64,000 bases of DNA. Origin: Actinoplanes derwentensis. Lineage in GTDB: Bacteria; Actinomycetota; Actinomycetes; Mycobacteriales; Micromonosporaceae. The position numbers and the translations under genes were made by a program. The stretch covers positions 372,001-436,000 of the forward strand of contig NZ_LT629758.1 of NCBI RefSeq assembly GCF_900104725.1. Direction: 5' to 3'. The notes beneath the pieces were generated by a model, which saw nothing but the letters and a program-made list of their open reading frames with translations, did no database searches and was not told the origin of the DNA. Positions 1 through 64,000 of this stretch are shown one piece after another (position 1 is the stretch's first letter; each line of letters opens with the position of its first letter).

Positions 1-284
1 AGATCGAGGTGATCCCGCCGGACGAGCCGCTGCCGAACCTGCCCGTGGCCCGTGCGGTGTGGAAGCCAGCCCCCTCGCTCTCGACCTCAGCCGAGTGCTG
101 GATCATGGCCGGTGGTCCGCATCACACGGTGCTGACTCAGGCGGTCGGTGCTGAGACCCTGCGCGATTTTGCGGAAATGGTTCAGACCGAGCTCCTGCTG
201 ATCGATGAGCGCACCACACCGGCCGACTTCTCCGACCGGGTGCGCTGGAACCAGGCGTACCACCGTCTGGCTCGCCCCCTGTAA
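1..284 (+). CDS. araA: L-arabinose isomerase, C-terminal part (5' end outside window)
   Basis: The window opens inside this gene; the reading frame is open from base 3 and ends with TAA at 282-284. The 93 visible residues carry the C-terminal signature of L-arabinose isomerase: a [11 protein letters not shown] stretch, then [15 protein letters not shown] with the paired histidines that belong to the metal/substrate site in this family, and a final amphipathic tail ([10 protein letters not shown]). The enzyme interconverts L-arabinose and L-ribulose in the cytoplasm. It lies 26 bases upstream of a ChvE-type sugar-binding lipoprotein gene on the same strand, so it is probably the catabolic member of an arabinose operon whose other enzymes lie upstream of the window. 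Identification is from recalled family sequence. Confidence 0.88.
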
Positions 285-310
285 CACCGTTCTCAAAGAG
301 GAGATCCACC

Positions 311-1438
311 GTGAAATTGAACCGGCTCGCGGCAGTCGTCACCGCCGTCGCGATGACCGCCACCATGGCGGCTTGTGGCAACGCGGAGAAGACCGCTGAC
401 AAGGAAGCCGCCTCCGGCGGCGACAACACCGGTGCCCTGGTCGGCATCACCATGCCCACCCGCTCCTCGGAGCGGTGGATCCACGACGGCGACAACCTCA
501 AGTCGCAGCTCGAGGGCCTGGGCTACAAGGTCGACCTGCAGTACGCGGAGAACGACATCCCGACCCAGACCCAGCAGCTGGACAGCCAGATCACCAAGGG
601 CGCCAAGCTGCTGATCATCGCCTCCATCGACGGCGAGGCGATCACCAGCCAGCTGGAGAACGCGGCCTCGGCGGGCATCAAGGTCATCGCGTACGACCGC
701 CTGATCCGTAAGAGCCCGAACGTGGACTACTACGCCACCTTCGACAACTTCAAGGTCGGTGTGCAGCAGGCGACCTCGCTGCTGACCGGTCTGAAGGTGC
801 TCAAGGCCGACGGCTCCGACGCCGGCCTGAAGGGCCCGCTGAACGTCGAGCTGTTCGCCGGTTCGCCGGACGACAACAACGCGACCTTCTTCTTCAACGG
901 CGCGATGAGCATCCTGCAGCCGTACATCGAGAAGGGCACCATCGTCATCAAGTCCGGCCAGAAGGACTTCGCGACGGTCGCCACCCTGCGCTGGGACCCG
1001 GAGACGGCCCAGAAGCGCATGGAGAACATCCTGACCTCCACCTACAAGGGTGGCGCCAAGGTCGACGGCGTTCTCTCGCCCTACGACGGCATCTCGATCG
1101 GTATCCTCTCGGCCCTGAAGTCGGCCGGTTACGGCACCGGTTCGGCCTACCCGATCGTCTCGGGCCAGGACGCCGAGCTCGCTTCGGTCAAGTCGATCAT
1201 CGCGGGTGAGCAGTACTCCACCATCTACAAGGACACCCGCCAGCTGGCGAAGACCACCGGTGAGATGGCCGACGCGGTCCTCAAGGGCCAGACCCCGGCG
1301 ACCAACAACACCAAGGACTACGACAACGGCAACAAGGTCGTTCCGGCCCAGCTCCTCGAGTCCCTGATCATCACCAAGGACAACTACCAGAAGGAACTGG
1401 TCGACAGCGGCTACTACAAGGCCGACCAGCTGAAGTAA
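311..1438 (+). CDS. chvE: ChvE-like sugar-binding lipoprotein of an ABC importer
   Basis: Solute-binding protein of 375 aa that captures a monosaccharide outside the membrane for the ABC importer encoded next. The N-terminus is a lipoprotein signal peptide with lipobox MAAC, lipid-modified Cys at residue 22, followed by a charged and Gly/Ser-rich tether. The periplasmic-binding fold starts at [16 protein letters not shown] and includes [23 protein letters not shown] and VIAYDRLI, typical of the ChvE/xylose-arabinose-galactose group. Start GTG at 311 is supported by GAGGAG 8-10 bases upstream. It sits between araA and the ATPase gene, which suggests arabinose, or xylose/galactose as alternatives. 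A stable hairpin downstream (1448-1479) could let this gene be expressed above the ATPase and permease. Confidence 0.9.
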
Positions 1439-1447
1439 TCCGGGTTC

Positions 1448-1479
1448 CGCGCCCCGCCCGGCTCACCGGGTGGGGCGCG
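1448..1479 (+). promoter_or_regulatory. intercistronic hairpin between binding-protein and ATPase genes
   Basis: A 14-bp stem (1448-1461 with 1466-1479, one G-U wobble) around the loop CTCA lies in the 68-base gap after the binding-protein stop codon and before the AAGGAGG site of the ATPase gene. There is no T-tract. Such hairpins after binding-protein genes commonly protect the upstream message or partly terminate transcription, raising binding protein above membrane components; the role here is inference. Confidence 0.6.
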
Positions 1480-1506
1480 GCCCTCACCGGCCCAAGGAGG
1501 GTTGGC

Positions 1507-3042
1507 ATGACCGACACAATCCTGCGGATGAGCGGCATCACCAAGACGTTCCCGGGCGTCAAGGCGCTGCAGGACGTCAACCTGGAAGTACGCAGAGGAG
1601 AGATCCATTCCATCTGCGGGGAGAACGGGGCCGGCAAGTCGACCCTGATGAAGGTGCTGTCGGGTGTCTACCCGCACGGCACCTACGAAGGGGACATCGA
1701 GTTCGAGGGCGAACCCTGCAAGTTCTCCGGAATCCGCGACAGCGAGCACCGTGGCATCGTCATCATCCATCAGGAGCTGGCACTCGCGTCGAATCTTTCC
1801 ATCGCGGAGAACATTTTTCTCGGTAACGAGCAGTCGACCCGCGGCTGGATCGACTGGAACAAGACCAACGCCGCCGCCGACGAACTGCTGCGCCGGGTCG
1901 GCCTCTCGGAGAGCGGTGTCACGCCGGTCGTCGAGCTGGGTGTCGGCAAGCAGCAGTTGGTGGAGATCGCCAAGGCGCTCTCCAAGAAGGTGAAGCTGCT
2001 GATCCTCGACGAGCCCACCGCGGCGCTCAACGACGAGGACTCCGCGCACCTGCTCCGGCTGCTCAGCGGCCTGCGCGACGAGGGCATCACCTGCGTGATC
2101 ATCTCGCACAAGCTCAACGAGGTGATGGGCGTCTCGGACCGGGTCACCATCCTGCGGGACGGTAAGACGATCTGGACCGAGGACACCGCCGACCTCACCG
2201 AGGAGAAGATCATCTCGGGCATGGTCGGCCGGGACATGGAGCACCGCTACCCGGAGCACACGCCGACCATCGGCGGCGAGGCGCTGCGGATCGTGGACTG
2301 GACCGTTCACAGCCCGACCCAGCCGGACCGGGCACTGGTCCGCAAGGCCAACCTGACGCTGCGGCGCGGCGAGATCGTCGGCCTGGCCGGGCTGATGGGC
2401 GCCGGGCGCACCGAGCTGGCGATGAGCGTCTTCGGCCGGTCGTACGGGGTCAACATCTCCGGCACCCTGATCAAGGACGGCAAGGAGATCCAGGCCCGTA
2501 ACGTCCGGGAGGCGATCGACCACGGCATCGCCTACGCGACCGAGGACCGTAAGCGGTACGGCCTGAACCTCATCGAGGACATCAAGCGCAACGTCTCGGC
2601 GGCCGCGCTCGGCAAGCTCGCCAAGGGCGGCTGGGTCGACGGCAACGAGGAGTACCGGGTCGCCAACGAGTTCCGCGCCAGCATGAACATCAAGGCGCCG
2701 AATGTGGAGGCGGTCGTCGGCAAACTGTCCGGCGGCAACCAGCAGAAGGTCGTGCTGTCCAAGTGGATCCTCACCGATCCGGACGTGCTGATCCTGGACG
2801 AGCCGACTCGCGGTATCGACGTCGGTGCGAAGTACGAGATTTACACGATCATCAACCGGCTCGCCGACGAGGGGAAGGCCGTCCTGGTCATCTCGTCCGA
2901 GCTGCCCGAGCTTCTCGGGATCTGTGACCGCATCTACACCCTCTCGGCCGGCCGGATCACCGGCGAGGTGTCGCGCGCGGAGGCCACGCAGGAGAGTCTG
3001 ATGACTCTCATGACAAGGGAAGTACAGGAGGTAGCGCCGTGA
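1507..3042 (+). CDS. gguA: sugar ABC importer ATP-binding protein, GguA/MmsA type
   Basis: A 511-aa duplicated ATPase energising import of the sugar bound by the upstream lipoprotein. The first nucleotide-binding domain has Walker [10 protein letters not shown] (about residues 38-46) and Walker [12 protein letters not shown]; the second has a degenerate P-loop region ([13 protein letters not shown]), signature [14 protein letters not shown] and [15 protein letters not shown], the usual asymmetry of the CUT2 family. Length matches RbsA/XylG/MmsA proteins. The ATG at 1507 follows a near-perfect AAGGAGG. The stop overlaps the permease start by 4 bases (GTGA), so the two are translationally coupled. 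It works as a cytoplasmic membrane-associated subunit. Confidence 0.93.
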
Positions 3043-4286
3043 CGGCCGCACCAAGCAGTGCCGGTGTGAGGGCCGGCAAGGGGCCGAACGGTCTTTCGGG
3101 CCCGGCACCACGCAAGGTCAACTTCGACTTGAAGCAGAGCGGTATCTACATCGCTCTCGCGCTGATCGTCGTGGCGTTCACCGTGGCTACCGGTGGTGAC
3201 CTGCTGGCCCCGCAGAACCTCAGCAACATCATCGTCCAGTATTCGTACATCCTGGTACTGGCGATCGGCATGGTGCTGATCATCATCGCCGGCCACATCG
3301 ACCTGTCGGTCGGTTCGGTGGTGGCCGCCACCGGCGCGTTCTCCGCGGTCCTGATGGTCGAGATGAACCTGCCCTGGCCGATCGCTGTGCTGGCGACCCT
3401 GGTCTTCGGCGCGCTCATCGGTGCCTGGCAGGGCTACTGGGTGGCGTACTTCGGTATCCCCGCCTTCATCGTCACCCTGGCCGGCATGCTGCTGTTCCGC
3501 GCGATCACCTACAAGATCCTGGGCAACAAGGGCATCGGCCCGTTCCCGGAGGAGGTCCGCACCCTCGCGAACGGCTTCACCCCCGGCTTCATGAACAACG
3601 TCGCGCTGGGCCCACTGGGCGGCGCCGACCTGTTCAGCATCGTCGTCGGCGTCCTCGTCGTGGTGGGCATGGTCATCGTGCAGTACCGGACCCGCAGCGC
3701 GCGGGTCCGCTTCAACCAGGCCGTCGACCCGGCGTGGCTGTTCGCCCTCAAGGTCGCCGTCCCGGCCGCGCTGGTGATGTTCCTGGTCATCCAGCTCGCC
3801 CGGTTCCGCAACCTGCCGTGGGTGCTCATCCTGCTGGCCGTGCTGGTGGTCGGCTACACGCTGGTCACCAACCGGGCCGTGTTCGGCCGCCAGATCTACG
3901 CGGTCGGTGGCAACCTGCAGGCCGCGACGCTCTCCGGCGTCAAGGTCAAGTCGGTGGTGTTCTGGCTGTTCGTCAACATGGGTGTGCTCGCCTCGCTGGC
4001 TGGCATCATCTTCGCCGGCCGGCTGAACCTGGCCGGCCCGACCGCCGGTAACAGCTTCGAGCTGGATGCCATCGCCGCCGCGTTCATCGGCGGCGCCGCC
4101 GTCCAGGGTGGTGTCGGCAAGGTGGTCGGCGCGATCACCGGCGGCCTGATCATGGGCGTGATCAACAACGGCGCCGGCCTGCTCGGCTGGCAGACCGAGT
4201 CGGTCATGTTCTTCAAGGGCGCGGTCTTGCTCGCCGCGGTCGCCTTCGACGTGTGGTCCAAGCGCCGCACCGCCGGCGCCAAGTGA
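3039..4286 (+). CDS. gguB: sugar ABC importer permease, GguB/XylH type
   Basis: A 415-aa membrane protein forming the translocation channel of the importer. It has many hydrophobic segments, the first starting near residue 33 ([16 protein letters not shown]), and family hallmarks: [13 protein letters not shown] near residue 85, [16 protein letters not shown], and the late [32 protein letters not shown] segment that contacts the ATPase. At 415 aa it belongs to the long XylH/GguB class rather than the shorter RbsC class; the insert about residues 165-250 fits that class. Start GTG overlaps the ATPase stop. It is the last gene of the operon, 17 bases before a strong terminator. Confidence 0.92.
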
Positions 4287-4303
4287 GCTGAGTCGTTCCG
4301 GCG

Positions 4304-4342
4304 AAGGCCGGTGCCTCCTTCCGGAGGCGCCGGCCTTTTCTA
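4304..4342 (+). terminator. Rho-independent terminator after sugar importer operon
   Basis: A 15-bp stem (4304-4318 with 4323-4337, one wobble pair) and loop TTCC are followed by TTTTCTAT. It ends the + strand operon and slightly overlaps the last codons of the convergent DUF1501 gene, which stops at 4340. Confidence 0.9.
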
Positions 4343-5590
4343 TACCGAACGGGCGGTGGCCAGGCCGAACGTGGACGGCTTGACGTCGCCGGGGAAGACC
4401 TCGGACAGCGAACCCAGACCGCATCGCTTCTGCAGGATCTCGCCGATCACCGAGCGGTAGTCGGTGGTGACCGCCAGATCGCCGTCGGCCAGGTCGCGCG
4501 GGCCCAGACCGGGCCAGGTGCCGTAGACCCGGCCGCCCCGGATACCACCGCCGAGCAGCATCATCGCGTTGCCGTGGCCGTGGTCGGCGCCCCGGGAACC
4601 GTTCTCCTTCACCCGGCGGCCGAACTCGCTGATCGTCAGCACGGTCACGTTCTTCATCGCGGTCTCGCCCAGGTCGGTGACGAAGGCGTGCAGCGCGGTC
4701 GAGAGGCCGGCCAGGTTGTCGTACATCCGCTGGCCCTTGATCGCCGGTCCGAGGCCCTCGTGCATGTCCCAGTCACCGCAGTCGACCGCGGCCGTGACCA
4801 GCCCGGACCCGGCTCTGATCAGCCGGGCGACGTCCCGTAGCGCGGCACCCAGCTCACTGTCCGGGTAGTCCGCGCCGTTCGCCGGAGCGTAGGAACCCTG
4901 GAGCCGGCCGGTGGCCTTGAGCGCCCGGTCGGCGGCTCGGGCCGGGGCGGCGAGAACCGCGGGAGCGTCGGCGTACATCGCCCGCAGCGCGGCGGCCATC
5001 GGCCGTTTGCCGTCGGCGGCCAGGTGGAACTCGTCGACACCCTTCATCGACACGTCCAGCGCCGGGCCGGCCATCAGACGGGCCGGCATCGGATCGCCCA
5101 TCGAGACCGCCGCGAGTGGCCCGGCCGCACCGGTCAGGCCCAGCATCCGGTCCAGCCAGCCGCTGCGGACCGCGCTGCCGGGCGCGGCGTTCTCCATCGC
5201 CTCCATGGCGGCGAAATGCGACCGGTTGGCGTTCTCCTGGCCGACCGCGTGCACCGCCGCCAGCCGCCCGGCCCGCCAGTGCGGTAGCAACGGCGCGAGT
5301 GCCGGATGAAGGCCGAACATGCCGTCCCCGGCGAGGACAGCCGATTTCGGCACGGCGATCCCGGGCCGGGCCTGGTAGTAGTCCTGGGATCCGATCGGCG
5401 CGAACGCGGACAGCCCGTCGAAACCTCCCCGCAGCGACACCACGACCAGGGTGTCCCCGGTGTACTTACCGGCCGCGAAGGCGAGCTGAGTGCTCAGCCC
5501 TTCAGCGGCCAGCCCGGTCAGGGTGGCTCCGGCCCCCACCAGCAGCCCCCGGCGGGTGAGTTCGTCACAGCACAGCGTCTTCGTCGTCAT
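4340..5590 (-). CDS. DUF1501 family Tat-exported protein
   Basis: A 416-aa protein of the DUF1501 family (sulfatase/alkaline-phosphatase-like fold), molecular role unknown. The N-terminus has a Tat signal: twin Arg in ELTRRGLLVGAG at residues 10-21 followed by a hydrophobic stretch and an AFA cleavage site near residue 39. The mature part begins with TLVVVSLRGGFDGLSAFAPIG and includes QENANRSHFAAMEAMENA, EFGRRVKENGSRGADHGHGNAMMLLGGG and YGTWPG, all family hallmarks; the His/Asp-rich DHGHG resembles a metal site. It begins 4 bases after the DUF1800 gene, so the pair is an operon. DUF1501 and DUF1800 genes occur together in many bacteria. Confidence 0.85.
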   Translation of the reverse strand: MTTKTLCCDELTRRGLLVGAGATLTGLAAEGLSTQLAFAAGKYTGDTLVVVSLRGGFDGLSAFAPIGSQDYYQARPGIAVPKSAVLAGDGMFGLHPALAPLLPHWRAGRLAAVHAVGQENANRSHFAAMEAMENAAPGSAVRSGWLDRMLGLTGAAGPLAAVSMGDPMPARLMAGPALDVSMKGVDEFHLAADGKRPMAAALRAMYADAPAVLAAPARAADRALKATGRLQGSYAPANGADYPDSELGAALRDVARLIRAGSGLVTAAVDCGDWDMHEGLGPAIKGQRMYDNLAGLSTALHAFVTDLGETAMKNVTVLTISEFGRRVKENGSRGADHGHGNAMMLLGGGIRGGRVYGTWPGLGPRDLADGDLAVTTDYRSVIGEILQKRCGLGSLSEVFPGDVKPSTFGLATARSV

Positions 5591-5594
5591 GGGA

Positions 5595-7127
5595 TCACCT
5601 CAGCTGGAAGGAGGGCGAGTCGAGGACCAGGGCGATCAGGTACGGCGCGACACCGGCCAGCGCCTTGTCCTTGACGGTCAGGGGACTCGTCGGCATCTTC
5701 GCGGCGACACTGAGCACCGCGGCGGTGTGCCCGGCCGGCAGCTTCGCCCCGATCAGCCGGGTGGCGAGGGCGTCGACAAGCGCGCCGTACGTCCCCGGCA
5801 GCACCGGCACCAGCGACTTCAGCAGGTCGGCCGGACGGGTCAGCTGCGCCGGGTACCAGCCGGCGGCCAGGTTCAGGTGCAGGTTGCAGCGGGCCAGGAA
5901 CGCCGACGGAGACGCCCAGGCGGCGGCCACGTCCGGGTAGCCGTCCGGGGTGCTCCACCGCAACGGCGCGTTCCCGGCCGACACCAGGTGGTTGTAGAGG
6001 GCGTCCAGGGACTTCACCCCGGACTTGTCGGGGCCCAGGCCGAGCGCCCGGACCGCGGCGACGGTGTCCTCGAACGGGGTACGGGCCTTCTGGCCCACCG
6101 ACGCGGCGAACTCCGGCGACAGGAACAGGGCCCGCAGGACCGGCGCGATCGCGGTGTCACTGTCCCGGTAGACCTTCGCCAGTTTCGCCACCAGCGACGC
6201 GGGCGCCTCGTCGGCGACGAACCGGACACACAGCTTGCGGGCGATACGCTCGGCGGTCTTCGGGTGCCGGGCCAGGTGGTCCAGGAACGCGCATGCGGCG
6301 GCCTCGCCGTCCCGGCCGGTGTTCGCGTGCCGGAAACCGAGGATGTCGACGGCGCCGGTGGCGTGCAGCGAGGCGTCGTAGACGTACCCGCCGGACTTGC
6401 CGACCGTCATGCCGGTGAGCAGGCGGGCCGCGGCCAGCACGTCGGCCTCGGCGTAGTCCAGGCCGACGGTGTGCAGCTCCATCAGCTCACGGGCGTAGTT
6501 CTCGTTCGGGTGCGCCCTGCTGGACGAGCGCTGGTCCAGGTAGGTGAGCATGGCCGGGTGCCGGGCACTGGCCTTCAGCATGTCGGCGAACTTCCCGAAC
6601 GCGTGCTCGCGGATGACGGTGCGGTCGTAGTCGGAGCGGGTCTCCCAGATGCCGCTGGACGGCGCGGTGACGTGCAGGTGGTTCGACCAGAACGCGACCG
6701 CCTGCTCGAACAACTGCCGCTCGCTCCACGCGGCCCGCGCGATGGTGGCCCGGCCTAGCTGCTTGAACGACTCGTAGTTCTCCTTGCGCGACTGGGCCCG
6801 TACCGCCGCCGGGGTGGCCCCGGCCAGCGGCAACCGCGCCAGGATCGCCTCGCAGCGGGTGTCGCTGATCCGCGCCGGAGCGAACTGCCGGTCCAGCCAG
6901 CCCGCGACCCCCAGCTTGCGCGCTTGAGCGAGCGACGCCGGCGTCGCGCCGAAGGTGGCCCGGCGCAGCAGGTGGGCGATCGGGTCGCTGCCCAGGGTCG
7001 CCGCCAGACCGGTCGCGGCGGGCGCGGCGGCACTCGCTCCGGACGCGGTGGCGGCGAGGCCGGTGACGGTGAGGGCGGCGGTGGCGACGGAACCGGCGAG
7101 CACGGTACGGCGGGTCGGCGTGGTCAT
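5595..7127 (-). CDS. DUF1800 family Tat-exported protein
   Basis: About 510 aa, DUF1800 family, function unknown. I place the start at the ATG at 7127 (MTTPTRRTVLAGSVAT), preceded by GGAAG, rather than at an in-frame codon 111 bases upstream, because the signal peptide begins here. TRRTVLAG is a twin-arginine motif followed by a hydrophobic core and an ASA site. The body contains IAHLLRRATFGATPASL, WSNHLHV, YDRTVIREHAFGKFADML, NENYARELMELHTVG and DGEAAACAFLDHLARHP, the conserved DUF1800 blocks. The first gene of a two-gene operon with the DUF1501 gene, both exported folded through Tat, which suggests a joint role outside the membrane, possibly with a bound metal or cofactor. Confidence 0.85.
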   Translation of the reverse strand: MTTPTRRTVLAGSVATAALTVTGLAATASGASAAAPAATGLAATLGSDPIAHLLRRATFGATPASLAQARKLGVAGWLDRQFAPARISDTRCEAILARLPLAGATPAAVRAQSRKENYESFKQLGRATIARAAWSERQLFEQAVAFWSNHLHVTAPSSGIWETRSDYDRTVIREHAFGKFADMLKASARHPAMLTYLDQRSSSRAHPNENYARELMELHTVGLDYAEADVLAAARLLTGMTVGKSGGYVYDASLHATGAVDILGFRHANTGRDGEAAACAFLDHLARHPKTAERIARKLCVRFVADEAPASLVAKLAKVYRDSDTAIAPVLRALFLSPEFAASVGQKARTPFEDTVAAVRALGLGPDKSGVKSLDALYNHLVSAGNAPLRWSTPDGYPDVAAAWASPSAFLARCNLHLNLAAGWYPAQLTRPADLLKSLVPVLPGTYGALVDALATRLIGAKLPAGHTAAVLSVAAKMPTSPLTVKDKALAGVAPYLIALVLDSPSFQLR

Positions 7128-7229
7128 GCACTTCCGTTCGGTCCGGGTCCCGTGACGAGTCACGGCTGCAACCGTGACTAACGAACCCGCAATCCGCGCG
7201 CACCTGTTACCGGAAACCGAGTCCTCAAT

Positions 7230-7242
7230 TAGTCTCAAGACC
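7230..7242 (+). promoter_or_regulatory. leaderless promoter -10 of the ROK gene
   Basis: TAGTCT at 7230-7235 ends 7 bases before the GTG at 7243, with TTACCG 17 bases upstream (7207-7212). There is no ribosome-binding site near either candidate start, so a leaderless message beginning at the GTG is likely. This decides the start of the ROK gene. Confidence 0.55.
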
Positions 7243-8286
7243 GTGGATCAGGCTGAAACGGTACGCACTCCGTCCTCCTGGGTCGTCGTGGGACTCGATA
7301 ACGGCGGCACCTGCAACAACGCCACCGTGCTCGACGCGACCGGGCAGTTCCTCGTCAATAATCTGGTGGAGAATCCGAGTCGTGTCCTCGACGGGCCGGA
7401 ATCGGCGGTCGAGGCACTGGCCGAGGCGTTCAAGAACATCCTGGAGCTGACCAGCACCCCGCTGTCGCTGGTTCGCGCGGTCGGGCTGGACACGCCCGGC
7501 CCGGCCAGCGCGCACGGGGTGATCTCGTCGAAGGGCGCCACCAACTTCAACCAGGTCTCCTGGCACGGCTTCGACATCCGGGGCGCCCTGGAGACCCGGC
7601 TCGGCCTGCCGGTGGTCTACAACAACGACGGCAACGCGGCCGCCCTCTATGCCCACTACCAGCACTTCGGTGCGGTCGCCGGGGAGAACTCGTCGGTCGC
7701 GGCGATCGTCGGCACCGGCCTCGGCGGTGGTGTGGTGGAGGCCGGGCAGGTGGTCCGCGGGTCGGCCGGGATGGCCGGTGAGCTGGGGCACGTGCAGATC
7801 CCGCTGCACGGCGTCCTCGAGGACGACCAGCCGGTCCCACAGTGCAATTGCGGGTTCGCCGGTGACGTGGAGAGCATCGCCTCGCTGACCGGCATCCGCA
7901 ACAACCTGCTGCCCTACTGGCTGAGCCGTTTCCCGGACCATCCGCTGGCCGGCGAGCCGATCGAGAAGGCGGCCAAGGCGCTGCGCGGTTACGGCGAGAA
8001 GGACGACGCCCTCGCGCTCGCCGTCTTCGGCCAGCAGGCCAAGGCCATCGGCAAACTCTTCACCATCGCCGCCAACTTCACCGACCCGTCCGCCTACTTC
8101 CTCGGCGGTGGTGTGGTCGAGGCCCAGCCGCATTTCCGGCAGTGGTTCCTCAACAACGTCCGGGAGAACACCGAACTGCGCGACGAACAGAAGGCGGTTG
8201 CCACCTTCGCCCTGGTCCCCGACCGGGACATGGCCGGGGCCCGGGGCGCCGCGGTGGCCGCACTGGCCGAAGCGTCCGCGGTCTAG
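7243..8286 (+). CDS. ROK-family sugar kinase or kinase-like protein
   Basis: A 347-aa ROK protein without an N-terminal DNA-binding domain, so more likely a kinase than a repressor. Visible: ATP-phosphate motif VVVGLDNGGTCNNAT (residues 14 on), substrate/catalytic VVYNNDGNAAALYA with the catalytic Asp, IVGTGLGGGVV, and the Glu-x-x-His of GELGHVQIP. The zinc motif is altered: the usual third Cys is Asp (CNCGFAGDVE). I prefer the leaderless GTG at 7243 over an in-frame GTG at 7174, whose extra 23 residues are not conserved-looking. The substrate (glucose, N-acetylglucosamine or another sugar) cannot be told. It runs convergently into the STAS gene with a 4-base overlap. Confidence 0.8.
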   Translation: MDQAETVRTPSSWVVVGLDNGGTCNNATVLDATGQFLVNNLVENPSRVLDGPESAVEALAEAFKNILELTSTPLSLVRAVGLDTPGPASAHGVISSKGATNFNQVSWHGFDIRGALETRLGLPVVYNNDGNAAALYAHYQHFGAVAGENSSVAAIVGTGLGGGVVEAGQVVRGSAGMAGELGHVQIPLHGVLEDDQPVPQCNCGFAGDVESIASLTGIRNNLLPYWLSRFPDHPLAGEPIEKAAKALRGYGEKDDALALAVFGQQAKAIGKLFTIAANFTDPSAYFLGGGVVEAQPHFRQWFLNNVRENTELRDEQKAVATFALVPDRDMAGARGAAVAALAEASAV

Positions 8287-8627
8287 GACGCCTGGTCCTC
8301 CTTGAGGGCCGCCGGAACGTCCGGGAACATCGGCAGGTAATCGCTGAGGCCCAGGGTGTCGAAGAGCCGGCGCAGGAAGCCCGACGGGGCGGCGAGACGC
8401 ACCCAGCCGCCCCGCTCGGCCGCCCGGCCGTGCGCGGTGACCAGCACTCCCACGCCCATGGAGTCACAGAAGTCGAGCCCCGAGACGTCCACCACCACTC
8501 GCGGGGCGGGACGCTCGACCAGGCGGCTCAGATTGGCCTTGAGTGCCGGCGCGGTGTCGATGTCCAGAGATCCGCGCAGGACCAGGACGGCCGTGTTCGG
8601 GGGATGATGCGCGACCGATACCTGCAT
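8283..8627 (-). CDS. STAS-domain anti-sigma factor antagonist-like protein
   Basis: A single STAS domain of 114 aa. The N-terminal beta strand (TAVLVLRGSLDIDTAPALK) and the conserved phosphorylation loop VVVDVSGLDFCDSMGVGVLV are typical of SpoIIAA/BldG-like antagonists; Ser56 in the DSMG sequence is the expected phospho-acceptor for a partner anti-sigma kinase. No kinase, phosphatase or sigma gene is adjacent, so the partner is elsewhere. ATG start at 8627 follows AGGAAAG. The 3' end overlaps the ROK gene by 4 bases. Confidence 0.85.
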   Translation of the reverse strand: MQVSVAHHPPNTAVLVLRGSLDIDTAPALKANLSRLVERPAPRVVVDVSGLDFCDSMGVGVLVTAHGRAAERGGWVRLAAPSGFLRRLFDTLGLSDYLPMFPDVPAALKEDQAS

Positions 8628-8714
8628 GTTCGTCTGTCTTTCCTGTGGAACGGGCTTGCTTGAGGATCGATGTCCACCCTATGCGAGCCCGCCCCACTAT
8701 GCAGATCGCGCCCC

Positions 8715-10208
8715 TCAGGGCGCGTTACGCCACTTGCGGCCGTTGCGGCCGATCAGCCGGTCCGCGTCGGTCGGGCCCCAGGACGCCGCCTCGTAGCTCG
8801 GGATCGGCGAGCGGTCCCGCTCCCAGTGCTCGATGATCGGGTCGACGACCCGCCAGGACTGCTGCACCTCGTCGCTGCGGATGAACAGCGACGCGTCACC
8901 GATCAGCGCGTCCAGGAGCAGCCGCTCGTACGCCTCCGGGGACTCCTCGACGAACGTGTTCTCGTAGGAGAAGTCCATCGTCGCGGTCCGCACCCGGAAC
9001 GAGTGGCCGGGCACCTTGGCGCCGAACCGCAGCGAGATGCCCTCGTCCGGCTGGATCCGCAGGATCAGCGCGTCGGCGTCCAGGCCGGTCAGCTGGTCGG
9101 TCGGGATCGGCAGGTGCGGCGGCCGCTGGAACTGCAGCGCCACCTCGGTCAGACGAGCGGGCAAGCGCTTGCCGGTACGCACGTAGAAGGGCACGCCGGC
9201 CCAGCGCCAGTTGTCCACGTTCAGCCGCATGGCCGCGTAGGTCTCGGTGCGCGACAGCGGGTCGACCCCGACCTCCTCGCGGTAACCGGCCATCAGCTCC
9301 TCACGGGTGCCGCCGCGGGTGTACTGACCGCGGACGGCGGCCTCGGCGATGTCCCGGTCACCGGGCAGGCGGATCGCCTGCAGCAACTTCACCTTCTCGT
9401 TGCGCAGGCCCTCGGCTGCGAACGACGCCGGCGGCTCCATCAGGGCCAGGGCGAGCACCTGGAGCACGTGGTTCTGCACGATGTCACGCATCGCGCCGGC
9501 GCCCTCGTAGAAGCCGCCACGGGTGCCGACACCCAGGGTCTCGGCCACGGTGATCTGCACGTGGTCGACCCAGGACCGGTCCCAGATCGGCTGGAAGATC
9601 GAGTTGGCGAATCGCAGCGCGAGGACGTTCTGGACGGTGTCCTTGCCCAGGTAGTGGTCGATGCGGAAGACCTGGTGCTCCTCGAACGCGCCGTGCACCA
9701 CCCCGTCCAGCTCGCGGGCGGTGGCCAGGTCGCGCCCGTACGGCTTCTCGATCACCAGGCGGGAGAACGAGGTCTCGGTCGCCTGGTTGAGGCCCGCGCC
9801 GGCCAGCCCGTTGATCACCGGCTCGAAGGCACCCGCCGGGGTCGACAGGTAGAACAGGCGGTTGCCCGAGGTGCCGCGGACCGCGTCCAGCTCGTCGAGG
9901 GTCTCGGCGAGGCGCTTGTACGTCTCCGGGTCGTCGTAGCCACCGGCGACGTAGCGGACTCCGCCGGCCAGCTGCCGCTTCTCCAACAGGCTGCGGCCGC
10001 CCAGTGCGCTCTCCGCGAACTGCTCGTCGCTCATCGGGGTTCGAGCCACCCCGACCAGGGCGAACTGATCCGGCAGGCGGCCGTGGCGCGCGAGGTTGTC
10101 CACCGCGGGAAGCAGCTTGCGCCGGGTGAGGTCACCGGAGGCGCCGAAGATCACCAGGGTGGCTGGCGGGGCGCTGCGCTCTTGGATGAGCTGGGGTGCG
10201 TGGTCCAT
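8715..10208 (-). CDS. zwf: glucose-6-phosphate 1-dehydrogenase
   Basis: A 497-aa enzyme oxidising glucose 6-phosphate to 6-phosphogluconolactone with NADP+, entry to the oxidative pentose phosphate pathway. The coenzyme fingerprint is GASGDLTRRKLLP (residues 22-34), the substrate motif EKPYGRD, and the active-site signature RIDHYLGK at 182-189; length is the family norm. The start ATG at 10208 follows GGAGG. It stands alone here: no tal, pgl, opcA or gnd gene is adjacent, so this may be a second zwf copy, as actinomycetes often have more than one. It is divergent from the DHH phosphoesterase gene across 191 bases. Confidence 0.95.
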   Translation of the reverse strand: MDHAPQLIQERSAPPATLVIFGASGDLTRRKLLPAVDNLARHGRLPDQFALVGVARTPMSDEQFAESALGGRSLLEKRQLAGGVRYVAGGYDDPETYKRLAETLDELDAVRGTSGNRLFYLSTPAGAFEPVINGLAGAGLNQATETSFSRLVIEKPYGRDLATARELDGVVHGAFEEHQVFRIDHYLGKDTVQNVLALRFANSIFQPIWDRSWVDHVQITVAETLGVGTRGGFYEGAGAMRDIVQNHVLQVLALALMEPPASFAAEGLRNEKVKLLQAIRLPGDRDIAEAAVRGQYTRGGTREELMAGYREEVGVDPLSRTETYAAMRLNVDNWRWAGVPFYVRTGKRLPARLTEVALQFQRPPHLPIPTDQLTGLDADALILRIQPDEGISLRFGAKVPGHSFRVRTATMDFSYENTFVEESPEAYERLLLDALIGDASLFIRSDEVQQSWRVVDPIIEHWERDRSPIPSYEAASWGPTDADRLIGRNGRKWRNAP

Positions 10209-10301
10209 CTTTCGAGTCCTCCGACAGGGTCGTAACCGTCCGTTTGAACCTTACGGCCGCAGGACGGTGCAGGGTTCATCCGCTTCCTGGAAAGCGGGAC
10301 A

Positions 10302-10319
10302 ACGTGTCGGTGAACACGT
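10302..10319. promoter_or_regulatory. inverted repeat in zwf/DHH divergent region, possible operator
   Basis: ACGTGT and ACACGT form a perfect 6-bp inverted repeat separated by 6 bases in the region between divergent zwf and DHH genes. Shape and position fit a dimeric regulator site, but no regulator is known; it could be chance in GC-rich DNA. Confidence 0.3.
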
Positions 10320-10342
10320 CCATACTTCGATGCAGCGCGGAC

Positions 10343-10370
10343 TTATGCCAGATAAGTGGCAAACTAGGCT
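10343..10370 (+). promoter_or_regulatory. promoter of the DHH phosphoesterase gene
   Basis: TAGGCT (10365-10370) matches the actinomycete -10 consensus TANNNT, with a weak TTATGC 16 bases upstream. Transcription would start about 10377, giving a short leader that carries the GGAGG-type site before the GTG at 10400. Confidence 0.45.
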
Positions 10371-10399
10371 CAAAAGGTCTGGCAACGGAGGGGGACCCC

Positions 10400-11338
10400 G
10401 TGAAGTACCGGCTCGTGACCCGTAGTGACTTCGACGGGCTCGTGTGTGCCGTGCTCCTGCGCCATCTCGAAATGATCGACGACATCCTGTTCGTGCATCC
10501 GAAGGACGTCCAGGACGGCGTCGTCGACGTGACCGACCGGGACATCCTGACGAACCTGCCGTACGACGGGCGGGCCTCGATGGTCTTCGACCACCACCAC
10601 TCGGAGACCCTGCGCAACGACGGCGACCGGAGCAACCACGTCATCGACGCGGACGCGCCGTCCGCGGCCCGGGTGATCTACGAACACTTCGGAGGGCGGG
10701 AGCGGTTCCCGAAGGTCACCGACGAGCTGATGCTCGCCGTCGATCAGGCCGACTCGGCGGACTACTCGCTCACCGACGTCCTCAGCCCGACCGGCTGGAC
10801 GTTGCTCAACTTCCTGATGGACAGCCGCACCGGTCTCGGCCGGTTCCGCAACTTCCGGATCTCCAACTATCAGCTGATGATGCAGCTGATCGACGCGTGC
10901 ATCGAGCACAACGACGTCAACGAGATCCTCGCGCTGCCCGACGTGATGGAGCGGGCCGAGCTGTTCCACGAGTGCTCGACCCGGTTCGTCGAGCAGTTGC
11001 ACCGGGTCTGCCGGGTGGACGGCGACGTGGTGATCGTCGACCTGCGCGACGAGGAGGTGATCGAGGCGGGCAACCGGTTCATGGTCTACGCGCTCTTCCC
11101 GGAGGCCCGGGTCTCGGTGCACATCATCTGGGGACGGCAGAAACTCAACACCGTCTTCGCGTGCGGCAAATCGATCCTGGACCGCTCGTCGCCGGTGGAC
11201 ATCGGTGAGGTGATGCTGCGCTACGACGGCGGCGGTCACCTCGCGGCCGGCACCTGCCAGGTCCCGCACGACGTGTCGGACCGGGTGGAGGGCGAGATCA
11301 TCGACGCGCTGCGAACCGAGCGCGTGGTCTCGGTCTGA
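10400..11338 (+). CDS. DHH-family phosphoesterase (exopolyphosphatase-like)
   Basis: A 312-aa DHH-superfamily hydrolase. Metal ligands are visible in TRSDFDGLVCAVLL (residues 8-21) and MVFDHHHSE (DHH at 64-66), the acidic AVDQADSADYS further on, and the C-terminal DHHA1 motif YDGGGHLAAGTCQV. Proteins of this architecture are annotated as exopolyphosphatases or nanoRNase-like phosphodiesterases; the substrate cannot be fixed from sequence. The GTG at 10400 is chosen because GGAGGGGG lies just upstream and the residues before it are not family-like. It is followed after 10 bases by a hairpin terminator. Confidence 0.78.
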   Translation: MKYRLVTRSDFDGLVCAVLLRHLEMIDDILFVHPKDVQDGVVDVTDRDILTNLPYDGRASMVFDHHHSETLRNDGDRSNHVIDADAPSAARVIYEHFGGRERFPKVTDELMLAVDQADSADYSLTDVLSPTGWTLLNFLMDSRTGLGRFRNFRISNYQLMMQLIDACIEHNDVNEILALPDVMERAELFHECSTRFVEQLHRVCRVDGDVVIVDLRDEEVIEAGNRFMVYALFPEARVSVHIIWGRQKLNTVFACGKSILDRSSPVDIGEVMLRYDGGGHLAAGTCQVPHDVSDRVEGEIIDALRTERVVSV

Positions 11339-11348
11339 ACACCGCACA

Positions 11349-11376
11349 GGCGGGGCCGTGAGAACGGCCCCGCCCG
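11349..11376 (+). terminator. terminator after DHH phosphoesterase gene
   Basis: A perfect 11-bp GC stem (11349-11359 with 11364-11374) with loop GAGA, 10 bases after the stop. No T-tract, as is common in actinomycetes. The following 140 bases to 11516 hold no gene I can support. Confidence 0.7.
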
Positions 11377-11516
11377 TACAGCGCGCGGATCATGGGCCTT
11401 GCCCAGGCCCCACCCGCCGGTCGTGGCTCCGCGCCCCACGCGCTCACCACGACTCCTCACACCCACCCGCGTGAGGTTCTTCCTATACGCAGGACCCGGC
11501 CTGCTGGAAGTCTCTG

Positions 11517-12335
11517 TTATCCCTTGAAAGCCCACTTGCTGCCGGTACCGGCCCCGACGGGTTCCTTGTCGGACTCGTCGTCGGCGACCGGATCGTCACC
11601 GGCCGGCTTGTCGTCGGGCTCGCCCGGCTCCTCCTCGGCCCGGTGCCGGCCACGCAGCACGGCCCAACCGGCCCCGAGCAGCGCCAGCACAGCCACGATC
11701 CAGCCGGAGACGGCCATCCAGGACGGGCCCTTCTCCGCCTCGGCGAGGATCGCGGCGAACGCCAGGTCCTCGGCGCTGACCGTGGTCTCGGCGGTGCCGC
11801 CGTGGTGGGAGACCGGGGTGGTGCCGTCCGACGGGGTCAGCGTCATCGTCGCCGGCATGACCGGACCGGCGCTGCCGTCGGCGTACTTGGTCTCCACCGT
11901 GAGCCGCATCGTGCTCAGCGTCGGCAGTGGCCCGAGCGCGGCCCGCAGGTCGGCGGACTGTCCGGGTGCGATCGTCGTGCCGTTCACCCCGATCCAGGTG
12001 ATCGCGCTCGCTGCCTCGGTCACCGGGGTACCACCGTGGATGGTGTTCAGCGGGACCTGCAGTTTCTGATAGGTGATCTTCGGGGCCCAGTCGTCGATGG
12101 ACAACGGGTACACCTCGGCCACCGGAGTGTCCGCGGGGATCCGCAGTGTCACCTCGGTGATCGGGGCGGTGCCCTCGTTGGTCACATGGAAGTCCAAGCT
12201 CGCTCCACTGCCCTGCGGCGCGCTCGCCGGACTCACCGTCACGTCAGCCATGGCCGGAGCGGCGGCTGACAGCACACCGACAGCGGTCACAGCGGTCATC
12301 ACGCCCGCACGGCGGGCCATCCTCAGATGCCTCAC
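11517..12335 (-). CDS. YcnI-like (DUF1775) membrane-anchored protein lacking the N-terminal His
   Basis: A 272-aa exported protein with a cleavable signal (APAMA before residue 31), an immunoglobulin-like YcnI/DUF1775 domain (DVTVSPASAPQGSGASLDFHV, ADTPVAEVYPLSIDDW, LRIPADT), a transmembrane segment about residues 207-226 and a very acidic cytoplasmic tail. YcnI proteins are linked to copper handling; in characterised members mature residue 1 is a His that ligates copper. Here the predicted mature N-terminus is Asp, so canonical copper binding is doubtful. No copC, copD or copper regulator gene is adjacent. Family assignment is good; function is uncertain. Confidence 0.72.
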   Translation of the reverse strand: MRHLRMARRAGVMTAVTAVGVLSAAAPAMADVTVSPASAPQGSGASLDFHVTNEGTAPITEVTLRIPADTPVAEVYPLSIDDWAPKITYQKLQVPLNTIHGGTPVTEAASAITWIGVNGTTIAPGQSADLRAALGPLPTLSTMRLTVETKYADGSAGPVMPATMTLTPSDGTTPVSHHGGTAETTVSAEDLAFAAILAEAEKGPSWMAVSGWIVAVLALLGAGWAVLRGRHRAEEEPGEPDDKPAGDDPVADDESDKEPVGAGTGSKWAFKG

Positions 12336-12401
12336 GACATGTAGTTCGGATCACCGGCCCGGATGGTTCAACGTAGCCCCAGAAGATTTCCTGGAGATCT
12401 C

Positions 12402-12629
12402 GTGACCGATGATGAACGTATGCGTGACGTGCCCATCGACAGTGACATGATCCGGCTCGGCCAGTTCCTCAAACTGGCGGATCTCATCGAGACCGGCGGC
12501 GAGGGCAAGATCCTCATCGGCTCCGGGGACGTGACAGTCAACGGCGAGGTCGACACCCGCCGCGGACGTCAACTTCATCCGGGTGACGTCGTCGAGGTGC
12601 TCGGCCGCCAGGCTCGGGTGGTTTCCTGA
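12402..12629 (+). CDS. small S4-domain RNA-binding protein
   Basis: A 75-aa protein made almost wholly of one S4 RNA-binding fold: IRLGQFLKLADLIETGGEGKILI then VTVNGEVDTRRGRQLHPGDVVEVLG, the usual loop that inserts into RNA. It belongs to the YbcJ/YaaA-like stand-alone S4 group, thought to act in ribosome or RNA quality control. Start GTG at 12402 follows TGGAG; the in-frame codons further upstream lack a site. It is probably co-directional with, but not coupled to, the lipoprotein gene. Confidence 0.82.
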   Translation: MTDDERMRDVPIDSDMIRLGQFLKLADLIETGGEGKILIGSGDVTVNGEVDTRRGRQLHPGDVVEVLGRQARVVS

Positions 12630-12672
12630 GATTCGGCGGAACCCGGACGGGGTCCGTTTCGTCGTACCTCAC

Positions 12673-13554
12673 ATGACCATCAACCGCGGTCTGCTGACCG
12701 CCGCCGCTGTCCCCCTGCTGTTCCTGCTGGGCGCCTGCGCCCGGCCCGGCGCCGCCGACGAGGCGGGCTCCTCCACGCCCGTCACCGAGAGCACCACCGC
12801 CGACCCGGACTCGATCGCCCTGCGCGTCGAGTACCGCGGCGGCTTCGTCCCGGCCGAGACCATCCCCGGCCGGATCCCCAGATTCAGCGTCTACGCCGAC
12901 GGGCGGGCCCTGAGCGAGGGACCGGTCACGGCCATCTATCCCGGTCCGGCGCTGCCGAACCTCCAGGAGATCAAGCTCAGCGCCGCGCAGGTCAAGGAGC
13001 TGACCGACGGGGCGCTCGCGGCCGGGGTCAAGTCCGGCGGTGACTTCGGGACGCCCAACGTCGCCGACACCCCGAGCACCCGGATCGTCGTCGCCACCGC
13101 CGGCGGCGAGCAGACCGTCGAGGTGATGGCCCTCAACGAGGCGAACCCCGACGACAAGTCGCTGACCGCGGCGCAGCACGCCGCCCGGAAGAAGCTGACC
13201 GAGTTCCTGGCCTCGGTGGACCGGCTGTTCGCCGAGACGGCCAGCCCGGCGTCGAAGCCGTACCAGCCGACCCGCCTGGCCGTGCTGGCCCAGCCCTATC
13301 AGGACACCGGTGACGGCGCCGGTGGCGCGACGGTCGCCTGGCCCGCCGCGGCGCTGCCGGGCGCGGCCCTGAACGAGCAGCTCAAGATCAACTGCGTGAC
13401 CGTCGAGGGTACGGAGCTGGAAGCCGTCTGGAAGCTGGCCGGTACGGCCAACGCGCGCACCCCGTGGGAGTCGGCCGGCAAGAAGTGGCAGATCATCTTC
13501 CGCCCGCTGCTGCCCGAGGAGACCGGCTGCGACTCCCTGAAGAGGCAGGCGTGA
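12673..13554 (+). CDS. putative lipoprotein of unknown function
   Basis: A 293-aa secreted protein. The N-terminus is a lipoprotein signal with lipobox LLGAC, modified Cys at residue 22, then a Ser/Thr/Ala linker. No catalytic motif is seen; the body (IALRVEYRGGFVPAETIPGRIPRFSVYADG, VMALNEANPD) resembles actinobacterial hypothetical lipoproteins. I choose the ATG at 12673 because the signal peptide starts there; there is no good ribosome site. The stop overlaps a possible small ORF (GTGA). Confidence 0.7.
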   Translation: MTINRGLLTAAAVPLLFLLGACARPGAADEAGSSTPVTESTTADPDSIALRVEYRGGFVPAETIPGRIPRFSVYADGRALSEGPVTAIYPGPALPNLQEIKLSAAQVKELTDGALAAGVKSGGDFGTPNVADTPSTRIVVATAGGEQTVEVMALNEANPDDKSLTAAQHAARKKLTEFLASVDRLFAETASPASKPYQPTRLAVLAQPYQDTGDGAGGATVAWPAAALPGAALNEQLKINCVTVEGTELEAVWKLAGTANARTPWESAGKKWQIIFRPLLPEETGCDSLKRQA

Positions 13555-13673
13555 CCCCGATCGGTGAGCCACTGCCACCGGACATCACGGTCCCGCCGGT
13601 AGCCGAGCGGACCGGCCGCGTCATCCCGCTCCGGGACCGGCCGGATCAGCCGGTCAAACGGCCGCAAGCCTGA
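13551..13673 (+). CDS. possible 40-aa coupled small protein
   Basis: A short frame begins with GTG overlapping the lipoprotein stop codon (GTGA) and runs 40 codons to TGA, just before the palindromic terminator. The product is Pro-rich and charged (TVPPVAERTGRVIPLRDRPD) with no recognisable domain. Stop/start overlap and position before the terminator argue that it is translated; no homologue is recognised, so it may be spurious. Confidence 0.35.
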   Translation: MTPIGEPLPPDITVPPVAERTGRVIPLRDRPDQPVKRPQA

Positions 13674-13677
13674 ATGC

Positions 13678-13709
13678 CGTGTGGGGCGGCCCCGGGGCCG
13701 CCCCACACG
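13678..13709. terminator. bidirectional palindromic terminator
   Basis: A perfect 16-bp inverted repeat with no spacer (13678-13693 with 13694-13709; a 4-base loop would form) sits between convergent genes: the lipoprotein unit on + and the FKBP gene on -, which stops at 13717. It can serve both strands. Confidence 0.8.
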
Positions 13710-13716
13710 CATCACC

Positions 13717-14085
13717 TCAGTGGACCTGAAGCAGGTCGACCACGAAGACGAGAGTCTCGTTCGGCTTGATCGCACCGGCCGCGCCCCGCGCGCCGTAACC
13801 CAGGTGCGGCGGGATGATCAGCTTGCGACGGCCGCCCACCTTCATACCGGCGACACCCTGGTCCCAGCCGGCGATGACCTGCTGGCCGGCCACCCGGAAA
13901 CCGAACGGCTCGCCCCGGTTGTAGGAGGCGTCGAACTCCTTGCCCGTGGACTGGGCGACACCCACGTAGTGGACGCTGACGAAATCGCCGGCCTTCGCCT
14001 CCTGGCCCTGACCCTCGGCGATGTCCTCGATCACCAGTTCGGTGGCCGGAGCCTCGGGAATGGTGCCGACATCGGGCTTGCTCAT
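13717..14085 (-). CDS. FKBP-type peptidyl-prolyl cis-trans isomerase
   Basis: A 122-aa single-domain FKBP that catalyses proline isomerisation. Conserved pieces include GQEAKAGDFVSVHYVG, FDASYNRGEPFGFRVAGQQVIAGWDQGVAGMKVGGRRKL, the aromatic-lined site, and LGYGARGAAGAIKPNETLVFVVDLL. No signal peptide, so cytoplasmic. The ATG at 14085 follows GGAGG at the right distance; the longer frame upstream is not coding. It is transcribed towards the shared palindromic terminator. Confidence 0.93.
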   Translation of the reverse strand: MSKPDVGTIPEAPATELVIEDIAEGQGQEAKAGDFVSVHYVGVAQSTGKEFDASYNRGEPFGFRVAGQQVIAGWDQGVAGMKVGGRRKLIIPPHLGYGARGAAGAIKPNETLVFVVDLLQVH

Positions 14086-14209
14086 GAATCCTCCAGATTT
14101 CTTACCGGACCCGGCCATGCAATCACAGGCCGGTGGCCGATGAACGAGCGGTGCCTGAACTCCGTACCTCCGGGTGGCTCTTCCCACCGCCGCCCACCTG
14201 GAGATCCTC

Positions 14210-15058
14210 ATGCACGTCCGCCGTCTCGCCGCCGCCGGTCTGCTGGCCGCGGCCGCCGTTCCCGCCGTGCCCGCGCCCGCTCTCGCCCACGGCTCGCCGA
14301 CCACCCCGATCAGCCGCAACTCCGCCTGCGCCGGCAACGGGACCCGGCGGGACACCGCGGCGTGCAAGGCCGCACTCAAAGCCACTGACGGATTCCTCGG
14401 CGCGTACGACAACCTGCGGCTCGCGAGCGTCGCCGACGACCGTGAGCGGGTGCCGGACGGCAAGCTCTGCTCCGGGGGCCTGGACAACTACCGCGGGCTC
14501 GACCTGGCCCGGGACGACTTCCCGGCCACGAAGGTGAAGTCCGGCCGGAACCTGAAGATCGCGTACCGGGGGACCATCCCGCATCAGGGGTCGTTCCGGC
14601 TGTTCCTCACCGAGAGCGGTTACGACCCGGCGGAGAAGCTCGCCTGGGGTGACCTGACGAAGCTGGACGAGATCAAGGATCCGCCGCTGACCGGTGGGTC
14701 GTACCGGATGACCGTGGATCTGCCCAAGCGGACCGGACGGCACATCCTCTACGTGGTGTGGGAGACGTCCAGCACCCCGGACACCTACTACTCCTGCTCG
14801 GATCTGGTCTTCCCCGACCCGGTCCCGGTGGCGACCAAGGCGGCTCCGTCCCCGTCGCCTTCAAAAGTGCCCAGCACGACACCCAGCGCGCCGCCGACCG
14901 TGACACCGAGTGCACAGCCGGTTCTCGCCGCCACCCGGAAGGAGGACACCGGGATGATCGATCTCGGACATTGGCTCATCGGGGGTGCGATCGGCATCGC
15001 CGCCCTGGTAGCGGCCGGTGCGGGCCTCTCCAGACTGCGCCGCCGCGAAACCCGTTGA
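14210..15058 (+). CDS. AA10-type lytic polysaccharide monooxygenase with C-terminal membrane anchor
   Basis: A 282-aa secreted copper enzyme of the AA10 group (chitin/cellulose-active). The signal peptide ends at ALA, leaving His27 as the mature N-terminus, first ligand of the histidine brace; the second is His125 in GTIPHQGSFRLFLTESGYDP. The C-terminal part of the catalytic domain has HILYVVWETSSTPDTYYSCSDLVF. A Ser/Pro/Thr-rich linker then leads to one transmembrane segment (about residues 253-275) and basic tail, so the enzyme appears anchored at the cell surface instead of released; no carbohydrate-binding module is present. ATG at 14210 follows GGAG. Substrate unknown. Confidence 0.8.
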   Translation: MHVRRLAAAGLLAAAAVPAVPAPALAHGSPTTPISRNSACAGNGTRRDTAACKAALKATDGFLGAYDNLRLASVADDRERVPDGKLCSGGLDNYRGLDLARDDFPATKVKSGRNLKIAYRGTIPHQGSFRLFLTESGYDPAEKLAWGDLTKLDEIKDPPLTGGSYRMTVDLPKRTGRHILYVVWETSSTPDTYYSCSDLVFPDPVPVATKAAPSPSPSKVPSTTPSAPPTVTPSAQPVLAATRKEDTGMIDLGHWLIGGAIGIAALVAAGAGLSRLRRRETR

Positions 15059-15166
15059 GGGACTTCGGAAATTTCTTTTGAACCGTCCGCAACTGGATCT
15101 CGTATTGCCGGTCGTCGACGATGCATCGCCTGTCAGACCCCCCACAATATCGACGAAGGGCCAAGC

Positions 15167-15451
15167 ATGAGTCGTGTTCGATACCGCGCCCAGGGCCGCA
15201 GCAACTCGTGGCTGTCCCGCCGTAAAGTGCTGGCGCTCGCCGCCACCGGAGTAGGCGTCTCCGCCGTCTCGGTGGCCGGTCTGAGCCTCGCCGGCACCTC
15301 GTCCGAGGAGAGCAAGGACGACGGCGCCCCCCTGGTGATCTCTCTGCGCGACGTCAAAAAGGGCACGATCGAAGTCTTCTCCGGTGAGAAGAGCAAAGTC
15401 GTCACCGACAAGGACCTGGTGAACAGGCTCCTCAAAGCCGCCGGACGCTGA
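15167..15451 (+). CDS. small Tat-signal protein upstream of DUF4331 gene
   Basis: A 94-aa protein with a twin-arginine-like motif (LSRRKVLALAATGVGVSA, residues 16-33) and hydrophobic core, leaving a mature part of only about 50 residues (VISLRDVKKGTIEVFSGEKSKVV). No family recognised. It lies 28 bases upstream of the DUF4331 gene on the same strand and is likely cotranscribed. A Tat signal on so small a protein suggests export with a folded partner or cofactor. The 108-base gap upstream holds no gene. Confidence 0.65.
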   Translation: MSRVRYRAQGRSNSWLSRRKVLALAATGVGVSAVSVAGLSLAGTSSEESKDDGAPLVISLRDVKKGTIEVFSGEKSKVVTDKDLVNRLLKAAGR

Positions 15452-15479
15452 CCTTTCCTCGACAGGAGAATCCCCGAGC

Positions 15480-16871
15480 ATGTCCTCCCACCGCGAAGCG
15501 CCGGAAATCAGCAAGGACCCGGTAGCCGACAGTTCCGACCTGTACGCGTTCGTCAGCCCCGACGACCCGGACACCGTCACGATCATCGCCAACTATGTGC
15601 CGCTCCAGCTCCCGTCGAGCGGCCCGAACTTCTTCGAGTTCGGCGACGACGTGCTGTACGAGATCCACATCGACGCGAACGGTGACGCCCGCCCGGACAT
15701 CACCTACCAGTTCCGGTTCCGTACCGAGCTGCGCAACGACAAGACGTTCCTGTACAACACCGGTCAGATCAAGTCGCTCGACGACGAGAACTGGAACCGC
15801 CGGCAGTTCTTCTCGGTGACCAAGGTCGACAGCCACGGCAAGAGCACGGTGCTGGCCAGCAAGCTCCCGTGCCCGCCCTGCAACGTCGGCACCGTCTCCA
15901 TCCCGGACTACGCGAAACTCGCCGAGGACGCCGTCCACAAGCTCAAGAGCAAGGAGAAGGTCTTCGCCGGCCAGCGCGCCGACGCCTTCTTCGTGGACCT
16001 CGGCTCGATCTTCGACCTGGCGGTGCTGCGCCCCTTCCGGGACAAGCACCTGGTCGGCCAGGCGCTGTTCGACAAGGCCAGCAAGGCCGTCAACGCCACC
16101 GACAAGACCAACGTGCACAGCATCGCGATCCAGATCCCGCTGGACATGGTGCGCCGCGACGGCAAGAAGCGGGTCCGGGCCAAGGACGCCGGCGCCGTCA
16201 TCGGCGTGTGGACCTCCGCCAGCCGCCGCCGGGTCGAGGTGCGCGGTGAGAAGGGCGGCAACGACGTCGTCGTCGGCCCGCAGGTGCAGGTCTCCCGGCT
16301 CGGTAACCCGCTGTTCAACGAGGTCATCGTCCCGATGGCGGAGAAGGACAAGTTCAACAGCCTCCCGCCGAGCGAGGACAAGAAGTTCGCCGAGTTCGTC
16401 GCCACGCCCGAACTGGGAGCGCTCCTTCCGGTGCTCTACCCGGGGCTCTTCGACAACCTGGCCGCGCTGAACAAGAAGAAACAACCGCGCGCCGACCTGC
16501 TCGCGATCCTGCTCACCGGAATCCCGGACGGCATCATCGACGGGTTCCAGAACAACACCGGCAAGGTCCAGGCGGACATGCTGCGGCTCAACACGGCCAT
16601 CGCACCGGCCGCCAAGGAGAACAAGTTCGGTGTGGTCGGCGGTGACCTGGCCGGTTTCCCCAACGGCCGCCGGATCGCCGACGACGTGGTCTCGATCTCG
16701 CTGCGGGCCGTCGCCGGTGCCACCGTGCCGCTGGTCGACAAGGAGTTCAAGGCGGACGCCGCGGCCGGGCTCGTCGAGCAGGGCCTGAGCATCAACGACG
16801 TCAGTGCGAAACTGCTCAAGAAGTTCCCCTTCCTGCCCACCCCGTTCGACGGTTTCAACAACCCGTCCTGA
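15480..16871 (+). CDS. DUF4331 family protein
   Basis: A 463-aa protein of the DUF4331 family, biochemical role unknown. It opens with the family hallmark MSSHREAPEISKDPVADSSDLYAFVSPD and continues with VTIIANYVPLQLPSSGPNFFEFGDDVLYEIHIDANGDARPDITYQFRF. Two Cys in LPCPPCNVGTVSIPDY could form a disulfide or metal site. No signal peptide is evident here, although the small upstream protein has one, so piggy-back export is conceivable. The ATG at 15480 follows GGAGAA. It is in a probable operon with the Tat protein before it and the His-rich protein after it. Confidence 0.83.
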   Translation: MSSHREAPEISKDPVADSSDLYAFVSPDDPDTVTIIANYVPLQLPSSGPNFFEFGDDVLYEIHIDANGDARPDITYQFRFRTELRNDKTFLYNTGQIKSLDDENWNRRQFFSVTKVDSHGKSTVLASKLPCPPCNVGTVSIPDYAKLAEDAVHKLKSKEKVFAGQRADAFFVDLGSIFDLAVLRPFRDKHLVGQALFDKASKAVNATDKTNVHSIAIQIPLDMVRRDGKKRVRAKDAGAVIGVWTSASRRRVEVRGEKGGNDVVVGPQVQVSRLGNPLFNEVIVPMAEKDKFNSLPPSEDKKFAEFVATPELGALLPVLYPGLFDNLAALNKKKQPRADLLAILLTGIPDGIIDGFQNNTGKVQADMLRLNTAIAPAAKENKFGVVGGDLAGFPNGRRIADDVVSISLRAVAGATVPLVDKEFKADAAAGLVEQGLSINDVSAKLLKKFPFLPTPFDGFNNPS

Positions 16872-16900
16872 GCCAGATCCACACCCGGAGGAACTTTCAG

Positions 16901-17275
16901 ATGAGCATCGGCCACGGCGACCACCACCATCACCACCACACGCTCGCCCCCTCCGGGCAGGGCACGGTGATGCTGAACATCGGTGACGGGATCGGCGCGC
17001 TGATCATCCAGACGCCCAGCTGGCTGCACGGGCACGAGATCGAGGTGTCCCCGGTGGGTGACACGTCGGCGCGCACCCACGCCGCGGTCCGTGCCCGGTA
17101 CGTCCGGTCGGGTGTCACCTACTGTGTGGTCATCGACAGTCTCGCCGAGGGCCGCTACGTGGTCTGGCAGGACGAGGACACCCCGCTCACCCAGGTCGAC
17201 GTGCGTGGCGGCGCCGTCGCCGAGGTCACCTGGCCGGCCAATCTGGTCCCCGGTAGGACGCCGCTCACCGTCTAG
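16901..17275 (+). CDS. histidine-rich small protein following DUF4331 gene
   Basis: A 124-aa protein with a natural His cluster near the N-terminus (GHGDHHHHHHTLAP, residues 4-17), then a beta-rich domain with no recognised family (VMLNIGDGIGALIIQTPSWLHGHEIEVSP). The His cluster is a probable metal-binding or metal-chaperone segment. ATG at 16901 follows GGAGG. It ends in TAG at 17273, which is also the first half of the -10 of the AraC gene. In a probable operon with the DUF4331 gene 29 bases upstream; role unknown. Confidence 0.7.
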   Translation: MSIGHGDHHHHHHTLAPSGQGTVMLNIGDGIGALIIQTPSWLHGHEIEVSPVGDTSARTHAAVRARYVRSGVTYCVVIDSLAEGRYVVWQDEDTPLTQVDVRGGAVAEVTWPANLVPGRTPLTV

Positions 17276-17285
17276 TCTGGACGGC
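17273..17285 (+). promoter_or_regulatory. leaderless promoter -10 of the AraC gene
   Basis: TAGTCT at 17273-17278 overlaps the stop codon of the His-rich gene and ends 7 bases before the ATG at 17286; no ribosome site is present. This fits leaderless transcription of the regulator. Confidence 0.45.
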
Positions 17286-18299
17286 ATGGCAGGCGGTCGG
17301 CTCCCGGGCCCGGCGTCACCGGGCGCGGGAGCCCCGGCACATGTGGGTCTGCGCACCAGTGACATGGCGGAGGCCCGGGAGTTCTGCCGTGAGCTCTACT
17401 ACGGCACGTTGCAGATCGAGCCGGTCGGGGACCCCGGCCGGCTGGAGTTCAGCGCCGACGTGGCCTCACTGGGGCCGATCACGCTCGGCGACATCCGGTA
17501 CGGGACCGACGTCCACGTCTCGATCGGTTCCCTGGAGACGTCGTATCACGTCCTCATCCCCCTCACCGGGTGGCTGCGATCCCGGCACCGGGGCGCGGTG
17601 GTCCTCGCGGACCCGACCCGCGCCGTGGTCTACCGCCCCACCGGCGACATCGAACTGGACTGGCCCGGCACCTGCCGCCTGCTGAGCGTCAAGGTCGAAC
17701 GCGCCGCCCTGGAACGCGAACTGGACGCCGCCCTGGACCAGCGGGTCGTCTCCCCGATGCCGCTGGGCGCCAGCTTCGACCTGGTCGACGGCCCCGGCCG
17801 CACCTGGTCCGCCCTGGTCCGCCTGCTGCTCACCGAGCTGAGCGCCCCCGACACCCTGGCCATCCGCCCCCGGATGGCCGCCCGCTGGCGCGACATGGTG
17901 GTGCGGGGCCTGGCCTTGACGGTCGAACACCCCTACGGCGAGGAACCGGCCGGCCTGCAGGGCCCGCACCGTCCCCGCACGGTGAAACGGGCCCTGGACG
18001 CGATCCACGCCGAACCCCGCCGAGGCTGGACCGCCCGCGACCTGTCCACGGTCGCCGGCGTCGGCGTCCGGGTCCTGCAGGACTCCTTCCGCCGCCACGT
18101 GGGCATGTCCCCGCTGACCTACCTGCGCCGCCTGCGCCTGGACGAGGTCCACGCCGAACTCTCCCGCTCCGACCCGGGCCAGACAAACGTCAGCGAGGTC
18201 GCCTACAGCTGGGGTTTCACCCATTTGGGCCGGTTCGCCGGCGCCTACCGCTCCCGCTTCGGCGCCACCCCGTCCCAAACCCTCAGAGACAGAACCTGA
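17286..18299 (+). CDS. AraC-family transcriptional regulator
   Basis: A 337-aa regulator: N-terminal cupin-like AraC-binding domain (GTDVHVSIGSLETSYHVLIPLTGWLRSRHRG) and C-terminal double helix-turn-helix (ARDLSTVAGVGVRVLQDSFRRHVGMSPLTYLRRLRLDEVH then SEVAYSWGFTHLGRFAGAYRSRFGATPSQTLR). Start at ATG 17286 by the leaderless -10 and because upstream residues are a shadow of the His-rich gene. Its position after the Tat/DUF4331/His-rich genes makes it their likely regulator. The stop codon is followed immediately by a sequence repeated in inverted form after glgC. Confidence 0.85.
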   Translation: MAGGRLPGPASPGAGAPAHVGLRTSDMAEAREFCRELYYGTLQIEPVGDPGRLEFSADVASLGPITLGDIRYGTDVHVSIGSLETSYHVLIPLTGWLRSRHRGAVVLADPTRAVVYRPTGDIELDWPGTCRLLSVKVERAALERELDAALDQRVVSPMPLGASFDLVDGPGRTWSALVRLLLTELSAPDTLAIRPRMAARWRDMVVRGLALTVEHPYGEEPAGLQGPHRPRTVKRALDAIHAEPRRGWTARDLSTVAGVGVRVLQDSFRRHVGMSPLTYLRRLRLDEVHAELSRSDPGQTNVSEVAYSWGFTHLGRFAGAYRSRFGATPSQTLRDRT

Positions 18300-18302
18300 A
18301 CC

Positions 18303-18410
18303 CCCTTCTCCGGTACGCCCCACACCCCCACAATCGCACCACCCCGCCCGCCCCGTCCCCGCAAGGCAGGCGCCTCTCCAGGCCACCCCGCGGCCGCCGG
18401 GCCGAATGCG
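18303..18410 (+). repeat. left arm of inverted repeat, after araC stop
   Basis: Starting 3 bases after the AraC stop codon, about 108 bases match the reverse complement of 20214-20323, the sequence directly after the glgC stop. Near-identical blocks are CCCTTCTCCGGTACGCC (18303-18319), a CGCACCACCCCGCCC block near 18335-18350 and GCCGGGCCGAATGCG (18396-18410); the middle is diverged. It could be a mobile intergenic repeat or a scar of recombination. Confidence 0.75.
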
Positions 18411-18656
18411 GTGGTCCAGGCCAACCCCGTTGCGGTGGTCCAGGCCAACCCTGTTCCCAACGGGCCAACCCTGTTCCCAACGGGCCAACCCTGTTCCCTC
18501 CAGGACAGCCCCATCGCCCAGCGGGCCACCCCCGTTCCCTCCAGGCCGTCCTCGTTCTCCGTCGGCCCGTTCCTGTTTTCCTGTGGTCCGTCCTCGTTGC
18601 CCTCCGGGCCGCTCCTGTTCTGCTCCAGGCCGTCCCCGTTTCGCGCCGGGCCGATG
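18407..18656 (+). repeat. degenerate tandem-repeat (minisatellite) tract
   Basis: Two 24-bp units (18407-18430, 18431-18454) differing by one base, then two 20-bp units (18455-18474, 18475-18494), then six or more degenerate units of about 20-22 bp with the core GGCC-x-x-CC-x-x-GTT up to about 18656. Open frames cross the tract but have no coding look. The 620 bases from 18300 to 18920 hold no gene I can support. Confidence 0.7.
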
Positions 18657-18920
18657 CTGCGTCTCTTCCGTGCCAGATCCAGAGCCTCTCCGAACCAGCT
18701 CGGTGCCTACCAGCCGAACACGGTGTTCCAGCCCGGTCCCCGTATGCGTCGGCTATTTCCACAACCTGGCCTGTACCCGGGAATGCCACCAACCCGGCCC
18801 TTGCTGGCATCGCCCGACTGGCATCACGCTAGCGGTACGGGCGCTCCTAGAATGGCGGTCCAGTAGTTTGGCATGATCGACTTCTTACAGTTTTCCGTGA
18901 CGGTGCGGGAGAATTATTGT

Positions 18921-20120
18921 ATGAGTCAGCCAGCGTTGTTCAGCGTTTCCGGAATGCGTGACCGAACCAAGGCAAGAAACTATTCCCCAAGTCGCGACGA
19001 GTTCCGCCGCGACCACGAGATACGTCGCGCGTGGGGCCTTCAGCGCCGCCACACCGAGAAGCTCCGCCGTATCCGTGAACGCGATTCCATGCCCCTCTCC
19101 CGCGAGGACCGTGAGTGGCTGGCTTCTCTCACACCACGGTCTTCACCACCACCACTGCCGCCCACGCTCGCGCCGCCCGCGCCCGCGCCGCCCGCGCCCG
19201 CGCCGCTCACACCGCAGGCTCCGATCACGCCGCAGGCTCCGCCGATGCCCATGCCCATGCCCATGCCTAGGTCTGTGCCGCCGGCGTCGAGGTCAGAGGT
19301 TTCGGCCTCGTATGCGGTGGGTTCGGAGTCTGAGTCGCCGTTGATCTTGGTGCCGTGGTTCGAGGGGTCTGCTCTGCGGTTGGCGGCGGCGGATCGGCGG
19401 GTGCTGTTGGGTTCCGCGCTGATCGGGCTTCAGTCGGGAATACTGTTGCTTCGACCGGGCCAGGGTGGGTTTTTATTGAATCATTGTGGTGTCGGCCGGA
19501 TGGTGGTCGCGGTGACACTCGGCGCATTTTCGGGCGGCGCTGTTTGTGGTGGTCGCCGTGCTATGGCTGGGGAGAAGTCACTCAGGTTTGCGTCTGGAGT
19601 TCTGTTGTCTGAGTGGGGGTCTTCGAGAAAGCTCTGGTTGAAAAATATTGAACGTCGCGTGCGGCGAAAAGACGATTTAATTGTCGGGAGAATCGGCTTT
19701 TTCGTAATTCTGGAACGGGGTTCCGGAATTCATGGTTCGGCGCCGGTGAGGCAGTCTTGGTCACCGCGCGCGAATCCGGCTGATTTTGCCGTGGTGGTCC
19801 GTCTCGGGAAAGTCCGGTGGCACTACGGCATTGTGCCACCGGGGATCGGTGCCATTGTCGTTTTCGGACAGCCCGGAGGTTGGCGGCCGGCCGGGACTCT
19901 CTGCGACCACGGCAGTGGTTCTGGGCTGGTTTGCGGGGGCCTCAGCATTTGCCGCTGCCGAAGGCGGGGCCTTCTCGTCGACGTTCACGCCTCGCATGCC
20001 TCGCACACTTCACGCCTCGCATGCCTCGCACGACCTACTTGCTGGCTATCGGGCGCCCGGGCTGGTGTTGGCGTCGGGGTGAAGACACCTGACTGCGGCG
20101 GGGAAGGGGCCGGGCCGTAA
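18921..20120 (+). CDS. doubtful ORF, possibly coding only in its first half
   Basis: Frame of up to 399 aa from ATG 18921 (GGGAGA upstream); an in-frame ATG lies at 18873. The first 70 residues are basic and charged (MRDRTKARNYSPSRDEFRRD, then WGLQRRHTEKLRRIRERD), followed by a Pro/Ala and Met-Pro repeat tract (about residues 77-118) and a segment with good third-position GC to about 19450. Beyond that codon bias is lost, GC falls, and two perfect or near-perfect hairpins and a 23-bp direct repeat occur, so the last 220 codons are probably not protein-coding. No family recognised. It may be a decayed or recently acquired gene. Confidence 0.35.
   Translation: MSQPALFSVSGMRDRTKARNYSPSRDEFRRDHEIRRAWGLQRRHTEKLRRIRERDSMPLSREDREWLASLTPRSSPPPLPPTLAPPAPAPPAPAPLTPQAPITPQAPPMPMPMPMPRSVPPASRSEVSASYAVGSESESPLILVPWFEGSALRLAAADRRVLLGSALIGLQSGILLLRPGQGGFLLNHCGVGRMVVAVTLGAFSGGAVCGGRRAMAGEKSLRFASGVLLSEWGSSRKLWLKNIERRVRRKDDLIVGRIGFFVILERGSGIHGSAPVRQSWSPRANPADFAVVVRLGKVRWHYGIVPPGIGAIVVFGQPGGWRPAGTLCDHGSGSGLVCGGLSICRCRRRGLLVDVHASHASHTSRLACLARPTCWLSGARAGVGVGVKTPDCGGEGAGP
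19706..19730. repeat. hairpin in low-GC stretch
   Basis: An 11-bp stem (19706-19716 with 19720-19730, one wobble pair) around GGG, in the most AT-rich stretch of the window. No T-tract follows. It may be a terminator or part of a structured RNA. Confidence 0.4.
19814..19842. repeat. perfect 10-bp inverted repeat with 9-base loop
   Basis: CCGGTGGCAC (19814-19823) pairs exactly with GTGCCACCGG (19833-19842). It lies about 80 bases after the previous hairpin, both inside the doubtful ORF, which argues against protein coding there. Confidence 0.45.
19984..20031 (+). repeat. 23-bp direct repeat
   Basis: TTCACGCCTCGCATGCCTCG plus CAC occurs at 19984-20006 and again at 20009-20031 with no mismatch (period 25), each copy itself containing a duplicated GCCTCGCA. 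Low-complexity sequence in the doubtful ORF. Confidence 0.65.
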
Positions 20121-20150
20121 ATGGCCGCCTGGTGGGGTGGGTGGGCTGGG

Positions 20151-20198
20151 GGCAAGCGTCTGATGCCGTTGACGGCTGACCGGGCCAGATCCGGCGTG
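20151..20198 (+). repeat. inverted 48-bp copy of the glgC 5' coding region
   Basis: This stretch matches the sense strand of glgC codons near its start (reverse complement of 21467-21514) at 45 of 48 positions. In the + frame it still encodes [16 protein letters not shown], against [16 protein letters not shown] in GlgC. Similarity continues about 6 bases further on the left with a 6-base deletion. It is a fragment, not a gene, and sits just inside the right repeat arm. Confidence 0.85.
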
Positions 20199-20213
20199 GT
20201 TGGCCCTGAGGGG

Positions 20214-20323
20214 CGCATTCGGCCCGGCGGGCGCGGGGGGACCGGGAGGGACGCCCCGCCTCGCGAGGACGAGGCGGGGCGGGGTGGTGCGGTTGTGAGG
20301 CTGTCTGGCGTACCGGAGAAGGG
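20214..20323 (-). repeat. right arm of inverted repeat, after glgC stop
   Basis: Reverse-complement counterpart of 18303-18410, beginning immediately after the glgC stop codon. The 17-base outer block and the 15-base inner block are identical between arms. Unlike the left arm, this copy contains a perfect hairpin (20252-20281). Confidence 0.75.
20252..20281. terminator. hairpin terminator after glgC
   Basis: A perfect 12-bp stem (20252-20263 with 20270-20281) and 6-base loop lie 43 bases downstream of the glgC stop on the minus strand. No T-tract. The matching part of the left repeat arm does not keep this hairpin. Confidence 0.65.
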
Positions 20324-21556
20324 TTAGAGTTCGATTCTTTGGCCCTTGCCGATTACCACCACGCCGTTGTCGCTGACCGTGTAGAGCTTGCGGTCCTTTT
20401 CCAGGTCCACGCCGATCTGGGCGCCCTCGGGGATGATCACGTTCTTGTCGATGATCGCGTTGCGGATGACCGCGCGGCGGCCGACGGAGACGCCCTCCAT
20501 GATGACCGCGCCGTCGACGTGGGCCCACGAGTTCACCCGGACGTTGGGGGAGATCACCGAGCGTTCGACCAGGGCGCCGGAGACGACCACGCCGGGGGAG
20601 ATCATCGAGTCTATGGCGCGGCCCTGGCGATCGTCGTAGCCGTGGACGAACTTCGCGGGGGGCCAGGAACCGTAGTTGGTGAAGATCGGCCAGTCGTGGT
20701 TGTACAGGTTGAAGATCGGCAGGGTGGCGATCAGGTCCCGGTGGGCCTCGTAGAACGAGTCCAGGGTGCCCACGTCGCGCCAGTAGCCGCGGTCGCGGTC
20801 GGTGGAGCCGGGGACGTCGTTGTCGCGGAAGTCGTAGACGTTCGCCTCGCCCTTCTCCACCAGCATCGGGATGATGTTGCCGCCCATGTCGTGCTTGCTG
20901 TCCGGGTTCTGGGCGTCGGCGGTGACCGCCTCGCACAGCGCCCGGGTGGTGAAGACGTAGTTGCCCATCGACGCGTAGACCTCGTCGGGGGAGTCGGGCA
21001 GGCCCACCGCGTCCTTCGGCTTCTCCCGGAACGCCTTGATCCGCTTGCCGTCGGGGCCGACGTCGATGACCCCGAACTGGTCGGCGAGCGACAGCGGCTG
21101 GCGGATGCCGGCGACGGTGACCGCGGCGCCCGAGGCGATGTGGTCGTTGACCATCTGCTTCGGGTCCATGCGGTAGATGTGGTCGGCACCGAAGACGATG
21201 ACGTAGTCGGGCGACTCGTCGTTGATCAGGTTGAGACTCTGGTAGATCGCGTCGGCGGAACCGGCGAACCAGCGCGGGCCCAGGCGCTGCTGCGCGGGGA
21301 CCGGGGTGACGTAGTTGCCGAGCAGAGTCGACATCCGCCACGTCTTGGAGATGTGCCGGTCGAGAGAGTGCGATTTGTACTGCGTCAGAACGACGATCTT
21401 CAGATAACCCGCGTTCGCCAGGTTCGACAGCACGAAATCGATCATGCGATAGATACCGCCGAAGGGCACGCCGGGTTTGGCCCGGTCAGCCGTCAACGGC
21501 ATCAGGCGCTTGCCTTCCCCACCAGCCAGAACGATCGCAAGCACCTTGACAGCCAT
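20324..21556 (-). CDS. glgC: glucose-1-phosphate adenylyltransferase (ADP-glucose pyrophosphorylase)
   Basis: A 410-aa enzyme making ADP-glucose from ATP and glucose 1-phosphate, first committed step of glycogen or alpha-glucan synthesis. Nucleotidyl-transferase signature [20 protein letters not shown] (residues 5-24), then [43 protein letters not shown] and [15 protein letters not shown]; a left-handed beta-helix domain follows. The ATG at 21556 is chosen because the conserved N-terminus starts there and TAGCGT lies 7 bases upstream, consistent with a leaderless message. A 48-bp piece of this gene's start is duplicated in inverted form beyond its 3' end. Confidence 0.95.
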
Positions 21557-21569
21557 GGGGAGGACGCTA
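21557..21569 (-). promoter_or_regulatory. leaderless promoter -10 of glgC
   Basis: Reading the minus strand, TAGCGT (21569-21564) ends 7 bases before the ATG at 21556; the intervening CCTCCCC is not a ribosome-binding site. Confidence 0.45.
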
Positions 21570-21655
21570 ATATTCCGGCCGCCTGTGCGCCACCCGAAAG
21601 GGCGGTTCGAAATATCTTGCTGGCGCTGCAAACTTCTTGCGAGTCCCCGGGGGAG

Positions 21656-23863
21656 TCAGGCCGCCGGTCTCACCGCCGCCTCCCGCAATAGTACGTCGAT
21701 CGCCTCCGGGGCCGCCGGGCGGCCGAAGTGATACCCCTGAACGAGCGGGCAGTCCAGCTCCCGCAGCAGGTTCGCCTGGGCCGCCGTCTCCACTCCCTCA
21801 GCGACCGCGAGCAGGTCCTGACTGCGGGCCAATTCCAGGATCGCCCTGGTCAAGCTCACGTCCTGGGGTCGCGGCGGGTCCTGATGGCGGCGGATGAAGG
21901 ACTGGTCGATCTTGAGAATGTCGACCGGCAGAGTGTGCAGATAGGCCAGCGACGAGTACCCGGTGCCGAAGTCGTCGATGGCGATCCGGATGCCGTAGGC
22001 CCGCAGGATCCCCAGCACATTGGTGTCCGCGGCGTCGACGAGTACCGATTCGGTGATCTCCAGCACCAGAGCCGCCGCCGGCAACCCGGTGTCCGCCAGG
22101 ATCCGCAGCACCGAGTCGGCGAACCCGGGATCGCGCAGCTGATGGGTGGAGACGTTGACGGTCAGGTAGAGACCGTGCTCGTGGTGCCAGACGGCGGCCT
22201 GCGCGCACGCCAGCCGCAGTGCCCGCGCGCCGATCGTCCCGATCAGGCCGGTCTGTTCGGCCACCGGGATGAACACCCCCGGCGGGATCAGCTCGCCGTC
22301 CTGGCGCCAGCGCATCAGCGCCTCCACCCCGGTGATCCGCCCGGTGGCGGTGTCCACCACCGGCTGATAGTGCATGAACAGGCTGCCGTCGAGGATCGCC
22401 TGCCGCAGTCCGGCCGCGATCCGGGCCCGGTCGGACTGCTCGGCCCGCAGCGACTCGTCGAACCGGGCGATTCCGCCGCCGGCCTGTTTCGCGGCCCGCA
22501 GCGCCAGGTCGGCGTCGCTGAGCACGGCGTCGTTGCCGGTCACCCCACCGGCGATCCCGGCCCGCGCGGTGAGCGGGATCCGCCGGTCGTCCACCAGGAA
22601 CGGCGCCGAACCCACCGCCTCGACCACCCGCGCGGCCAGCCCGGAGGCGTCGGCCCCGGGACCGAGCAGGAAACCGAACTCGTCGCCGCCGATCCGGGCC
22701 ACCATCTCCACCTCCGCCGCGAACAGCAGCAGCCGCCCGGCGACCTGCCGCAGCACCGCGTCACCGACCGAGTGCCCGTAGGTGTCGTTGACCTCCTTGA
22801 ACCCGTCCAGCGCGCAGAGGATCAGCCCGTACGGCCGGTCCCCGGCGACGGCCCGGCCCAGGCGCTCGGTGAGCAGATCCCGGTTGGCGAGACCGGTCAG
22901 CGCGTCGTGCTCGGCCCGGTACGTCAACTGATCCTGCAGCAGCCGCTGTTCGTCCAGGGCCCCCCGGGCCTCGCGGGCCCGCCGCCCGGCGAGCCGGGCC
23001 AGCCCGACGATCCGCAGCAGCAGCAACCCGCTGAGCCCGGACGTGAGCAGGGCCGGCACGATCACGACGGCGCTCGGGTTCGCGATCGCGGGCAACAGCG
23101 GGGCGGCGACCGCGGCGGTGTACATCGCGATCAGCGCGGTCCGGCCGTTCCCAGCGGCCCCGGCCCGGAACTTCCCGGCGTCGGGGTGCACCGCGGCCGC
23201 GGCCAGCAGCACCCAGGCGCACTGGATGAGCAGGTGACAGATGCCGCCGGGCTGGAACGGCCCGGTGCCGACCGACCCGGTCGCGGCGTAGACCATGTGC
23301 GGGGCGATCATCGTCACCGCACCGGCGGCGAGCAGCCGGGCCGGGCCACGGCGCGGGTCGGTCAGATTGCGCAGCGCGGTCCCCAGCAACGTCAGGTCGA
23401 TCACCGCGTAGAGCGCGGCCAGCGCCCGGTCGACCTGCTGGTAGCCGGGGTCCCCGAGATACGGCAGCACGATGAACGACCACGCCAGCATCGCCACCGC
23501 GAGCACCACCGCGCCGGCCTCGGCCGCCGAACCGGGCCGCCGGCGCCGGCCGAACTGGAAGGCCCCGGCGGCGAAGAGGGCGTACGGCAACGCCAGCGAC
23601 AGCCCCATCGGGGTGTTCGTCGGCGGGGCGTCGTGCAGCCCCCACCCGGCCGATACGACCAGCCCGGCGGCGACCGCCGAGAGCATCAGCCACCAGGCGC
23701 ACCGGTGCCGGGTGGCGGTCCGCCAGAGGACCATCACCCAGGCGGTCTGGAGCAGCAGCCATACGGCGGTGCTGTCCAGCGCACGGGCGGCGAACACGGC
23801 CACGAAGCCACCCGCGAGGGTGTACTGCCAGGCCGGGATGCGGGGGATCTGCACGTCCGTCAT
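21656..23863 (-). CDS. membrane GGDEF-EAL protein (cyclic-di-GMP synthesis/hydrolysis)
   Basis: A 735-aa protein: about eight hydrophobic segments in residues 15-295, a short coiled linker, a GGDEF domain (RIGGDEFGFLL, GGDEF at about 392-396) and an EAL domain (GVEALMRWR, EAL at about 514-516). Both catalytic signatures are intact, including NVSTHQL, LEITES, DDFGTGYSSL, KIDQSFI and AEGVET, so it may both make and degrade cyclic-di-GMP, with the membrane part sensing an unknown signal. I place the start at ATG 23863; an in-frame GTG at 23926 would add 21 residues that do not look conserved. It lies between glgC (same strand) and glgA (opposite). Confidence 0.88.
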   Translation of the reverse strand: MTDVQIPRIPAWQYTLAGGFVAVFAARALDSTAVWLLLQTAWVMVLWRTATRHRCAWWLMLSAVAAGLVVSAGWGLHDAPPTNTPMGLSLALPYALFAAGAFQFGRRRRPGSAAEAGAVVLAVAMLAWSFIVLPYLGDPGYQQVDRALAALYAVIDLTLLGTALRNLTDPRRGPARLLAAGAVTMIAPHMVYAATGSVGTGPFQPGGICHLLIQCAWVLLAAAAVHPDAGKFRAGAAGNGRTALIAMYTAAVAAPLLPAIANPSAVVIVPALLTSGLSGLLLLRIVGLARLAGRRAREARGALDEQRLLQDQLTYRAEHDALTGLANRDLLTERLGRAVAGDRPYGLILCALDGFKEVNDTYGHSVGDAVLRQVAGRLLLFAAEVEMVARIGGDEFGFLLGPGADASGLAARVVEAVGSAPFLVDDRRIPLTARAGIAGGVTGNDAVLSDADLALRAAKQAGGGIARFDESLRAEQSDRARIAAGLRQAILDGSLFMHYQPVVDTATGRITGVEALMRWRQDGELIPPGVFIPVAEQTGLIGTIGARALRLACAQAAVWHHEHGLYLTVNVSTHQLRDPGFADSVLRILADTGLPAAALVLEITESVLVDAADTNVLGILRAYGIRIAIDDFGTGYSSLAYLHTLPVDILKIDQSFIRRHQDPPRPQDVSLTRAILELARSQDLLAVAEGVETAAQANLLRELDCPLVQGYHFGRPAAPEAIDVLLREAAVRPAA

Positions 23864-23955
23864 GGGACCGCGCCCCGGTTGCGGAACGGTAGCGGCGGCG
23901 GTCGGGTTGGGGAGTGTGGGGAACACCGCCGGGGCGGGCCGGTGGCATCTGCGGC

Positions 23956-23967
23956 TAAGCTTCGCTC
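23956..23967 (+). promoter_or_regulatory. leaderless promoter -10 of glgA
   Basis: TAAGCT at 23956-23961 ends 6 bases before the GTG at 23968, and no ribosome-binding site is present. Confidence 0.45.
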
Positions 23968-25152
23968 GTGTTGCGTGCAGATCTCATCTCCCGCGAGTAC
24001 CCGCCCGAGGTCTACGGCGGCGGCGGCGTCCACCTCGAATACCTGGCCCGGGACCTGCGCGCGCTAGCTGACGTGCGGGTGCACTGTTTCGGTGCGCCAC
24101 GGGACGAACCCGGTGTCATCGCGTACCCGGAGCCCGCCGAACTGGCCGGGGCCAACGCCGCGCTGCGCACCATGGGGGTGAATCTGGCGATGGCCCAGGG
24201 GTGCGCGGGGGCCGACGTGGTGCACAGTCACACCTGGTACGCGAACTTCGCCGGCCACACCGCGAAACTGCTGCACGGCGTCCCGCACGTGCTGACCACG
24301 CACAGCCTGGAGCCGTTGCGGCCGTGGAAGGCCGAGCAGCTCGGCGGCGGTTACGCGCTCTCGTCGTTCTGTGAGCGGACCGCGATCGAGGGCGCCGACG
24401 CGATCATCGCGGTCTCCGGCGGGATGCGGCGGGACGTGCTCAAGGCGTACCCGTCGGTGGATCCGGACCGGGTGCACGTGATCTACAACGGCATCGACAC
24501 CGAGCTGTACCAGCCGGATCGCGGCACCGACGTCGTCGACCGTCTCGGCATCGACCGCAACCGGCCCAGTGTCGTCTTCGTCGGGCGCATCACCCGCCAG
24601 AAGGGCCTTCCCTATCTGGTCCGGGCGTGCAAGGAGCTGCCGGCCGACGCGCAGATCATCCTGCTCGCCGGCGCCCCGGACACCCCGGAGATCCTCACCG
24701 AGGTGGCGTCCCTGGTCGCGGATCTGCAGAAGACGCGGGACGGTGTCATCTGGGTGCAGGAGATGCTGCCCAAGCAGGACGTCATCCAGGTCCTCACGCA
24801 CGCCACCGTCTTCGTCTGCCCGTCGATCTACGAGCCGATGGGCATCGTGAACCTGGAGGCGATGGCCTGCGAGACCGCCGTGGTCGCCACCGCGACCGGC
24901 GGCATCCCCGAGGTGGTCGCCGACGGTGAGACCGGCGTGCTGGTTCCGATCCAGCAGCTGGAGGACGGCACGGGTACGCCCGTCGACCCCGCTCGGTTCG
25001 TCGCCGACCTGGCCACCGCTCTGACCCGGCTGTTGAACGACCCGCAGCTGGCCGAGCGGATGGGTAAGGCCGGCCGGCGTCGCGCCGTGGAGAAGTTCAG
25101 CTGGTCACGGATCGCCGAGGACACCCTCGAGATCTACCGGACGGTGCTGTGA
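23968..25152 (+). CDS. glgA: actinobacterial GT4 glycogen synthase / maltose-1-phosphate synthase
   Basis: A 394-aa retaining glycosyltransferase of the corynebacterial GlgA (GlgM) type. N-terminal DLISREYPPEVYGGGGVHLEYLARDLR binds the sugar nucleotide; later HSHTWYANFAGH, VLTTHSLEPLRPWK, VFVGRITRQKGLPYLVRACKEL and the E-x7-E motif in SIYEPMGIVNLEAMACE. Orthologues in mycobacteria join ADP-glucose to glucose 1-phosphate, giving maltose 1-phosphate for the GlgE pathway; older annotation calls it glycogen synthase. Its donor would be supplied by the nearby GlgC. The stop overlaps the next start (GTGA). Confidence 0.92.
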   Translation: MLRADLISREYPPEVYGGGGVHLEYLARDLRALADVRVHCFGAPRDEPGVIAYPEPAELAGANAALRTMGVNLAMAQGCAGADVVHSHTWYANFAGHTAKLLHGVPHVLTTHSLEPLRPWKAEQLGGGYALSSFCERTAIEGADAIIAVSGGMRRDVLKAYPSVDPDRVHVIYNGIDTELYQPDRGTDVVDRLGIDRNRPSVVFVGRITRQKGLPYLVRACKELPADAQIILLAGAPDTPEILTEVASLVADLQKTRDGVIWVQEMLPKQDVIQVLTHATVFVCPSIYEPMGIVNLEAMACETAVVATATGGIPEVVADGETGVLVPIQQLEDGTGTPVDPARFVADLATALTRLLNDPQLAERMGKAGRRRAVEKFSWSRIAEDTLEIYRTVL

Positions 25153-26768
25153 CTCTGCTGCGCAGGCCGCCGGTGTGGGCGGCGCTGCTGCTGGCGGCCG
25201 GGCTGTTCACGGTCGCCGTGCTGGGGCTGGGCTTGGCGCGGGCGGCGTTCTTCGCCCCGCCGGAGACGTCGGCCGCCGCCGACCGGATCGTGGTCGCCGA
25301 GACGCCCGGCCCGGTCGAGGCCGGCGTCTGCGGCACGGTGCCGGTGAAGGCCGCCCGCGAACTGCGGGGCATGTGGCTGACCACGGTCTACAACATCGAC
25401 TGGCCGAGCAAGCCGGGGCTGCCCGAGGCGAAGGTCAAGTCGGAGTACCTGAAGTGGCTCGATCTGGCGGTCGCGCAGCGGCACAACGCCATCTTCGTCC
25501 ACGTCCGGCCCAGCGGGGACGCGTTCTGGAAGTCCGACTACGCGCCGTGGTCTAACTGGCTGACCGGGAAGTTCGACGACACTGATCCGGGCTGGGATCC
25601 GATGCAGTTCATGGTCGACGAGGCGCACGCGCGGAACCTGGAGTTCCACGCCTGGTTCAACCCGTACCGGGGCACCCAGCCGGCGCCGTCCGGCACCGGG
25701 ACCGACCTGACCAAGCTGGTGAAGAACCACCCGCTGCTGGTGCATCCGGAATGGCGGATCGCGTACCCGACGGGCAAGGCCGGCCGGCTCTACTTCGATC
25801 CGGGTGTGCCGGAGGCCCGCAAGTTCGTCGAGGACGCGATGCTGGAGGCGGTGGAGAAGTACGACGTGGACGGTGTCCACTTCGACGACTTCTTCTATCC
25901 GTACCCGGAGGAGGGTGAGGACTTCCCCGACGACGCGTCGTTCAAGAAGTACGGCAAGGGCAAGAGCCGGGCCGACTGGCGCCGGGAGAACGTGAACACC
26001 CTGGTCCGTGAGATGCAGCAGCGGATCGCCGAGCTGAAGCCGTGGGTGAAGTACGGGATCAGCCCGTTCGGCATCTGGCGCAACGGCGGTGAGGGCTCGG
26101 ACACCGCCGGGCTGGAGAGTTACAGCGCCATCTACGCCGACACCCGCAAGTGGGTACGGGAGGGCTGGCTCGACTACATCGTCCCGCAGCTGTACTGGAC
26201 GATCGGGTTCGGCAAGGCCGACTACGCCAAGACGCTGCCCTGGTGGACCGAGACGGTGAAGGGCACCGGGGTGCAGTTGTGGATCGGGATGGCCGACTAC
26301 CGGGTCGGGGAGAAGGGCGACTGGAGCGATCCGGGGCAGCTCGACCGGCAGATGGTCCTCAACGACAAGTTCGGGGTGCAGGGGCAGGTGCACTTCAGCG
26401 CCAAGCAGCTCCGGCAGGACCGCCTCGGTTCGGTGACCCGGTACGTGGCGAAGCACTACGCCGCTCCCGCTCTGCCTCCCCGGATGGCCCGCCTGCCGGC
26501 GACTCCTCCGGCGGCGCCGCAGATCACCGGGGCACAGCGCGCGGCGTCGGGTGCGGTCACCCTGACCACTGCGGCTCCGGGTGGTGGTGCCAGCTGGGCC
26601 CTCTACCGTTCGGGTGATGGCGCGGCGGCTCTCGTGGCCACCGGCCGGGCGGGTACCCCGGTGGTCGATCCGTCGGCTCCGGCCGGTCCGGCGACCTATT
26701 GCCTCAGTGGCCTGGACCGGTCCGGTAACGAGGGGTCGTTGAGCAGCCCGTTCACCAGCGCCGGTTAA
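25149..26768 (+). CDS. secreted GHL10/DUF187-type glycoside hydrolase-like protein
   Basis: A 539-aa protein with an N-terminal signal anchor (residues 9-33) and a GHL10 (DUF187, YngK-like) barrel: RELRGMWLTTVYNIDWPSKPGL, WLDLAVAQRHNAIFVHVRPSGDAFWKS, FHAWFNPYRG, YDVDGVHFDDFFYPYP and WVKYGISPFGIWRNGG. The paired acids of the HFDD segment are candidates for catalysis. The end of the protein is a fibronectin-like beta domain. Its start overlaps the glgA stop by 4 bases, so it is translationally coupled to glucan synthesis; it may trim an extracellular or capsular polysaccharide. The exact substrate is unknown. Confidence 0.82.
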   Translation: MTLLRRPPVWAALLLAAGLFTVAVLGLGLARAAFFAPPETSAAADRIVVAETPGPVEAGVCGTVPVKAARELRGMWLTTVYNIDWPSKPGLPEAKVKSEYLKWLDLAVAQRHNAIFVHVRPSGDAFWKSDYAPWSNWLTGKFDDTDPGWDPMQFMVDEAHARNLEFHAWFNPYRGTQPAPSGTGTDLTKLVKNHPLLVHPEWRIAYPTGKAGRLYFDPGVPEARKFVEDAMLEAVEKYDVDGVHFDDFFYPYPEEGEDFPDDASFKKYGKGKSRADWRRENVNTLVREMQQRIAELKPWVKYGISPFGIWRNGGEGSDTAGLESYSAIYADTRKWVREGWLDYIVPQLYWTIGFGKADYAKTLPWWTETVKGTGVQLWIGMADYRVGEKGDWSDPGQLDRQMVLNDKFGVQGQVHFSAKQLRQDRLGSVTRYVAKHYAAPALPPRMARLPATPPAAPQITGAQRAASGAVTLTTAAPGGGASWALYRSGDGAAALVATGRAGTPVVDPSAPAGPATYCLSGLDRSGNEGSLSSPFTSAG

Positions 26769-26807
26769 CAAACGCCGGTTCGGCCCGAAACGTACTTGTT
26801 GTGGCGT

Positions 26808-26818
26808 TAGCGTGAGCC
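26808..26818 (+). promoter_or_regulatory. leaderless promoter -10 of secreted protein gene
   Basis: TAGCGT at 26808-26813 lies 5 bases before the GTG at 26819; no ribosome-binding site is present. Confidence 0.4.
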
Positions 26819-27484
26819 GTGACCAGATTCCTGGCCCTCACGGCCTCGCTGACGCTCTCCACCGTCCTCGCTCTACCGGCCGCCGGGTACGCGACGGTGC
26901 ACCCCGGCCCGGCCGCTGCCCGGACCGTCGCCCCGGACCCGGCGGACAAGCTGACCGCGGCCCTGCTCACCGGGCCGGAACTGCCCACCGGTTACGCGCC
27001 GCAGTTGGACGCCATCGACGACCTGTTCGCGCGGATCCCCGGCGAGATCGCCTCCTGCGGCAAGACCGCGGCCCTGCCGGCCGGCACGGTCTTCCGCGAG
27101 TTCGTGCGCGGGGCCAAGGACGAGGAACTGCTGGTGGAGACGCTGTCCGAGCCGGGGGGTGCCGGCACGCGGGCGGCGGTGACCGCGCTGCGGGAGGCAC
27201 AGCGCAACTGCGCGTCGTTCACCCGCAAGCCCGGCGAACTGCCGATGGAGCTGCGGTTCGCCGTGTCCAAGTCCGCCGCCGGCCCGAAGATCGGCGAGGC
27301 CAGCGCGGTCGTCGGTTTCGTGATGACCGTGCCCAGCATGGAACTCACCGTCAACGGGCGCCTGATCTCGGTCGCGGCCGGCGGCACCCAGGTCACCATG
27401 CTGCTGATGACCGAGAAGAAGCCGAAGGCCGCCGACCTGACCGCCGCCGCCCGAGCGGCGGTCACGAAGGTCCTCAGCCGGTGA
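26819..27484 (+). CDS. secreted protein of unknown function
   Basis: A 221-aa protein with a Sec signal peptide (MTRFLALTASLTLSTVLALPAAG, cleavage near residue 25). The mature part is a mixed alpha/beta domain with two well-spaced Cys (ASCGKTAAL, RNCASF) and a C-terminal AVVGFVMTVPSMELTVNGRLISVAAGG, reminiscent of small sensor-like domains in actinobacterial lipoproteins and PknH extracellular regions, but not enough to name. Leaderless GTG start. The 3' end overlaps the convergent ABC-F gene by 11 bases. Confidence 0.68.
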   Translation: MTRFLALTASLTLSTVLALPAAGYATVHPGPAAARTVAPDPADKLTAALLTGPELPTGYAPQLDAIDDLFARIPGEIASCGKTAALPAGTVFREFVRGAKDEELLVETLSEPGGAGTRAAVTALREAQRNCASFTRKPGELPMELRFAVSKSAAGPKIGEASAVVGFVMTVPSMELTVNGRLISVAAGGTQVTMLLMTEKKPKAADLTAAARAAVTKVLSR

Positions 27485-29096
27485 CCCGGCCGTCGGCCAC
27501 CTCCAGCCGGCGGTTCACGGTCACCGCCTCCAACATCCGGCGATCATGCGTGACCAGCAGCAACGTGCCGGTGTAGGAGGACAGGGCCGACTCCAGCTGC
27601 TCGATCGCCGGCAGGTCCAGATGGTTGGTCGGCTCGTCGAGGACCAGCAGGTTCACCCCGCGCGCCTGCAACAGGGCCAGGGCCGCGCGGGTGCGCTCGC
27701 CGGGGGAGAGCGTCGCGGCCGGGCGCATCACGTGACCGGACTTCAAGCCGAACTTCGCCAGCAGGGTACGCACGTCGGGATCGTTCCATTCCGGCACCGC
27801 CGCCCCGAACGCCCGGGACAACGGCTCGCCGCCGAGGAACAGCCCGCGCGCCTGATCGACCTCGCCGACCACCACACCGGGACCGAGATGCTGGGCGCCG
27901 TCGTCCAGCGGGAGCCGCCCGAGCAGCGCCGCGAGCAGGGTGGACTTGCCGGAGCCGTTGGCCCCGGTGATCGCGATCCGGTCGGCCCAGTCGATCTGCA
28001 GGGTCACCGGGCCGAGCGCGAACGACCCGCGCCGCACGACCGCGTCCCGTAGGGTCGCCACCACCGCACCGGCCCGGGGCGCGGCGGCGATCTCCATCCG
28101 CAGCTCCCACTCCTTGCGCGGTTCCTCGACCACTTCCAGGCGTTCGATCATCCGCTCGGTCTGCCGCGCCTTGGCCGCCTGTTTCTCACTGCTCTCGCCC
28201 CGCTGCGACTTGGCGATCTTGTCGTTGTCCGGGGCCTTGCGGCGGGCGTTGCGCACTCCCTTGTCCATCCAGGCGCGCTGCATCCGGCCGCGTTCGAGCA
28301 GGTCCTCCTTCTTGTCGGAGTACTCCTCGAACTGCTCGCGGGCGTGCCGCCGGGCCCGGTCCCGCTCTTCCAGGTAGGCACCGTAACCGCCGCCGAACAG
28401 CTTGACCTGCTGCTGGGCCAGGTCGAGTTCGAGCACCTCGGTCACCGTGCGGGTGAGGAACTCCCGGTCGTGGCTGACCAGCACGACACCCGCGCGCAGC
28501 CCGGCCACGAACGCCTCCAGACGGCCCAGCCCGTCCAGGTCCAGGTCGTTGGTGGGCTCGTCGAGCAGGTAGATGTCGTAGCGGCTGAGCAGCAGCGACG
28601 CCATCCCGGCGCGGGCCGCCTGACCGCCGGAGAGCGCGGTCATCGGCAGGTCCAGATCGAACCCGAGCCCGACTTCGTCGATGCGTTCGTCCAGGTCGGC
28701 GCCGCCCAGGTCGAGCCAGCGGTCCAGGGCGGCGGCGTACCGGTCGTCGGCGCCCGGTTCGCTCTCGGCCAGAGCGAGAGCGGCGTCGTCCATCGCGGTC
28801 TGCGCGGCGCTCACCCCGGTGCGGCGGCCGAGGAAGTCGCGTACCGTCTCGTCCGCGCGCCGCTCGCGTTCCTGCGGCAGATAACCGACGTTGGCGGTGG
28901 GCGGGCTCAGCGAGACGCTGCCGCCCTCGGTCGGGATCAACCCGGCGAGGGTACGTAACAGCGTGGTCTTGCCCGCGCCGTTGACCCCGACCAGCCCGAT
29001 CACGGCGCCGGGCGCGACGACCAGGTCGAGTTCGCTGAAGAGGGTGCGGTCCCCGTGTCCGGCCGCGAGTTCCCGGGCGATCAGTGTTGCGCTCAT
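27474..29096 (-). CDS. ABC-F ATPase (ribosome-protection type)
   Basis: A 540-aa soluble protein with two ATPase domains and no membrane segment: GVNGAGKTT and YDIYLLDEPTNDLDLDGL in the first, GANGSGKST and LNLLVLDEPTNHLDL-type Walker B in the second, signatures LSGGQAARAGMASLL and LSPGERTRAALALLQ. A charged linker of about 90 residues (HAREQFEEYSDKKEDLLERG) reaches toward the ribosome in this family. Closest in form to antibiotic-resistance ABC-F proteins of actinomycetes (TlrC/OleB group); a translation factor role is an alternative. Start ATG 29096 has TAAAAT 8 bases upstream. Confidence 0.88.
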   Translation of the reverse strand: MSATLIARELAAGHGDRTLFSELDLVVAPGAVIGLVGVNGAGKTTLLRTLAGLIPTEGGSVSLSPPTANVGYLPQERERRADETVRDFLGRRTGVSAAQTAMDDAALALAESEPGADDRYAAALDRWLDLGGADLDERIDEVGLGFDLDLPMTALSGGQAARAGMASLLLSRYDIYLLDEPTNDLDLDGLGRLEAFVAGLRAGVVLVSHDREFLTRTVTEVLELDLAQQQVKLFGGGYGAYLEERDRARRHAREQFEEYSDKKEDLLERGRMQRAWMDKGVRNARRKAPDNDKIAKSQRGESSEKQAAKARQTERMIERLEVVEEPRKEWELRMEIAAAPRAGAVVATLRDAVVRRGSFALGPVTLQIDWADRIAITGANGSGKSTLLAALLGRLPLDDGAQHLGPGVVVGEVDQARGLFLGGEPLSRAFGAAVPEWNDPDVRTLLAKFGLKSGHVMRPAATLSPGERTRAALALLQARGVNLLVLDEPTNHLDLPAIEQLESALSSYTGTLLLVTHDRRMLEAVTVNRRLEVADGRVTG

Positions 29097-29110
29097 CGCG
29101 TCTGATTTTA
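29097..29110 (-). promoter_or_regulatory. leaderless promoter -10 of ABC-F gene
   Basis: On the minus strand TAAAAT (29110-29105) lies 8 bases before the ATG at 29096 with no ribosome site. It is back-to-back with the peptidase promoter in a 56-base divergent gap. Confidence 0.45.
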
Positions 29111-29140
29111 GGCGTACCCCACCGCATCGATGTTTGGCGA

Positions 29141-29152
29141 TACGGTGTGCCG
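29141..29152 (+). promoter_or_regulatory. leaderless promoter -10 of S15 peptidase gene
   Basis: TACGGT (29141-29146) ends 6 bases before the ATG at 29153; no ribosome-binding site is seen. Confidence 0.4.
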
Positions 29153-30928
29153 ATGCGAGTGCTGGCCAGGAGCCTTACCGTTCTCCTCGTTCTCGCCGGG
29201 TCCGCGATGATCACCGCCGCCCCGGCCGCCGCCGCGACCGGAACCCAGCCGGTCCACGACTACGCCACCGCCGTCCGCGAACAGGTCTGGGTGCAGACCC
29301 CCGTCGACAGCGACTCCGACGGGCGGCCCGACCGGGTCGCGGTGCGGATCATCCGGCCGTCCACCACACGGAAGGTGCCGGTCATCTTCCAGGCCAGCCC
29401 CTACTACGCGGGCATCAAGGACATCCCCAACCACGACGACGTCGACCGGGACGGGAGTCTCGCCGCCTCGGCCGCCCCGGCTGTCGACAGGGCCGCGGAC
29501 ATCACCTTCGCCGGATACCTGGACAACTACTTCGTACCGCGCGGTTATGCCGTGGTCTTCGCCGACAGCCTCGGCTCCGGTGGCTCGGACGGCTGCCCCA
29601 CCTCGGGCGGGCGCAACGAGACCCTCGGCATGAAAGCCGTGATCGACTGGCTCAACGGGCGCGCCCCCGGCTTCGACGCCGCCGGAGCCCCGGTCAGCGC
29701 CGGCTGGTCGACCGGGCGGACCGGGATGATCGGCGTCTCCTACAACGGAACCCTCCCGAACGCGGTCGCCGCCACCGGTGTCCGCGGCCTGGAGACGATC
29801 GTGCCGATCGCCGGGATCAGCAGCTGGTACGACTACTACCGCGCCAACGGTGGGGTCGTCGCGCCCGGCGGTTACCAGGGTGAGGACACCGACATCCTCG
29901 CCAAGGCGGTGCTGACCCGGGCCGCGCCCGAGGCGTGCGCCGAGGTGATGACCCGCCTGGAACAGCAGCAGGACCGGGAGACCGGCGACTACAGCGCGTT
30001 CTGGGCCGAACGCGACTATCTGCGCGACGCCCGCAAGGTCCGGGCCAGTGTGCTGCTGGTGCACGGACTGCACGACTTCAACGTGCGCACCGGGCAGGCC
30101 GGGCAGTGGTGGGACGCCCTGGCCCGTAACGGGGTGCCCCGCAAGATCTGGCTGCACCAGGCCGGGCACACCGACCCGTTCAACATCCGCCGGGCCGAGT
30201 GGCTGTCGACCCTGCACCGGTGGTTCGACAAGTGGCTCCACCGGATCGACACCAGCATCACCCGGGAACCGGTCGCCGACGTGGAGGTGGCCCCGAACCA
30301 GTGGGTGACCTCGGCGAACTGGCCGCTTCCCGATTCCCGCAAGACCAGGATCAAACTCGGCGGCGGTACGTTCACCGACGACACCGCCCGGACCGCGGAG
30401 AACCTGGCCGCCCTGCCGGACAGCACCGACCCGAACCGGCTCGCGCACCTGACCGCGCCGTTGACCCGCGACACCCGGCTGTCCGGCACCCCCGTGGTGA
30501 CGGTCCGCGCCGGGCTGACCGGGAAGTCGCCGTACCTGACCGCCCTGCTCGTCGACTACGGCACCGCCGAACGGTTCGTGCGCACCCGCACCCTCACCGC
30601 ACAGGACTGCGTCGGCCCCGGCATCGAGGGCGACCCCGGATGCTTCGCCCAGCGGGAGTACGTGACGGCGAGCTCGGACTACGAGATCGTCACCCGCGGC
30701 TGGATCGACGTCCGCAACCGGTTCTCACCCTCGGTCACCACGCCGATCAAGCCGGGCCGGACGTACACGTTCCGTTGGGACCTGCAGAGCACCGACCACG
30801 TGTTCGCGGCCGGCCACCGGATCGGCGTCGTGCTGATCTCCACCGACCGCGACCACACCCTGCGCTACCCCGCGGGCACCGTGGTGACGGTCCGGCCCGG
30901 CTCGTCGCTGCAGGTGCGGCTCAGCTGA
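29153..30928 (+). CDS. secreted Xaa-Pro dipeptidyl-peptidase (S15 family)
   Basis: A 591-aa serine peptidase with a Sec signal ending near AAAA at residue 29. The alpha/beta-hydrolase domain has nucleophile Ser in GVSYNGTLPN, acid Asp in LLVHGLHDFNV and His in HQAGHTDPFN; a C-terminal jelly-roll domain (PVVTVRAGLTG, YVTASSDYEIVTRGWIDVRNR, FAAGHRIGVVL) is standard for S15/CocE enzymes. It should release X-Pro dipeptides from extracellular peptides; related CocE-like esterase activity is an alternative. Start ATG 29153 because the signal peptide begins there and TACGGT lies 6 bases upstream. Convergent overlap of 8 bases with the PhzF gene. Confidence 0.9.
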   Translation: MRVLARSLTVLLVLAGSAMITAAPAAAATGTQPVHDYATAVREQVWVQTPVDSDSDGRPDRVAVRIIRPSTTRKVPVIFQASPYYAGIKDIPNHDDVDRDGSLAASAAPAVDRAADITFAGYLDNYFVPRGYAVVFADSLGSGGSDGCPTSGGRNETLGMKAVIDWLNGRAPGFDAAGAPVSAGWSTGRTGMIGVSYNGTLPNAVAATGVRGLETIVPIAGISSWYDYYRANGGVVAPGGYQGEDTDILAKAVLTRAAPEACAEVMTRLEQQQDRETGDYSAFWAERDYLRDARKVRASVLLVHGLHDFNVRTGQAGQWWDALARNGVPRKIWLHQAGHTDPFNIRRAEWLSTLHRWFDKWLHRIDTSITREPVADVEVAPNQWVTSANWPLPDSRKTRIKLGGGTFTDDTARTAENLAALPDSTDPNRLAHLTAPLTRDTRLSGTPVVTVRAGLTGKSPYLTALLVDYGTAERFVRTRTLTAQDCVGPGIEGDPGCFAQREYVTASSDYEIVTRGWIDVRNRFSPSVTTPIKPGRTYTFRWDLQSTDHVFAAGHRIGVVLISTDRDHTLRYPAGTVVTVRPGSSLQVRLS

Positions 30929-31736
30929 TCGGGACGGCCGGGCCGCTGACCTGGACGCCGGAGACCGTCGGGTCCAGGCGGACGGTGATGCGGCTCGGCC
31001 GGCCCTGGTCGTCGCCTTGTCGCAGCGCGAGGGTGGCGTCCGCCGGGACCAGCTTCAGGTCCCGCAGGTAGCCGCCGAACGCCGCGGCCGCCGCACCGGT
31101 CGCCGGGTCCTCGTAGACCCCGCCGACCGGGAACGGGTTGCGCACGTCGAAGCTCTCCGGCCCGGCCCGGAAGACCAGCTGGATCGTGGTCCACTCACGC
31201 TCGGTCATCAGGGCTTTCAGCGCCGGCACGTCGTAGTCCAAGTCGGCGAGGCGCGCGCGGCTGGTCACCGCGATGATCGGGTGGTACGCCCCGGCGAAGG
31301 CGACCCGGGGCGGCAGCTCCGGGTCCAGATCGCCGGCCGGCCAGCGCAGGGCCGCCAGCAGCGCCGCCAGATCCGCCGCCGGCAGCTCGCCGACGTGCGG
31401 ATCCACGCTGGTCAGGGTGGCCGTCCCGGAGTCGTCCACCCGCACCGGGACCGCACCGGCGTTCGTCGTGAACACATGCTCGCCCGGACCCAGCGCCACT
31501 GCGGTCGCCACCGTCGCGTGCCCGCAGAACGGCACCTCCGCGAGAGGGCTGAAGTAACGCACCCGGAACCGGTCGCCGTCACGCCCTGTCACGAACGCGG
31601 TCTCCGAGTAGCCCACCTCGGCGGCGATCTCCTGCATCCGCGCGTCATCCAGACCGGCCGCGTCCAGCACGACACCCGCCGGGTTGCCGCCGGCCGGGTC
31701 GAGCGTGAAGGCCGCGTACCGCGAAATCTCCGTCAT
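30921..31736 (-). CDS. PhzF-family epimerase/isomerase-like protein
   Basis: A 271-aa PhzF-like protein (diaminopimelate-epimerase fold). Conserved parts: RYAAFTLDPAGGNPAGVVLDA, EVGYSETAFVTG with the family catalytic Glu, RYFSPLAEVPFCGHATVATAVAL, and YEDPATGAAAAAFGGYL. No phenazine genes are nearby, so it is a housekeeping or orphan member of unknown substrate. The ATG at 31736 is chosen; CAGGCT lies 7 bases upstream, a near match to a leaderless -10. A longer frame to 31886 is GC-rich shadow. Confidence 0.85.
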   Translation of the reverse strand: MTEISRYAAFTLDPAGGNPAGVVLDAAGLDDARMQEIAAEVGYSETAFVTGRDGDRFRVRYFSPLAEVPFCGHATVATAVALGPGEHVFTTNAGAVPVRVDDSGTATLTSVDPHVGELPAADLAALLAALRWPAGDLDPELPPRVAFAGAYHPIIAVTSRARLADLDYDVPALKALMTEREWTTIQLVFRAGPESFDVRNPFPVGGVYEDPATGAAAAAFGGYLRDLKLVPADATLALRQGDDQGRPSRITVRLDPTVSGVQVSGPAVPIS

Positions 31737-31896
31737 GCCGACGAGCCTGCCGCGCCCCGCCCACCGGCGGCCAGAGCCAATCACGCGCCGCTGGCCCGGA
31801 CGCCTGGGCCGGCAGCGCCCGGACGGTCCGGCGGGCCGCGCCCGGACGGCCCGGATGTGTCGGTCCGCACAGTCGTTGAATGTCATCTCGGCGGAG

Positions 31897-31909
31897 TAGC
31901 GTTCCAGCG
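31897..31909 (+). promoter_or_regulatory. leaderless promoter -10 of MoxR-type ATPase gene
   Basis: TAGCGT (31897-31902) ends 7 bases before the GTG at 31910; TTGAAT lies 15 bases further upstream as a possible -35. Confidence 0.45.
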
Positions 31910-33316
31910 GTGACAGAGGCGCCGAACGCGATCGACCTGCCCCGCACCGTGGGCGAACTGCGAGCCAGCGGCCACGAGTTCCGCACCGTCAAGGAAGAGC
32001 TGCGTGTCAATCTCCTCGCCCGGATGCGTTCCGGCGAGCCCCGTTTCCCCGGCATCGTCGGTTATGACGACACCGTGCTGCCCGAGGTCGAGCGGGCCCT
32101 GCTCGCCGGCCACGACATGGTGCTGCTCGGTGAGCGCGGCCAGGGCAAGACCCGCCTGATCCGGGCCCTGGCCGGGCTGCTCGACGAGTGGACGCCCTAC
32201 ATCGCCGGGTCCGAGCTGCACGAACATCCTTACCATCCGCTCACCCCCGCCACCCGCCGCCAGGCCGCCGAGTCCGGTGATCTGCTGCCGGTCGCGTGGC
32301 TGCACCGCTCCGAGCGGTACGGCGAGAAACTCGCCACCCCCGACACCAGCGTCGGTGACCTGATCGGCGACGTCGACCCGATCAAGGTGGCCGAGGGCCG
32401 TGCCCTGGGCGACCCGGAGACCATCCACTTCGGCCTGGTGCCCCGCACCAACCGGGGCATCTTCGCCGTCAACGAGCTGCCCGACCTGGCCGAGCGCATC
32501 CAGGTGTCGCTGCTCAACGTCCTGGAGGAACGCGACATCCAGGTCCGCGGCTACCAGTTGCGGCTGCCGCTCGACATCCTGCTGGTGGCGTCGGCCAACC
32601 CGGAGGACTACACCAACCGCGGGCGGATCATCACCCCGCTCAAGGACCGGTTCGGTGCCGAGATCCGCACCCACTACCCGGTCGACCTGGAGCTGGAGAC
32701 CGCCCTGATCCGGCAGGAGGCGTCGCTCGTCGCGTCGCTGCCGGAGCACCTGGTGGAGGTGCTGGCCCGCTACACCCGCGGGGTCCGCGAATCGCCGTCG
32801 GTCGACGCCCGGTCCGGTGTGTCGGCCCGGTTCGCGATCGCCGCCGCCGAGACCGTCGCGGCGTCCGCACTGCGCCGGTTCGGGCTGCGCGGCGAGAAGG
32901 AGGCCGTCGCCCGGATCTGCGACACCGTCTCGGTCACCTCCACGCTGCGCGGCAAGGTCGAGTTCGAGAGCGGTGAGGAGGGCCGGGAGACCGAGATCCT
33001 CGGTCACCTGCTGCGGGTCGCCACCGCCGAGACGTTCCGGGCCCACCTGACCGGTCTCGACCTGTCCGGGTTCACCGGCCTGGTCGCCGAGGGCACCCTG
33101 ATCGAGACGGGTGACCTGGTCAGCGCCGAGGAGTTGCTCAGCCAGATCGGCACGGTGCCCGGCCTGGCGAAGGTGCTCGACCGGCTCGGCCTCGGCGACG
33201 CGCCGAGTCCCGGCCAGGCCGCCGCCGGCATCGAGTTCGTCCTGGAGGGCCTGCACCTGACCCGCCGCCTGGCCAAGGAGCTGACCGACGACGGCCGCAC
33301 CATCTACGGAAGCTGA
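31910..33316 (+). CDS. MoxR/magnesium-chelatase-type AAA+ ATPase
   Basis: A 468-aa AAA+ protein. N-terminal helical segment, Walker A GERGQGKTR (about residues 79-87), Walker B region FAVNELPDLAERIQVSLLNVLEERDIQVRG, sensor 1 LLVASANPEDYTNRGRIITPLKDRFGAEI, resembling ChlI/BchI and MoxR proteins. Such ATPases act as metal-insertion or folding chaperones together with a VWA protein, and the next gene encodes exactly that. Start GTG 31910 from the leaderless -10; a frame 30 bases longer is possible. The two genes, 44 bases apart, form an operon. Confidence 0.87.
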   Translation: MTEAPNAIDLPRTVGELRASGHEFRTVKEELRVNLLARMRSGEPRFPGIVGYDDTVLPEVERALLAGHDMVLLGERGQGKTRLIRALAGLLDEWTPYIAGSELHEHPYHPLTPATRRQAAESGDLLPVAWLHRSERYGEKLATPDTSVGDLIGDVDPIKVAEGRALGDPETIHFGLVPRTNRGIFAVNELPDLAERIQVSLLNVLEERDIQVRGYQLRLPLDILLVASANPEDYTNRGRIITPLKDRFGAEIRTHYPVDLELETALIRQEASLVASLPEHLVEVLARYTRGVRESPSVDARSGVSARFAIAAAETVAASALRRFGLRGEKEAVARICDTVSVTSTLRGKVEFESGEEGRETEILGHLLRVATAETFRAHLTGLDLSGFTGLVAEGTLIETGDLVSAEELLSQIGTVPGLAKVLDRLGLGDAPSPGQAAAGIEFVLEGLHLTRRLAKELTDDGRTIYGS

Positions 33317-33360
33317 CCGATGAGCGAGCTCGCGAGCGGGAGCCAAGCGGCGGTGACGGC

Positions 33361-35310
33361 ATGAGTGGGAACGTCTTCCGGTACGGGGCCTGGCGGGACG
33401 GGCCGGATCCGCTGGCGCCGCCGTATGACGTGCGGGGCGCCGTCGACGACATGGGGGAGCGGGTGCTCGCCGGGGACAGCCTGCGCGACGCACTGCGGGA
33501 CCTGATCCGGCGTGGCCCCCGCGACGGGCTGGGGCTGGACGCGCTGCGGGAACGGGCCCGGCGCCTGCGCCGGGACGCGCTGCGCCGGGGCAACCTGGAC
33601 GGGGCGGTCACCCGGGCCCGGCAGATGCTGGACCAGGCGCTCGCCGCCGAGCGGGACGCGCTGACCGCCCGCGACGACGACGCGGCCCGGTTCAGCGAGA
33701 CCGTGCTGGACAGCCTGCCCCGGTCGGTCTCCCAGGCCGTCGGGGAACTCGCCGGTTACCGATGGGCCTCCGACGAGGCCCGGCAGATCTACCAGCAGAT
33801 CCTCGACGGGCTCCGGCAGGAGGTGGTGGAGCAGCGGTTCGCCGGCATGAAACAGGCGCTGCAGCAGGGTGACATGGCCGACGTGTCGGCGATGCTGACC
33901 GACCTGAACGACCTGCTCGGCAAGCATGCCCGCGGGGAGGACACCGGCGACGCCTTCCGCGCGTTCATGGACGAGCACGGCCGGTTCTTCCCGGACGGCC
34001 CGAGCAACGTGGACGAGCTGATCGACTCGCTGGCCCGGCAGGCCGCCGCCGCCGAGCGGCTGATGCGGTCGCTGAGCCCGCAGCAGCGCGAGGAGCTGCA
34101 GGGGCTGATGGATCAGGCTCTCGGTGACGGGCCGCTGCGCGGGCAGCTCGGTGACCTGAGCGACAACCTGCGGTCGCTGCGCCCGAACCTCAACTGGGGA
34201 CGCGGCGAGCGGATGCGCGGGCCCGCCGACCTGGGTTACGGCGACGCCGCGTCAGCCCTCGGCGAGATCGCCGACCTGGACGAACTGATCGACCAGTTGG
34301 GCCAGGACCATCCGGGCGCCACCCTCGACGACGTCGACGTGGAAGCGGTCGAACGGCAGCTCGGCCGGGGTGCCGCCGACGACCTGCGCCGGCTGCGTGA
34401 ACTCGAACGGGAACTGCGCCGCCAGGGCTGGGTGCAGCGGGACGCGGACGGGCTGACCCTGTCCCCGAAAGCGCTGCGCCGGCTGGGGCAGAGTGCCCTG
34501 TCGTCGATCTTCTCCGACGTCGCCGGGAAACGGGGCGGGCACGACACCCGCGACGCCGGTGCCGCCGGTGACCTGATCGGTTCGTCCCGGCGCTGGGAGT
34601 TCGGCGACGACCAGCCGCTCGACGTGGTGCGCACGATCGGGAACGCGGTGCGCCGCAGTGCCGCGGGCCGGACCGTGGTGTCACCCGTACGGCTGGCTCC
34701 GGAGGATTTCGAGATCGCCGAGACGGAGCGCCGGTCGTCCGCGGCGGTGGCCCTGTGTGTGGACCTCTCCTATTCGATGTACGCGGACGGCCGCTGGGGC
34801 CCGATGAAACAGACCGCGCTCGCGCTGTCGCATCTGGTCGCCACGAAATACCCGCAGGACGCCCTGCAGATCATCGGCTTCGGCCTGCACGCCCAGAACC
34901 TGAGTCAGGGTGAGCTGGCGGCGATCGAGCCGACGATGGAGAAGGGCACCAACCTGCAGCACGCCCTGAAACTCGCCGCCCGCCATCTGCGCCGGCATCC
35001 GGGTGCCGAGCCGGTGATCCTGGTGGTCACCGACGGTGAACCGACCGCGCATCTGGAGGACGGTGGTGAGGCGGTCTTCTGGTGGCCGCCGATGGCCGAG
35101 ACGGTCGCCGCCACCGTGCACGAGGTCGACCTGCTGACCAGGTACGGGGCCACCCTCAACGTGTTCATGCTGGGCGAGGATCCGGGCTTGCAACGGTTCG
35201 TCGGCGGGGTGGCCAAACGCAACGGTGGCCGGGTGTTCAGCCCGGACGCGGCGGAGCTGGGCCGGTACGTGATCGACGACTACGTGCGGGCCAGACGGGG
35301 CCGCCGCTGA
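33361..35310 (+). CDS. VWA-domain protein, partner of the MoxR-type ATPase
   Basis: A 649-aa cytoplasmic protein: long charged helical N-terminal part (residues 20-440, rich in Arg/Asp/Leu, with SPQQREELQGLMDQALGDG) and a C-terminal von Willebrand A domain. The MIDAS motif is DLSYSM near residue 466 (D-x-S-x-S), with metal-binding T in MEKGTNLQHAL and D in VVTDGEPT. Paired MoxR-VWA proteins remodel or insert metal into target enzymes; no target enzyme is encoded nearby, so the client is unknown. ATG at 33361; the 44-base gap contains a GAGCGAGCTCGCGAGCG palindrome-like stretch. Confidence 0.84.
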   Translation: MSGNVFRYGAWRDGPDPLAPPYDVRGAVDDMGERVLAGDSLRDALRDLIRRGPRDGLGLDALRERARRLRRDALRRGNLDGAVTRARQMLDQALAAERDALTARDDDAARFSETVLDSLPRSVSQAVGELAGYRWASDEARQIYQQILDGLRQEVVEQRFAGMKQALQQGDMADVSAMLTDLNDLLGKHARGEDTGDAFRAFMDEHGRFFPDGPSNVDELIDSLARQAAAAERLMRSLSPQQREELQGLMDQALGDGPLRGQLGDLSDNLRSLRPNLNWGRGERMRGPADLGYGDAASALGEIADLDELIDQLGQDHPGATLDDVDVEAVERQLGRGAADDLRRLRELERELRRQGWVQRDADGLTLSPKALRRLGQSALSSIFSDVAGKRGGHDTRDAGAAGDLIGSSRRWEFGDDQPLDVVRTIGNAVRRSAAGRTVVSPVRLAPEDFEIAETERRSSAAVALCVDLSYSMYADGRWGPMKQTALALSHLVATKYPQDALQIIGFGLHAQNLSQGELAAIEPTMEKGTNLQHALKLAARHLRRHPGAEPVILVVTDGEPTAHLEDGGEAVFWWPPMAETVAATVHEVDLLTRYGATLNVFMLGEDPGLQRFVGGVAKRNGGRVFSPDAAELGRYVIDDYVRARRGRR

Positions 35311-35531
35311 CCGGCTCCGAGCCGAAGGCTAGCCTCCTAGGATGAACTAGGGAGTGTGGCCGGTGTGACTGCGCGTCGGGTGAGAGGACGCGGCTGGTTA
35401 TAGTTGCTCGGCGAGCGACCGGGACATGAGTGCATCGAGGTCCTGACTGCACAGCGGTCATCACTGCACAACCGCCCCGGTCCACGCGCGAGCCGGGCGG
35501 GGGCCTCGGCCGAGGGGGAGAGGAAGTCGCG

Positions 35532-36134
35532 ATGTCGCAGCAACCTGCGCCGTCCATCGAGTCCTCCAACCGGATCTGGACCCTGCCCAACGCGATCAGC
35601 TTCGGCCGCCTGCTCGGTGTCCCGCTCTTCCTCTGGCTGCTGCTCGGTGTCGAGCAGGACGTGGCGGCGGTGATCGTCCTGGCGATCGGCGGTTCGACCG
35701 ACTGGGTGGACGGCTACATCGCCCGCCGGATGAACTCGGTGAGCCGCCTCGGTGAGCTGCTGGACCCGTTCGCGGACCGGCTCTACATCCTGGCGACCCT
35801 GATCGGGTTCACCGTGCGTGAGGTGGTGCCGCTGTGGCTCACCGGGGCACTGCTGGCCCGGGAGGCGGTGCTCGGCGTGGTGCTGCTGGTGCTGCGGCGC
35901 CGGGGTTACGGCCCGCCGCCGGTGCACTACGTCGGTAAGACCGGCACGTTCCTGCTGCTCGCCGCGTTCCCGATCATCCTGCTGTCGCAGGCGGTGCCGT
36001 CGGTCGGCGGGTGGGCGGTGCCGCTCGGCTGGGGGCTGGCCTGGTGGGCGCTCGGGCTCTACTGGTGCGCCTGCTTCCTCTACATCGTCCAGGCCTACCG
36101 GGTGATCCGGGCCGACCGCGAGGAATCGTCGTGA
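35532..36134 (+). CDS. pgsA: CDP-alcohol phosphatidyltransferase (PgsA-like)
   Basis: A 200-aa membrane enzyme with about five hydrophobic segments. The complete CDP-alcohol signature D-x2-D-G-x2-A-R-x8-G-x3-D-x3-D is present in DWVDGYIARRMNSVSRLGEL and the residues following (LDPFADR), so it is expected to be active. It transfers a phosphatidyl group from CDP-diacylglycerol to an alcohol, probably glycerol 3-phosphate; inositol or cardiolipin-type acceptors are possible. ATG at 35532 follows GGGGAGAGGAA. GTGA coupling to the next gene. The 221 bases upstream hold no gene. Confidence 0.88.
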   Translation: MSQQPAPSIESSNRIWTLPNAISFGRLLGVPLFLWLLLGVEQDVAAVIVLAIGGSTDWVDGYIARRMNSVSRLGELLDPFADRLYILATLIGFTVREVVPLWLTGALLAREAVLGVVLLVLRRRGYGPPPVHYVGKTGTFLLLAAFPIILLSQAVPSVGGWAVPLGWGLAWWALGLYWCACFLYIVQAYRVIRADREESS

Positions 36135-37099
36135 CCGACCCGCTGCGGCCCGTCGTGGACGGGCTCGCCGCGGTCGGGATGGCCCCCGAAGGGCCGCCGG
36201 ACCCGGACGGCAAGACCAGCGGTAAACGGACCTACGGGCCGGACTTCCTGACCGCGCTGTTCCAGAACCCGCTCGACCCCGGTTACGCCGACGCCGCGGC
36301 CCGGCGGGCGGTCGATGGCCCGCGGACCGGGACCCGCCGCCGGCTGGCCGCCTCCGCTGCCGCGGTGACTCTGCTGGTGATCGGCTTTCTGTTGGTGGTG
36401 GCGTACAGAAAGACGGTGGACGAGGCTCCGGCCCGCACCCAGGCCCGGGACACGCTGATCGGCCAGATCCAGAACCGGCGGGCCGAGACCGAGCGCCTGC
36501 AGAGCAAGGCCGACAACCTGGCCGGTGAGGTCGCGGCGCTGCGGGAGAGCGAGCTGGGTGGCGCGGCGGTGGCTCAGTTGCGGGACCTGGAGGCGATCAC
36601 CGGGATGGCGAAGGTCCGTGGCTCCGGCGCTCTGGTGACGCTGATGGACGGGCCGACGTCGGTGAACGCGGTGACCGGCGAACGGCGGACCGAGGCGCAG
36701 GTCAAGGACACCGATCTGCAGCTGGCGGCGAACGCGCTGTGGGAGGCGGGTGCCGAGGCCATCACGATCAACGGTCAGCGGCTGACGGCGACGTCGCGGA
36801 TCCGGCAGGCGGGTGAGGCGATCCTGGTGGACGTGCGGCCGGTGGCGTCGCCGTACCAGATCCTCGCGATCGGCCCGTCCGGTCTGGCGGACGATTTTCG
36901 TAAGGGCTACGCGGGACAGTTCTTCGATCTGCTGACGTCCCGGTTCGGGATCTCGTTCGAGGCGGCGAAGGCCAAGGACGTGACCTTGGAGGCGGCGACG
37001 GACCTCAAACTGCGGTCCGCGCAGCCGAATGTGGGGCCTTCGGCCGCCGTTTCGGGTGGGCCGGTTCCTGATACCTCTGTGACGGAAGGCGGCCGATGA
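36131..37099 (+). CDS. DUF881 family membrane protein (first copy)
   Basis: A 322-aa protein: cytoplasmic N-terminus, one transmembrane helix (about residues 75-96, LAASAAAVTLLVIGFLLVVAY), a coiled coil (LIGQIQNRRAETERLQSKADNLAGEVAALR) and an extracellular DUF881 domain (GSGALVTLMDGP, ANALWEAGAEAITINGQRLTATSRIRQAGEAILVD, PYQILAIGP). Function unknown; the family is conserved in Gram-positives next to the small basic protein gene. Start GTG 36131 overlaps the pgsA stop. The stop overlaps the small basic protein start (ATGA). Confidence 0.87.
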   Translation: MTDPLRPVVDGLAAVGMAPEGPPDPDGKTSGKRTYGPDFLTALFQNPLDPGYADAAARRAVDGPRTGTRRRLAASAAAVTLLVIGFLLVVAYRKTVDEAPARTQARDTLIGQIQNRRAETERLQSKADNLAGEVAALRESELGGAAVAQLRDLEAITGMAKVRGSGALVTLMDGPTSVNAVTGERRTEAQVKDTDLQLAANALWEAGAEAITINGQRLTATSRIRQAGEAILVDVRPVASPYQILAIGPSGLADDFRKGYAGQFFDLLTSRFGISFEAAKAKDVTLEAATDLKLRSAQPNVGPSAAVSGGPVPDTSVTEGGR

Positions 37100-37428
37100 T
37101 CGCCGTACTCGCCCTGCTCGCGGGCGTTCTGCTGGGCATCGTGTTCGAACCGGCCGTGCCACCGGAACTGGTGCCGTACCTGCCGATCGCGGTGGTGGCG
37201 GCGCTGGACGCGGTGTTCGGTGGGGTACGGGCCAAACTGGACGGGATCTTCGACGACAAGCAGTTCGTGGTGTCGTTCATCTCGAACGTGCTGGTCTCCG
37301 CCCTGATCGTGTATGTGGGCGACCAGCTCGGGGTGGGCGGTCAGCTGTCGACGGGTGTCGTGGTGGTACTCGGTGTGCGGATCTTCGGTAATGTCGCGGC
37401 AATTCGACGCCATCTGTTCAGGGCATAG
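37096..37428 (+). CDS. sbp: small basic protein (Sbp, DUF1290 family)
   Basis: A 110-aa protein with three hydrophobic segments: MIAVLALLAGVLLGIVF, LPIAVVAALDAVFGGVRAKL and SFISNVLVSALIVYVGDQLG. DUF1290 proteins of this size lie next to DUF881 genes throughout actinobacteria; function is unknown, though the position near cell-envelope and division genes points to the membrane. ATG at 37096 overlaps the DUF881 stop by 4 bases. Confidence 0.88.
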   Translation: MIAVLALLAGVLLGIVFEPAVPPELVPYLPIAVVAALDAVFGGVRAKLDGIFDDKQFVVSFISNVLVSALIVYVGDQLGVGGQLSTGVVVVLGVRIFGNVAAIRRHLFRA

Positions 37429-37436
37429 GTAAGGCG

Positions 37437-38453
37437 ATGACTGACGACACCGGACGGCGCGCGGACGACGACGAGGAGCCGACGGCTGCTCTGCGTGGTG
37501 TCACGGGTGGACACCGGACGGTCCCGGAACGTGAGTTCACGGGTGAGCACCGGACGGTCCCGGAACGTGAGTTCACGGGTGAGCACCGGACGGTCCCGGA
37601 ACGTGAGTTCACGGGTGAGCACCCGGTGGTCGCTGAGGACGGCGAGCCGACGGTGCCCGTACTCCCCGATGATCTTGAGCCGCCGAAGGCGGAGGAGACG
37701 AACAGCACGTCACCCGATCCGTCGATTTCCGGCGACCCCGACACAAGTGATCTTGCTCGCCCGGCACGTCGGCGGCCGGCTCCGGCGGGGACCCTGATCT
37801 GGGTGTTGCTGGCGTTGCTGGGGTTCACGCTGGTGGTGCAGTTGCGCAGCAACGACGCTGACGACGGGCTGTCCGCGGCGCGGCAGGAGGACCTGGTCCG
37901 GATCCTGAGTGATCTGGAGGCGCAGGACAGCCGTCTGCTGGCCGAGATCCAGGCCCTGGAGCAGAGTAAACAGCAGCTCACGTCGGGTGTGGCGGGCCGT
38001 GAGGCGGCGCGGGCCGAAGCCGAGCAGCGCAGCCGTGAGCTGGGCCTGTTGGCGGGTACGGTTCCGGGGCGGGGTCCCGGTCTGGACATCGCCTTGCGGG
38101 AGGTGCGGGCTTCGGACGTGCTGAACGCGGTGCAGGAACTGCGCGGTGCCGGTGGCGAGGTGATGCAGTTGAACGGGGCGAACGGGGCCGCGGTGCGGGT
38201 GGTCGCGTCGAGTTTCTTCGTGGATGCTTCCGGCGGTGGCATCATCGCCGACGGTGAACGACTGACGGGCCCGTTCCACCTTCTGGTGATCGGCCCGCCG
38301 GAAACGATGAGTACGGCGCTGCAGATCCCGGGCGGGGTGGTGGCGTCGGTGAAGACAGACGGCGGTAGCGTGACCATGGACTCGCGTTCCACGGTCGAGG
38401 TGACGGTGGTTCGCAAGGCAGCGGCCTTGCGATACGCGCGTCCGGTTTCGTGA
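37437..38453 (+). CDS. DUF881 family membrane protein (second copy) with repeated N-terminus
   Basis: A 338-aa paralogue of the DUF881 protein two genes upstream: one transmembrane helix about residues 117-135 (GTLIWVLLALLGFTLVVQL), coiled coil (QEDLVRILSDLEAQDSRLLAEIQALEQSKQQL) and extracellular DUF881 domain (GRGPGLDIALREVRASDVLN, AVRVVASSFFVDASGGGIIADGERLTGPF). Its cytoplasmic N-terminus contains three identical 12-residue units HRTVPEREFTGE encoded by perfect 36-bp tandem repeats, probably a disordered spacer of variable length. ATG at 37437 is 8 bases after the small basic protein stop. Confidence 0.86.
   Translation: MTDDTGRRADDDEEPTAALRGVTGGHRTVPEREFTGEHRTVPEREFTGEHRTVPEREFTGEHPVVAEDGEPTVPVLPDDLEPPKAEETNSTSPDPSISGDPDTSDLARPARRRPAPAGTLIWVLLALLGFTLVVQLRSNDADDGLSAARQEDLVRILSDLEAQDSRLLAEIQALEQSKQQLTSGVAGREAARAEAEQRSRELGLLAGTVPGRGPGLDIALREVRASDVLNAVQELRGAGGEVMQLNGANGAAVRVVASSFFVDASGGGIIADGERLTGPFHLLVIGPPETMSTALQIPGGVVASVKTDGGSVTMDSRSTVEVTVVRKAAALRYARPVS
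37512..37619 (+). repeat. three perfect 36-bp tandem repeats in DUF881 gene
   Basis: Units at 37512-37547, 37548-37583 and 37584-37619 are identical and in frame, each encoding HRTVPEREFTGE. Lack of any difference suggests recent expansion. Confidence 0.95.
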
Positions 38454-38469
38454 TTAACGGAGGAAGACG

Positions 38470-38850
38470 TTGATTCCTGAGGATCTGCGGTATACCGCGG
38501 AGCACGAGTGGATCGCCGGTGACGGCAGTGGGCCCGTGCGGGTGGGCATCACCCATTTCGCGCAGGACGCCCTGGGTGACATCGTCTACGTGCAGTTGCC
38601 CGACGAGGGCACGGTGGTGCAGGCGGGTGACTCGCTCGGCGAGATCGAGTCGACCAAGAGCGTCTCGGAGATCTACGCGCCGATCGCCGGCACGGTGGTG
38701 GCGAAGAACGCCACACTCACCGACGAGCCGGAGATCATCAACGGCGAGCCGTACGCGGCCGGCTGGCTGGTCGAGATCGCGCCGGAGGATCCGGCTTCGG
38801 TGTCGGCACTGCTTGACGCCGCGGCGTATCGTGCGCTGACCGAAAGCTGA
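38470..38850 (+). CDS. gcvH: glycine cleavage system H protein
   Basis: A 126-aa lipoyl carrier protein that shuttles the aminomethyl group between the P, T and L proteins of glycine cleavage. The lipoylation site is Lys63 in GEIESTKSVSEIYAPIAG; the N-terminus IPEDLRYTAEHEWI is typical. The start is TTG at 38470, preceded by GGAGGAA. No gcvT or gcvP is adjacent; in actinobacteria gcvH is conserved next to garA, which controls 2-oxoglutarate and glutamate use. Confidence 0.94.
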   Translation: MIPEDLRYTAEHEWIAGDGSGPVRVGITHFAQDALGDIVYVQLPDEGTVVQAGDSLGEIESTKSVSEIYAPIAGTVVAKNATLTDEPEIINGEPYAAGWLVEIAPEDPASVSALLDAAAYRALTES

Positions 38851-38857
38851 CGCCGAG

Positions 38858-38873
38858 GGGCATTTTTATGCCC
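38858..38873 (+). terminator. weak hairpin after gcvH
   Basis: GGGCAT and ATGCCC pair around TTTT 8 bases after the gcvH stop. Only six base pairs and the T run is in the loop, so at best a partial terminator ahead of the garA promoter. Confidence 0.3.
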
Positions 38874-38899
38874 GTCCATTCGTTCCCCCGCGAGTCTGG

Positions 38900-38929
38900 T
38901 TGCTCAGCGATATTCGCGCTGACTAGGCT
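38900..38929 (+). promoter_or_regulatory. promoter of the garA-ftsR unit
   Basis: TTGCTC (38900-38905) and TAGGCT (38924-38929) with an 18-base spacer give a good housekeeping promoter. A start near 38936 leaves a leader of about 125 bases to the FHA gene. It would drive garA and the coupled MerR gene separately from gcvH. Confidence 0.6.
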
Positions 38930-39061
38930 CGCGGAGCACACGAAGAACTGTTATTCCTTTGAAACCGATAGTCGTGCGTCGGGCCGAATGGCTCCGGCCG
39001 GGCTGCACCGTCGCCGCCCATGCCGGGAGGCGACGACCAACTGTGATCCGTGAGGTGGTCC

Positions 39062-39511
39062 ATGACGCGCCCAGACGACGAGTTCCCCCCGCTCGACGTC
39101 ACGTCCACGCTGAACCTTGGCGCCCTCGACGAGGTGCTGGAGGGACCCGATACGGACGTGGTTCCGAGCCGGATGGCCGGTTCGCTCCCCCCGGGGATGG
39201 CTCTGCTCGTGGTGCGCCGCGGCCCCAACGCGGGTGCCCGGTTCCTCCTCGATCACGACGTGACGACCAGCGGACGGCACCCGGACAGTGACATCTTCCT
39301 CGACGACGTGACGGTGTCGCGCCGCCACGCCGAGTTCCACCGGGACAGTGGTGTCTTCACCGTCCGCGACGTCGGCTCCCTCAACGGTACGTATGTGAAC
39401 CGCGAAAGGGTTGAAGCCGCGACCCTCAGCAATGGCGACGAGGTCCAGATCGGCAAGTTCCGTCTGGTGTTCATCGCCGGTCCGCGACCGGAGGGCGAGG
39501 GCCGGGCGTGA
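39062..39511 (+). CDS. garA: FHA-domain metabolic regulator (GarA/OdhI type)
   Basis: About 149 aa, phosphothreonine-binding FHA domain: LLVVRRGPNAGARFLLDHDVTTSGRHPDSDIFLDDVTVSRRHAEFH and VRDVGSLNGTYVNRERVEAA are nearly those of mycobacterial GarA, which inhibits 2-oxoglutarate dehydrogenase and glutamate dehydrogenase until phosphorylated by PknB/PknG. The N-terminal acceptor segment here reads DVTSTLNLGALDE, without the ETTS motif of GarA, so Thr8 (from this start, VTST) or the next Thr is the likely site. ATG 39062 preferred; GTG at 39050 is in frame. GTGA overlap with the MerR gene. Confidence 0.9.
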   Translation: MTRPDDEFPPLDVTSTLNLGALDEVLEGPDTDVVPSRMAGSLPPGMALLVVRRGPNAGARFLLDHDVTTSGRHPDSDIFLDDVTVSRRHAEFHRDSGVFTVRDVGSLNGTYVNRERVEAATLSNGDEVQIGKFRLVFIAGPRPEGEGRA

Positions 39512-40248
39512 CGGCGTCGGGGGCGGCAGCGCGTGACCCGGGGGCTTCGCGTCCTCAGGACGGGCGTGACGTTGCGCTGATGAGCATCGGGGAGGTGCTG
39601 GCACATCTGCGCACCGAGTTCCCCGACACCACGATCTCCAAGTTGCGGTTCCTGGAGGCGGAGGGTCTGGTCGACCCGCAACGCACCGCCTCCGGGTACC
39701 GGAAGTACTCGTGGAACGACGTGGCCCGGCTGCGGTTCGTGCTGACCGCGCAGCGGGATCAGTACCTGCCGTTGCGGGTGATCCGGGAGCAGTTGGACCG
39801 GATGGAGCTGGAGCCGCCGGCTCCGCAGCGGCCCACGCTGGTGGCGGTGGGCGCGCAGCAGGCCAGGGATCCGGCGGACGCCCGGATCCCGAAGGCGGAT
39901 CTGCTGGAGCGGACCGGTGTCGACGAGGCCATCCTGGCCGAGCTGGAGCAGACCGGCCTGGTCGTCGCCCGCCCTCCGGGGTGGTACGACGCCGACCAGG
40001 TGATCATCGTGGAGGCTGTGGTCGGTCTCCACCGGTTCGGTCTGGAGGTTCGGCACCTGCGGGCGTTCCGCAATGCCGCGGACCGTGAGGTGGGGCTGTT
40101 CACACAGTTGCTGGCGCCGATGGCGCGTCAGCACGACCCGGCGGCCCGGGCGCGGGCCGCTGATACCGCACGTGAGCTGCAGGCGCTCTCGCAGCGTTTG
40201 CACGCGGCTCTGGTGCGCTCCGGTCTCCGGGGCGAGCTGGGTCGCTGA
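39508..40248 (+). CDS. ftsR: MerR-family regulator, FtsR type
   Basis: A 246-aa regulator with an N-terminal winged helix (MSIGEVLAHLRTEFPDTTISKLRFLEAEGLVDPQRTASGYRKYSWNDVARLRFVL) and a longer C-terminal helical part than metal-sensing MerR proteins (VVGLHRFGLEVRHLRAFRNAADREVGLF). Position right after the GarA-type gene and this architecture match Corynebacterium FtsR, an activator of ftsZ; the function is transferred by synteny. Start GTG 39508 overlaps the garA stop; a shorter ATG start at 39580 would also keep the whole DNA-binding domain. Confidence 0.82.
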   Translation: MTASGAAARDPGASRPQDGRDVALMSIGEVLAHLRTEFPDTTISKLRFLEAEGLVDPQRTASGYRKYSWNDVARLRFVLTAQRDQYLPLRVIREQLDRMELEPPAPQRPTLVAVGAQQARDPADARIPKADLLERTGVDEAILAELEQTGLVVARPPGWYDADQVIIVEAVVGLHRFGLEVRHLRAFRNAADREVGLFTQLLAPMARQHDPAARARAADTARELQALSQRLHAALVRSGLRGELGR

Positions 40249-40332
40249 ACCCGTCGCCGCACGGATCAGGCACCGGTGGTGTGCGTGTAACGTGCAGGTA
40301 CGGGCGGCAATGTCAAAACGGTCGTACCGAAC

Positions 40333-40360
40333 GAAACTGACGACACGAAACGGACGACAC
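40333..40360 (+). repeat. 14-bp tandem repeat upstream of bifunctional nuclease gene
   Basis: GAAACTGACGACAC (40333-40346) and GAAACGGACGACAC (40347-40360), one mismatch, directly abut and end just before the GGAGG site. Could be a regulator or RNA-binding site. Confidence 0.45.
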
Positions 40361-40370
40361 GGAGGCGGCG

Positions 40371-40835
40371 GTGCGCGAGCTGAGCGTGGTCGGGGTCCGG
40401 GTGGAGCTGCCCAGTAACCAGCCGATCGTGTTGCTGCGGGAGGTCGACGGAGACCGCTACCTGCCTATCTGGATCGGGGCGGTCGAGGCGACCGCCATCG
40501 CTTACGAGCAGCAGGGGGTCAAGCCGGCTCGGCCGTTGACCCATGATCTGCTGCGGGACATCCTGGCGGCGCTGAAGGCGCCGTTGAAAGCGGTGGAGAT
40601 CACCGAGCTGAAGGACAACGTCTTCTACGCCGACCTGCTGATCGGTGACAACCTCCGGGTGTCGGCCCGGCCGAGTGACTCGATCGCCCTGGCGCTGCGG
40701 GTGGGTGCGCCGATCCGTTGTGCCGACCAGGTGCTCACCGAGGCCGGTATCGTGATCCCCGATGAGCAGGAGGACGAGGTGGAGAAATTCCGCGAGTTCC
40801 TCGACCAGGTCAGGCCTGAGGACTTCGCGGGCTGA
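40371..40835 (+). CDS. bifunctional nuclease family protein (DUF151/BFN)
   Basis: A 154-aa protein with the whole BFN domain: LSVVGVRVELPSNQPIVLLREVDGDRYLPIWIGAVEATAIAYEQQG, RPLTHDLLRDILAAL, AVEITELKDNVFYADLLI and ARPSDSIALALRVGAPI. Family members have been reported to cut DNA and RNA, and are conserved in this exact spot in actinobacteria between two MerR genes. GTG at 40371 follows GGAGGCGG. Actual cellular role is not settled. Confidence 0.88.
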   Translation: MRELSVVGVRVELPSNQPIVLLREVDGDRYLPIWIGAVEATAIAYEQQGVKPARPLTHDLLRDILAALKAPLKAVEITELKDNVFYADLLIGDNLRVSARPSDSIALALRVGAPIRCADQVLTEAGIVIPDEQEDEVEKFREFLDQVRPEDFAG

Positions 40836-40847
40836 CATCGACGGCAA

Positions 40848-40864
40848 CGCTTAGCCCGTAAGCG
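40848..40864 (+). terminator. weak hairpin after bifunctional nuclease gene
   Basis: CGCTTA and TAAGCG pair perfectly around GCCCG, 13 bases after the stop. Short and without T-tract. Confidence 0.3.
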
Positions 40865-40978
40865 GCGTGTCGAGCGGTTACCTCCATGTTTCGGCCACGG
40901 TTGAGATATACGCTCGTGAAGTCCAGGTGAACCGGCACACCGCCTAGATTTTGATCATGGGCGCGGGGAGGTAGTCGC

Positions 40979-41533
40979 GTGCACGAGCAACCTCTTGAAG
41001 GCCCACTCGTCGGCGAGGACGGGGAAGTCGGATATCGGGGAGTGACCGCGTGTCAGGCGGTCGGGATCAGTTACCGTCAGCTCGATTACTGGGCTCGGAC
41101 CACGCTGGTGGTGCCGAGTGTCCGGGACGCGTCGGGTTCGGGGACGCAACGTCTCTACTCCTTCCGTGATCTGGTCGTCCTCAAGGTCGTGAAACGACTG
41201 CTGGACGCCGGGGTGTCGTTGCAGAACATCCGCCGGGCGATCGACACGTTGCGCTCGCGCGGGGTGGACGATCTGGCGGAGATCACGCTGATATCCGACG
41301 GGACGACGGTGTATGAGTGCCGGTCTCCCGAGGAGGTCGTCGACCTGCTCCAGGGCGGTCAGGGCGTGTTCGGGATCGCGATCGGCGGTGCGTTCAAGGA
41401 GATCCAGGGTTCGCTGTCGCACCTGCCGTCGGAGCCGGCCATGGGCCCGCAGCCGGTCGGGGTCGACGTGCCGCAGCGGTCGGCGGAGGGTGACGAGCTG
41501 GCGGCTCGCCGGGCTCGGCGCCGCGCGGGCTAA
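40979..41533 (+). CDS. MerR-family regulator following bifunctional nuclease gene
   Basis: A 184-aa MerR protein: YRGVTACQAVGISYRQLDYWARTTLVVPSVRDASGSGTQRLYSFRDLVVLKVVKRLLDAGVSLQNIRRAIDTLR is the DNA-binding and dimer-start region; the C-terminal part (VYECRSPEEVVDLLQGGQGVFGIAIG) has one Cys only, so it is not a typical metal sensor. Members at this locus are conserved and probably essential-type regulators, target unknown. GTG 40979 follows GGGGAGG; TAGATT (40945-40950) is a possible -10. Confidence 0.85.
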   Translation: MHEQPLEGPLVGEDGEVGYRGVTACQAVGISYRQLDYWARTTLVVPSVRDASGSGTQRLYSFRDLVVLKVVKRLLDAGVSLQNIRRAIDTLRSRGVDDLAEITLISDGTTVYECRSPEEVVDLLQGGQGVFGIAIGGAFKEIQGSLSHLPSEPAMGPQPVGVDVPQRSAEGDELAARRARRRAG

Positions 41534-41560
41534 CGGTCAGTTTCCGGCCGTAATCGCTAC

Positions 41561-41572
41561 TAGTGTCGCTGC
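41561..41572 (+). promoter_or_regulatory. leaderless promoter -10 of UvrA-like gene
   Basis: TAGTGT (41561-41566) ends 6 bases before the GTG at 41573 and no ribosome-binding site exists. Confidence 0.45.
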
Positions 41573-43843
<2,271 letters not shown>

Positions 43844-43851
43844 GGGGACCG

Positions 43852-45015
43852 TTGCGCAACGAACGCCTGGCCGAGTTCGGGACGACCATCTTCGCCGAGA
43901 TGTCGGCGCTCGCGGTCGCCACCGGATCGATCAATCTCGGTCAGGGGTTCCCCGACACCGACGGGCCGGCGAGCCTGCTGCGGGCGGCCGCCGACGCGAT
44001 CCTGACCGGGAAGGGCAACCAGTACCCGCCCGGCCCCGGCATTCCCGAGTTGCGTCAGGCGGTCGCCGGGCACCGGCAACGGCACTACGGCCTTTCGTAC
44101 GACCCGGACACCGAGGTCCTGATCACCGCGGGCGCCACCGAGGCCATCGCGGCGGCCCTGCTCGGGCTGCTCAACCCCGGTGACGAGGTGATCGCCCTGG
44201 AGCCGTACTACGACTCGTACGCCGCCTGCATCGCGATGGCCGGCGCCCGGCGGGTGCCGGTGACCCTGCACCCGCCCGCGTTCGCCCTGGACGTGGACAC
44301 GCTGCGCGCCGCGGTCACCCCGCGCACCCGGATCCTGCTGATCAACAGCCCGCACAACCCGACCGGCGCCGTCCTGACCCGCGCCGAACTGACCGCCGTC
44401 GCCACGGTCGCGATCGAACACGACCTGGTGGTGATCACCGACGAGGTGTACGAGCACCTGGTCTACGACGTCGCCGAACACATCCCGCTGGCCACCCTGC
44501 CCGGCATGCGCGACCGCACGGTGTCGATCAGCTCGGCCGGCAAGACGTTCTCGGTGACCGGCTGGAAGATCGGCTGGGCGCTGGCCGCTCCGCCGCTGCT
44601 GGCCGCCGTCCGCTCCGCGAAACAGTTCCTGACCTACGTCAACGGCGGGCCCTTCCAGTACGCGGTAGCCGACGCCCTGGACACCCTCGGCCCCGACTTC
44701 TACACCGGCTTGCGCGCCTCCCACCAGGCCCGCCGCGACCTGCTGGCCACCGGCCTGACCGAAGCCGGCTTCCGGGTGTACGTCCCGCGCGGCACCTATT
44801 TCATCACCGCCGACGTGAGCCACCTGGGCGTCGACGGCCTGACGTTCTGCCGCGACCTGCCGTCCCGCTGCGGCGTCGTCGCCATCCCGTCCGCGGTCTT
44901 CTACGACAACAAGGCGGCCGGCGAGTCCCTGGTCCGCTTCGCCTTCTGTAAGCAGACCCCCGTCCTACGGGACGCCACCGCCCGCCTCGCGTCGCTCCGC
45001 GATCAGTCGGCCTGA
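43852..45015 (+). CDS. PLP-dependent class I aminotransferase
   Basis: A 387-aa fold-type I aminotransferase. PLP-binding Lys231 in SSAGKTFSVTGWKIGW, substrate-binding INSPHNPTGAVLT and ITDEVYEHLVYD; N-terminal NLGQGFPDTDGP. Similar to the kynurenine/methionine (YbdL) and N-succinyl-diaminopimelate (DapC) aminotransferases; the substrate cannot be fixed. The start is TTG 43852, just after GGGGGACC, 8 bases from the UvrA-like stop, so likely cotranscribed. Its 3' end overlaps the convergent hydrolase gene by 13 bases. Confidence 0.88.
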   Translation: MRNERLAEFGTTIFAEMSALAVATGSINLGQGFPDTDGPASLLRAAADAILTGKGNQYPPGPGIPELRQAVAGHRQRHYGLSYDPDTEVLITAGATEAIAAALLGLLNPGDEVIALEPYYDSYAACIAMAGARRVPVTLHPPAFALDVDTLRAAVTPRTRILLINSPHNPTGAVLTRAELTAVATVAIEHDLVVITDEVYEHLVYDVAEHIPLATLPGMRDRTVSISSAGKTFSVTGWKIGWALAAPPLLAAVRSAKQFLTYVNGGPFQYAVADALDTLGPDFYTGLRASHQARRDLLATGLTEAGFRVYVPRGTYFITADVSHLGVDGLTFCRDLPSRCGVVAIPSAVFYDNKAAGESLVRFAFCKQTPVLRDATARLASLRDQSA

Positions 45016-45794
45016 TCGAGGAAGGACAGTGCCACCGGGGCGAACAGTGGGGAGTCCAGCAGGTCGTAGTGGGTGGTGCCGGGGATGATGGCCAGCGCGT
45101 GACCGCCCTTGGGACGGCCGCCGCGGTCCCAGCCGCCGTCGCGCAGTCCGCCGTCCAGCAGGTTGAAGATCTCCACGAAGTGGCTGGTGGGCACCATGTC
45201 CGCGTCGGCGCCGACGATCAGCGTGGGGACCTGGAGGCCGCGGACCTCCTCGGTCAGGTCGTAGTCGCGCTGCATCGACTCACCGATCTTGTCGAGCAGG
45301 CGTGGGAAGTCCCCCGGGCGGGGCGCGACCCGCTGGTACAGCTCGTACATCGGGGTGTCCTTCATGAACTCAGCGGACGCGGCGTTGACCTGCTTCTGCT
45401 GCTCCAGGATGTCCGGGAAGCCGGCGCTCCGCCGGATCCCGGCCGCCGCCGACACCAGGCGGCCGATCTTCTCCGGCGCGAGGATCGCCAGGCGCAGGCC
45501 GACACCACCGCCGAGGGAGAAGCCGACGACGTCCGGCTTCACCAGGCCCAGGTGGTCGATCAGCGCGGCCACGTCCCGCGCCATGTCCTGCAGGTCGATC
45601 GGCCGGTCGATGTCGGCGGTCCGGCCGTGCCCCTGCAGATCCACCAGGATCACCTGATGACGCGCGGTGAAGTCGGACAGCATCGGCGTGAACATCTCAC
45701 CCGAGCCCAGACCACCGTGCAAGAGGATCACCGGCTCACCCGTACCGTGAATCTCGTAGTAGAGATCGATGCCGTTGACCTCGGCGTAGCTCAT
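45003..45794 (-). CDS. alpha/beta hydrolase
   Basis: A 263-aa cytoplasmic alpha/beta hydrolase. Oxyanion segment ILLHGGLGSGEMF, nucleophile Ser in GFSLGGGVGLRLA, acid Asp in LIVGADADMVP, and His in IPGTTHYDLLDSP form the triad; form is that of lipase/lysophospholipase- or haloperoxidase-like enzymes. ATG 45794 follows GAGGGAG. It is divergent from the SigG-type ECF gene across 97 bases, an arrangement recalling mycobacterial sigG beside a monoglyceride-lipase gene, which suggests a regulatory link. Confidence 0.87.
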   Translation of the reverse strand: MSYAEVNGIDLYYEIHGTGEPVILLHGGLGSGEMFTPMLSDFTARHQVILVDLQGHGRTADIDRPIDLQDMARDVAALIDHLGLVKPDVVGFSLGGGVGLRLAILAPEKIGRLVSAAAGIRRSAGFPDILEQQKQVNAASAEFMKDTPMYELYQRVAPRPGDFPRLLDKIGESMQRDYDLTEEVRGLQVPTLIVGADADMVPTSHFVEIFNLLDGGLRDGGWDRGGRPKGGHALAIIPGTTHYDLLDSPLFAPVALSFLDQAD

Positions 45795-45878
45795 GTGCGT
45801 TCTCCCTCATCGAGTGCTCTGACGGGTAGACCATCACGCGCGCCGGAACTCATCGGTGGCATCACGGCGAATCCGTAC

Positions 45879-45891
45879 TAGATTCCGTCGG
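45879..45891 (+). promoter_or_regulatory. leaderless promoter -10 of ECF sigma gene
   Basis: TAGATT (45879-45884) ends 7 bases before the GTG at 45892; no ribosome-binding site. This sets the start. Confidence 0.45.
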
Positions 45892-46854
45892 GTGAGCGAA
45901 GCCATCGAGACGCAACTGGAGCGGTTCCGGCCCGAGCTGACCGGCTACTGCTACCGGATGATGGGTTCGGCGTTCGAAGCCGAGGACGCCGTCCAGGAGA
46001 CCCTGATCCGGGCCTGGCGTGGCCACGACAGCTTCGAGGGGCGCTCGTCGTTGCGGTCGTGGCTCTACCGGATCGCCACCAACGTGTGCCTGACCATGGC
46101 CGACGCCGCTCAGCGCCGGGTCCGCCCGATGGACCTGGGACCGGCCGGCTCCGGCCACGCCACCGACCCCGGCGCGATCCACCCGGAGCAGATCTGGGTG
46201 GGCCCGATCCCGGACGAGAAGGTGCTTCCCGAAGGCTCCGACCCGGCGCGCCTGATCGCCGAACGGGAGTCGATCCGGCTGGCCTTCGTCGCCGCCCTGC
46301 AGCATCTGCCGGCCAGACAACGTGCCGTGCTGATCCTGCGGGAGGTGCTCGCGTGGTCGGCGCAGGAGACCGCCGACCTGCTCGGCACGTCGGTGGCCGG
46401 GATCAACAGCGCCCTGCAGCGGGCCCGCGCCACCCTGGCCGCGGCCACCCCGTCGGCCGGGGACGCCTACCAGCCCTTGGACGCCGGGCAGCGGGAGCTG
46501 CTGGGACGTTACGTCAAAGCCTTCGAGGCGTACGACCTCAGTGCCCTGACCACTCTCCTGCACGAGGACGCGACCCTGTCGATGCCGCCGCTGGCGCTGT
46601 GGCTGCGCGGTCCCGAGCACATCACCGCGTGGATGGCCGGCACCGGCATCGGCTGCCGTGGGTCGCGGTTGTTCCCGACGATCGCCAACGGGCTGCCGGC
46701 CTTCGGCCAGTACCGCCCCGACCCGGACGGCGGGCACGCCTCGTGGGCGCTGATCGTCCTGGAGATCGCGGACGGCCGGATCGCGTCAGTCAACAGCTTC
46801 CTCGACACCGCCCGCCTGTTCCCCCTGTTCGGCCTCCCCGAACGGCTGACCTGA
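45892..46854 (+). CDS. ECF sigma factor with SnoaL-like C-terminal domain (SigG type)
   Basis: A 320-aa ECF factor. Sigma region 2 is [27 protein letters not shown] with [16 protein letters not shown]; region 4 is [48 protein letters not shown]. The last 120 residues are a SnoaL-like domain ([47 protein letters not shown]) that in this group replaces a separate anti-sigma factor. No anti-sigma gene is adjacent. The 3' end, stop codon included, is tandemly duplicated, and a convergent STAS gene overlaps it by 69 bases. Confidence 0.9.
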
Positions 46855-47199
46855 GAGCGCCTGCGCCTCCCCGAACGGCTGACCGGAGAGCAGGGTCCCG
46901 TCCAGCCCGAGCAGGATGATCAGCTCGCGCAGGGCGGGACCGGCGTGGTGGATCGACATCCGGTGGCCGTGCCGGCGGGCGGTCAGCCGGAGCCGGGCCA
47001 GGGCCTCGACCGTCACCACGGCCGCCGGGGCCCGGCTGACGTCACACGTCACCTCGCCGTCGCCGGGACACTCGCGCAGCAGAGCGGCGAGGGCCGCGCA
47101 CAGTGCGGGAATGTCCGTCCGCCGGATGGTCGCCCCGACCACGAAGACCGCCATGGTGGGCAGACCGGCGGCATCGCCGGAAATCATCGGCGCTGTCAT
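46786..47199 (-). CDS. STAS-like protein with duplicated C-terminal unit
   Basis: A 137-aa protein with a STAS-like core ([74 protein letters not shown] is the strand-helix pattern), but the usual phospho-Ser is not evident, being replaced by VSRAPAAVV. The C-terminus has two 11-residue units [11 protein letters not shown] and [11 protein letters not shown], produced by a 33-bp duplication that also copies the end of the ECF gene on the other strand. The frame overlaps the ECF gene by 69 bases. ATG 47199 has no clear ribosome site. Confidence 0.68.
46833..46891 (+). repeat. 26-bp direct repeat spanning the ECF stop codon
   Basis: Copy 1 at 46833-46858 contains the last ECF codons and TGA; copy 2 at 46866-46891 differs at one base (T to G, removing the TGA). 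Period 33, in frame for the antisense STAS gene. Confidence 0.85.
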
Positions 47200-47229
47200 T
47201 TGATTACATGATTACCGGGTTTCAGGGTC

Positions 47230-47241
47230 TATGTTGGACGC
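47230..47241 (+). promoter_or_regulatory. leaderless promoter -10 of monooxygenase-globin gene
   Basis: TATGTT (47230-47235) ends 6 bases before the ATG at 47242; no ribosome site. The divergent STAS gene starts only 42 bases away. Confidence 0.45.
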
Positions 47242-48000
47242 ATGACGGTCGAGTACATCCGATACCGGATCCCCGATGACACCGGCGCCTTCGAGCAGGC
47301 CTACACTCGAGCCGCGGAACTGCTCGCACGGGCGCCGCAGTGTGTCGACTACGAGCTGAGCCGCTGCGCCGACGAGCCCGGCGCCTACATTCTGCGCATC
47401 ACCTGGACCTCGCCCGAGGACCACCTGACGGGTTTCCGCGGGGGAGACCTGTTCCCGGCGTTCCTCGCCGAGATCCGCCCGTACATCGCGGCGATCGAGG
47501 AGATGCGCCACTACGAGCCGACCCCGGTCCGGGGCGCCGGAGGCGCGATCCCGACGTTGTACGAGTGGGCCGGCGGCACCGCGGCGTTCGAGCAGCTGAC
47601 CGGCCTGTTCTACGCCAAGGTCGCCGCCGACGACGTGATCGGCCCGCTCTTCGCGCACATGGACCAGGGTCATCCCCGGTTCGTCGCGATGTGGCTGGCC
47701 GAGGTGTTCGGCGGCCCGGCCCGCTACACCGGCGAGCGCGGCGGATACCCGCACATGCTCGGCCACCACCGGGGCCTGGCCATCACCGAACCGCAGCGCC
47801 GCCGCTGGGTGAACCTGCTGCTGGACGCCGCCGACGAGGCCGGCCTGCCGGACGACCCGGAGTTCCGGGCGGCCTTCACCGGCTACCTGGAGTGGGGCAC
47901 CCGGCTCGCCCTGGCCAACTCGCAGCCCGGCGCCACCCCACCGGCCGACGCCCCGGTGCCGCACTGGGGCTGGGGCGTGGCCCCGCCCTACCGCGGCTAA
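47242..48000 (+). CDS. antibiotic-biosynthesis-monooxygenase/truncated haemoglobin fusion
   Basis: A 252-aa fusion. Residues 1-95 are an ABM-type ferredoxin-like domain (VEYIRYRIPDDTGAFEQAYTRAAELL, DYELSRCADEPGAYILRITWTSPEDHLTGFRGG). Residues 103-230 are a group II truncated haemoglobin: LYEWAGGTAAFEQLTGLFYAKVAADDVIGPLF, GGPARYTGERGGYPHML and HHRGLAI, with His176 the probable proximal haem ligand by spacing to the Ile. Similar fusions are known in Streptomyces. Probable role in oxygen-, NO- or quinone-linked redox chemistry. Leaderless ATG start. The last 10 bases and stop are repeated downstream. Confidence 0.87.
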   Translation: MTVEYIRYRIPDDTGAFEQAYTRAAELLARAPQCVDYELSRCADEPGAYILRITWTSPEDHLTGFRGGDLFPAFLAEIRPYIAAIEEMRHYEPTPVRGAGGAIPTLYEWAGGTAAFEQLTGLFYAKVAADDVIGPLFAHMDQGHPRFVAMWLAEVFGGPARYTGERGGYPHMLGHHRGLAITEPQRRRWVNLLLDAADEAGLPDDPEFRAAFTGYLEWGTRLALANSQPGATPPADAPVPHWGWGVAPPYRG

Positions 48001-48024
48001 CGGGCCCGCCCCGCGGCTAACGGG
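47991..48024 (+). repeat. 14-bp direct repeat spanning the globin stop codon
   Basis: CCGCGGCTAACGGG occurs at 47991-48004 (containing the globin TAA) and 48011-48024 (period 20). The second copy supplies, on the other strand, the stop codon of the convergent gene at 48017. Confidence 0.8.
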
Positions 48025-48628
48025 TCAGGGCGGACGGGATGTCGAACGGGGTGCCGCACGCGGGGCAGTCGAGGTGGCCGAACAGCAGGCCGACCGCGGA
48101 CGCCACCTCGGGGAAACCGGCGGTCAGGGACTCGGCGTGCAGCCGGGTGGCGAGCGGGGCGGTCAGCGCGGGCGTGACGGCGGAGTCGCCCGGATCCAGG
48201 GAGATCAGCTGTTCGCCGTCGCAGCACGGGCAGGCCACGTCGGCTTCGCCGTCGCTGAGCTGGTCCAGGCTGCGGCCCCAGGTCTCGTCGCCGTCCAGCC
48301 CGAGGACGGCCTGCTGCAGGTAGACGAACATCCGGGCGTCCGAGGCCCCGAACTCCAGGTTCTGCCGGGTCAGCAGCCGCAGCGCGGTGATCTCGTCGGT
48401 GAACCGGCCGCGGTCGTCGGCGTCCAGGGCCAGGAAACCGGCCAGCACCAGCGGCCGTTCCCGGTCGGTGGGGGTGAAATCGGTGCAGACCCGGGCCAGC
48501 CACGGCAGTAGCCGCTCGCTGCCGGCGAACGCGAACCCCTGGTCGCAGCTGTCGTTCCAGACGACGTCCCAGGCGGGCGACCGTGCGTCGGCGGCCGCCG
48601 CGTCCAGGGTGCGCTGCTGACCGGTCAC
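48017..48628 (-). CDS. protein with two CxxC motifs, function unknown
   Basis: A 203-aa protein with Cys pairs CPCCDGEQL and CPACGTPFD in the C-terminal half, likely a zinc-ribbon-like site, and acidic helical N-terminal half (LPWLARVCTDFTP, LLTRQNLEFGASDARMFVYLQQAVLGLDGD). No family recognised. Start GTG 48628 overlaps the asparagine-synthase stop by 4 bases (GTGA), so the two are translationally coupled; the longer frame upstream is a shadow of that gene. Confidence 0.72.
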   Translation of the reverse strand: MTGQQRTLDAAAADARSPAWDVVWNDSCDQGFAFAGSERLLPWLARVCTDFTPTDRERPLVLAGFLALDADDRGRFTDEITALRLLTRQNLEFGASDARMFVYLQQAVLGLDGDETWGRSLDQLSDGEADVACPCCDGEQLISLDPGDSAVTPALTAPLATRLHAESLTAGFPEVASAVGLLFGHLDCPACGTPFDIPSALTR

Positions 48629-50547
48629 CCGCCGATCATGACGGAACCGGGGCGGGGCGCGGGCAGTTCCGGCGGTGCCACGACGATCGACTTCTCGACC
48701 GCGATCGCGTGCCAGAGGCAGAACATCGCCACCGTCCAGACCTTGCGGGACCGGTCGTGGTCGCCGGCCCGGTGCTCGGCGAGCAGTCCCCGCGCGTACT
48801 CCAGGTCGAGCAGGTGCCCGGTCTGCGAGGTGGCCAGCAGGTGGTCCACCCAGTCGCCGATCGGGCCGCGCAGCCACAACCGGGTCGGGGTGGGGAAACC
48901 CAGCTTGCGGGCCGAGCGTACCGACTCGGGGACGATGCCCTTCATCGCCTCCCGCAGCGCGTGTTTGGTGACCTGGGAGCCGTGCGGCAGCTTCAGCTCG
49001 GTCGGCAGGCCGGCGGCGGCCGCGTAGACCTGCTGGTCCAGGAACGGCACCCGCAGTTCCAGGCTGTGCGCCATCGACATCCGGTCGGCCTTGGCCAGGA
49101 TGTCGCCGGGCAGCCAGGTGTGCAGGTCGACGTACTGCATCGAGGCCACGTCGTCCACGTCGGCGGTCTCGGCGTACAACGGGCCGGTGATCGTGGTGTG
49201 GGGTTGTGCGGTGAACCGCATCAGCCGGGCCTTCTCCTCGGGGGTGAAGTTCCGCGCGTTGCCGTAGTAGCGCTGTTCGATCGGGGTGGTGCCGCGCTCC
49301 AGGAACGACCGGCCCCGCACCCCCTCGGGCAGCACCTCGGCCAGGTGTTTCAAGCCGCGCTTCATTCCGGCCGGCAGCTTCTCGACACCGCCCAGCGACA
49401 GTGGTTCCCGGTAGATCGTGTAGCCGCCGAACAGTTCGTCGGAGCCCTCACCGGAGAGCACCACTGTCACGTACCGGGACGCGGTCCGGGCCAGGAAGTA
49501 CAGCGGGATCAGCGACGGGTCGGCCACCGGGTCGTCCAGAAGCTGGATGATCCGGGGCAGGTGGGCGAGGACGTCCTCGTCGGTGACGACCGTCGGCGTG
49601 AGCCGGATGCCGAGCTGGTCGGCGGTGTCCTGGGCGATCTCGATCTCCGAGTAGCCCTGGGCGGCGAACCCGGCGGTGAACGCGTGCAGATCCGGCTTCT
49701 GCCGGGCCGCCAGGGCGGCGATCGCGGACGAGTCGATGCCGCTGGACAGGAACGTGCCGACCGGCACCTCGGCGTGCATGTGTTTGCGGACGCTGTTGGT
49801 CAGGGCGTCCTGGATCGCCTGGTACGCCACCTCGGGCTGCACCCGCAACGGCCGCAGCGACGGCTTGAACCAGCGGTGCAGCCGCACCCCGCCACCCGGG
49901 GTCCAGACCAGCCGGTGGCCCGGCGGCAGCCGCCGGATGTGCCGGTGCAGGCTGATCGGGTCGGGCACGAACTGGAACGTCAGGTAGTGCGCGACCGCCT
50001 CGGTGTCCAGCGCCGCACCGGCCGGGGCCGCGAACGGATCCAGGGCCTTGCGTTCGCTGGCCAGGTGCAGCCCGTCGGCGGTCTCCAGGACGTAGAGCGG
50101 TTTGATGCCGAACGCGTCCCGGGCCGCGTGCAGGGTGCCGGTGCGGTGGTCGTAGGCCACGAACGCGAACATGCCCCGCAGCCGCGGCAGGGCCGCCTCG
50201 CCCCAGTAGTGGAACGCCGCCGCCAGCACCTCGCTGTCCCCGTCGGTCGCGAACGTGGCACCGTGCTGACGGATCAGATCCGACCGCAGCTCCTGGTAGT
50301 TGTAGATCTCGCCGTTGAACACCACGGTCCAGCGGTCCGCGTACTGCAGCGGCTGCACCGAGTGTTCCCGGTCGATGATCGCGAGCCGCTTGAAACCGAA
50401 CGCGTAACCGTCACCGGTGACTATCTGCGTGTCGTCCGGACCGCGGTGGTGCAAGGTCGCCAGGGCGTCGGAGAAAGCCGACATGAACAGGGTGTCCAGC
50501 GGGCCGGCGTCGGGCCGGCTGCTGACGAAAGCGCTCAGGCCACACAT
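48625..50547 (-). CDS. asnB: asparagine synthase (glutamine-hydrolysing)
   Basis: A 640-aa enzyme: glutaminase domain starting with catalytic Cys2 (MCGLSAFV), HHRGPDD, FNGEIYNYQELR; synthetase domain with pyrophosphate loop LSSGIDSSAIAAL, LSGEGSDELFGGY and ELRVPFLDQQV. It makes asparagine from aspartate, or amidates another carboxylate. The ATG at 50547 is required for Cys2 to be exposed; GAGGTG lies upstream. Coupled by GTGA to the CxxC gene. Members of this length also function in peptidoglycan or antibiotic amidation, but the sequence looks like a general AsnB. Confidence 0.92.
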   Translation of the reverse strand: MCGLSAFVSSRPDAGPLDTLFMSAFSDALATLHHRGPDDTQIVTGDGYAFGFKRLAIIDREHSVQPLQYADRWTVVFNGEIYNYQELRSDLIRQHGATFATDGDSEVLAAAFHYWGEAALPRLRGMFAFVAYDHRTGTLHAARDAFGIKPLYVLETADGLHLASERKALDPFAAPAGAALDTEAVAHYLTFQFVPDPISLHRHIRRLPPGHRLVWTPGGGVRLHRWFKPSLRPLRVQPEVAYQAIQDALTNSVRKHMHAEVPVGTFLSSGIDSSAIAALAARQKPDLHAFTAGFAAQGYSEIEIAQDTADQLGIRLTPTVVTDEDVLAHLPRIIQLLDDPVADPSLIPLYFLARTASRYVTVVLSGEGSDELFGGYTIYREPLSLGGVEKLPAGMKRGLKHLAEVLPEGVRGRSFLERGTTPIEQRYYGNARNFTPEEKARLMRFTAQPHTTITGPLYAETADVDDVASMQYVDLHTWLPGDILAKADRMSMAHSLELRVPFLDQQVYAAAAGLPTELKLPHGSQVTKHALREAMKGIVPESVRSARKLGFPTPTRLWLRGPIGDWVDHLLATSQTGHLLDLEYARGLLAEHRAGDHDRSRKVWTVAMFCLWHAIAVEKSIVVAPPELPAPRPGSVMIGG

Positions 50548-50710
50548 CGCAACACCTCTTTCGGATTCGAGGAGGCGACCGTAGACATCGACCTGTGAAG
50601 AACTTGTGCGGAAGCTGAGGAGAATCGGCCCGGCACGATTCCGGGACCTGATCTTCATCGGTTCCTCGCATTTCTTGGCCCCCTGGACAGGCTCGGTCAG
50701 AATACGAACC

Positions 50711-51406
50711 GTGACCGCCCGCATCCTGGTAGCCGACGACGATCCCAAGCACGCCCAGCTGATCCGCCTGTACCTGGAACGCGAGGGCCATCAGGTGCTG
50801 ACCGTGGGTAACGGCCGCGCGGCTCTGGAGCAGACCCGGGCCCGGCGTCCGGACCTGCTGGTGCTGGACTGGATGATGCCCGAGGTCGACGGTCTCGACG
50901 TGTGCCGGATCCTGCGCGCCGACTCCGACCGGGGCCTCGCGAACGTGGCGATCCTGCTGGTCACCGCCCGCTCCGGGGAGAGCGACATGCTGCTCGGACT
51001 CGACATCGGCGCTGACGACTACCTGGCCAAACCGGTCAGCCCCCGGGAGTTGACCGCCCGGATCCGGGCCCTGCTGCGCCGCACCCGCGGCAACGAGGCC
51101 TCCGAGGTGCTGCGGGTCGGCGACATCGAGGTCGACGCACCCCGGTTCGAGGTCCGGGTGGGCGGATCCCCGGTCCGGCTCACCGCCAAGGAGTTCGGCA
51201 TCCTGGAACTGCTCGCCCGCGAACCAGGCCGGGTCTTCACCCGCGGGCAGATCCTGGACAAGACGTTCGGTTTCGAGAACGAGGTGTCCGAGCGGACCGT
51301 CGACGCGCACGTGGTCAACCTGCGCCGCAAGATCGAGATCAACCCCGCCGAGCCGCGGTACGTGCAGACCGTCTACGGCCGTGGCTACCGGATGGCCGAA
51401 CAGTGA
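50711..51406 (+). CDS. OmpR-family response regulator
   Basis: A 231-aa regulator. Receiver domain with acidic pocket ADDDP (residues 8-12), phospho-acceptor Asp53 in LVLDWMMPEVDG, Thr in LLVTARSG and Lys in YLAKPVSP; C-terminal winged helix (LTAKEFGILELLAREPGRVFTRGQILDKTFG and VNLRRKIEINPAEPRYVQTVYGRGYRM). GTG at 50711; CAGAAT 7 bases before it is a near match to the leaderless pattern. Stop overlaps the kinase start (GTGA), so regulator and kinase are coupled. Confidence 0.93.
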   Translation: MTARILVADDDPKHAQLIRLYLEREGHQVLTVGNGRAALEQTRARRPDLLVLDWMMPEVDGLDVCRILRADSDRGLANVAILLVTARSGESDMLLGLDIGADDYLAKPVSPRELTARIRALLRRTRGNEASEVLRVGDIEVDAPRFEVRVGGSPVRLTAKEFGILELLAREPGRVFTRGQILDKTFGFENEVSERTVDAHVVNLRRKIEINPAEPRYVQTVYGRGYRMAEQ

Positions 51407-53208
51407 GTTTCCGGCTGCGGATCTTCCTGCTCGTGCTGGTCGTGACCGGCACCGCGATCGGGGCGACCGCCTGGCTCACCCTCAGCCTCACCCGGCACGA
51501 ACTGACCCGCGCCGAACAGGCTCGCGACCGCCACCAGGCCGACATCGTCGCAGCGGTCCAGACCTTCGGGCTACTCAACGGCCGGTGGAACGGCATCGAC
51601 TCGGTGACCGCCGTGCAGGCCGAGAAGACCGGCCTGCACATCCGGATCGTCACCCGCGAATCCGACGAGGTACTGGCCGACTCCGACACCATCGACGGCC
51701 GTGCCGCCGGGCCGGTCCAGCTGCTGCCCGCCGACATCGACGCCAAACCCGTCCTGGACCAGGAGACCGTCTTCGCGGCGCACCAGCGCGGCACCGTCCT
51801 CGCCCGGCGCAACCCCGATGCCACGCCGCAGGCCGAGGCCTTCCGCAAGACCGGACTGCAAGGCCGGTTCCCTGTGCGCAGCCGGCCCGACCTGCCGGCC
51901 GGCCTGTTCGACGTCACCCCGACCGGCGACGACCCGGCCTACCGGGCACTGCTGCAACTCACCCAGTACCGGGCCGCACTCGCCTCGGTGCGGTGCATGG
52001 CCGACAAGAGCACCGTCGCACCGTCGCTGATACTGAGCCGGTCGCCGTATCTGGACAGCGAACGCCGCGCCGCGCAACCCGGCTGCGTGCAGTCCACCGT
52101 CGAACGGATTCTGTCCGACGACTCCTGGCTCGACGAGGTCTGGTACGAGATCGCCGGATGCGACCAGGCCTACGAGGCGTACGGCGAGTGTCTCGACAGC
52201 GGGTTCAGCCGGGCGGCGGTGACCACGTCCGCGATCCCGGTGCGGGTCTTCTTCGGGGCCCGCCAGGACACCGAACTCGCCCCGTTGCAACGGCCCGCCC
52301 TGTTCGGGGCCGCCGGCCTGCTGCTCGTCGCCGCCATCGGCACCGCCTGGATCGCCCGCCGGGTCAGCCGCCCGGTCCGGCTGCTCACCGGCGCCAGCCT
52401 GCAACTGGCCGCCGGCCGTCTCGACGTGCGGGTGCCCACCAGGGGCGAGGACGAACTGGCCCGCCTCTCCGGCGCGTTCAACGCGATGGCCGAGGCACTG
52501 CAGCGCAGCGAGGAACGCCAGCGGCGACTGGTCGCCGACGTCGCCCACGAACTGCGCACCCCGCTGTCCAACCTGCGCGGATACCTGGAGGGCCTGGCCG
52601 ACGGGGTGATCGAACCGACCCCCGAACTGTTCGCCTCCCTGCACGAGGAGACCCTGCTGCAGCGGCGGATCCTGGAGGACCTGCAGGTCCTGGCCCAGGC
52701 CGAAGCCGGCGAACTGGGATACGACCCGGTACCGCTCGACCTGTCCGAACTCGCCGCCACCACCGCCACCGCGCACCGCGCCGTCGCCGCGGCCGCCGGG
52801 ATCGACGTGGTGGTCGACGCGCCCGCGCCCGTCGAGGTGTACGCCGACCCGGACCGGATACGGCAGGTCCTCGGCAACCTGATGAGCAACGCCATCCGCT
52901 ACACCGACGCCGGCGGCCGCGTCGAACTGCGCGTCACCCGCGACGGCCCGGACGCGGTCCTCACCGTCCGGGACACCGGCGTCGGCATGAATGCCGAGGA
53001 GGTGTCCCGGGTCTTCGACCGGTTCTGGCGCGCCGACCTGTCCCGGCAGCGGGCCACCGGCGGCTCCGGGCTGGGCCTGACGATCGCCCGCCGGATCATC
53101 GCCGACCAGGGCGGCAGCCTGGACGCGGAGAGCACCGCGGGGGTGGGGACGACCTTCACCGCCCGGCTACCGATGATCACCAGACCGCCGGGACAGCCAT
53201 TCCAGTAG
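51403..53208 (+). CDS. sensor histidine kinase with four-Cys extracellular domain
   Basis: A 601-aa kinase: transmembrane helix at about residues 5-27, a large extracellular sensor of about 270 residues, second helix about 305-322, HAMP domain (RRVSRPVRLLTGASLQLAAGRLDVRVPTRGEDELARLSGAFNAM), dimerisation domain with phospho-His382 in VAHELRTPLSNLRGYLEG, and ATPase boxes NLMSNAIRYT, DTGVGM, FDRFWRAD and GSGLGLTIARRII. The sensor has Cys at RCMADK, PGCVQS, AGCDQA and GECLDS, able to make two disulfides. Signal unknown. 36 bases before a beta-lactamase-fold gene on the same strand. Confidence 0.91.
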   Translation: MSFRLRIFLLVLVVTGTAIGATAWLTLSLTRHELTRAEQARDRHQADIVAAVQTFGLLNGRWNGIDSVTAVQAEKTGLHIRIVTRESDEVLADSDTIDGRAAGPVQLLPADIDAKPVLDQETVFAAHQRGTVLARRNPDATPQAEAFRKTGLQGRFPVRSRPDLPAGLFDVTPTGDDPAYRALLQLTQYRAALASVRCMADKSTVAPSLILSRSPYLDSERRAAQPGCVQSTVERILSDDSWLDEVWYEIAGCDQAYEAYGECLDSGFSRAAVTTSAIPVRVFFGARQDTELAPLQRPALFGAAGLLLVAAIGTAWIARRVSRPVRLLTGASLQLAAGRLDVRVPTRGEDELARLSGAFNAMAEALQRSEERQRRLVADVAHELRTPLSNLRGYLEGLADGVIEPTPELFASLHEETLLQRRILEDLQVLAQAEAGELGYDPVPLDLSELAATTATAHRAVAAAAGIDVVVDAPAPVEVYADPDRIRQVLGNLMSNAIRYTDAGGRVELRVTRDGPDAVLTVRDTGVGMNAEEVSRVFDRFWRADLSRQRATGGSGLGLTIARRIIADQGGSLDAESTAGVGTTFTARLPMITRPPGQPFQ

Positions 53209-53244
53209 CCTTCCGTGCGTCCCGCGAGAGAAGGAAGATCGCGA

Positions 53245-54072
53245 ATGTTCCGAAACAGGCTGCTTGTCCCGTTAGCTGCCGTCCTGGTGGTCCTGGCCGT
53301 GGCCGGTGGCCTCGTCCTGACCGGTGTCCTGCCCCCGCTGACCGCCGAGGCCCGCAAGGCCTGGCGGCTGGAGAACGCCCTCGACGACATCGCCGAGACC
53401 GCCCCGGACTTCTCGGTGGCGATCCTCGACAAGGCGAACCTCAAGGATTTCGCCTACCGCGGCTCGGACCGGTTCGAGACCGCCAGCGCCGTCAAACTGT
53501 CGGTCCTGGCCTGCGTCCTGCTGCACGCCCAGGACCAGAACCGAGCCCTGACCGAGCAGGAACGAACCCGCGCCGACCGGATGATCCGGGCCAGCGACAA
53601 CGACGCCACCACGGCACTGTTCGGCAGCATCGGCTCGGCCGCCGGGCTGACCGCGTGCGATCAGCGCCTCGGGATGACGGAGACCACCGTCGACAGCGAG
53701 TGGGGCCGGACCACGACCACCGCCGACGACCAGATCCGGCTGCTCGGCAACCTGGTCAGCGACACCAGCGAACTCACCGTCGCCCGCCGTCAGTACGCCT
53801 TCGACCTGATGGCGAACGTGAACGCCGACCAGGTCTGGGGTGTTCCGTCCGCCGCCCGCGACGGCGAGGACGCCCCGGTCAAGAACGGCTGGGACAGCCG
53901 CAGCGACGACGGCGGCCGCTGGATCGTCAACACCCTCGGCCGCCTCGTCTCCGACGACCGGTCCACCAACGTCTCGGTCGTCGTGCTCTCGCACGGCAAC
54001 ACCAGCAAACAGGCCGGGATCGCCCTGGTCGAGAAGGTCGTCGCCGCTACCCGCGAAAACCTCACGTACTGA
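53245..54072 (+). CDS. membrane-anchored serine hydrolase, class A beta-lactamase-like
   Basis: A 275-aa protein with an N-terminal hydrophobic anchor (LLVPLAAVLVVLAVAGGLVLTG). The penicillin-recognising fold is indicated by S-x-x-K at Ser81-Lys84 (TASAVKLS), SDN at 117-119 (IRASDNDATTALF) and KNG in place of KTG (APVKNGWDSRSDDG). The Glu166-type ExxLN motif of active class A lactamases is not seen, so it may be a D,D-peptidase-like or sensing protein, not a resistance enzyme. ATG 53245 follows GGAAG. Likely controlled by the two-component system just upstream. Overlaps the convergent helicase gene by 11 bases. Confidence 0.8.
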   Translation: MFRNRLLVPLAAVLVVLAVAGGLVLTGVLPPLTAEARKAWRLENALDDIAETAPDFSVAILDKANLKDFAYRGSDRFETASAVKLSVLACVLLHAQDQNRALTEQERTRADRMIRASDNDATTALFGSIGSAAGLTACDQRLGMTETTVDSEWGRTTTTADDQIRLLGNLVSDTSELTVARRQYAFDLMANVNADQVWGVPSAARDGEDAPVKNGWDSRSDDGGRWIVNTLGRLVSDDRSTNVSVVVLSHGNTSKQAGIALVEKVVAATRENLTY

Positions 54073-56812
54073 GCAGGGCGGCGATCTCCAGCGCCGCCCG
54101 CCGCGGGTCGCCACCCCACTGGGAACCGAACGCGTCCACCAGCCGCCAGCCGGCCCGGTGCAGGGCGGACTGCCGGGCCAGATGGGCGTCCGGGCCGTCC
54201 GGGTGGACCCCGCACAGCACACCGGCCGCCGACTCCGGCGGGCCCACACACAGGTCGAGCCGCCACGAACCGACCGGGTAACCCGGCCGGACCGGCACCT
54301 CCAGGCGGTTCAGTTCGGTGGCCAGCCGGGCCGCCCAGCCGGTCGGGGCCGCCTGCGTCGGCAGCGCCCGGTCCGGCGGCTCGGTGGCGTATCCCAGGAA
54401 ATCGGCGAGCAACCCGGCCGGGGCGGTTCCCAGAGCACTGAGCACCACCAGCCGCTGCCGGGCCCGGGTGATCATCACGTTGAACAGTTGCGGGTCGGTG
54501 ACGAAACGCCGGCGGCCGGCCGGGTCACCGTCGGTGAGGGCCAGCGACACCACCACCGCGTCGGCCTCGCTGCCCTGGAACGCGTGCACCGTGCCGACCC
54601 GCAGCCCCAGCTCCTCGATCCGTTCCACCCGGAACGCCGCGACCAGGGCCTTCTCCAGGGCGTCGGCCTGTGCCCGGAACGGCGTCAGCACACCGATGCT
54701 GCGGAACCCGGCCGCGGCCAGTTTCTCCACCGCCGCGACCGCCGCCGGAACCTCGTCCCCGGTCACCGGCACCACGTCGATCGCGTCCGCCGCGTCGGCC
54801 GCCGGAGTCCGCGTCATGATCGAGATCCGGCCGTCGTAGAACCGCCGGGCCGAGAACCCGATCAGATGCGGCACGCTGCGGAAATGCTCGTTCAGCCAGG
54901 TCACCGGGGCGGCCGAGGCGGCCAGGTCGAAGGTGCTGACCCGCCGGACGTCGAGGCGGTCGTCGGCGCCGTGCCGGCCCAGGATCTCGCTGACCCCGGC
55001 GTCACTGACGAACGATACGAACCGCAGTTGCCGCGGATCCCCGACGATCAGCGCCCGTTTCGCCCGGGCCAGCACCGGAGCCGCCCGTACCTGATCGACG
55101 TGCGACGCCTCGTCGATCACCACCAGATCGAACAGACCCGGCGCTGCGGGCAGCAGATCCTCCACGTCGGCGACCGTGCCGATCCACAGCGGCAGCGCCC
55201 GCACCAGCGGCGGCGCATCCAGCCGCGCCAGCAGTTCCCGCCGCCGATTCCGCCCGGCCCGTAACGCCGTGGCCAGGGCGGACGCGGCTCGCCGTCCGTC
55301 ACCGTCCCACCGTTTCGCACTGCGCGCCGCATGCCGCACCGCGGTCCCGGCCGCCTCCCGCAGCGCCGCCTCCGCCGCGTGCAGGCGCTCCCACCGGGCC
55401 GTGAGGTCTCCACCGCTGTCCGGCCCGGACGCGAGATCCCGGCCGGTCACCGCTAGCCGCGCGGCCGCCCGCTGAGCGCGGGCCGCGGCCAGAGCCATCG
55501 ACACCCGTTCCGCTGGTACGCCAGGAGAGACGCGCAGAATCCGCAACGCCCGCTTCCGGGCGGATTCGGCCCGTCGCCGCCCCCACCAGCCGGTGCCGGC
55601 CGGCGTCTCCAGCAGACGTGACATCCCGGCCGGGTCCACGTCGTCGTCGAAGGCGCCCGGCACATCGGCGGCGAGCGCGGCCAGCAGCGGTGCGAACTCC
55701 GCCAGCCCGGCTGCCGACTGTTCGGTGCGGAGAACCTCGGTGCAGGCGGCACGCTCCCCACGTACCAGCGCAAGGGTGTGATCGACCGCCTGCCGGTCGG
55801 CGCGCAACTGCCGTGACCCGATGCCCTCCTCGGCGCCCGACGCCAGCGCGGTGGCCAGGTCGTCGCGGCTACCGGTGTCGCCGAACAGCACCGGCCGCGG
55901 ACCCGGATAGCGGGCCAGCAACCCGGCCAGCACCTCGGCGGCGTGCGGCGACTGGGTCGCCACCAGCACCGAACCGCCCCGCGCCACCACCTCCAGGGCG
56001 GCCGCGACCACGGTGTGGCTCTTGCCGTTGCCGGGCGGCCCGGACACCACCGTGACCGGTGCGGTCCGCACCCGCGCCACCACCCGCTCCTGCGCCGCGC
56101 TCAACGGCAACGGCGACACCACCGGCGCGTCCCGGGCCGGGTCCCGCGCCGGCTCGGACCCGGGCTGCTCGCCGGGGCCGTAGACCGCGGCCAGAGCCGT
56201 TCCGGACAGATCCCGGCCCGCCCAGGTCAGCAGCGAGTCCCGCAATCCGCCGCCGAAGACGTCCCGGACCACGAACAGGCCGGCCTTCGCGACCAGGACC
56301 AGACGGTCCTTCGGCAGGCGCGCGGTCGTCTCGGTGACCGCGTCGAACGGCAACCCGGTCGCCTCGGCCACCGACGTCAGCCAGGCCCGGCTGCCGATCG
56401 CCGCCAGCCAGCCGGCGGTGGCCAGACCCGGCGCGGACTCCAGAGCGGCGGCCAACTCCCGGTCACCGACCAGCGGGGTGATCTCCACGTCCCCGGCCGG
56501 CACCACCCGGTAGCCGGTCAGGGCCCGTTCCAGCCGCACCGGCTGACTCAGCAACGGCGCCCGGACCTTGCGCGAGGTCCCGTCGACGTCCGTCTGCCCG
56601 GCCAGGAAACCCCAGCTCCGGTGCAGGATCCGTTCCTCGCGGTGCAGCGTGTCCAAGGCTGCCAGCCGGTCCGACTCGGCCCGGCGCGGAACCTTCTCCG
56701 CGTCGGTGAGCCAGACCAGCGGCTGCCCGCCCCGGGTCACGTCCAGGCCACGGTCGCCGGTGCCGGCCGGGGCCAGATCGGCGAGGACCGCGAGGACGTC
56801 CGACGGATGCAC
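54062..56812 (-). CDS. Upf1/DNA2-like superfamily 1 helicase with decayed nuclease-like C-terminus
   Basis: A 916-aa protein. N-terminal 230 residues unknown; helicase core: Walker A GPPGNGKSHT (258-267), then a 270-residue helical insertion, Walker B VVIDEASHVDQV, motif III VGDPRQLRFVSF, HFRSVPHLIGFS, VLTPFRAQADALEKAL, and motif V/VI VGTVHAFQGSEADAVVVSLAL with NVMITRARQRLVVLSA. The last 110 residues resemble the MTES_1575-type restriction-endonuclease fold (WRLDLCVG ... LHRAGWRLVDAFGSQW) but the catalytic ECDG-like part reads CGVHPDG. Start GTG 56812, 3 bases after the DEAD-helicase stop, so an operon. Confidence 0.83.
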   Translation of the reverse strand: MHPSDVLAVLADLAPAGTGDRGLDVTRGGQPLVWLTDAEKVPRRAESDRLAALDTLHREERILHRSWGFLAGQTDVDGTSRKVRAPLLSQPVRLERALTGYRVVPAGDVEITPLVGDRELAAALESAPGLATAGWLAAIGSRAWLTSVAEATGLPFDAVTETTARLPKDRLVLVAKAGLFVVRDVFGGGLRDSLLTWAGRDLSGTALAAVYGPGEQPGSEPARDPARDAPVVSPLPLSAAQERVVARVRTAPVTVVSGPPGNGKSHTVVAAALEVVARGGSVLVATQSPHAAEVLAGLLARYPGPRPVLFGDTGSRDDLATALASGAEEGIGSRQLRADRQAVDHTLALVRGERAACTEVLRTEQSAAGLAEFAPLLAALAADVPGAFDDDVDPAGMSRLLETPAGTGWWGRRRAESARKRALRILRVSPGVPAERVSMALAAARAQRAAARLAVTGRDLASGPDSGGDLTARWERLHAAEAALREAAGTAVRHAARSAKRWDGDGRRAASALATALRAGRNRRRELLARLDAPPLVRALPLWIGTVADVEDLLPAAPGLFDLVVIDEASHVDQVRAAPVLARAKRALIVGDPRQLRFVSFVSDAGVSEILGRHGADDRLDVRRVSTFDLAASAAPVTWLNEHFRSVPHLIGFSARRFYDGRISIMTRTPAADAADAIDVVPVTGDEVPAAVAAVEKLAAAGFRSIGVLTPFRAQADALEKALVAAFRVERIEELGLRVGTVHAFQGSEADAVVVSLALTDGDPAGRRRFVTDPQLFNVMITRARQRLVVLSALGTAPAGLLADFLGYATEPPDRALPTQAAPTGWAARLATELNRLEVPVRPGYPVGSWRLDLCVGPPESAAGVLCGVHPDGPDAHLARQSALHRAGWRLVDAFGSQWGGDPRRAALEIAALLST

Positions 56813-56815
56813 CGG

Positions 56816-59305
56816 TCAGTGCGGGCCGACGGCCGTCACGGTGATGGCGGCGGCACCCAGCTCGTCGGAGGCGGCCAGGTCGACGGTCGCCTCGATACCC
56901 CAGTCGTGGTCGCCGTTCGGGTCCTCGAACACCTGCCGGACCGTCCACATCGTGGCGCCCTGGTCGATGTGCAGGAACGCCGGACCGCGCGCGGACGGGC
57001 CGGTGCCCAGCGTGACGTACTCCGCGAAGTACTCCTGGATCGCCTTCTGCCAGCGCTCCGACGTCCAGCCGGCCTCCGCATCCAACTCGCCGAGCAGGTC
57101 CCAGCGGCGCAGCGCGGCCAGCTCCGCCCGGCGGAACATCGCGTTGCGGACCAGCACCCGGAATGCCCGCGCGTTGCGGGTGACCGCCGGCGGCTTGTCG
57201 TCGATCCGGACCTCGGGGGCCTCGTCACCGGTCGGGTTCTGCAGGCGCGCCCACTCGTCGAGCAGACTGGAGTCGACCTGCCGGACCAGCTCACCGAGCC
57301 ACTCGATCAGGTCGGTCAGCTCCTCGGTGCGGGCGTCCTCCGGCACCGTCTGGCGCAACGCCCGGTAAGCGTCGGCCAGGTAGCGCAGCACCAGCCCCTC
57401 GGACCGGGACAGGCCGTAGAACGACACGTACTCGGTGAACGTCATGGCCCGCTCGTACATGTCGCGGACCACCGACTTCGGCTTCAGCTCGTAGTCGGCC
57501 ACCCACGGCTGCCCGCGACGGTACGTCTCGTACGCCGCGTCCAGCATCTCCTTCAACGGCTGCGGCCAGGTCACGTCCTCCAGCAGGCGCATCCGGTCCT
57601 CGTACTCGACGCCCTCGGACTTCATCGCGTTGACCGCCTCGCCGCGCGCCTTCTTGCGCTGCTCGGAGACGATCTGGCGGGGGTCCTCCAAGGTCGACTC
57701 GATCACCGAGACGACGTCCAGGGGGTACTCCGGTGCCTCTTTGTCGAGCAGTTCCAGGCAGGCCAGGGCGAACGGTGACAGCGCCTGGTTCAAGGCGAAG
57801 TCCAACTGCAGATCTTCGACCAGCTTGTACGGGCCGGCCTCGCTCTTCACGATGACCCCACCGGCGATCAGGGCCCGTGCGATCCCGACCGCCCGCCGGA
57901 TGTGCCGGCGCTGCGCCGGGCGTTCCTCGTGGTTCTCGGTGAGCAGATGCTTCATCGCCGTGAACGGGTCACCGCCACGGTTCATCACGTTCAGCAGCAT
58001 CGCGTGGCTGACCTGGAACGACGAGGTCAACGGCTCCGGATCGGCGTCCACCAGCCGGTCGTAGGTGGGCTTGCCCCAGCCGACCTGGCCCTCCGGCGGC
58101 TTCTTGCGCACCACCTTGCGCCGCTTCTTCGGATCGTCGCCGGCCTTCGCCATCGCCCGCTCGTTGTCGATCACGTGCTCCGGAGCCTGCACGATCACCG
58201 TGCCGATGGTGTCGTACCCGGCCCGCCCGGCCCGGCCCGCGATCTGATGGAACTCGCGGGCCTTCAACAGGCGCGTCTTCACACCGTCGTACTTCGACAG
58301 GCCGGTGAACAGCACCGTGCGGATCGGCACGTTGATGCCGACGCCGAGGGTGTCGGTGCCGCAGATGACCTTCAGCAGACCGGCCTGCGCGAGAGTCTCC
58401 ACCAGCCGGCGGTACTTCGGCAGCATGCCCGCGTGGTGCACCCCGATCCCGTGCCGGACCAGCCGCGACAGGGTGCGCCCGAAACCGGCGGTGAACCGGA
58501 AGTTGCCGATCGCGGCGCCGATCGCGTCCTTCTCGGCCCGCGTGCACATGTTGATGCTCATCAGCGACTGGGCCCGCTCCAGCGCCGCGATCTGGGTGAA
58601 GTGCACGATGTAGACCGGCGACTGCCGGGTCTCCAGCAGATCCTCGATCGTCTCGTGCAGGGGTGTCACCGCGTACTCGAAGATCAGCGGGACCGGGCGC
58701 TCGGCGTTCGCCACCACCGCGGTCGGCCGGCCGGTCCGGGCCGTCAGGTCGTCCTTGAACCGGGACGTCTCGCCGAGGGTCGCCGACATCAGGATGAACT
58801 GCGCCTGTGGCAACTCGATCAGCGGCACCTGCCAGGCCCAGCCCCGGTCCGGTTCGGCGTAGAAGTGGAACTCGTCCATCACCACCTGGCCGACGTCGGC
58901 GTCCGAGCCCTCCCGCAACGCCAGGTTCGCCAGGATCTCCGCGGTGCAGCAGATGATCGGGGCGTCCGCGTTCACGTTCGCGTCACCGGTCAGCATGCCC
59001 ACGTTCTGGGCGCCGAACACCGCGCACAGGGCGAAGAACTTCTCGCTCACCAGCGCCTTGATCGGCGCGGTGTAGAAGGTGGTGCGGTCACTGGCCAGCG
59101 CTGCGAAGTGCGCGCCGGTGGCCACCAGACTCTTACCCGAACCGGTCGGGGTGTTCAGGATGACGTTCGCGCCGGTCGCGATCTCGATCAGCGCCTCCTC
59201 CTGATGCGGGTACAGGGTCAGGCCCTGCTCCTCGACCCACGATTGAAAGGCGTCGAAGACGGCGTCAGGTTCGGCGGAGCCCGGGAGGCGATCGGTCAGC
59301 GTCAT
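56816..59305 (-). CDS. Ski2/HelY-like DExH-box helicase with DUF3516
   Basis: An 829-aa superfamily 2 helicase: YPHQEEAL Q-like motif, Walker A NTPTGSGKSL (residues 51-60), PIKALVSEKF, motif II DEFH (144-147), MSATLGETS, VHFTQIAALERAQSL, GIGVHHAGMLPKYRRLVETLAQ, VICGTDTLGVGINVPIRTVLF and HQIAGRAGRAGYD. A long C-terminal helical region and a beta-rich end correspond to actinobacterial DUF3516 helicases related to Ski2/Mtr4, which unwind RNA or structured nucleic acids. ATG 59305, 15 bases after a small predicted membrane peptide gene. Upstream partner of the SF1 helicase gene. Confidence 0.88.
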   Translation of the reverse strand: MTLTDRLPGSAEPDAVFDAFQSWVEEQGLTLYPHQEEALIEIATGANVILNTPTGSGKSLVATGAHFAALASDRTTFYTAPIKALVSEKFFALCAVFGAQNVGMLTGDANVNADAPIICCTAEILANLALREGSDADVGQVVMDEFHFYAEPDRGWAWQVPLIELPQAQFILMSATLGETSRFKDDLTARTGRPTAVVANAERPVPLIFEYAVTPLHETIEDLLETRQSPVYIVHFTQIAALERAQSLMSINMCTRAEKDAIGAAIGNFRFTAGFGRTLSRLVRHGIGVHHAGMLPKYRRLVETLAQAGLLKVICGTDTLGVGINVPIRTVLFTGLSKYDGVKTRLLKAREFHQIAGRAGRAGYDTIGTVIVQAPEHVIDNERAMAKAGDDPKKRRKVVRKKPPEGQVGWGKPTYDRLVDADPEPLTSSFQVSHAMLLNVMNRGGDPFTAMKHLLTENHEERPAQRRHIRRAVGIARALIAGGVIVKSEAGPYKLVEDLQLDFALNQALSPFALACLELLDKEAPEYPLDVVSVIESTLEDPRQIVSEQRKKARGEAVNAMKSEGVEYEDRMRLLEDVTWPQPLKEMLDAAYETYRRGQPWVADYELKPKSVVRDMYERAMTFTEYVSFYGLSRSEGLVLRYLADAYRALRQTVPEDARTEELTDLIEWLGELVRQVDSSLLDEWARLQNPTGDEAPEVRIDDKPPAVTRNARAFRVLVRNAMFRRAELAALRRWDLLGELDAEAGWTSERWQKAIQEYFAEYVTLGTGPSARGPAFLHIDQGATMWTVRQVFEDPNGDHDWGIEATVDLAASDELGAAAITVTAVGPH

Positions 59306-59320
59306 GATCTGACAAGTGTG

Positions 59321-59422
59321 TCAGCTCGCCCGGAACGCGGCGTACAGGGGACCGGCGATCCCACCGGCCAGAGTCACCAGAGCGGCCAGCACGGCGACAC
59401 CCGCGACGATACGTGCTCTCAT
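59321..59422 (-). CDS. predicted 33-aa single-span membrane peptide
   Basis: Reading frame ATG 59422 to TGA 59321, 33 residues: MRARIVAGVAVLAALVTLAG then GIAGPLYAAFRAS. Basic N-terminus, one hydrophobic span, codon third positions GC-rich like its neighbours. It ends 15 bases before the DExH helicase gene on the same strand and has no other gene opposite it. No clear ribosome site. Real small protein or chance frame cannot be told. Confidence 0.45.
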   Translation of the reverse strand: MRARIVAGVAVLAALVTLAGGIAGPLYAAFRAS

Positions 59423-59486
59423 GGCCGTCACTCTGGCCCCGCTCGGTTGCGGTACCGGTTGCGATCGGGTTGTAGCGCGCGGTGGT

Positions 59487-59498
59487 TAGGGTCACTGC
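59487..59498 (+). promoter_or_regulatory. leaderless promoter -10 of DUF1707 gene
   Basis: TAGGGT (59487-59492) ends 6 bases before the GTG at 59499; no ribosome-binding site is present. Confidence 0.45.
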
Positions 59499-60092
59499 GT
59501 GGGATCACCTGTGCCGGCGCCGATCTCCGACGGCGACCGCGAGCGAGTGTCCGAGCTGTTGCAGCAGGCGTGCGGCGACGGGCGGATCACCCTGGAGGAA
59601 TTCAGCGTACGAGTCGGCGCCGTCTGGTCCGCCTCGACCGACCTCGAACTGGCCCGGGCCACCGACGGGCTCGCCCCGACCCCCGTCGTCGGCGCCGCCC
59701 GCACCGTCGAGAAGGTCGTCACCGTCCTCAGCCAGCGTAAACGGCGCGGCCGATGGCGGTTGCAGTCCGGCCGGCTCGGCGTCTTCACCCTGCTCGGCTC
59801 CACCCACCTCGACCTGCGGGACGTGATCACCGGCGAGGACGTCATCGAGATCGAGGGCGACTGCTGGTTCGGTGAGTTCACCGTCATCGTCCCCGAGGGT
59901 GTCGAGGTCGAACTGACCGGAACCAGCGCCCTCAGCTCCGAGGAGCTGCGGCTCGCCGCCGTCCCGCGACTTCCCGGCACCCCGGTCGTCCGGGTCCGCG
60001 TCAACGCCTGGTTCAGCAGTGTCGAAGTCCGCTCCAAAGGCCCCGGCAACAACACCGTCCGGGACTGGCTCTCCGACAACCTGGGCCTGTGA
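59499..60092 (+). CDS. DUF1707 domain protein with cell-wall-active-antibiotic-response-like C-terminus
   Basis: A 197-aa protein. Residues 8-60 are DUF1707 (ISDGDRERVSELLQQACGDGRITLEEFSVRVGAVWSASTDLELARATDGL), a short helical domain common at N-termini of actinobacterial proteins. The C-terminal half (LGVFTLLGSTHLDLRDV, IEIEGDCWFGEFTVIVPEGVEVELTGTSALS) is a beta-helix-like DUF2154 type, associated with envelope-stress proteins such as LiaF. No transmembrane segment. Leaderless GTG start. Runs convergently to the membrane protein gene at 60099 with a 6-base gap. Confidence 0.83.
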   Translation: MGSPVPAPISDGDRERVSELLQQACGDGRITLEEFSVRVGAVWSASTDLELARATDGLAPTPVVGAARTVEKVVTVLSQRKRRGRWRLQSGRLGVFTLLGSTHLDLRDVITGEDVIEIEGDCWFGEFTVIVPEGVEVELTGTSALSSEELRLAAVPRLPGTPVVRVRVNAWFSSVEVRSKGPGNNTVRDWLSDNLGL

Positions 60093-60098
60093 ACCGGC

Positions 60099-60932
60099 CT
60101 ACCCGGTGGTGAAGCGGCGGTGGCGGATCCGGTCGACGGCGGCCTTGGTGCCCAGTTCCGGTCGATCGCCGGGGTTGTCGAGGTAGTGCCGCAGCGTCTC
60201 GTGGACCAGCGTCGGGTCGGTGAGCAGCCAGGTGTCGGTGACCACGAACCCCGGTAGCAGCGGGTGCACCGACCGCAAGCCCTTCGGAAGGTAGTGCCGG
60301 ATCCGGTCCTCGTCGCCGGGTTCCACGTCGACGAGGATGGCGCGTTCGTGACCGGATTCGATCGCGTCGACGGTGACGATCGAGGTCCAGGGGGAGTACT
60401 GCACGAACGTCAGGCCCCGATGGTGCAGACCGTCCGGTGTCAGCGTGAGACGGCCCGGCGCCAGATAGACCATGAACGCGACCGAGACCGTCACCACCAG
60501 GCAGAAGACCAGGATCACCGCGGCGAACACGGCCCGGCCGATGCCGTTGTCGAAGGACATCAGCGCGAACGAGGCCAAGCCCAGAACGGCCAGGGCGATC
60601 GGGGCCACATACCAGTAGTAGCCCCACTTGGCGTAACCGAAGCCCGTACCGGAACTGTCGGTCTCCGGCATCGCCGGGCCGCGCCGCAGCGGGACCCAGC
60701 GCAGATAGACGGCGTAGCCGATCAGATGGCCGAAGAGTGCCGCGAACAGCAGGCACATGCCGGTCTCCGCCGCCGGCGCCCGTCCGAAACCCTGCACGGC
60801 GAAGACCGCACTGGCCACGGTGAGCAGGGTCATCACGGCGATGAACGGCAGGATCCAGCGCGGTGGGTAACGCGGGCCCCAGAGCGGCCCGGCGGTCACA
60901 CCATGAGCGATCTGGGAAGACTGACTCGACAT
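60099..60932 (-). CDS. multi-span membrane protein of unknown function
   Basis: A 277-aa protein with four or five hydrophobic segments (WILPFIAVMTLLTVASAVFAV, AAETGMCLLFAALFGHLIGYAVYL, YYWYVAPIALAVLGLASFALM, AVFAAVILVFCLVVTVSVAFMVYLAP) and a C-terminal cytoplasmic domain of mixed strands (TLTPDGLHHRGLTFVQYSPWTSIVTVDAI), resembling PH-like domains. No named family. ATG 60932 chosen for length and GGAG upstream; the frame runs open for 1.4 kb further but that stretch is shadow of DoxX and stress-protein genes. Confidence 0.7.
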   Translation of the reverse strand: MSSQSSQIAHGVTAGPLWGPRYPPRWILPFIAVMTLLTVASAVFAVQGFGRAPAAETGMCLLFAALFGHLIGYAVYLRWVPLRRGPAMPETDSSGTGFGYAKWGYYWYVAPIALAVLGLASFALMSFDNGIGRAVFAAVILVFCLVVTVSVAFMVYLAPGRLTLTPDGLHHRGLTFVQYSPWTSIVTVDAIESGHERAILVDVEPGDEDRIRHYLPKGLRSVHPLLPGFVVTDTWLLTDPTLVHETLRHYLDNPGDRPELGTKAAVDRIRHRRFTTG

Positions 60933-61047
60933 CTCCGGCTCCGTCCGCCGATCGACTGCGGCTGCTGAGGGGTACGCACGTCGATGAACGGCGGTTCGAA
61001 AGGGGAGGTGCCAGGTTAGCACCGCACCGCCCCGTTCCCGTTGCGGG

Positions 61048-61082
61048 CACGAGCCCGGCCGGGGGAACCGGCCGGGCTCGTG
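61048..61082 (-). terminator. terminator after DoxX gene
   Basis: A perfect 15-bp stem (61048-61062 with 61068-61082) and 5-base loop begin 23 bases after the DoxX stop on the minus strand. No T-tract. Confidence 0.8.
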
Positions 61083-61105
61083 GTGTCCTGTCTCGGGGCT
61101 GCGGG

Positions 61106-61699
61106 TCAGATCAGCCAGCGGTTCTTCTGAACGATCGGGAGTGAGGCCCACCAGCGGCCCAGACCCCAGGTGTGACCGGCGTAGGTGAGGGCCAGGACGG
61201 TGGCGCCGATGCCGTAGACGACGTGGTAGTCGACGAGCGGGTTGCTCGACCGGGTCGCCTCGCCACCGGCGGTCTGCTGGGCGGGCGGCCACTCGGCCAG
61301 CCACATGAAAGCCATCATCAGGGCGGCGGCACCGGCGGCGATCCGCAGGCCGATACCCAGGATCAGCGCGACACCGACACCGAGCAGGCCCAGCATGAAC
61401 ATCCAGTCGGCCCAGGGCGCGCCGGCGATGCCGCGGAAGACATCCTGGAACGGCCCGACCTCGACTCCCGACAGGAAGCCCTTGGTCGGCGAACCGCCGT
61501 TGATCCAGGAGCGCTCGGCCGCGGTCGAGTAGCCGAGACCCAACAGCTTGTCCAGGAAGGCCCAGAGGAAGACGAACCCGGTGGCGATCCGGAGCACCGC
61601 CAGCAGCCGGGCGGCGGGGTGGGTGAGGATCGATCCGGGTGTTGCGGCCTTCTCGGTTTCCTCGAGCTGCACGACGTTGTGGCGAGTGGTGGTGGCCAT
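61106..61699 (-). CDS. DoxX-family membrane protein
   Basis: A 197-aa protein with four transmembrane helices: LLAVLRIATGFVFLWAFLDKL, WMFMLGLLGVGVALILGIGLRIAAG, ALMMAFMWLAEW and YHVVYGIGATVLALTYAGHTWGLG. The conserved helix 1 ending in FLDKLLGLGY and the PLVDYHVVYGI segment mark the DoxX/TQO-small-subunit group, linked to thiosulfate- or quinone-dependent respiration. ATG 61699 follows AGGAGG. Same strand as the universal stress protein, separated by a hairpin; the pairing suggests a stress or redox role. Confidence 0.85.
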   Translation of the reverse strand: MATTTRHNVVQLEETEKAATPGSILTHPAARLLAVLRIATGFVFLWAFLDKLLGLGYSTAAERSWINGGSPTKGFLSGVEVGPFQDVFRGIAGAPWADWMFMLGLLGVGVALILGIGLRIAAGAAALMMAFMWLAEWPPAQQTAGGEATRSSNPLVDYHVVYGIGATVLALTYAGHTWGLGRWWASLPIVQKNRWLI

Positions 61700-61774
61700 C
61701 TGGTCCTCCTCGGACGATGTCTTCACCCATGACTCTCCGCCGGTCCGGCCGGGACCACCCGTGCCGTACAGCCT

Positions 61775-61816
61775 CCGAAGGTCCCGTCCGGGGCCCGCCC
61801 GTTTCGGGACCTTCGG
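61775..61816 (-). terminator. hairpin after universal stress protein gene
   Basis: CCGAAGGTCCCG (61775-61786) pairs perfectly with CGGGACCTTCGG (61805-61816) over an 18-base loop, just 3 bases after the stress-protein stop on the minus strand. It separates that gene from DoxX. Confidence 0.65.
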
Positions 61817-61819
61817 CGG

Positions 61820-62275
61820 TCAGTACACCTCGGCGGGCTCGCGGACCGGTGCCGGGATGACCACGACCGGGCAGGTGGCCCGGCGGATGCAGGACTCGCT
61901 GACCGAGCCGAGCACGGTGTGGAGGACCCGGCTGCGGCCGTGACTGCCGAGAACCAGCATGTCCGCGCCGGCGGCCACCGTGGTCAGTGCCTCGGCCGGG
62001 TTGCCCTCGATCACCTCGGCCGAGACCGGCAGGCCCGGGGTGCGGTCCGCCAGTACGGCCCGGACCTGTTCCAGGACCACCCGCTCGGCCTGTTCCTCCT
62101 CCTCGCCGGGGGTCTCCGCGGCGATCGGGCCGTACTCCATGCCGTCCCACGACCAGGCGATCACCGCGCGGACGGAACCGCCCCGGGCCGCGGCCTCGTC
62201 GGCCGCCCATTCCAGGGCGCGGCGGCCCTCCTCCGAGCCGTCGACGCCCACCACGATCACGTGTCCGGTGCTCAA
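61820..62275 (-). CDS. universal stress protein (UspA family)
   Basis: A 151-aa single-domain Usp with the ATP-binding type motif G-x2-G-x9-G-S (GSHGRSRVLHTVLGSVS) and N-terminal VIVVGVDGSEEGRRALEWA. In actinobacteria these proteins respond to hypoxia and other stress. Start TTG 62275 because GGAGG stands 7 bases upstream and the conserved strand begins within five residues; a longer frame to 62443 is non-conserved. The 247 bases between this start and the next gene (62276-62523) hold no gene I can support. Confidence 0.87.
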   Translation of the reverse strand: MSTGHVIVVGVDGSEEGRRALEWAADEAAARGGSVRAVIAWSWDGMEYGPIAAETPGEEEEQAERVVLEQVRAVLADRTPGLPVSAEVIEGNPAEALTTVAAGADMLVLGSHGRSRVLHTVLGSVSESCIRRATCPVVVIPAPVREPAEVY

Positions 62276-62523
62276 GACCGCCTCCTCGGGGTTCGTACTG
62301 CCTGAACCGGGGTTGCCCAGCCTGCACCGTTCTACGCGGTTTCGGCGTGCCGGTCTTCTTGATACCTCGATCGGGTGCGTTCGGTGGGGATAGGTGGGAC
62401 ACAGGTGACGCATGTGGTGATCACAGGGGTGATCGGTAGTCATTCCGAAGGTCGATGAGAAGTGCGATCCGCCGGTGTGTCGAAACGAATCTTTCGGGCA
62501 TCACCTGTTGATCATTGCGGTGA

Positions 62524-62841
62524 GTGACGAAGATGTCACACAGGGGGGTGGTGCTGATGGTGGTCCTGCTGGTGGCGACCTTGGGACTGATCGTCGCCGC
62601 GGCGCTGGCCTTCTGGCCGGTCCGGGACGCCGGTCGCGACCGGACCGTGGGCGAGGCGGAGCTACCGCACGTCGAGCCGTGGGTGCCGGGCAGCCTGGAA
62701 GGCGTCCTCGCCACCCAGTTGATCGCCGGGACGATCACCCGGGTGCAGTACCTGCGCGCCCTCGAGCAGATCGCCGCCCGGGACGAGCAGCGCGCGCCCT
62801 TCTCCCTGCCACGAGACGACGCGCCCGGTAGCCGGCCCTGA
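62524..62841 (+). CDS. small single-span membrane protein with SHOCT-like tail
   Basis: A 105-aa protein with one transmembrane helix at residues 9-31 (VVLMVVLLVATLGLIVAAALAFW) and a C-terminal SHOCT-like helix pair (LEGVLATQLIAGTITRVQYLRALEQIA), as found in small actinobacterial membrane proteins. GTG 62524 is used; ATG 62533 is also in frame. No clear ribosome site. Function unknown. Confidence 0.68.
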   Translation: MTKMSHRGVVLMVVLLVATLGLIVAAALAFWPVRDAGRDRTVGEAELPHVEPWVPGSLEGVLATQLIAGTITRVQYLRALEQIAARDEQRAPFSLPRDDAPGSRP

Positions 62842-62949
62842 ACCCGCCTCGCTCCGCCTCGGCGCCGGGAGTACGGCACGTCACTTTGCCGGAGTGCGCC
62901 ACTCCGCCGTCGCGCCGGGTACAAAGGCGGGAGACGACGGGGAGGGTTG

Positions 62950-63522
62950 ATGGCGGAGATCGTTCTGATCCGGCACGGGCAGACCGAGTGGAGTGCCAAC
63001 GGGCGGCATACCTCGTACACCGACCTGCCCTTGACCTCGGAGGGGGAACGCCAGGCGCGGGCCGTCGGTGAGCGGATCGCCGGCCGGGAGTTCGCCGCCG
63101 TCCTCGCCAGCCCCCGGCAGCGGGCCCGGCACACCGCCGATCTCGCCGGGCTGACCGTGACCGAGGTGACCGAAGACCTCGCCGAATGGAACTACGGCGA
63201 CTACGAGGGCGTCACCACCCGGGAGATCCGCGACGGGCGGCCCGGCTGGTCGCTCTGGACCGACGGCTGCCCCGGCGGAGAGAGCCCCGAGCAGGCCGGT
63301 GCCCGCCTCGACCGCGTGCTGGCCCGGGCCCGCACCCTGCTGAACGGCGGCGACGTCGCCCTGGTCGCGCACGGGCACTGCCTGCGGGTGGCCGGTGCCC
63401 GATGGATCGGACTGCCACCGTCCGCCGGGGGTTCGCTGCGACTCGACACGGCGACACTCTCGGTGCTGGGCTTCGAACACGACGTCGACCCGGTGCTCGC
63501 CACCTGGAACGCGGGCGGCTGA
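62950..63522 (+). CDS. histidine phosphatase family protein
   Basis: A 190-aa phosphoglycerate-mutase-like phosphatase. Catalytic RHG in IVLIRHGQTEWSANGRHTSYTDLPLT, second-pocket residues ASPRQRARHTADLA, EWNYGDYEGVTTREI and ALVAHGHCLRVAGARWI with the second catalytic His. Length and motifs fit the broad phosphatase (PhoE/GpmB-like) group; substrate not known. ATG 62950 follows GGAGGG; a TTG three bases earlier is possible. Confidence 0.88.
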   Translation: MAEIVLIRHGQTEWSANGRHTSYTDLPLTSEGERQARAVGERIAGREFAAVLASPRQRARHTADLAGLTVTEVTEDLAEWNYGDYEGVTTREIRDGRPGWSLWTDGCPGGESPEQAGARLDRVLARARTLLNGGDVALVAHGHCLRVAGARWIGLPPSAGGSLRLDTATLSVLGFEHDVDPVLATWNAGG

Positions 63523-63654
63523 CCGCCCTGGTCAGAGCTGGTTTCGTCCATGCCGGGGTCTGACAACGAACACACAGGATGCGCGCATGGTGACGCACAG
63601 GCGCGGGGCGAATCGTGGGGTTCACACGAGGAAGCCAGCGAGGGGACGAACACC

Positions 63655-64000
63655 ATGCTCACCCAGATCGATCACGACACCCGCACCTCGGCCGACCGGC
63701 AGCCGGTCGTCGCCGTCATCGGTCAGCGCAGCCGGGTCGCGGGACTGCCACCGTACCTGCCGGACGGCTGGCACATGCGGCTCGCCACCGGCCTCGACGA
63801 CATCGAGCACGGTGATCTGGTGGTGCTCAGCGGCGCGACCGTGCACGACGTGCGCGTGGCCCGGTCGGTCCTGCCGTTCGACACTCGGATCGTCGCGCTG
63901 ATCGACGACTGGGCACAGACCGAACTGGTCGCCGGTGTGCTGACCGTGGGCGCCGACGTGTGCGTGCGCGGCGGCCACCCCGGCATCCTCGCCGGCCACC
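63655..64000 (+). CDS. hypothetical protein, 3' end outside window
   Basis: Open frame from ATG 63655 (GAGGGGACG upstream) to the last base, 115 codons visible and no stop. The product has alternating strands and helices (PVVAVIGQRSRVAGLPPYL, DDIEHGDLVVLSGATVHDVRVARSVLPFDTRIVALIDDWAQ, VLTVGADVCVRGG), similar in layout to a receiver-like fold in which the usual Asp pocket is not obvious. No assignment made; the missing C-terminal part may identify it as a regulator. Confidence 0.6.
   Translation, partial: MLTQIDHDTRTSADRQPVVAVIGQRSRVAGLPPYLPDGWHMRLATGLDDIEHGDLVVLSGATVHDVRVARSVLPFDTRIVALIDDWAQTELVAGVLTVGADVCVRGGHPGILAGH

Follow-up and report, generated by a model that had tools for sequence, protein, structure and literature searches.

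Why should an AraC-family regulator gene and glgC, two convergent genes in Actinoplanes derwentensis, be followed by the same sequence? Both lie in the window analysed here, a stretch of 64,000 nucleotides (G000:C1:372001-436000) that is part of the single-contig 10.65 Mb genome. An earlier note had described inverted related sequences directly behind the two stop codons, enclosing a minisatellite and a glgC fragment but no clear gene, and had suggested either a dispersed repeat family that inserts at gene ends or an invertible cassette. Its gene identities are confirmed: the left neighbour (17286..18299, plus strand) contains the Pfam domains AraC_binding_2 and HTH_18, and the right neighbour (20324..21556, minus strand) is glgC, scoring above cut-off with NCBIfam NF002023 and TIGR02091. 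The inverted sequences are real as well, and each starts within a few bases of a stop codon as had been claimed. Arm 1 (18303..18429, plus strand) has its outer end 3 nt past the araC stop and its inner end at GGGCCGAATGCGGTGGTC, arm 2 (20195..20323, minus strand) is flush with the glgC stop codon, and arm 1 is 81% identical to the reverse complement of 20195-20323 over ~129 bp, with an alignment score of 134 against a maximum of 41 in 1000 pairs of dinucleotide shuffles. Rfam gave no match at E up to 1 across 17000-21800. Here we propose, with a probability of roughly 0.72, that the arms are old dispersed gene-end repeats of Actinoplanes that have been vertically inherited and homogenised by ectopic gene conversion, and that the interior of the locus is a later addition.

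The two arms belong to a large family. The 16-mer core CGCCGGGCCGAATGCG has 124 matches with at most one mismatch in the A. derwentensis genome against 6 for a control, and a profile built on 74 copies recovered 115 arms in 87 fetched A. derwentensis loci, which were chosen by arm or gene matches. In 760 kb sampled without bias, as 38 stretches of 20 kb at even spacing, 17 arms (one incomplete) reached E < 1e-4, and extrapolation to 10.65 Mb gives ~240 per genome; the initial whole-genome screen for arms had returned 219 candidates. Family members are ~108-125 bp long and contain three boxes, TTTTCCGGTACG on the 5' side, one around CCCCGCGAGG in the middle and GCGACCGCCGGGCCGAATGCGGTGGTCACCG on the 3' side, the conservation of the 3' box being inflated because most of the 115 arms were fetched via the exact 16-mer; GGCCGAATGCG is exact in just 8 of the 17 unbiased arms. 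A literature search found no paper describing such a repeat family. When a loose box pattern was run on 200 Micromonosporaceae genomes, G015 was an outlier (344 matches), followed by A. derwentensis (175), G104 (160) and G135 (153), the pattern being uninformative for most genomes, in which the listed matches are largely coding and the reversed control is unlike that background. G015, with the most box-pattern matches of the 200 genomes, is yet without a match to the gene family found in the interior of the araC-glgC locus.

The placement of the arms is far from random. Only 2/115 lie inside called genes, as defined by a codon-usage caller made for this analysis, and among the 113 outside genes, 87 are downstream of a same-strand gene, 92 have the 3' end of a convergent gene ahead of them, and for 71 both statements hold, whereas of 563 sampled gaps 100 are convergent (p 3e-26). 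The outer arm end falls between -20 and +15 nt from the stop in 54 of 87 cases, compared with 11 of 92 for the inner end (p 1.6e-12), and since the outer end is found near a stop so much more often, the arms are anchored by one particular end. Facing pairs less than 4 kb apart number 23, while 69/115 arms are without a facing partner within 4 kb, and at loci L132 and L140 a single arm occupies the whole space between two stops. Arm orientation showed no bias between the contig halves, taken irrespective of the origin (22 plus and 30 minus in one, 32 plus and 31 minus in the other). A second dispersed palindromic repeat (GTGTGCCGACTTGGGGTGCG... and GTGTGGTGATCTGTGGTGCG...) was seen between or beside arms near L010/L018, L032, L034 and L037.

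The closest relative record found was that of A. couchii NBRC 106145 (araC 90% identical), and the other relatives are likewise Actinoplanes. The araC-glgC gap of A. couchii measures 281 bp and has arms after both stops with 40 bp between them. One arm is present in the glgC-araC gap of A. sandaracinus, A. flavus and A. italicus, and G007 carries a G007-type arm at the glgC gene end, which is the end occupied by arm 2. The profile search of this gap found no arm in 19 of 23 related species, including five with a gap of at most 25 bp, with the qualifications that arms there may be too diverged for the profile, that overextended araC frames make some gap sizes unreliable (e.g. L303) and that L311 gave no glgC. 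The arm is clearly dispensable at the glgC-araC gap in relatives.

The same gene ends are occupied well beyond this locus. Thirty A. couchii arms were examined, chosen for their likeness to the arm behind couchii araC, and 16 of the 21 traceable ones match an A. derwentensis arm at the orthologous gene end, a count that includes both araC-glgC arms and omits nine arms with a neighbour gene outside the compared A. derwentensis sequence; one more arm (L346) fell 5 nt outside the 60-nt limit. In G007, 7/20 arms lie at the gene end of an A. derwentensis arm, as judged by eye from alignment ends and leaving uncounted L289, where the neighbour gene is common and the gene end is not. This count was reached with no more than about half of the A. 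derwentensis arms fetched, and compares with ~1 expected under random choice of convergent gaps (an estimated 5.3% of gaps; p 5e-5). Of 13 further arms, taken from G015, G019 and G021, 4 are at gene ends that also have an arm in A. derwentensis. Judged from these sequence comparisons, many of the present arms would be old residents at their gene ends. Thus, while the family is dispersed and anchored at stops as the earlier note had suggested, in ~240 copies, its wording that the family inserts there lacks support for the present copies, given the shared ends in A. couchii and G007. Gain or loss does occur, as at L140 (10562-10679), where one arm bridges two gene ends that in A. couchii hold a facing pair (L323/L326); with a single arm in one species and a pair in the other, one partner must have been lost or gained.

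Although the positions are shared, the sequences have changed in a species-specific manner. For 7 of 15 couchii pairs the orthologue ranks first among the 115 A. derwentensis arms (combined p 3e-10), the 15 pairs excluding L335, its A. derwentensis arm not being among the 115; two pairs rank low (109 and 37 of 115). An A. derwentensis paralogue is closer than the couchii orthologue in 11 of the 15 pairs. Diagnostic for the species, the sequence GGCCGAATGCG is present in 27/30 similarity-selected A. derwentensis arms vs 0/30 couchii arms, GGCCGGATGCG or GGCCGGACGCG occurs in 18/30 couchii arms, and the couchii form is carried by one of the 17 unbiased A. derwentensis arms. The arms of G007 have a sequence variant of their own with the box order unchanged, and in 7 of 8 orthologous A. 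derwentensis-G007 pairs, at least 55% of the G007 paralogues outscore the orthologue. When arms were trimmed to start at TACG, the G007 orthologues did not stand out clearly from chance (combined p 0.08), and at this distance repeated insertion at preferred sites is a possible alternative.

Likeness between arms also depends on distance within the genome. The mean arm-arm score is 92.6 for arms less than 4 kb apart (n=28) and 58.5 beyond 500 kb (p 4e-8), with no effect at 4-20 kb (p 0.44) and a small one at 20-500 kb (p 0.003 and 1e-4), and the facing arms of one locus are often mutual best matches. Local copying would yield the same distance effect as conversion. Local sub-families can arise among adjacent arms, whatever their orientation (L109; L097/L098), and the three arms within 6 kb at L109 (genome positions 4729905, 4732646 and 4735374) are mutual closest matches. 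Taken together, the shared gene ends, the species-specific consensus and the greater likeness of close copies argue for vertical inheritance with homogenisation by ectopic gene conversion, which would explain the facts best, with local copying or preferred re-insertion possible for part of them. The arms would be inherited at fixed gene ends, and conversion between dispersed copies would keep those within each genome alike.

The competing view that survives best, and that we nevertheless regard as unlikely, holds that the arms are non-autonomous mobile elements of a MITE- or REP-like kind that are still spreading, and that a preference for convergent gaps has led to independent acquisition of the same sites. 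Such spreading would fit the species-specific arm families and the five related species with a gap of at most 25 bp and no arm, yet it sits poorly with a coincidence of gene ends far above random choice among convergent gaps and with couchii orthologues that are closer than chance. It would also fit the L140 partner arm present in A. couchii and missing in A. derwentensis, and the lone arms that take up the whole stop-to-stop gap at L132 and L140, but the search for a transposase of the arms, which covered the RAYT family, gave no matches to PF01797 (Y1_Tnp) in the A. derwentensis genome, with the control positive in 5/14 genomes.

The interior of the locus, 1.8 kb between the arms, is absent from A. 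couchii, and since both arms are present there, we infer that it was added in the A. derwentensis lineage. The minisatellite and the glgC fragment that had been noticed inside are both real: tandem repeats were called by TRF at 18407..18547, where the first unit (period 24) includes the inner end of arm 1, and further at 18522-18653 and 19984-20031, and alignment shows that glgC coding nucleotides 34-88 recur in inverted orientation as a 57-bp copy at 20140..20196 (plus strand). The statement that the interior holds no clear gene, in contrast, has to be abandoned. The ORF at 18921..20120 (plus strand), which begins MSQPALFSVSGMRDRTK..., is a member of a multicopy family, with codons 1-72 (18921-19136) conserved and a variable proline-rich linker past codon 72. 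The median dN/dS of 0.12 over these 72 codons (55 pairs, 11 copies without a stop) indicates a real gene under purifying selection. Blastn among 13 copies and alignments place the stretch homologous to other members at 18865..19594 (plus strand), starting ~56 bp 5' of the start codon and with a 3' block at 19416-19567; in most of the 13 copies, homology runs from ~60 bp before the start codon to ~0.65-0.9 kb past it.

The interior gene family has 14 matches in the A. derwentensis genome, and among the 13 listed copies (18921-20120 and loci L085, L090, L105, L110, L116, L139, L142 and L156-L160), two have an in-frame stop. Of 60 genomes sampled from the genus, 52 have members of the family. A. 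couchii has one copy, 66% identical, in a draft genome in which copies could be collapsed, and given the 13-14 copies here, those of A. derwentensis were probably multiplied recently, after the couchii split. Convergent gaps hold nine of the 13 copies (p 6e-5), and four copies are located between facing arms. The interior ORF has no match to Pfam or NCBIfam families at E up to 1, and fold prediction gave a confident helix spanning residues 23-56, followed by a second one (61-70), with the rest at low confidence and a mean pLDDT of 52. Much of the family begins with M-x-Q-L-x-L-F; the strict form QL-x-LF is found in 22/48 homologues, a looser form in 40/48, and QPALF in 10 of the 13 A. derwentensis copies. 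This motif resembles the sliding-clamp consensus QLxLF, which, according to passages in PMC4549789, occurs in many transposases, but at the C-terminus, whereas it is N-terminal here. The family may thus carry a candidate sliding-clamp motif, and with 13-14 copies and no known domain it is possibly a mobile element of unknown type.

The interior gene was also considered as a mobiliser of the arms, a role that is disfavoured by G015, which has arm matches and no match to the gene, and by A. couchii, which has at least 41 arm matches (40 of 340 candidates scored) but one gene copy. Nor, at 19 loci in other species, is the gene flanked within ~1.5 kb by inverted repeats of at least 40 bp (E 1e-6). 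That arm pairs generally capture fragments of a neighbouring gene was rejected, since this was seen only at araC-glgC among 13 facing pairs. The sequence GGTGGTCACCG, present in several copies of the 3' block of the gene family (19416-19567), equals the 11 bases that end the arm consensus, either by chance or as a shared site. The 1.8 kb would then have been inserted between both arms and have brought the recently multiplied small gene with it, and the araC-glgC locus would illustrate the growth of a tiny convergent gap, in which arms came first and were followed by a gene copy, by minisatellites and by a piece of glgC in inverted orientation.

What the arms might do at gene ends is suggested by their folding and composition. 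The folding z averages -0.48 over 115 arms and -1.61 over 62 convergent gene ends that lack an arm, with 13% and 44%, respectively, below -2. That the arms are ordinary intrinsic (hairpin) terminators, alike through their GC-rich composition, is therefore very improbable, in spite of their position directly after stop codons and of two of eight singly folded arms below z -2 (arm 2 at -2.15, with arm 1 at +0.75). RNAalifold on 96 arms returned four pairs and no compensatory change, and the identity among arms goes far beyond composition, both in the arm 1-arm 2 alignment (134 vs at most 41 in shuffles) and in the 16-mer (124 vs 6). A mutual-information scan of the 3'-anchored block of 105 arms also found no convincing helix, its top pairs resembling register shifts. 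The frequent mutual best matches of facing arms lend some colour to the earlier suggestion of a local cassette, invertible or recombination-prone and framed by inverted repeats of its own, but this suggestion can hardly be upheld with ~240 arm copies, 69/115 of the arms without a facing partner, couchii arms just 40 bp apart and no recombinase recognised by Pfam or NCBIfam in the interior ORF (18921-20120).

Composition points in another direction. On the gene-sense strand, 20-40 nt past the stop, C reaches 0.48 and G 0.23, and the C minus G skew over 70 nt is 0.23 in arms vs 0.08 in controls (p 4e-6), with 0.21 in couchii arms and 0.18 in G007 arms. YC dimers number 16.6 in arms and 14.1 in controls. 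However, a skew above 0.3 is confined to 30% of arms (vs 16% of controls), and the ends of the genes that precede arms show a C skew of their own (C 0.34-0.41, G 0.25-0.29). Rho loading (rut) sites are C-rich, G-poor, unstructured RNA downstream of a gene. As the arms are C-rich, G-poor and weakly structured after the stop, a Rho-type end site is our first choice, and we tentatively place a function as Rho-type transcription end sites that separate convergent genes, which the sequence features may reflect, ahead of a protein-bound, BIME-like DNA site. The wider idea, that ~240 portable Rho-type terminators replace hairpin terminators at convergent ends, are kept across species and are rewritten genome-wide in concert, we put forward as a rather doubtful one. 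If the arms do end transcription, they would represent a natural homogenised terminator set in an antibiotic-producing genus.

Among known systems, REP/BIME elements come close to the arms, as passages in PMC2817692, PMC3733652 and PMC12306157 describe them in more than 100 copies per genome, extragenic, some near stops, often between convergent genes and in facing pairs, with a species-specific consensus. The arms are likewise numerous (~240), extragenic (2/115 in genes) and found in opposite pairs (23). They differ in that REP sequences are palindromes of 20-40 bp, whereas the arms measure ~108-125 bp and show no conserved hairpin-forming imperfect palindrome (four pairs, none compensatory; mean z -0.48), and in that many arms stand at identical gene ends across species. 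With MITEs they share inverted pairs around sequence without a recognised transposase, but 69/115 arms are without a facing partner, one arm end is anchored at the stop, and the partner at L140 varies between species. Integron attC sites are short elements of similar length directly after stops and end in RYYYAAC and GTTRRRY; terminal RYYYAAC and GTTRRRY were found in 0/115 arms, and the genes next to arms converge, while attC genes are tandem cassettes. Intrinsic terminators have a stable hairpin after the stop, unlike the arms (13% vs 44% below z -2). The composition of rut sites (C-rich, G-poor and unstructured, downstream of a gene) is on average that of the arms, and we know of no rut sites that form a homogenised sequence family. 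Dispersed bacterial repeats are usually attributed to transposition, whereas many of these arms seem to have been passed down vertically at the same gene ends, their sequences changing together. The finding is thus broader than first noted: the arms are a variant of stop-anchored dispersed repeats, with RAYT not found, and the araC-glgC locus holds a probable later insertion between two of their copies.
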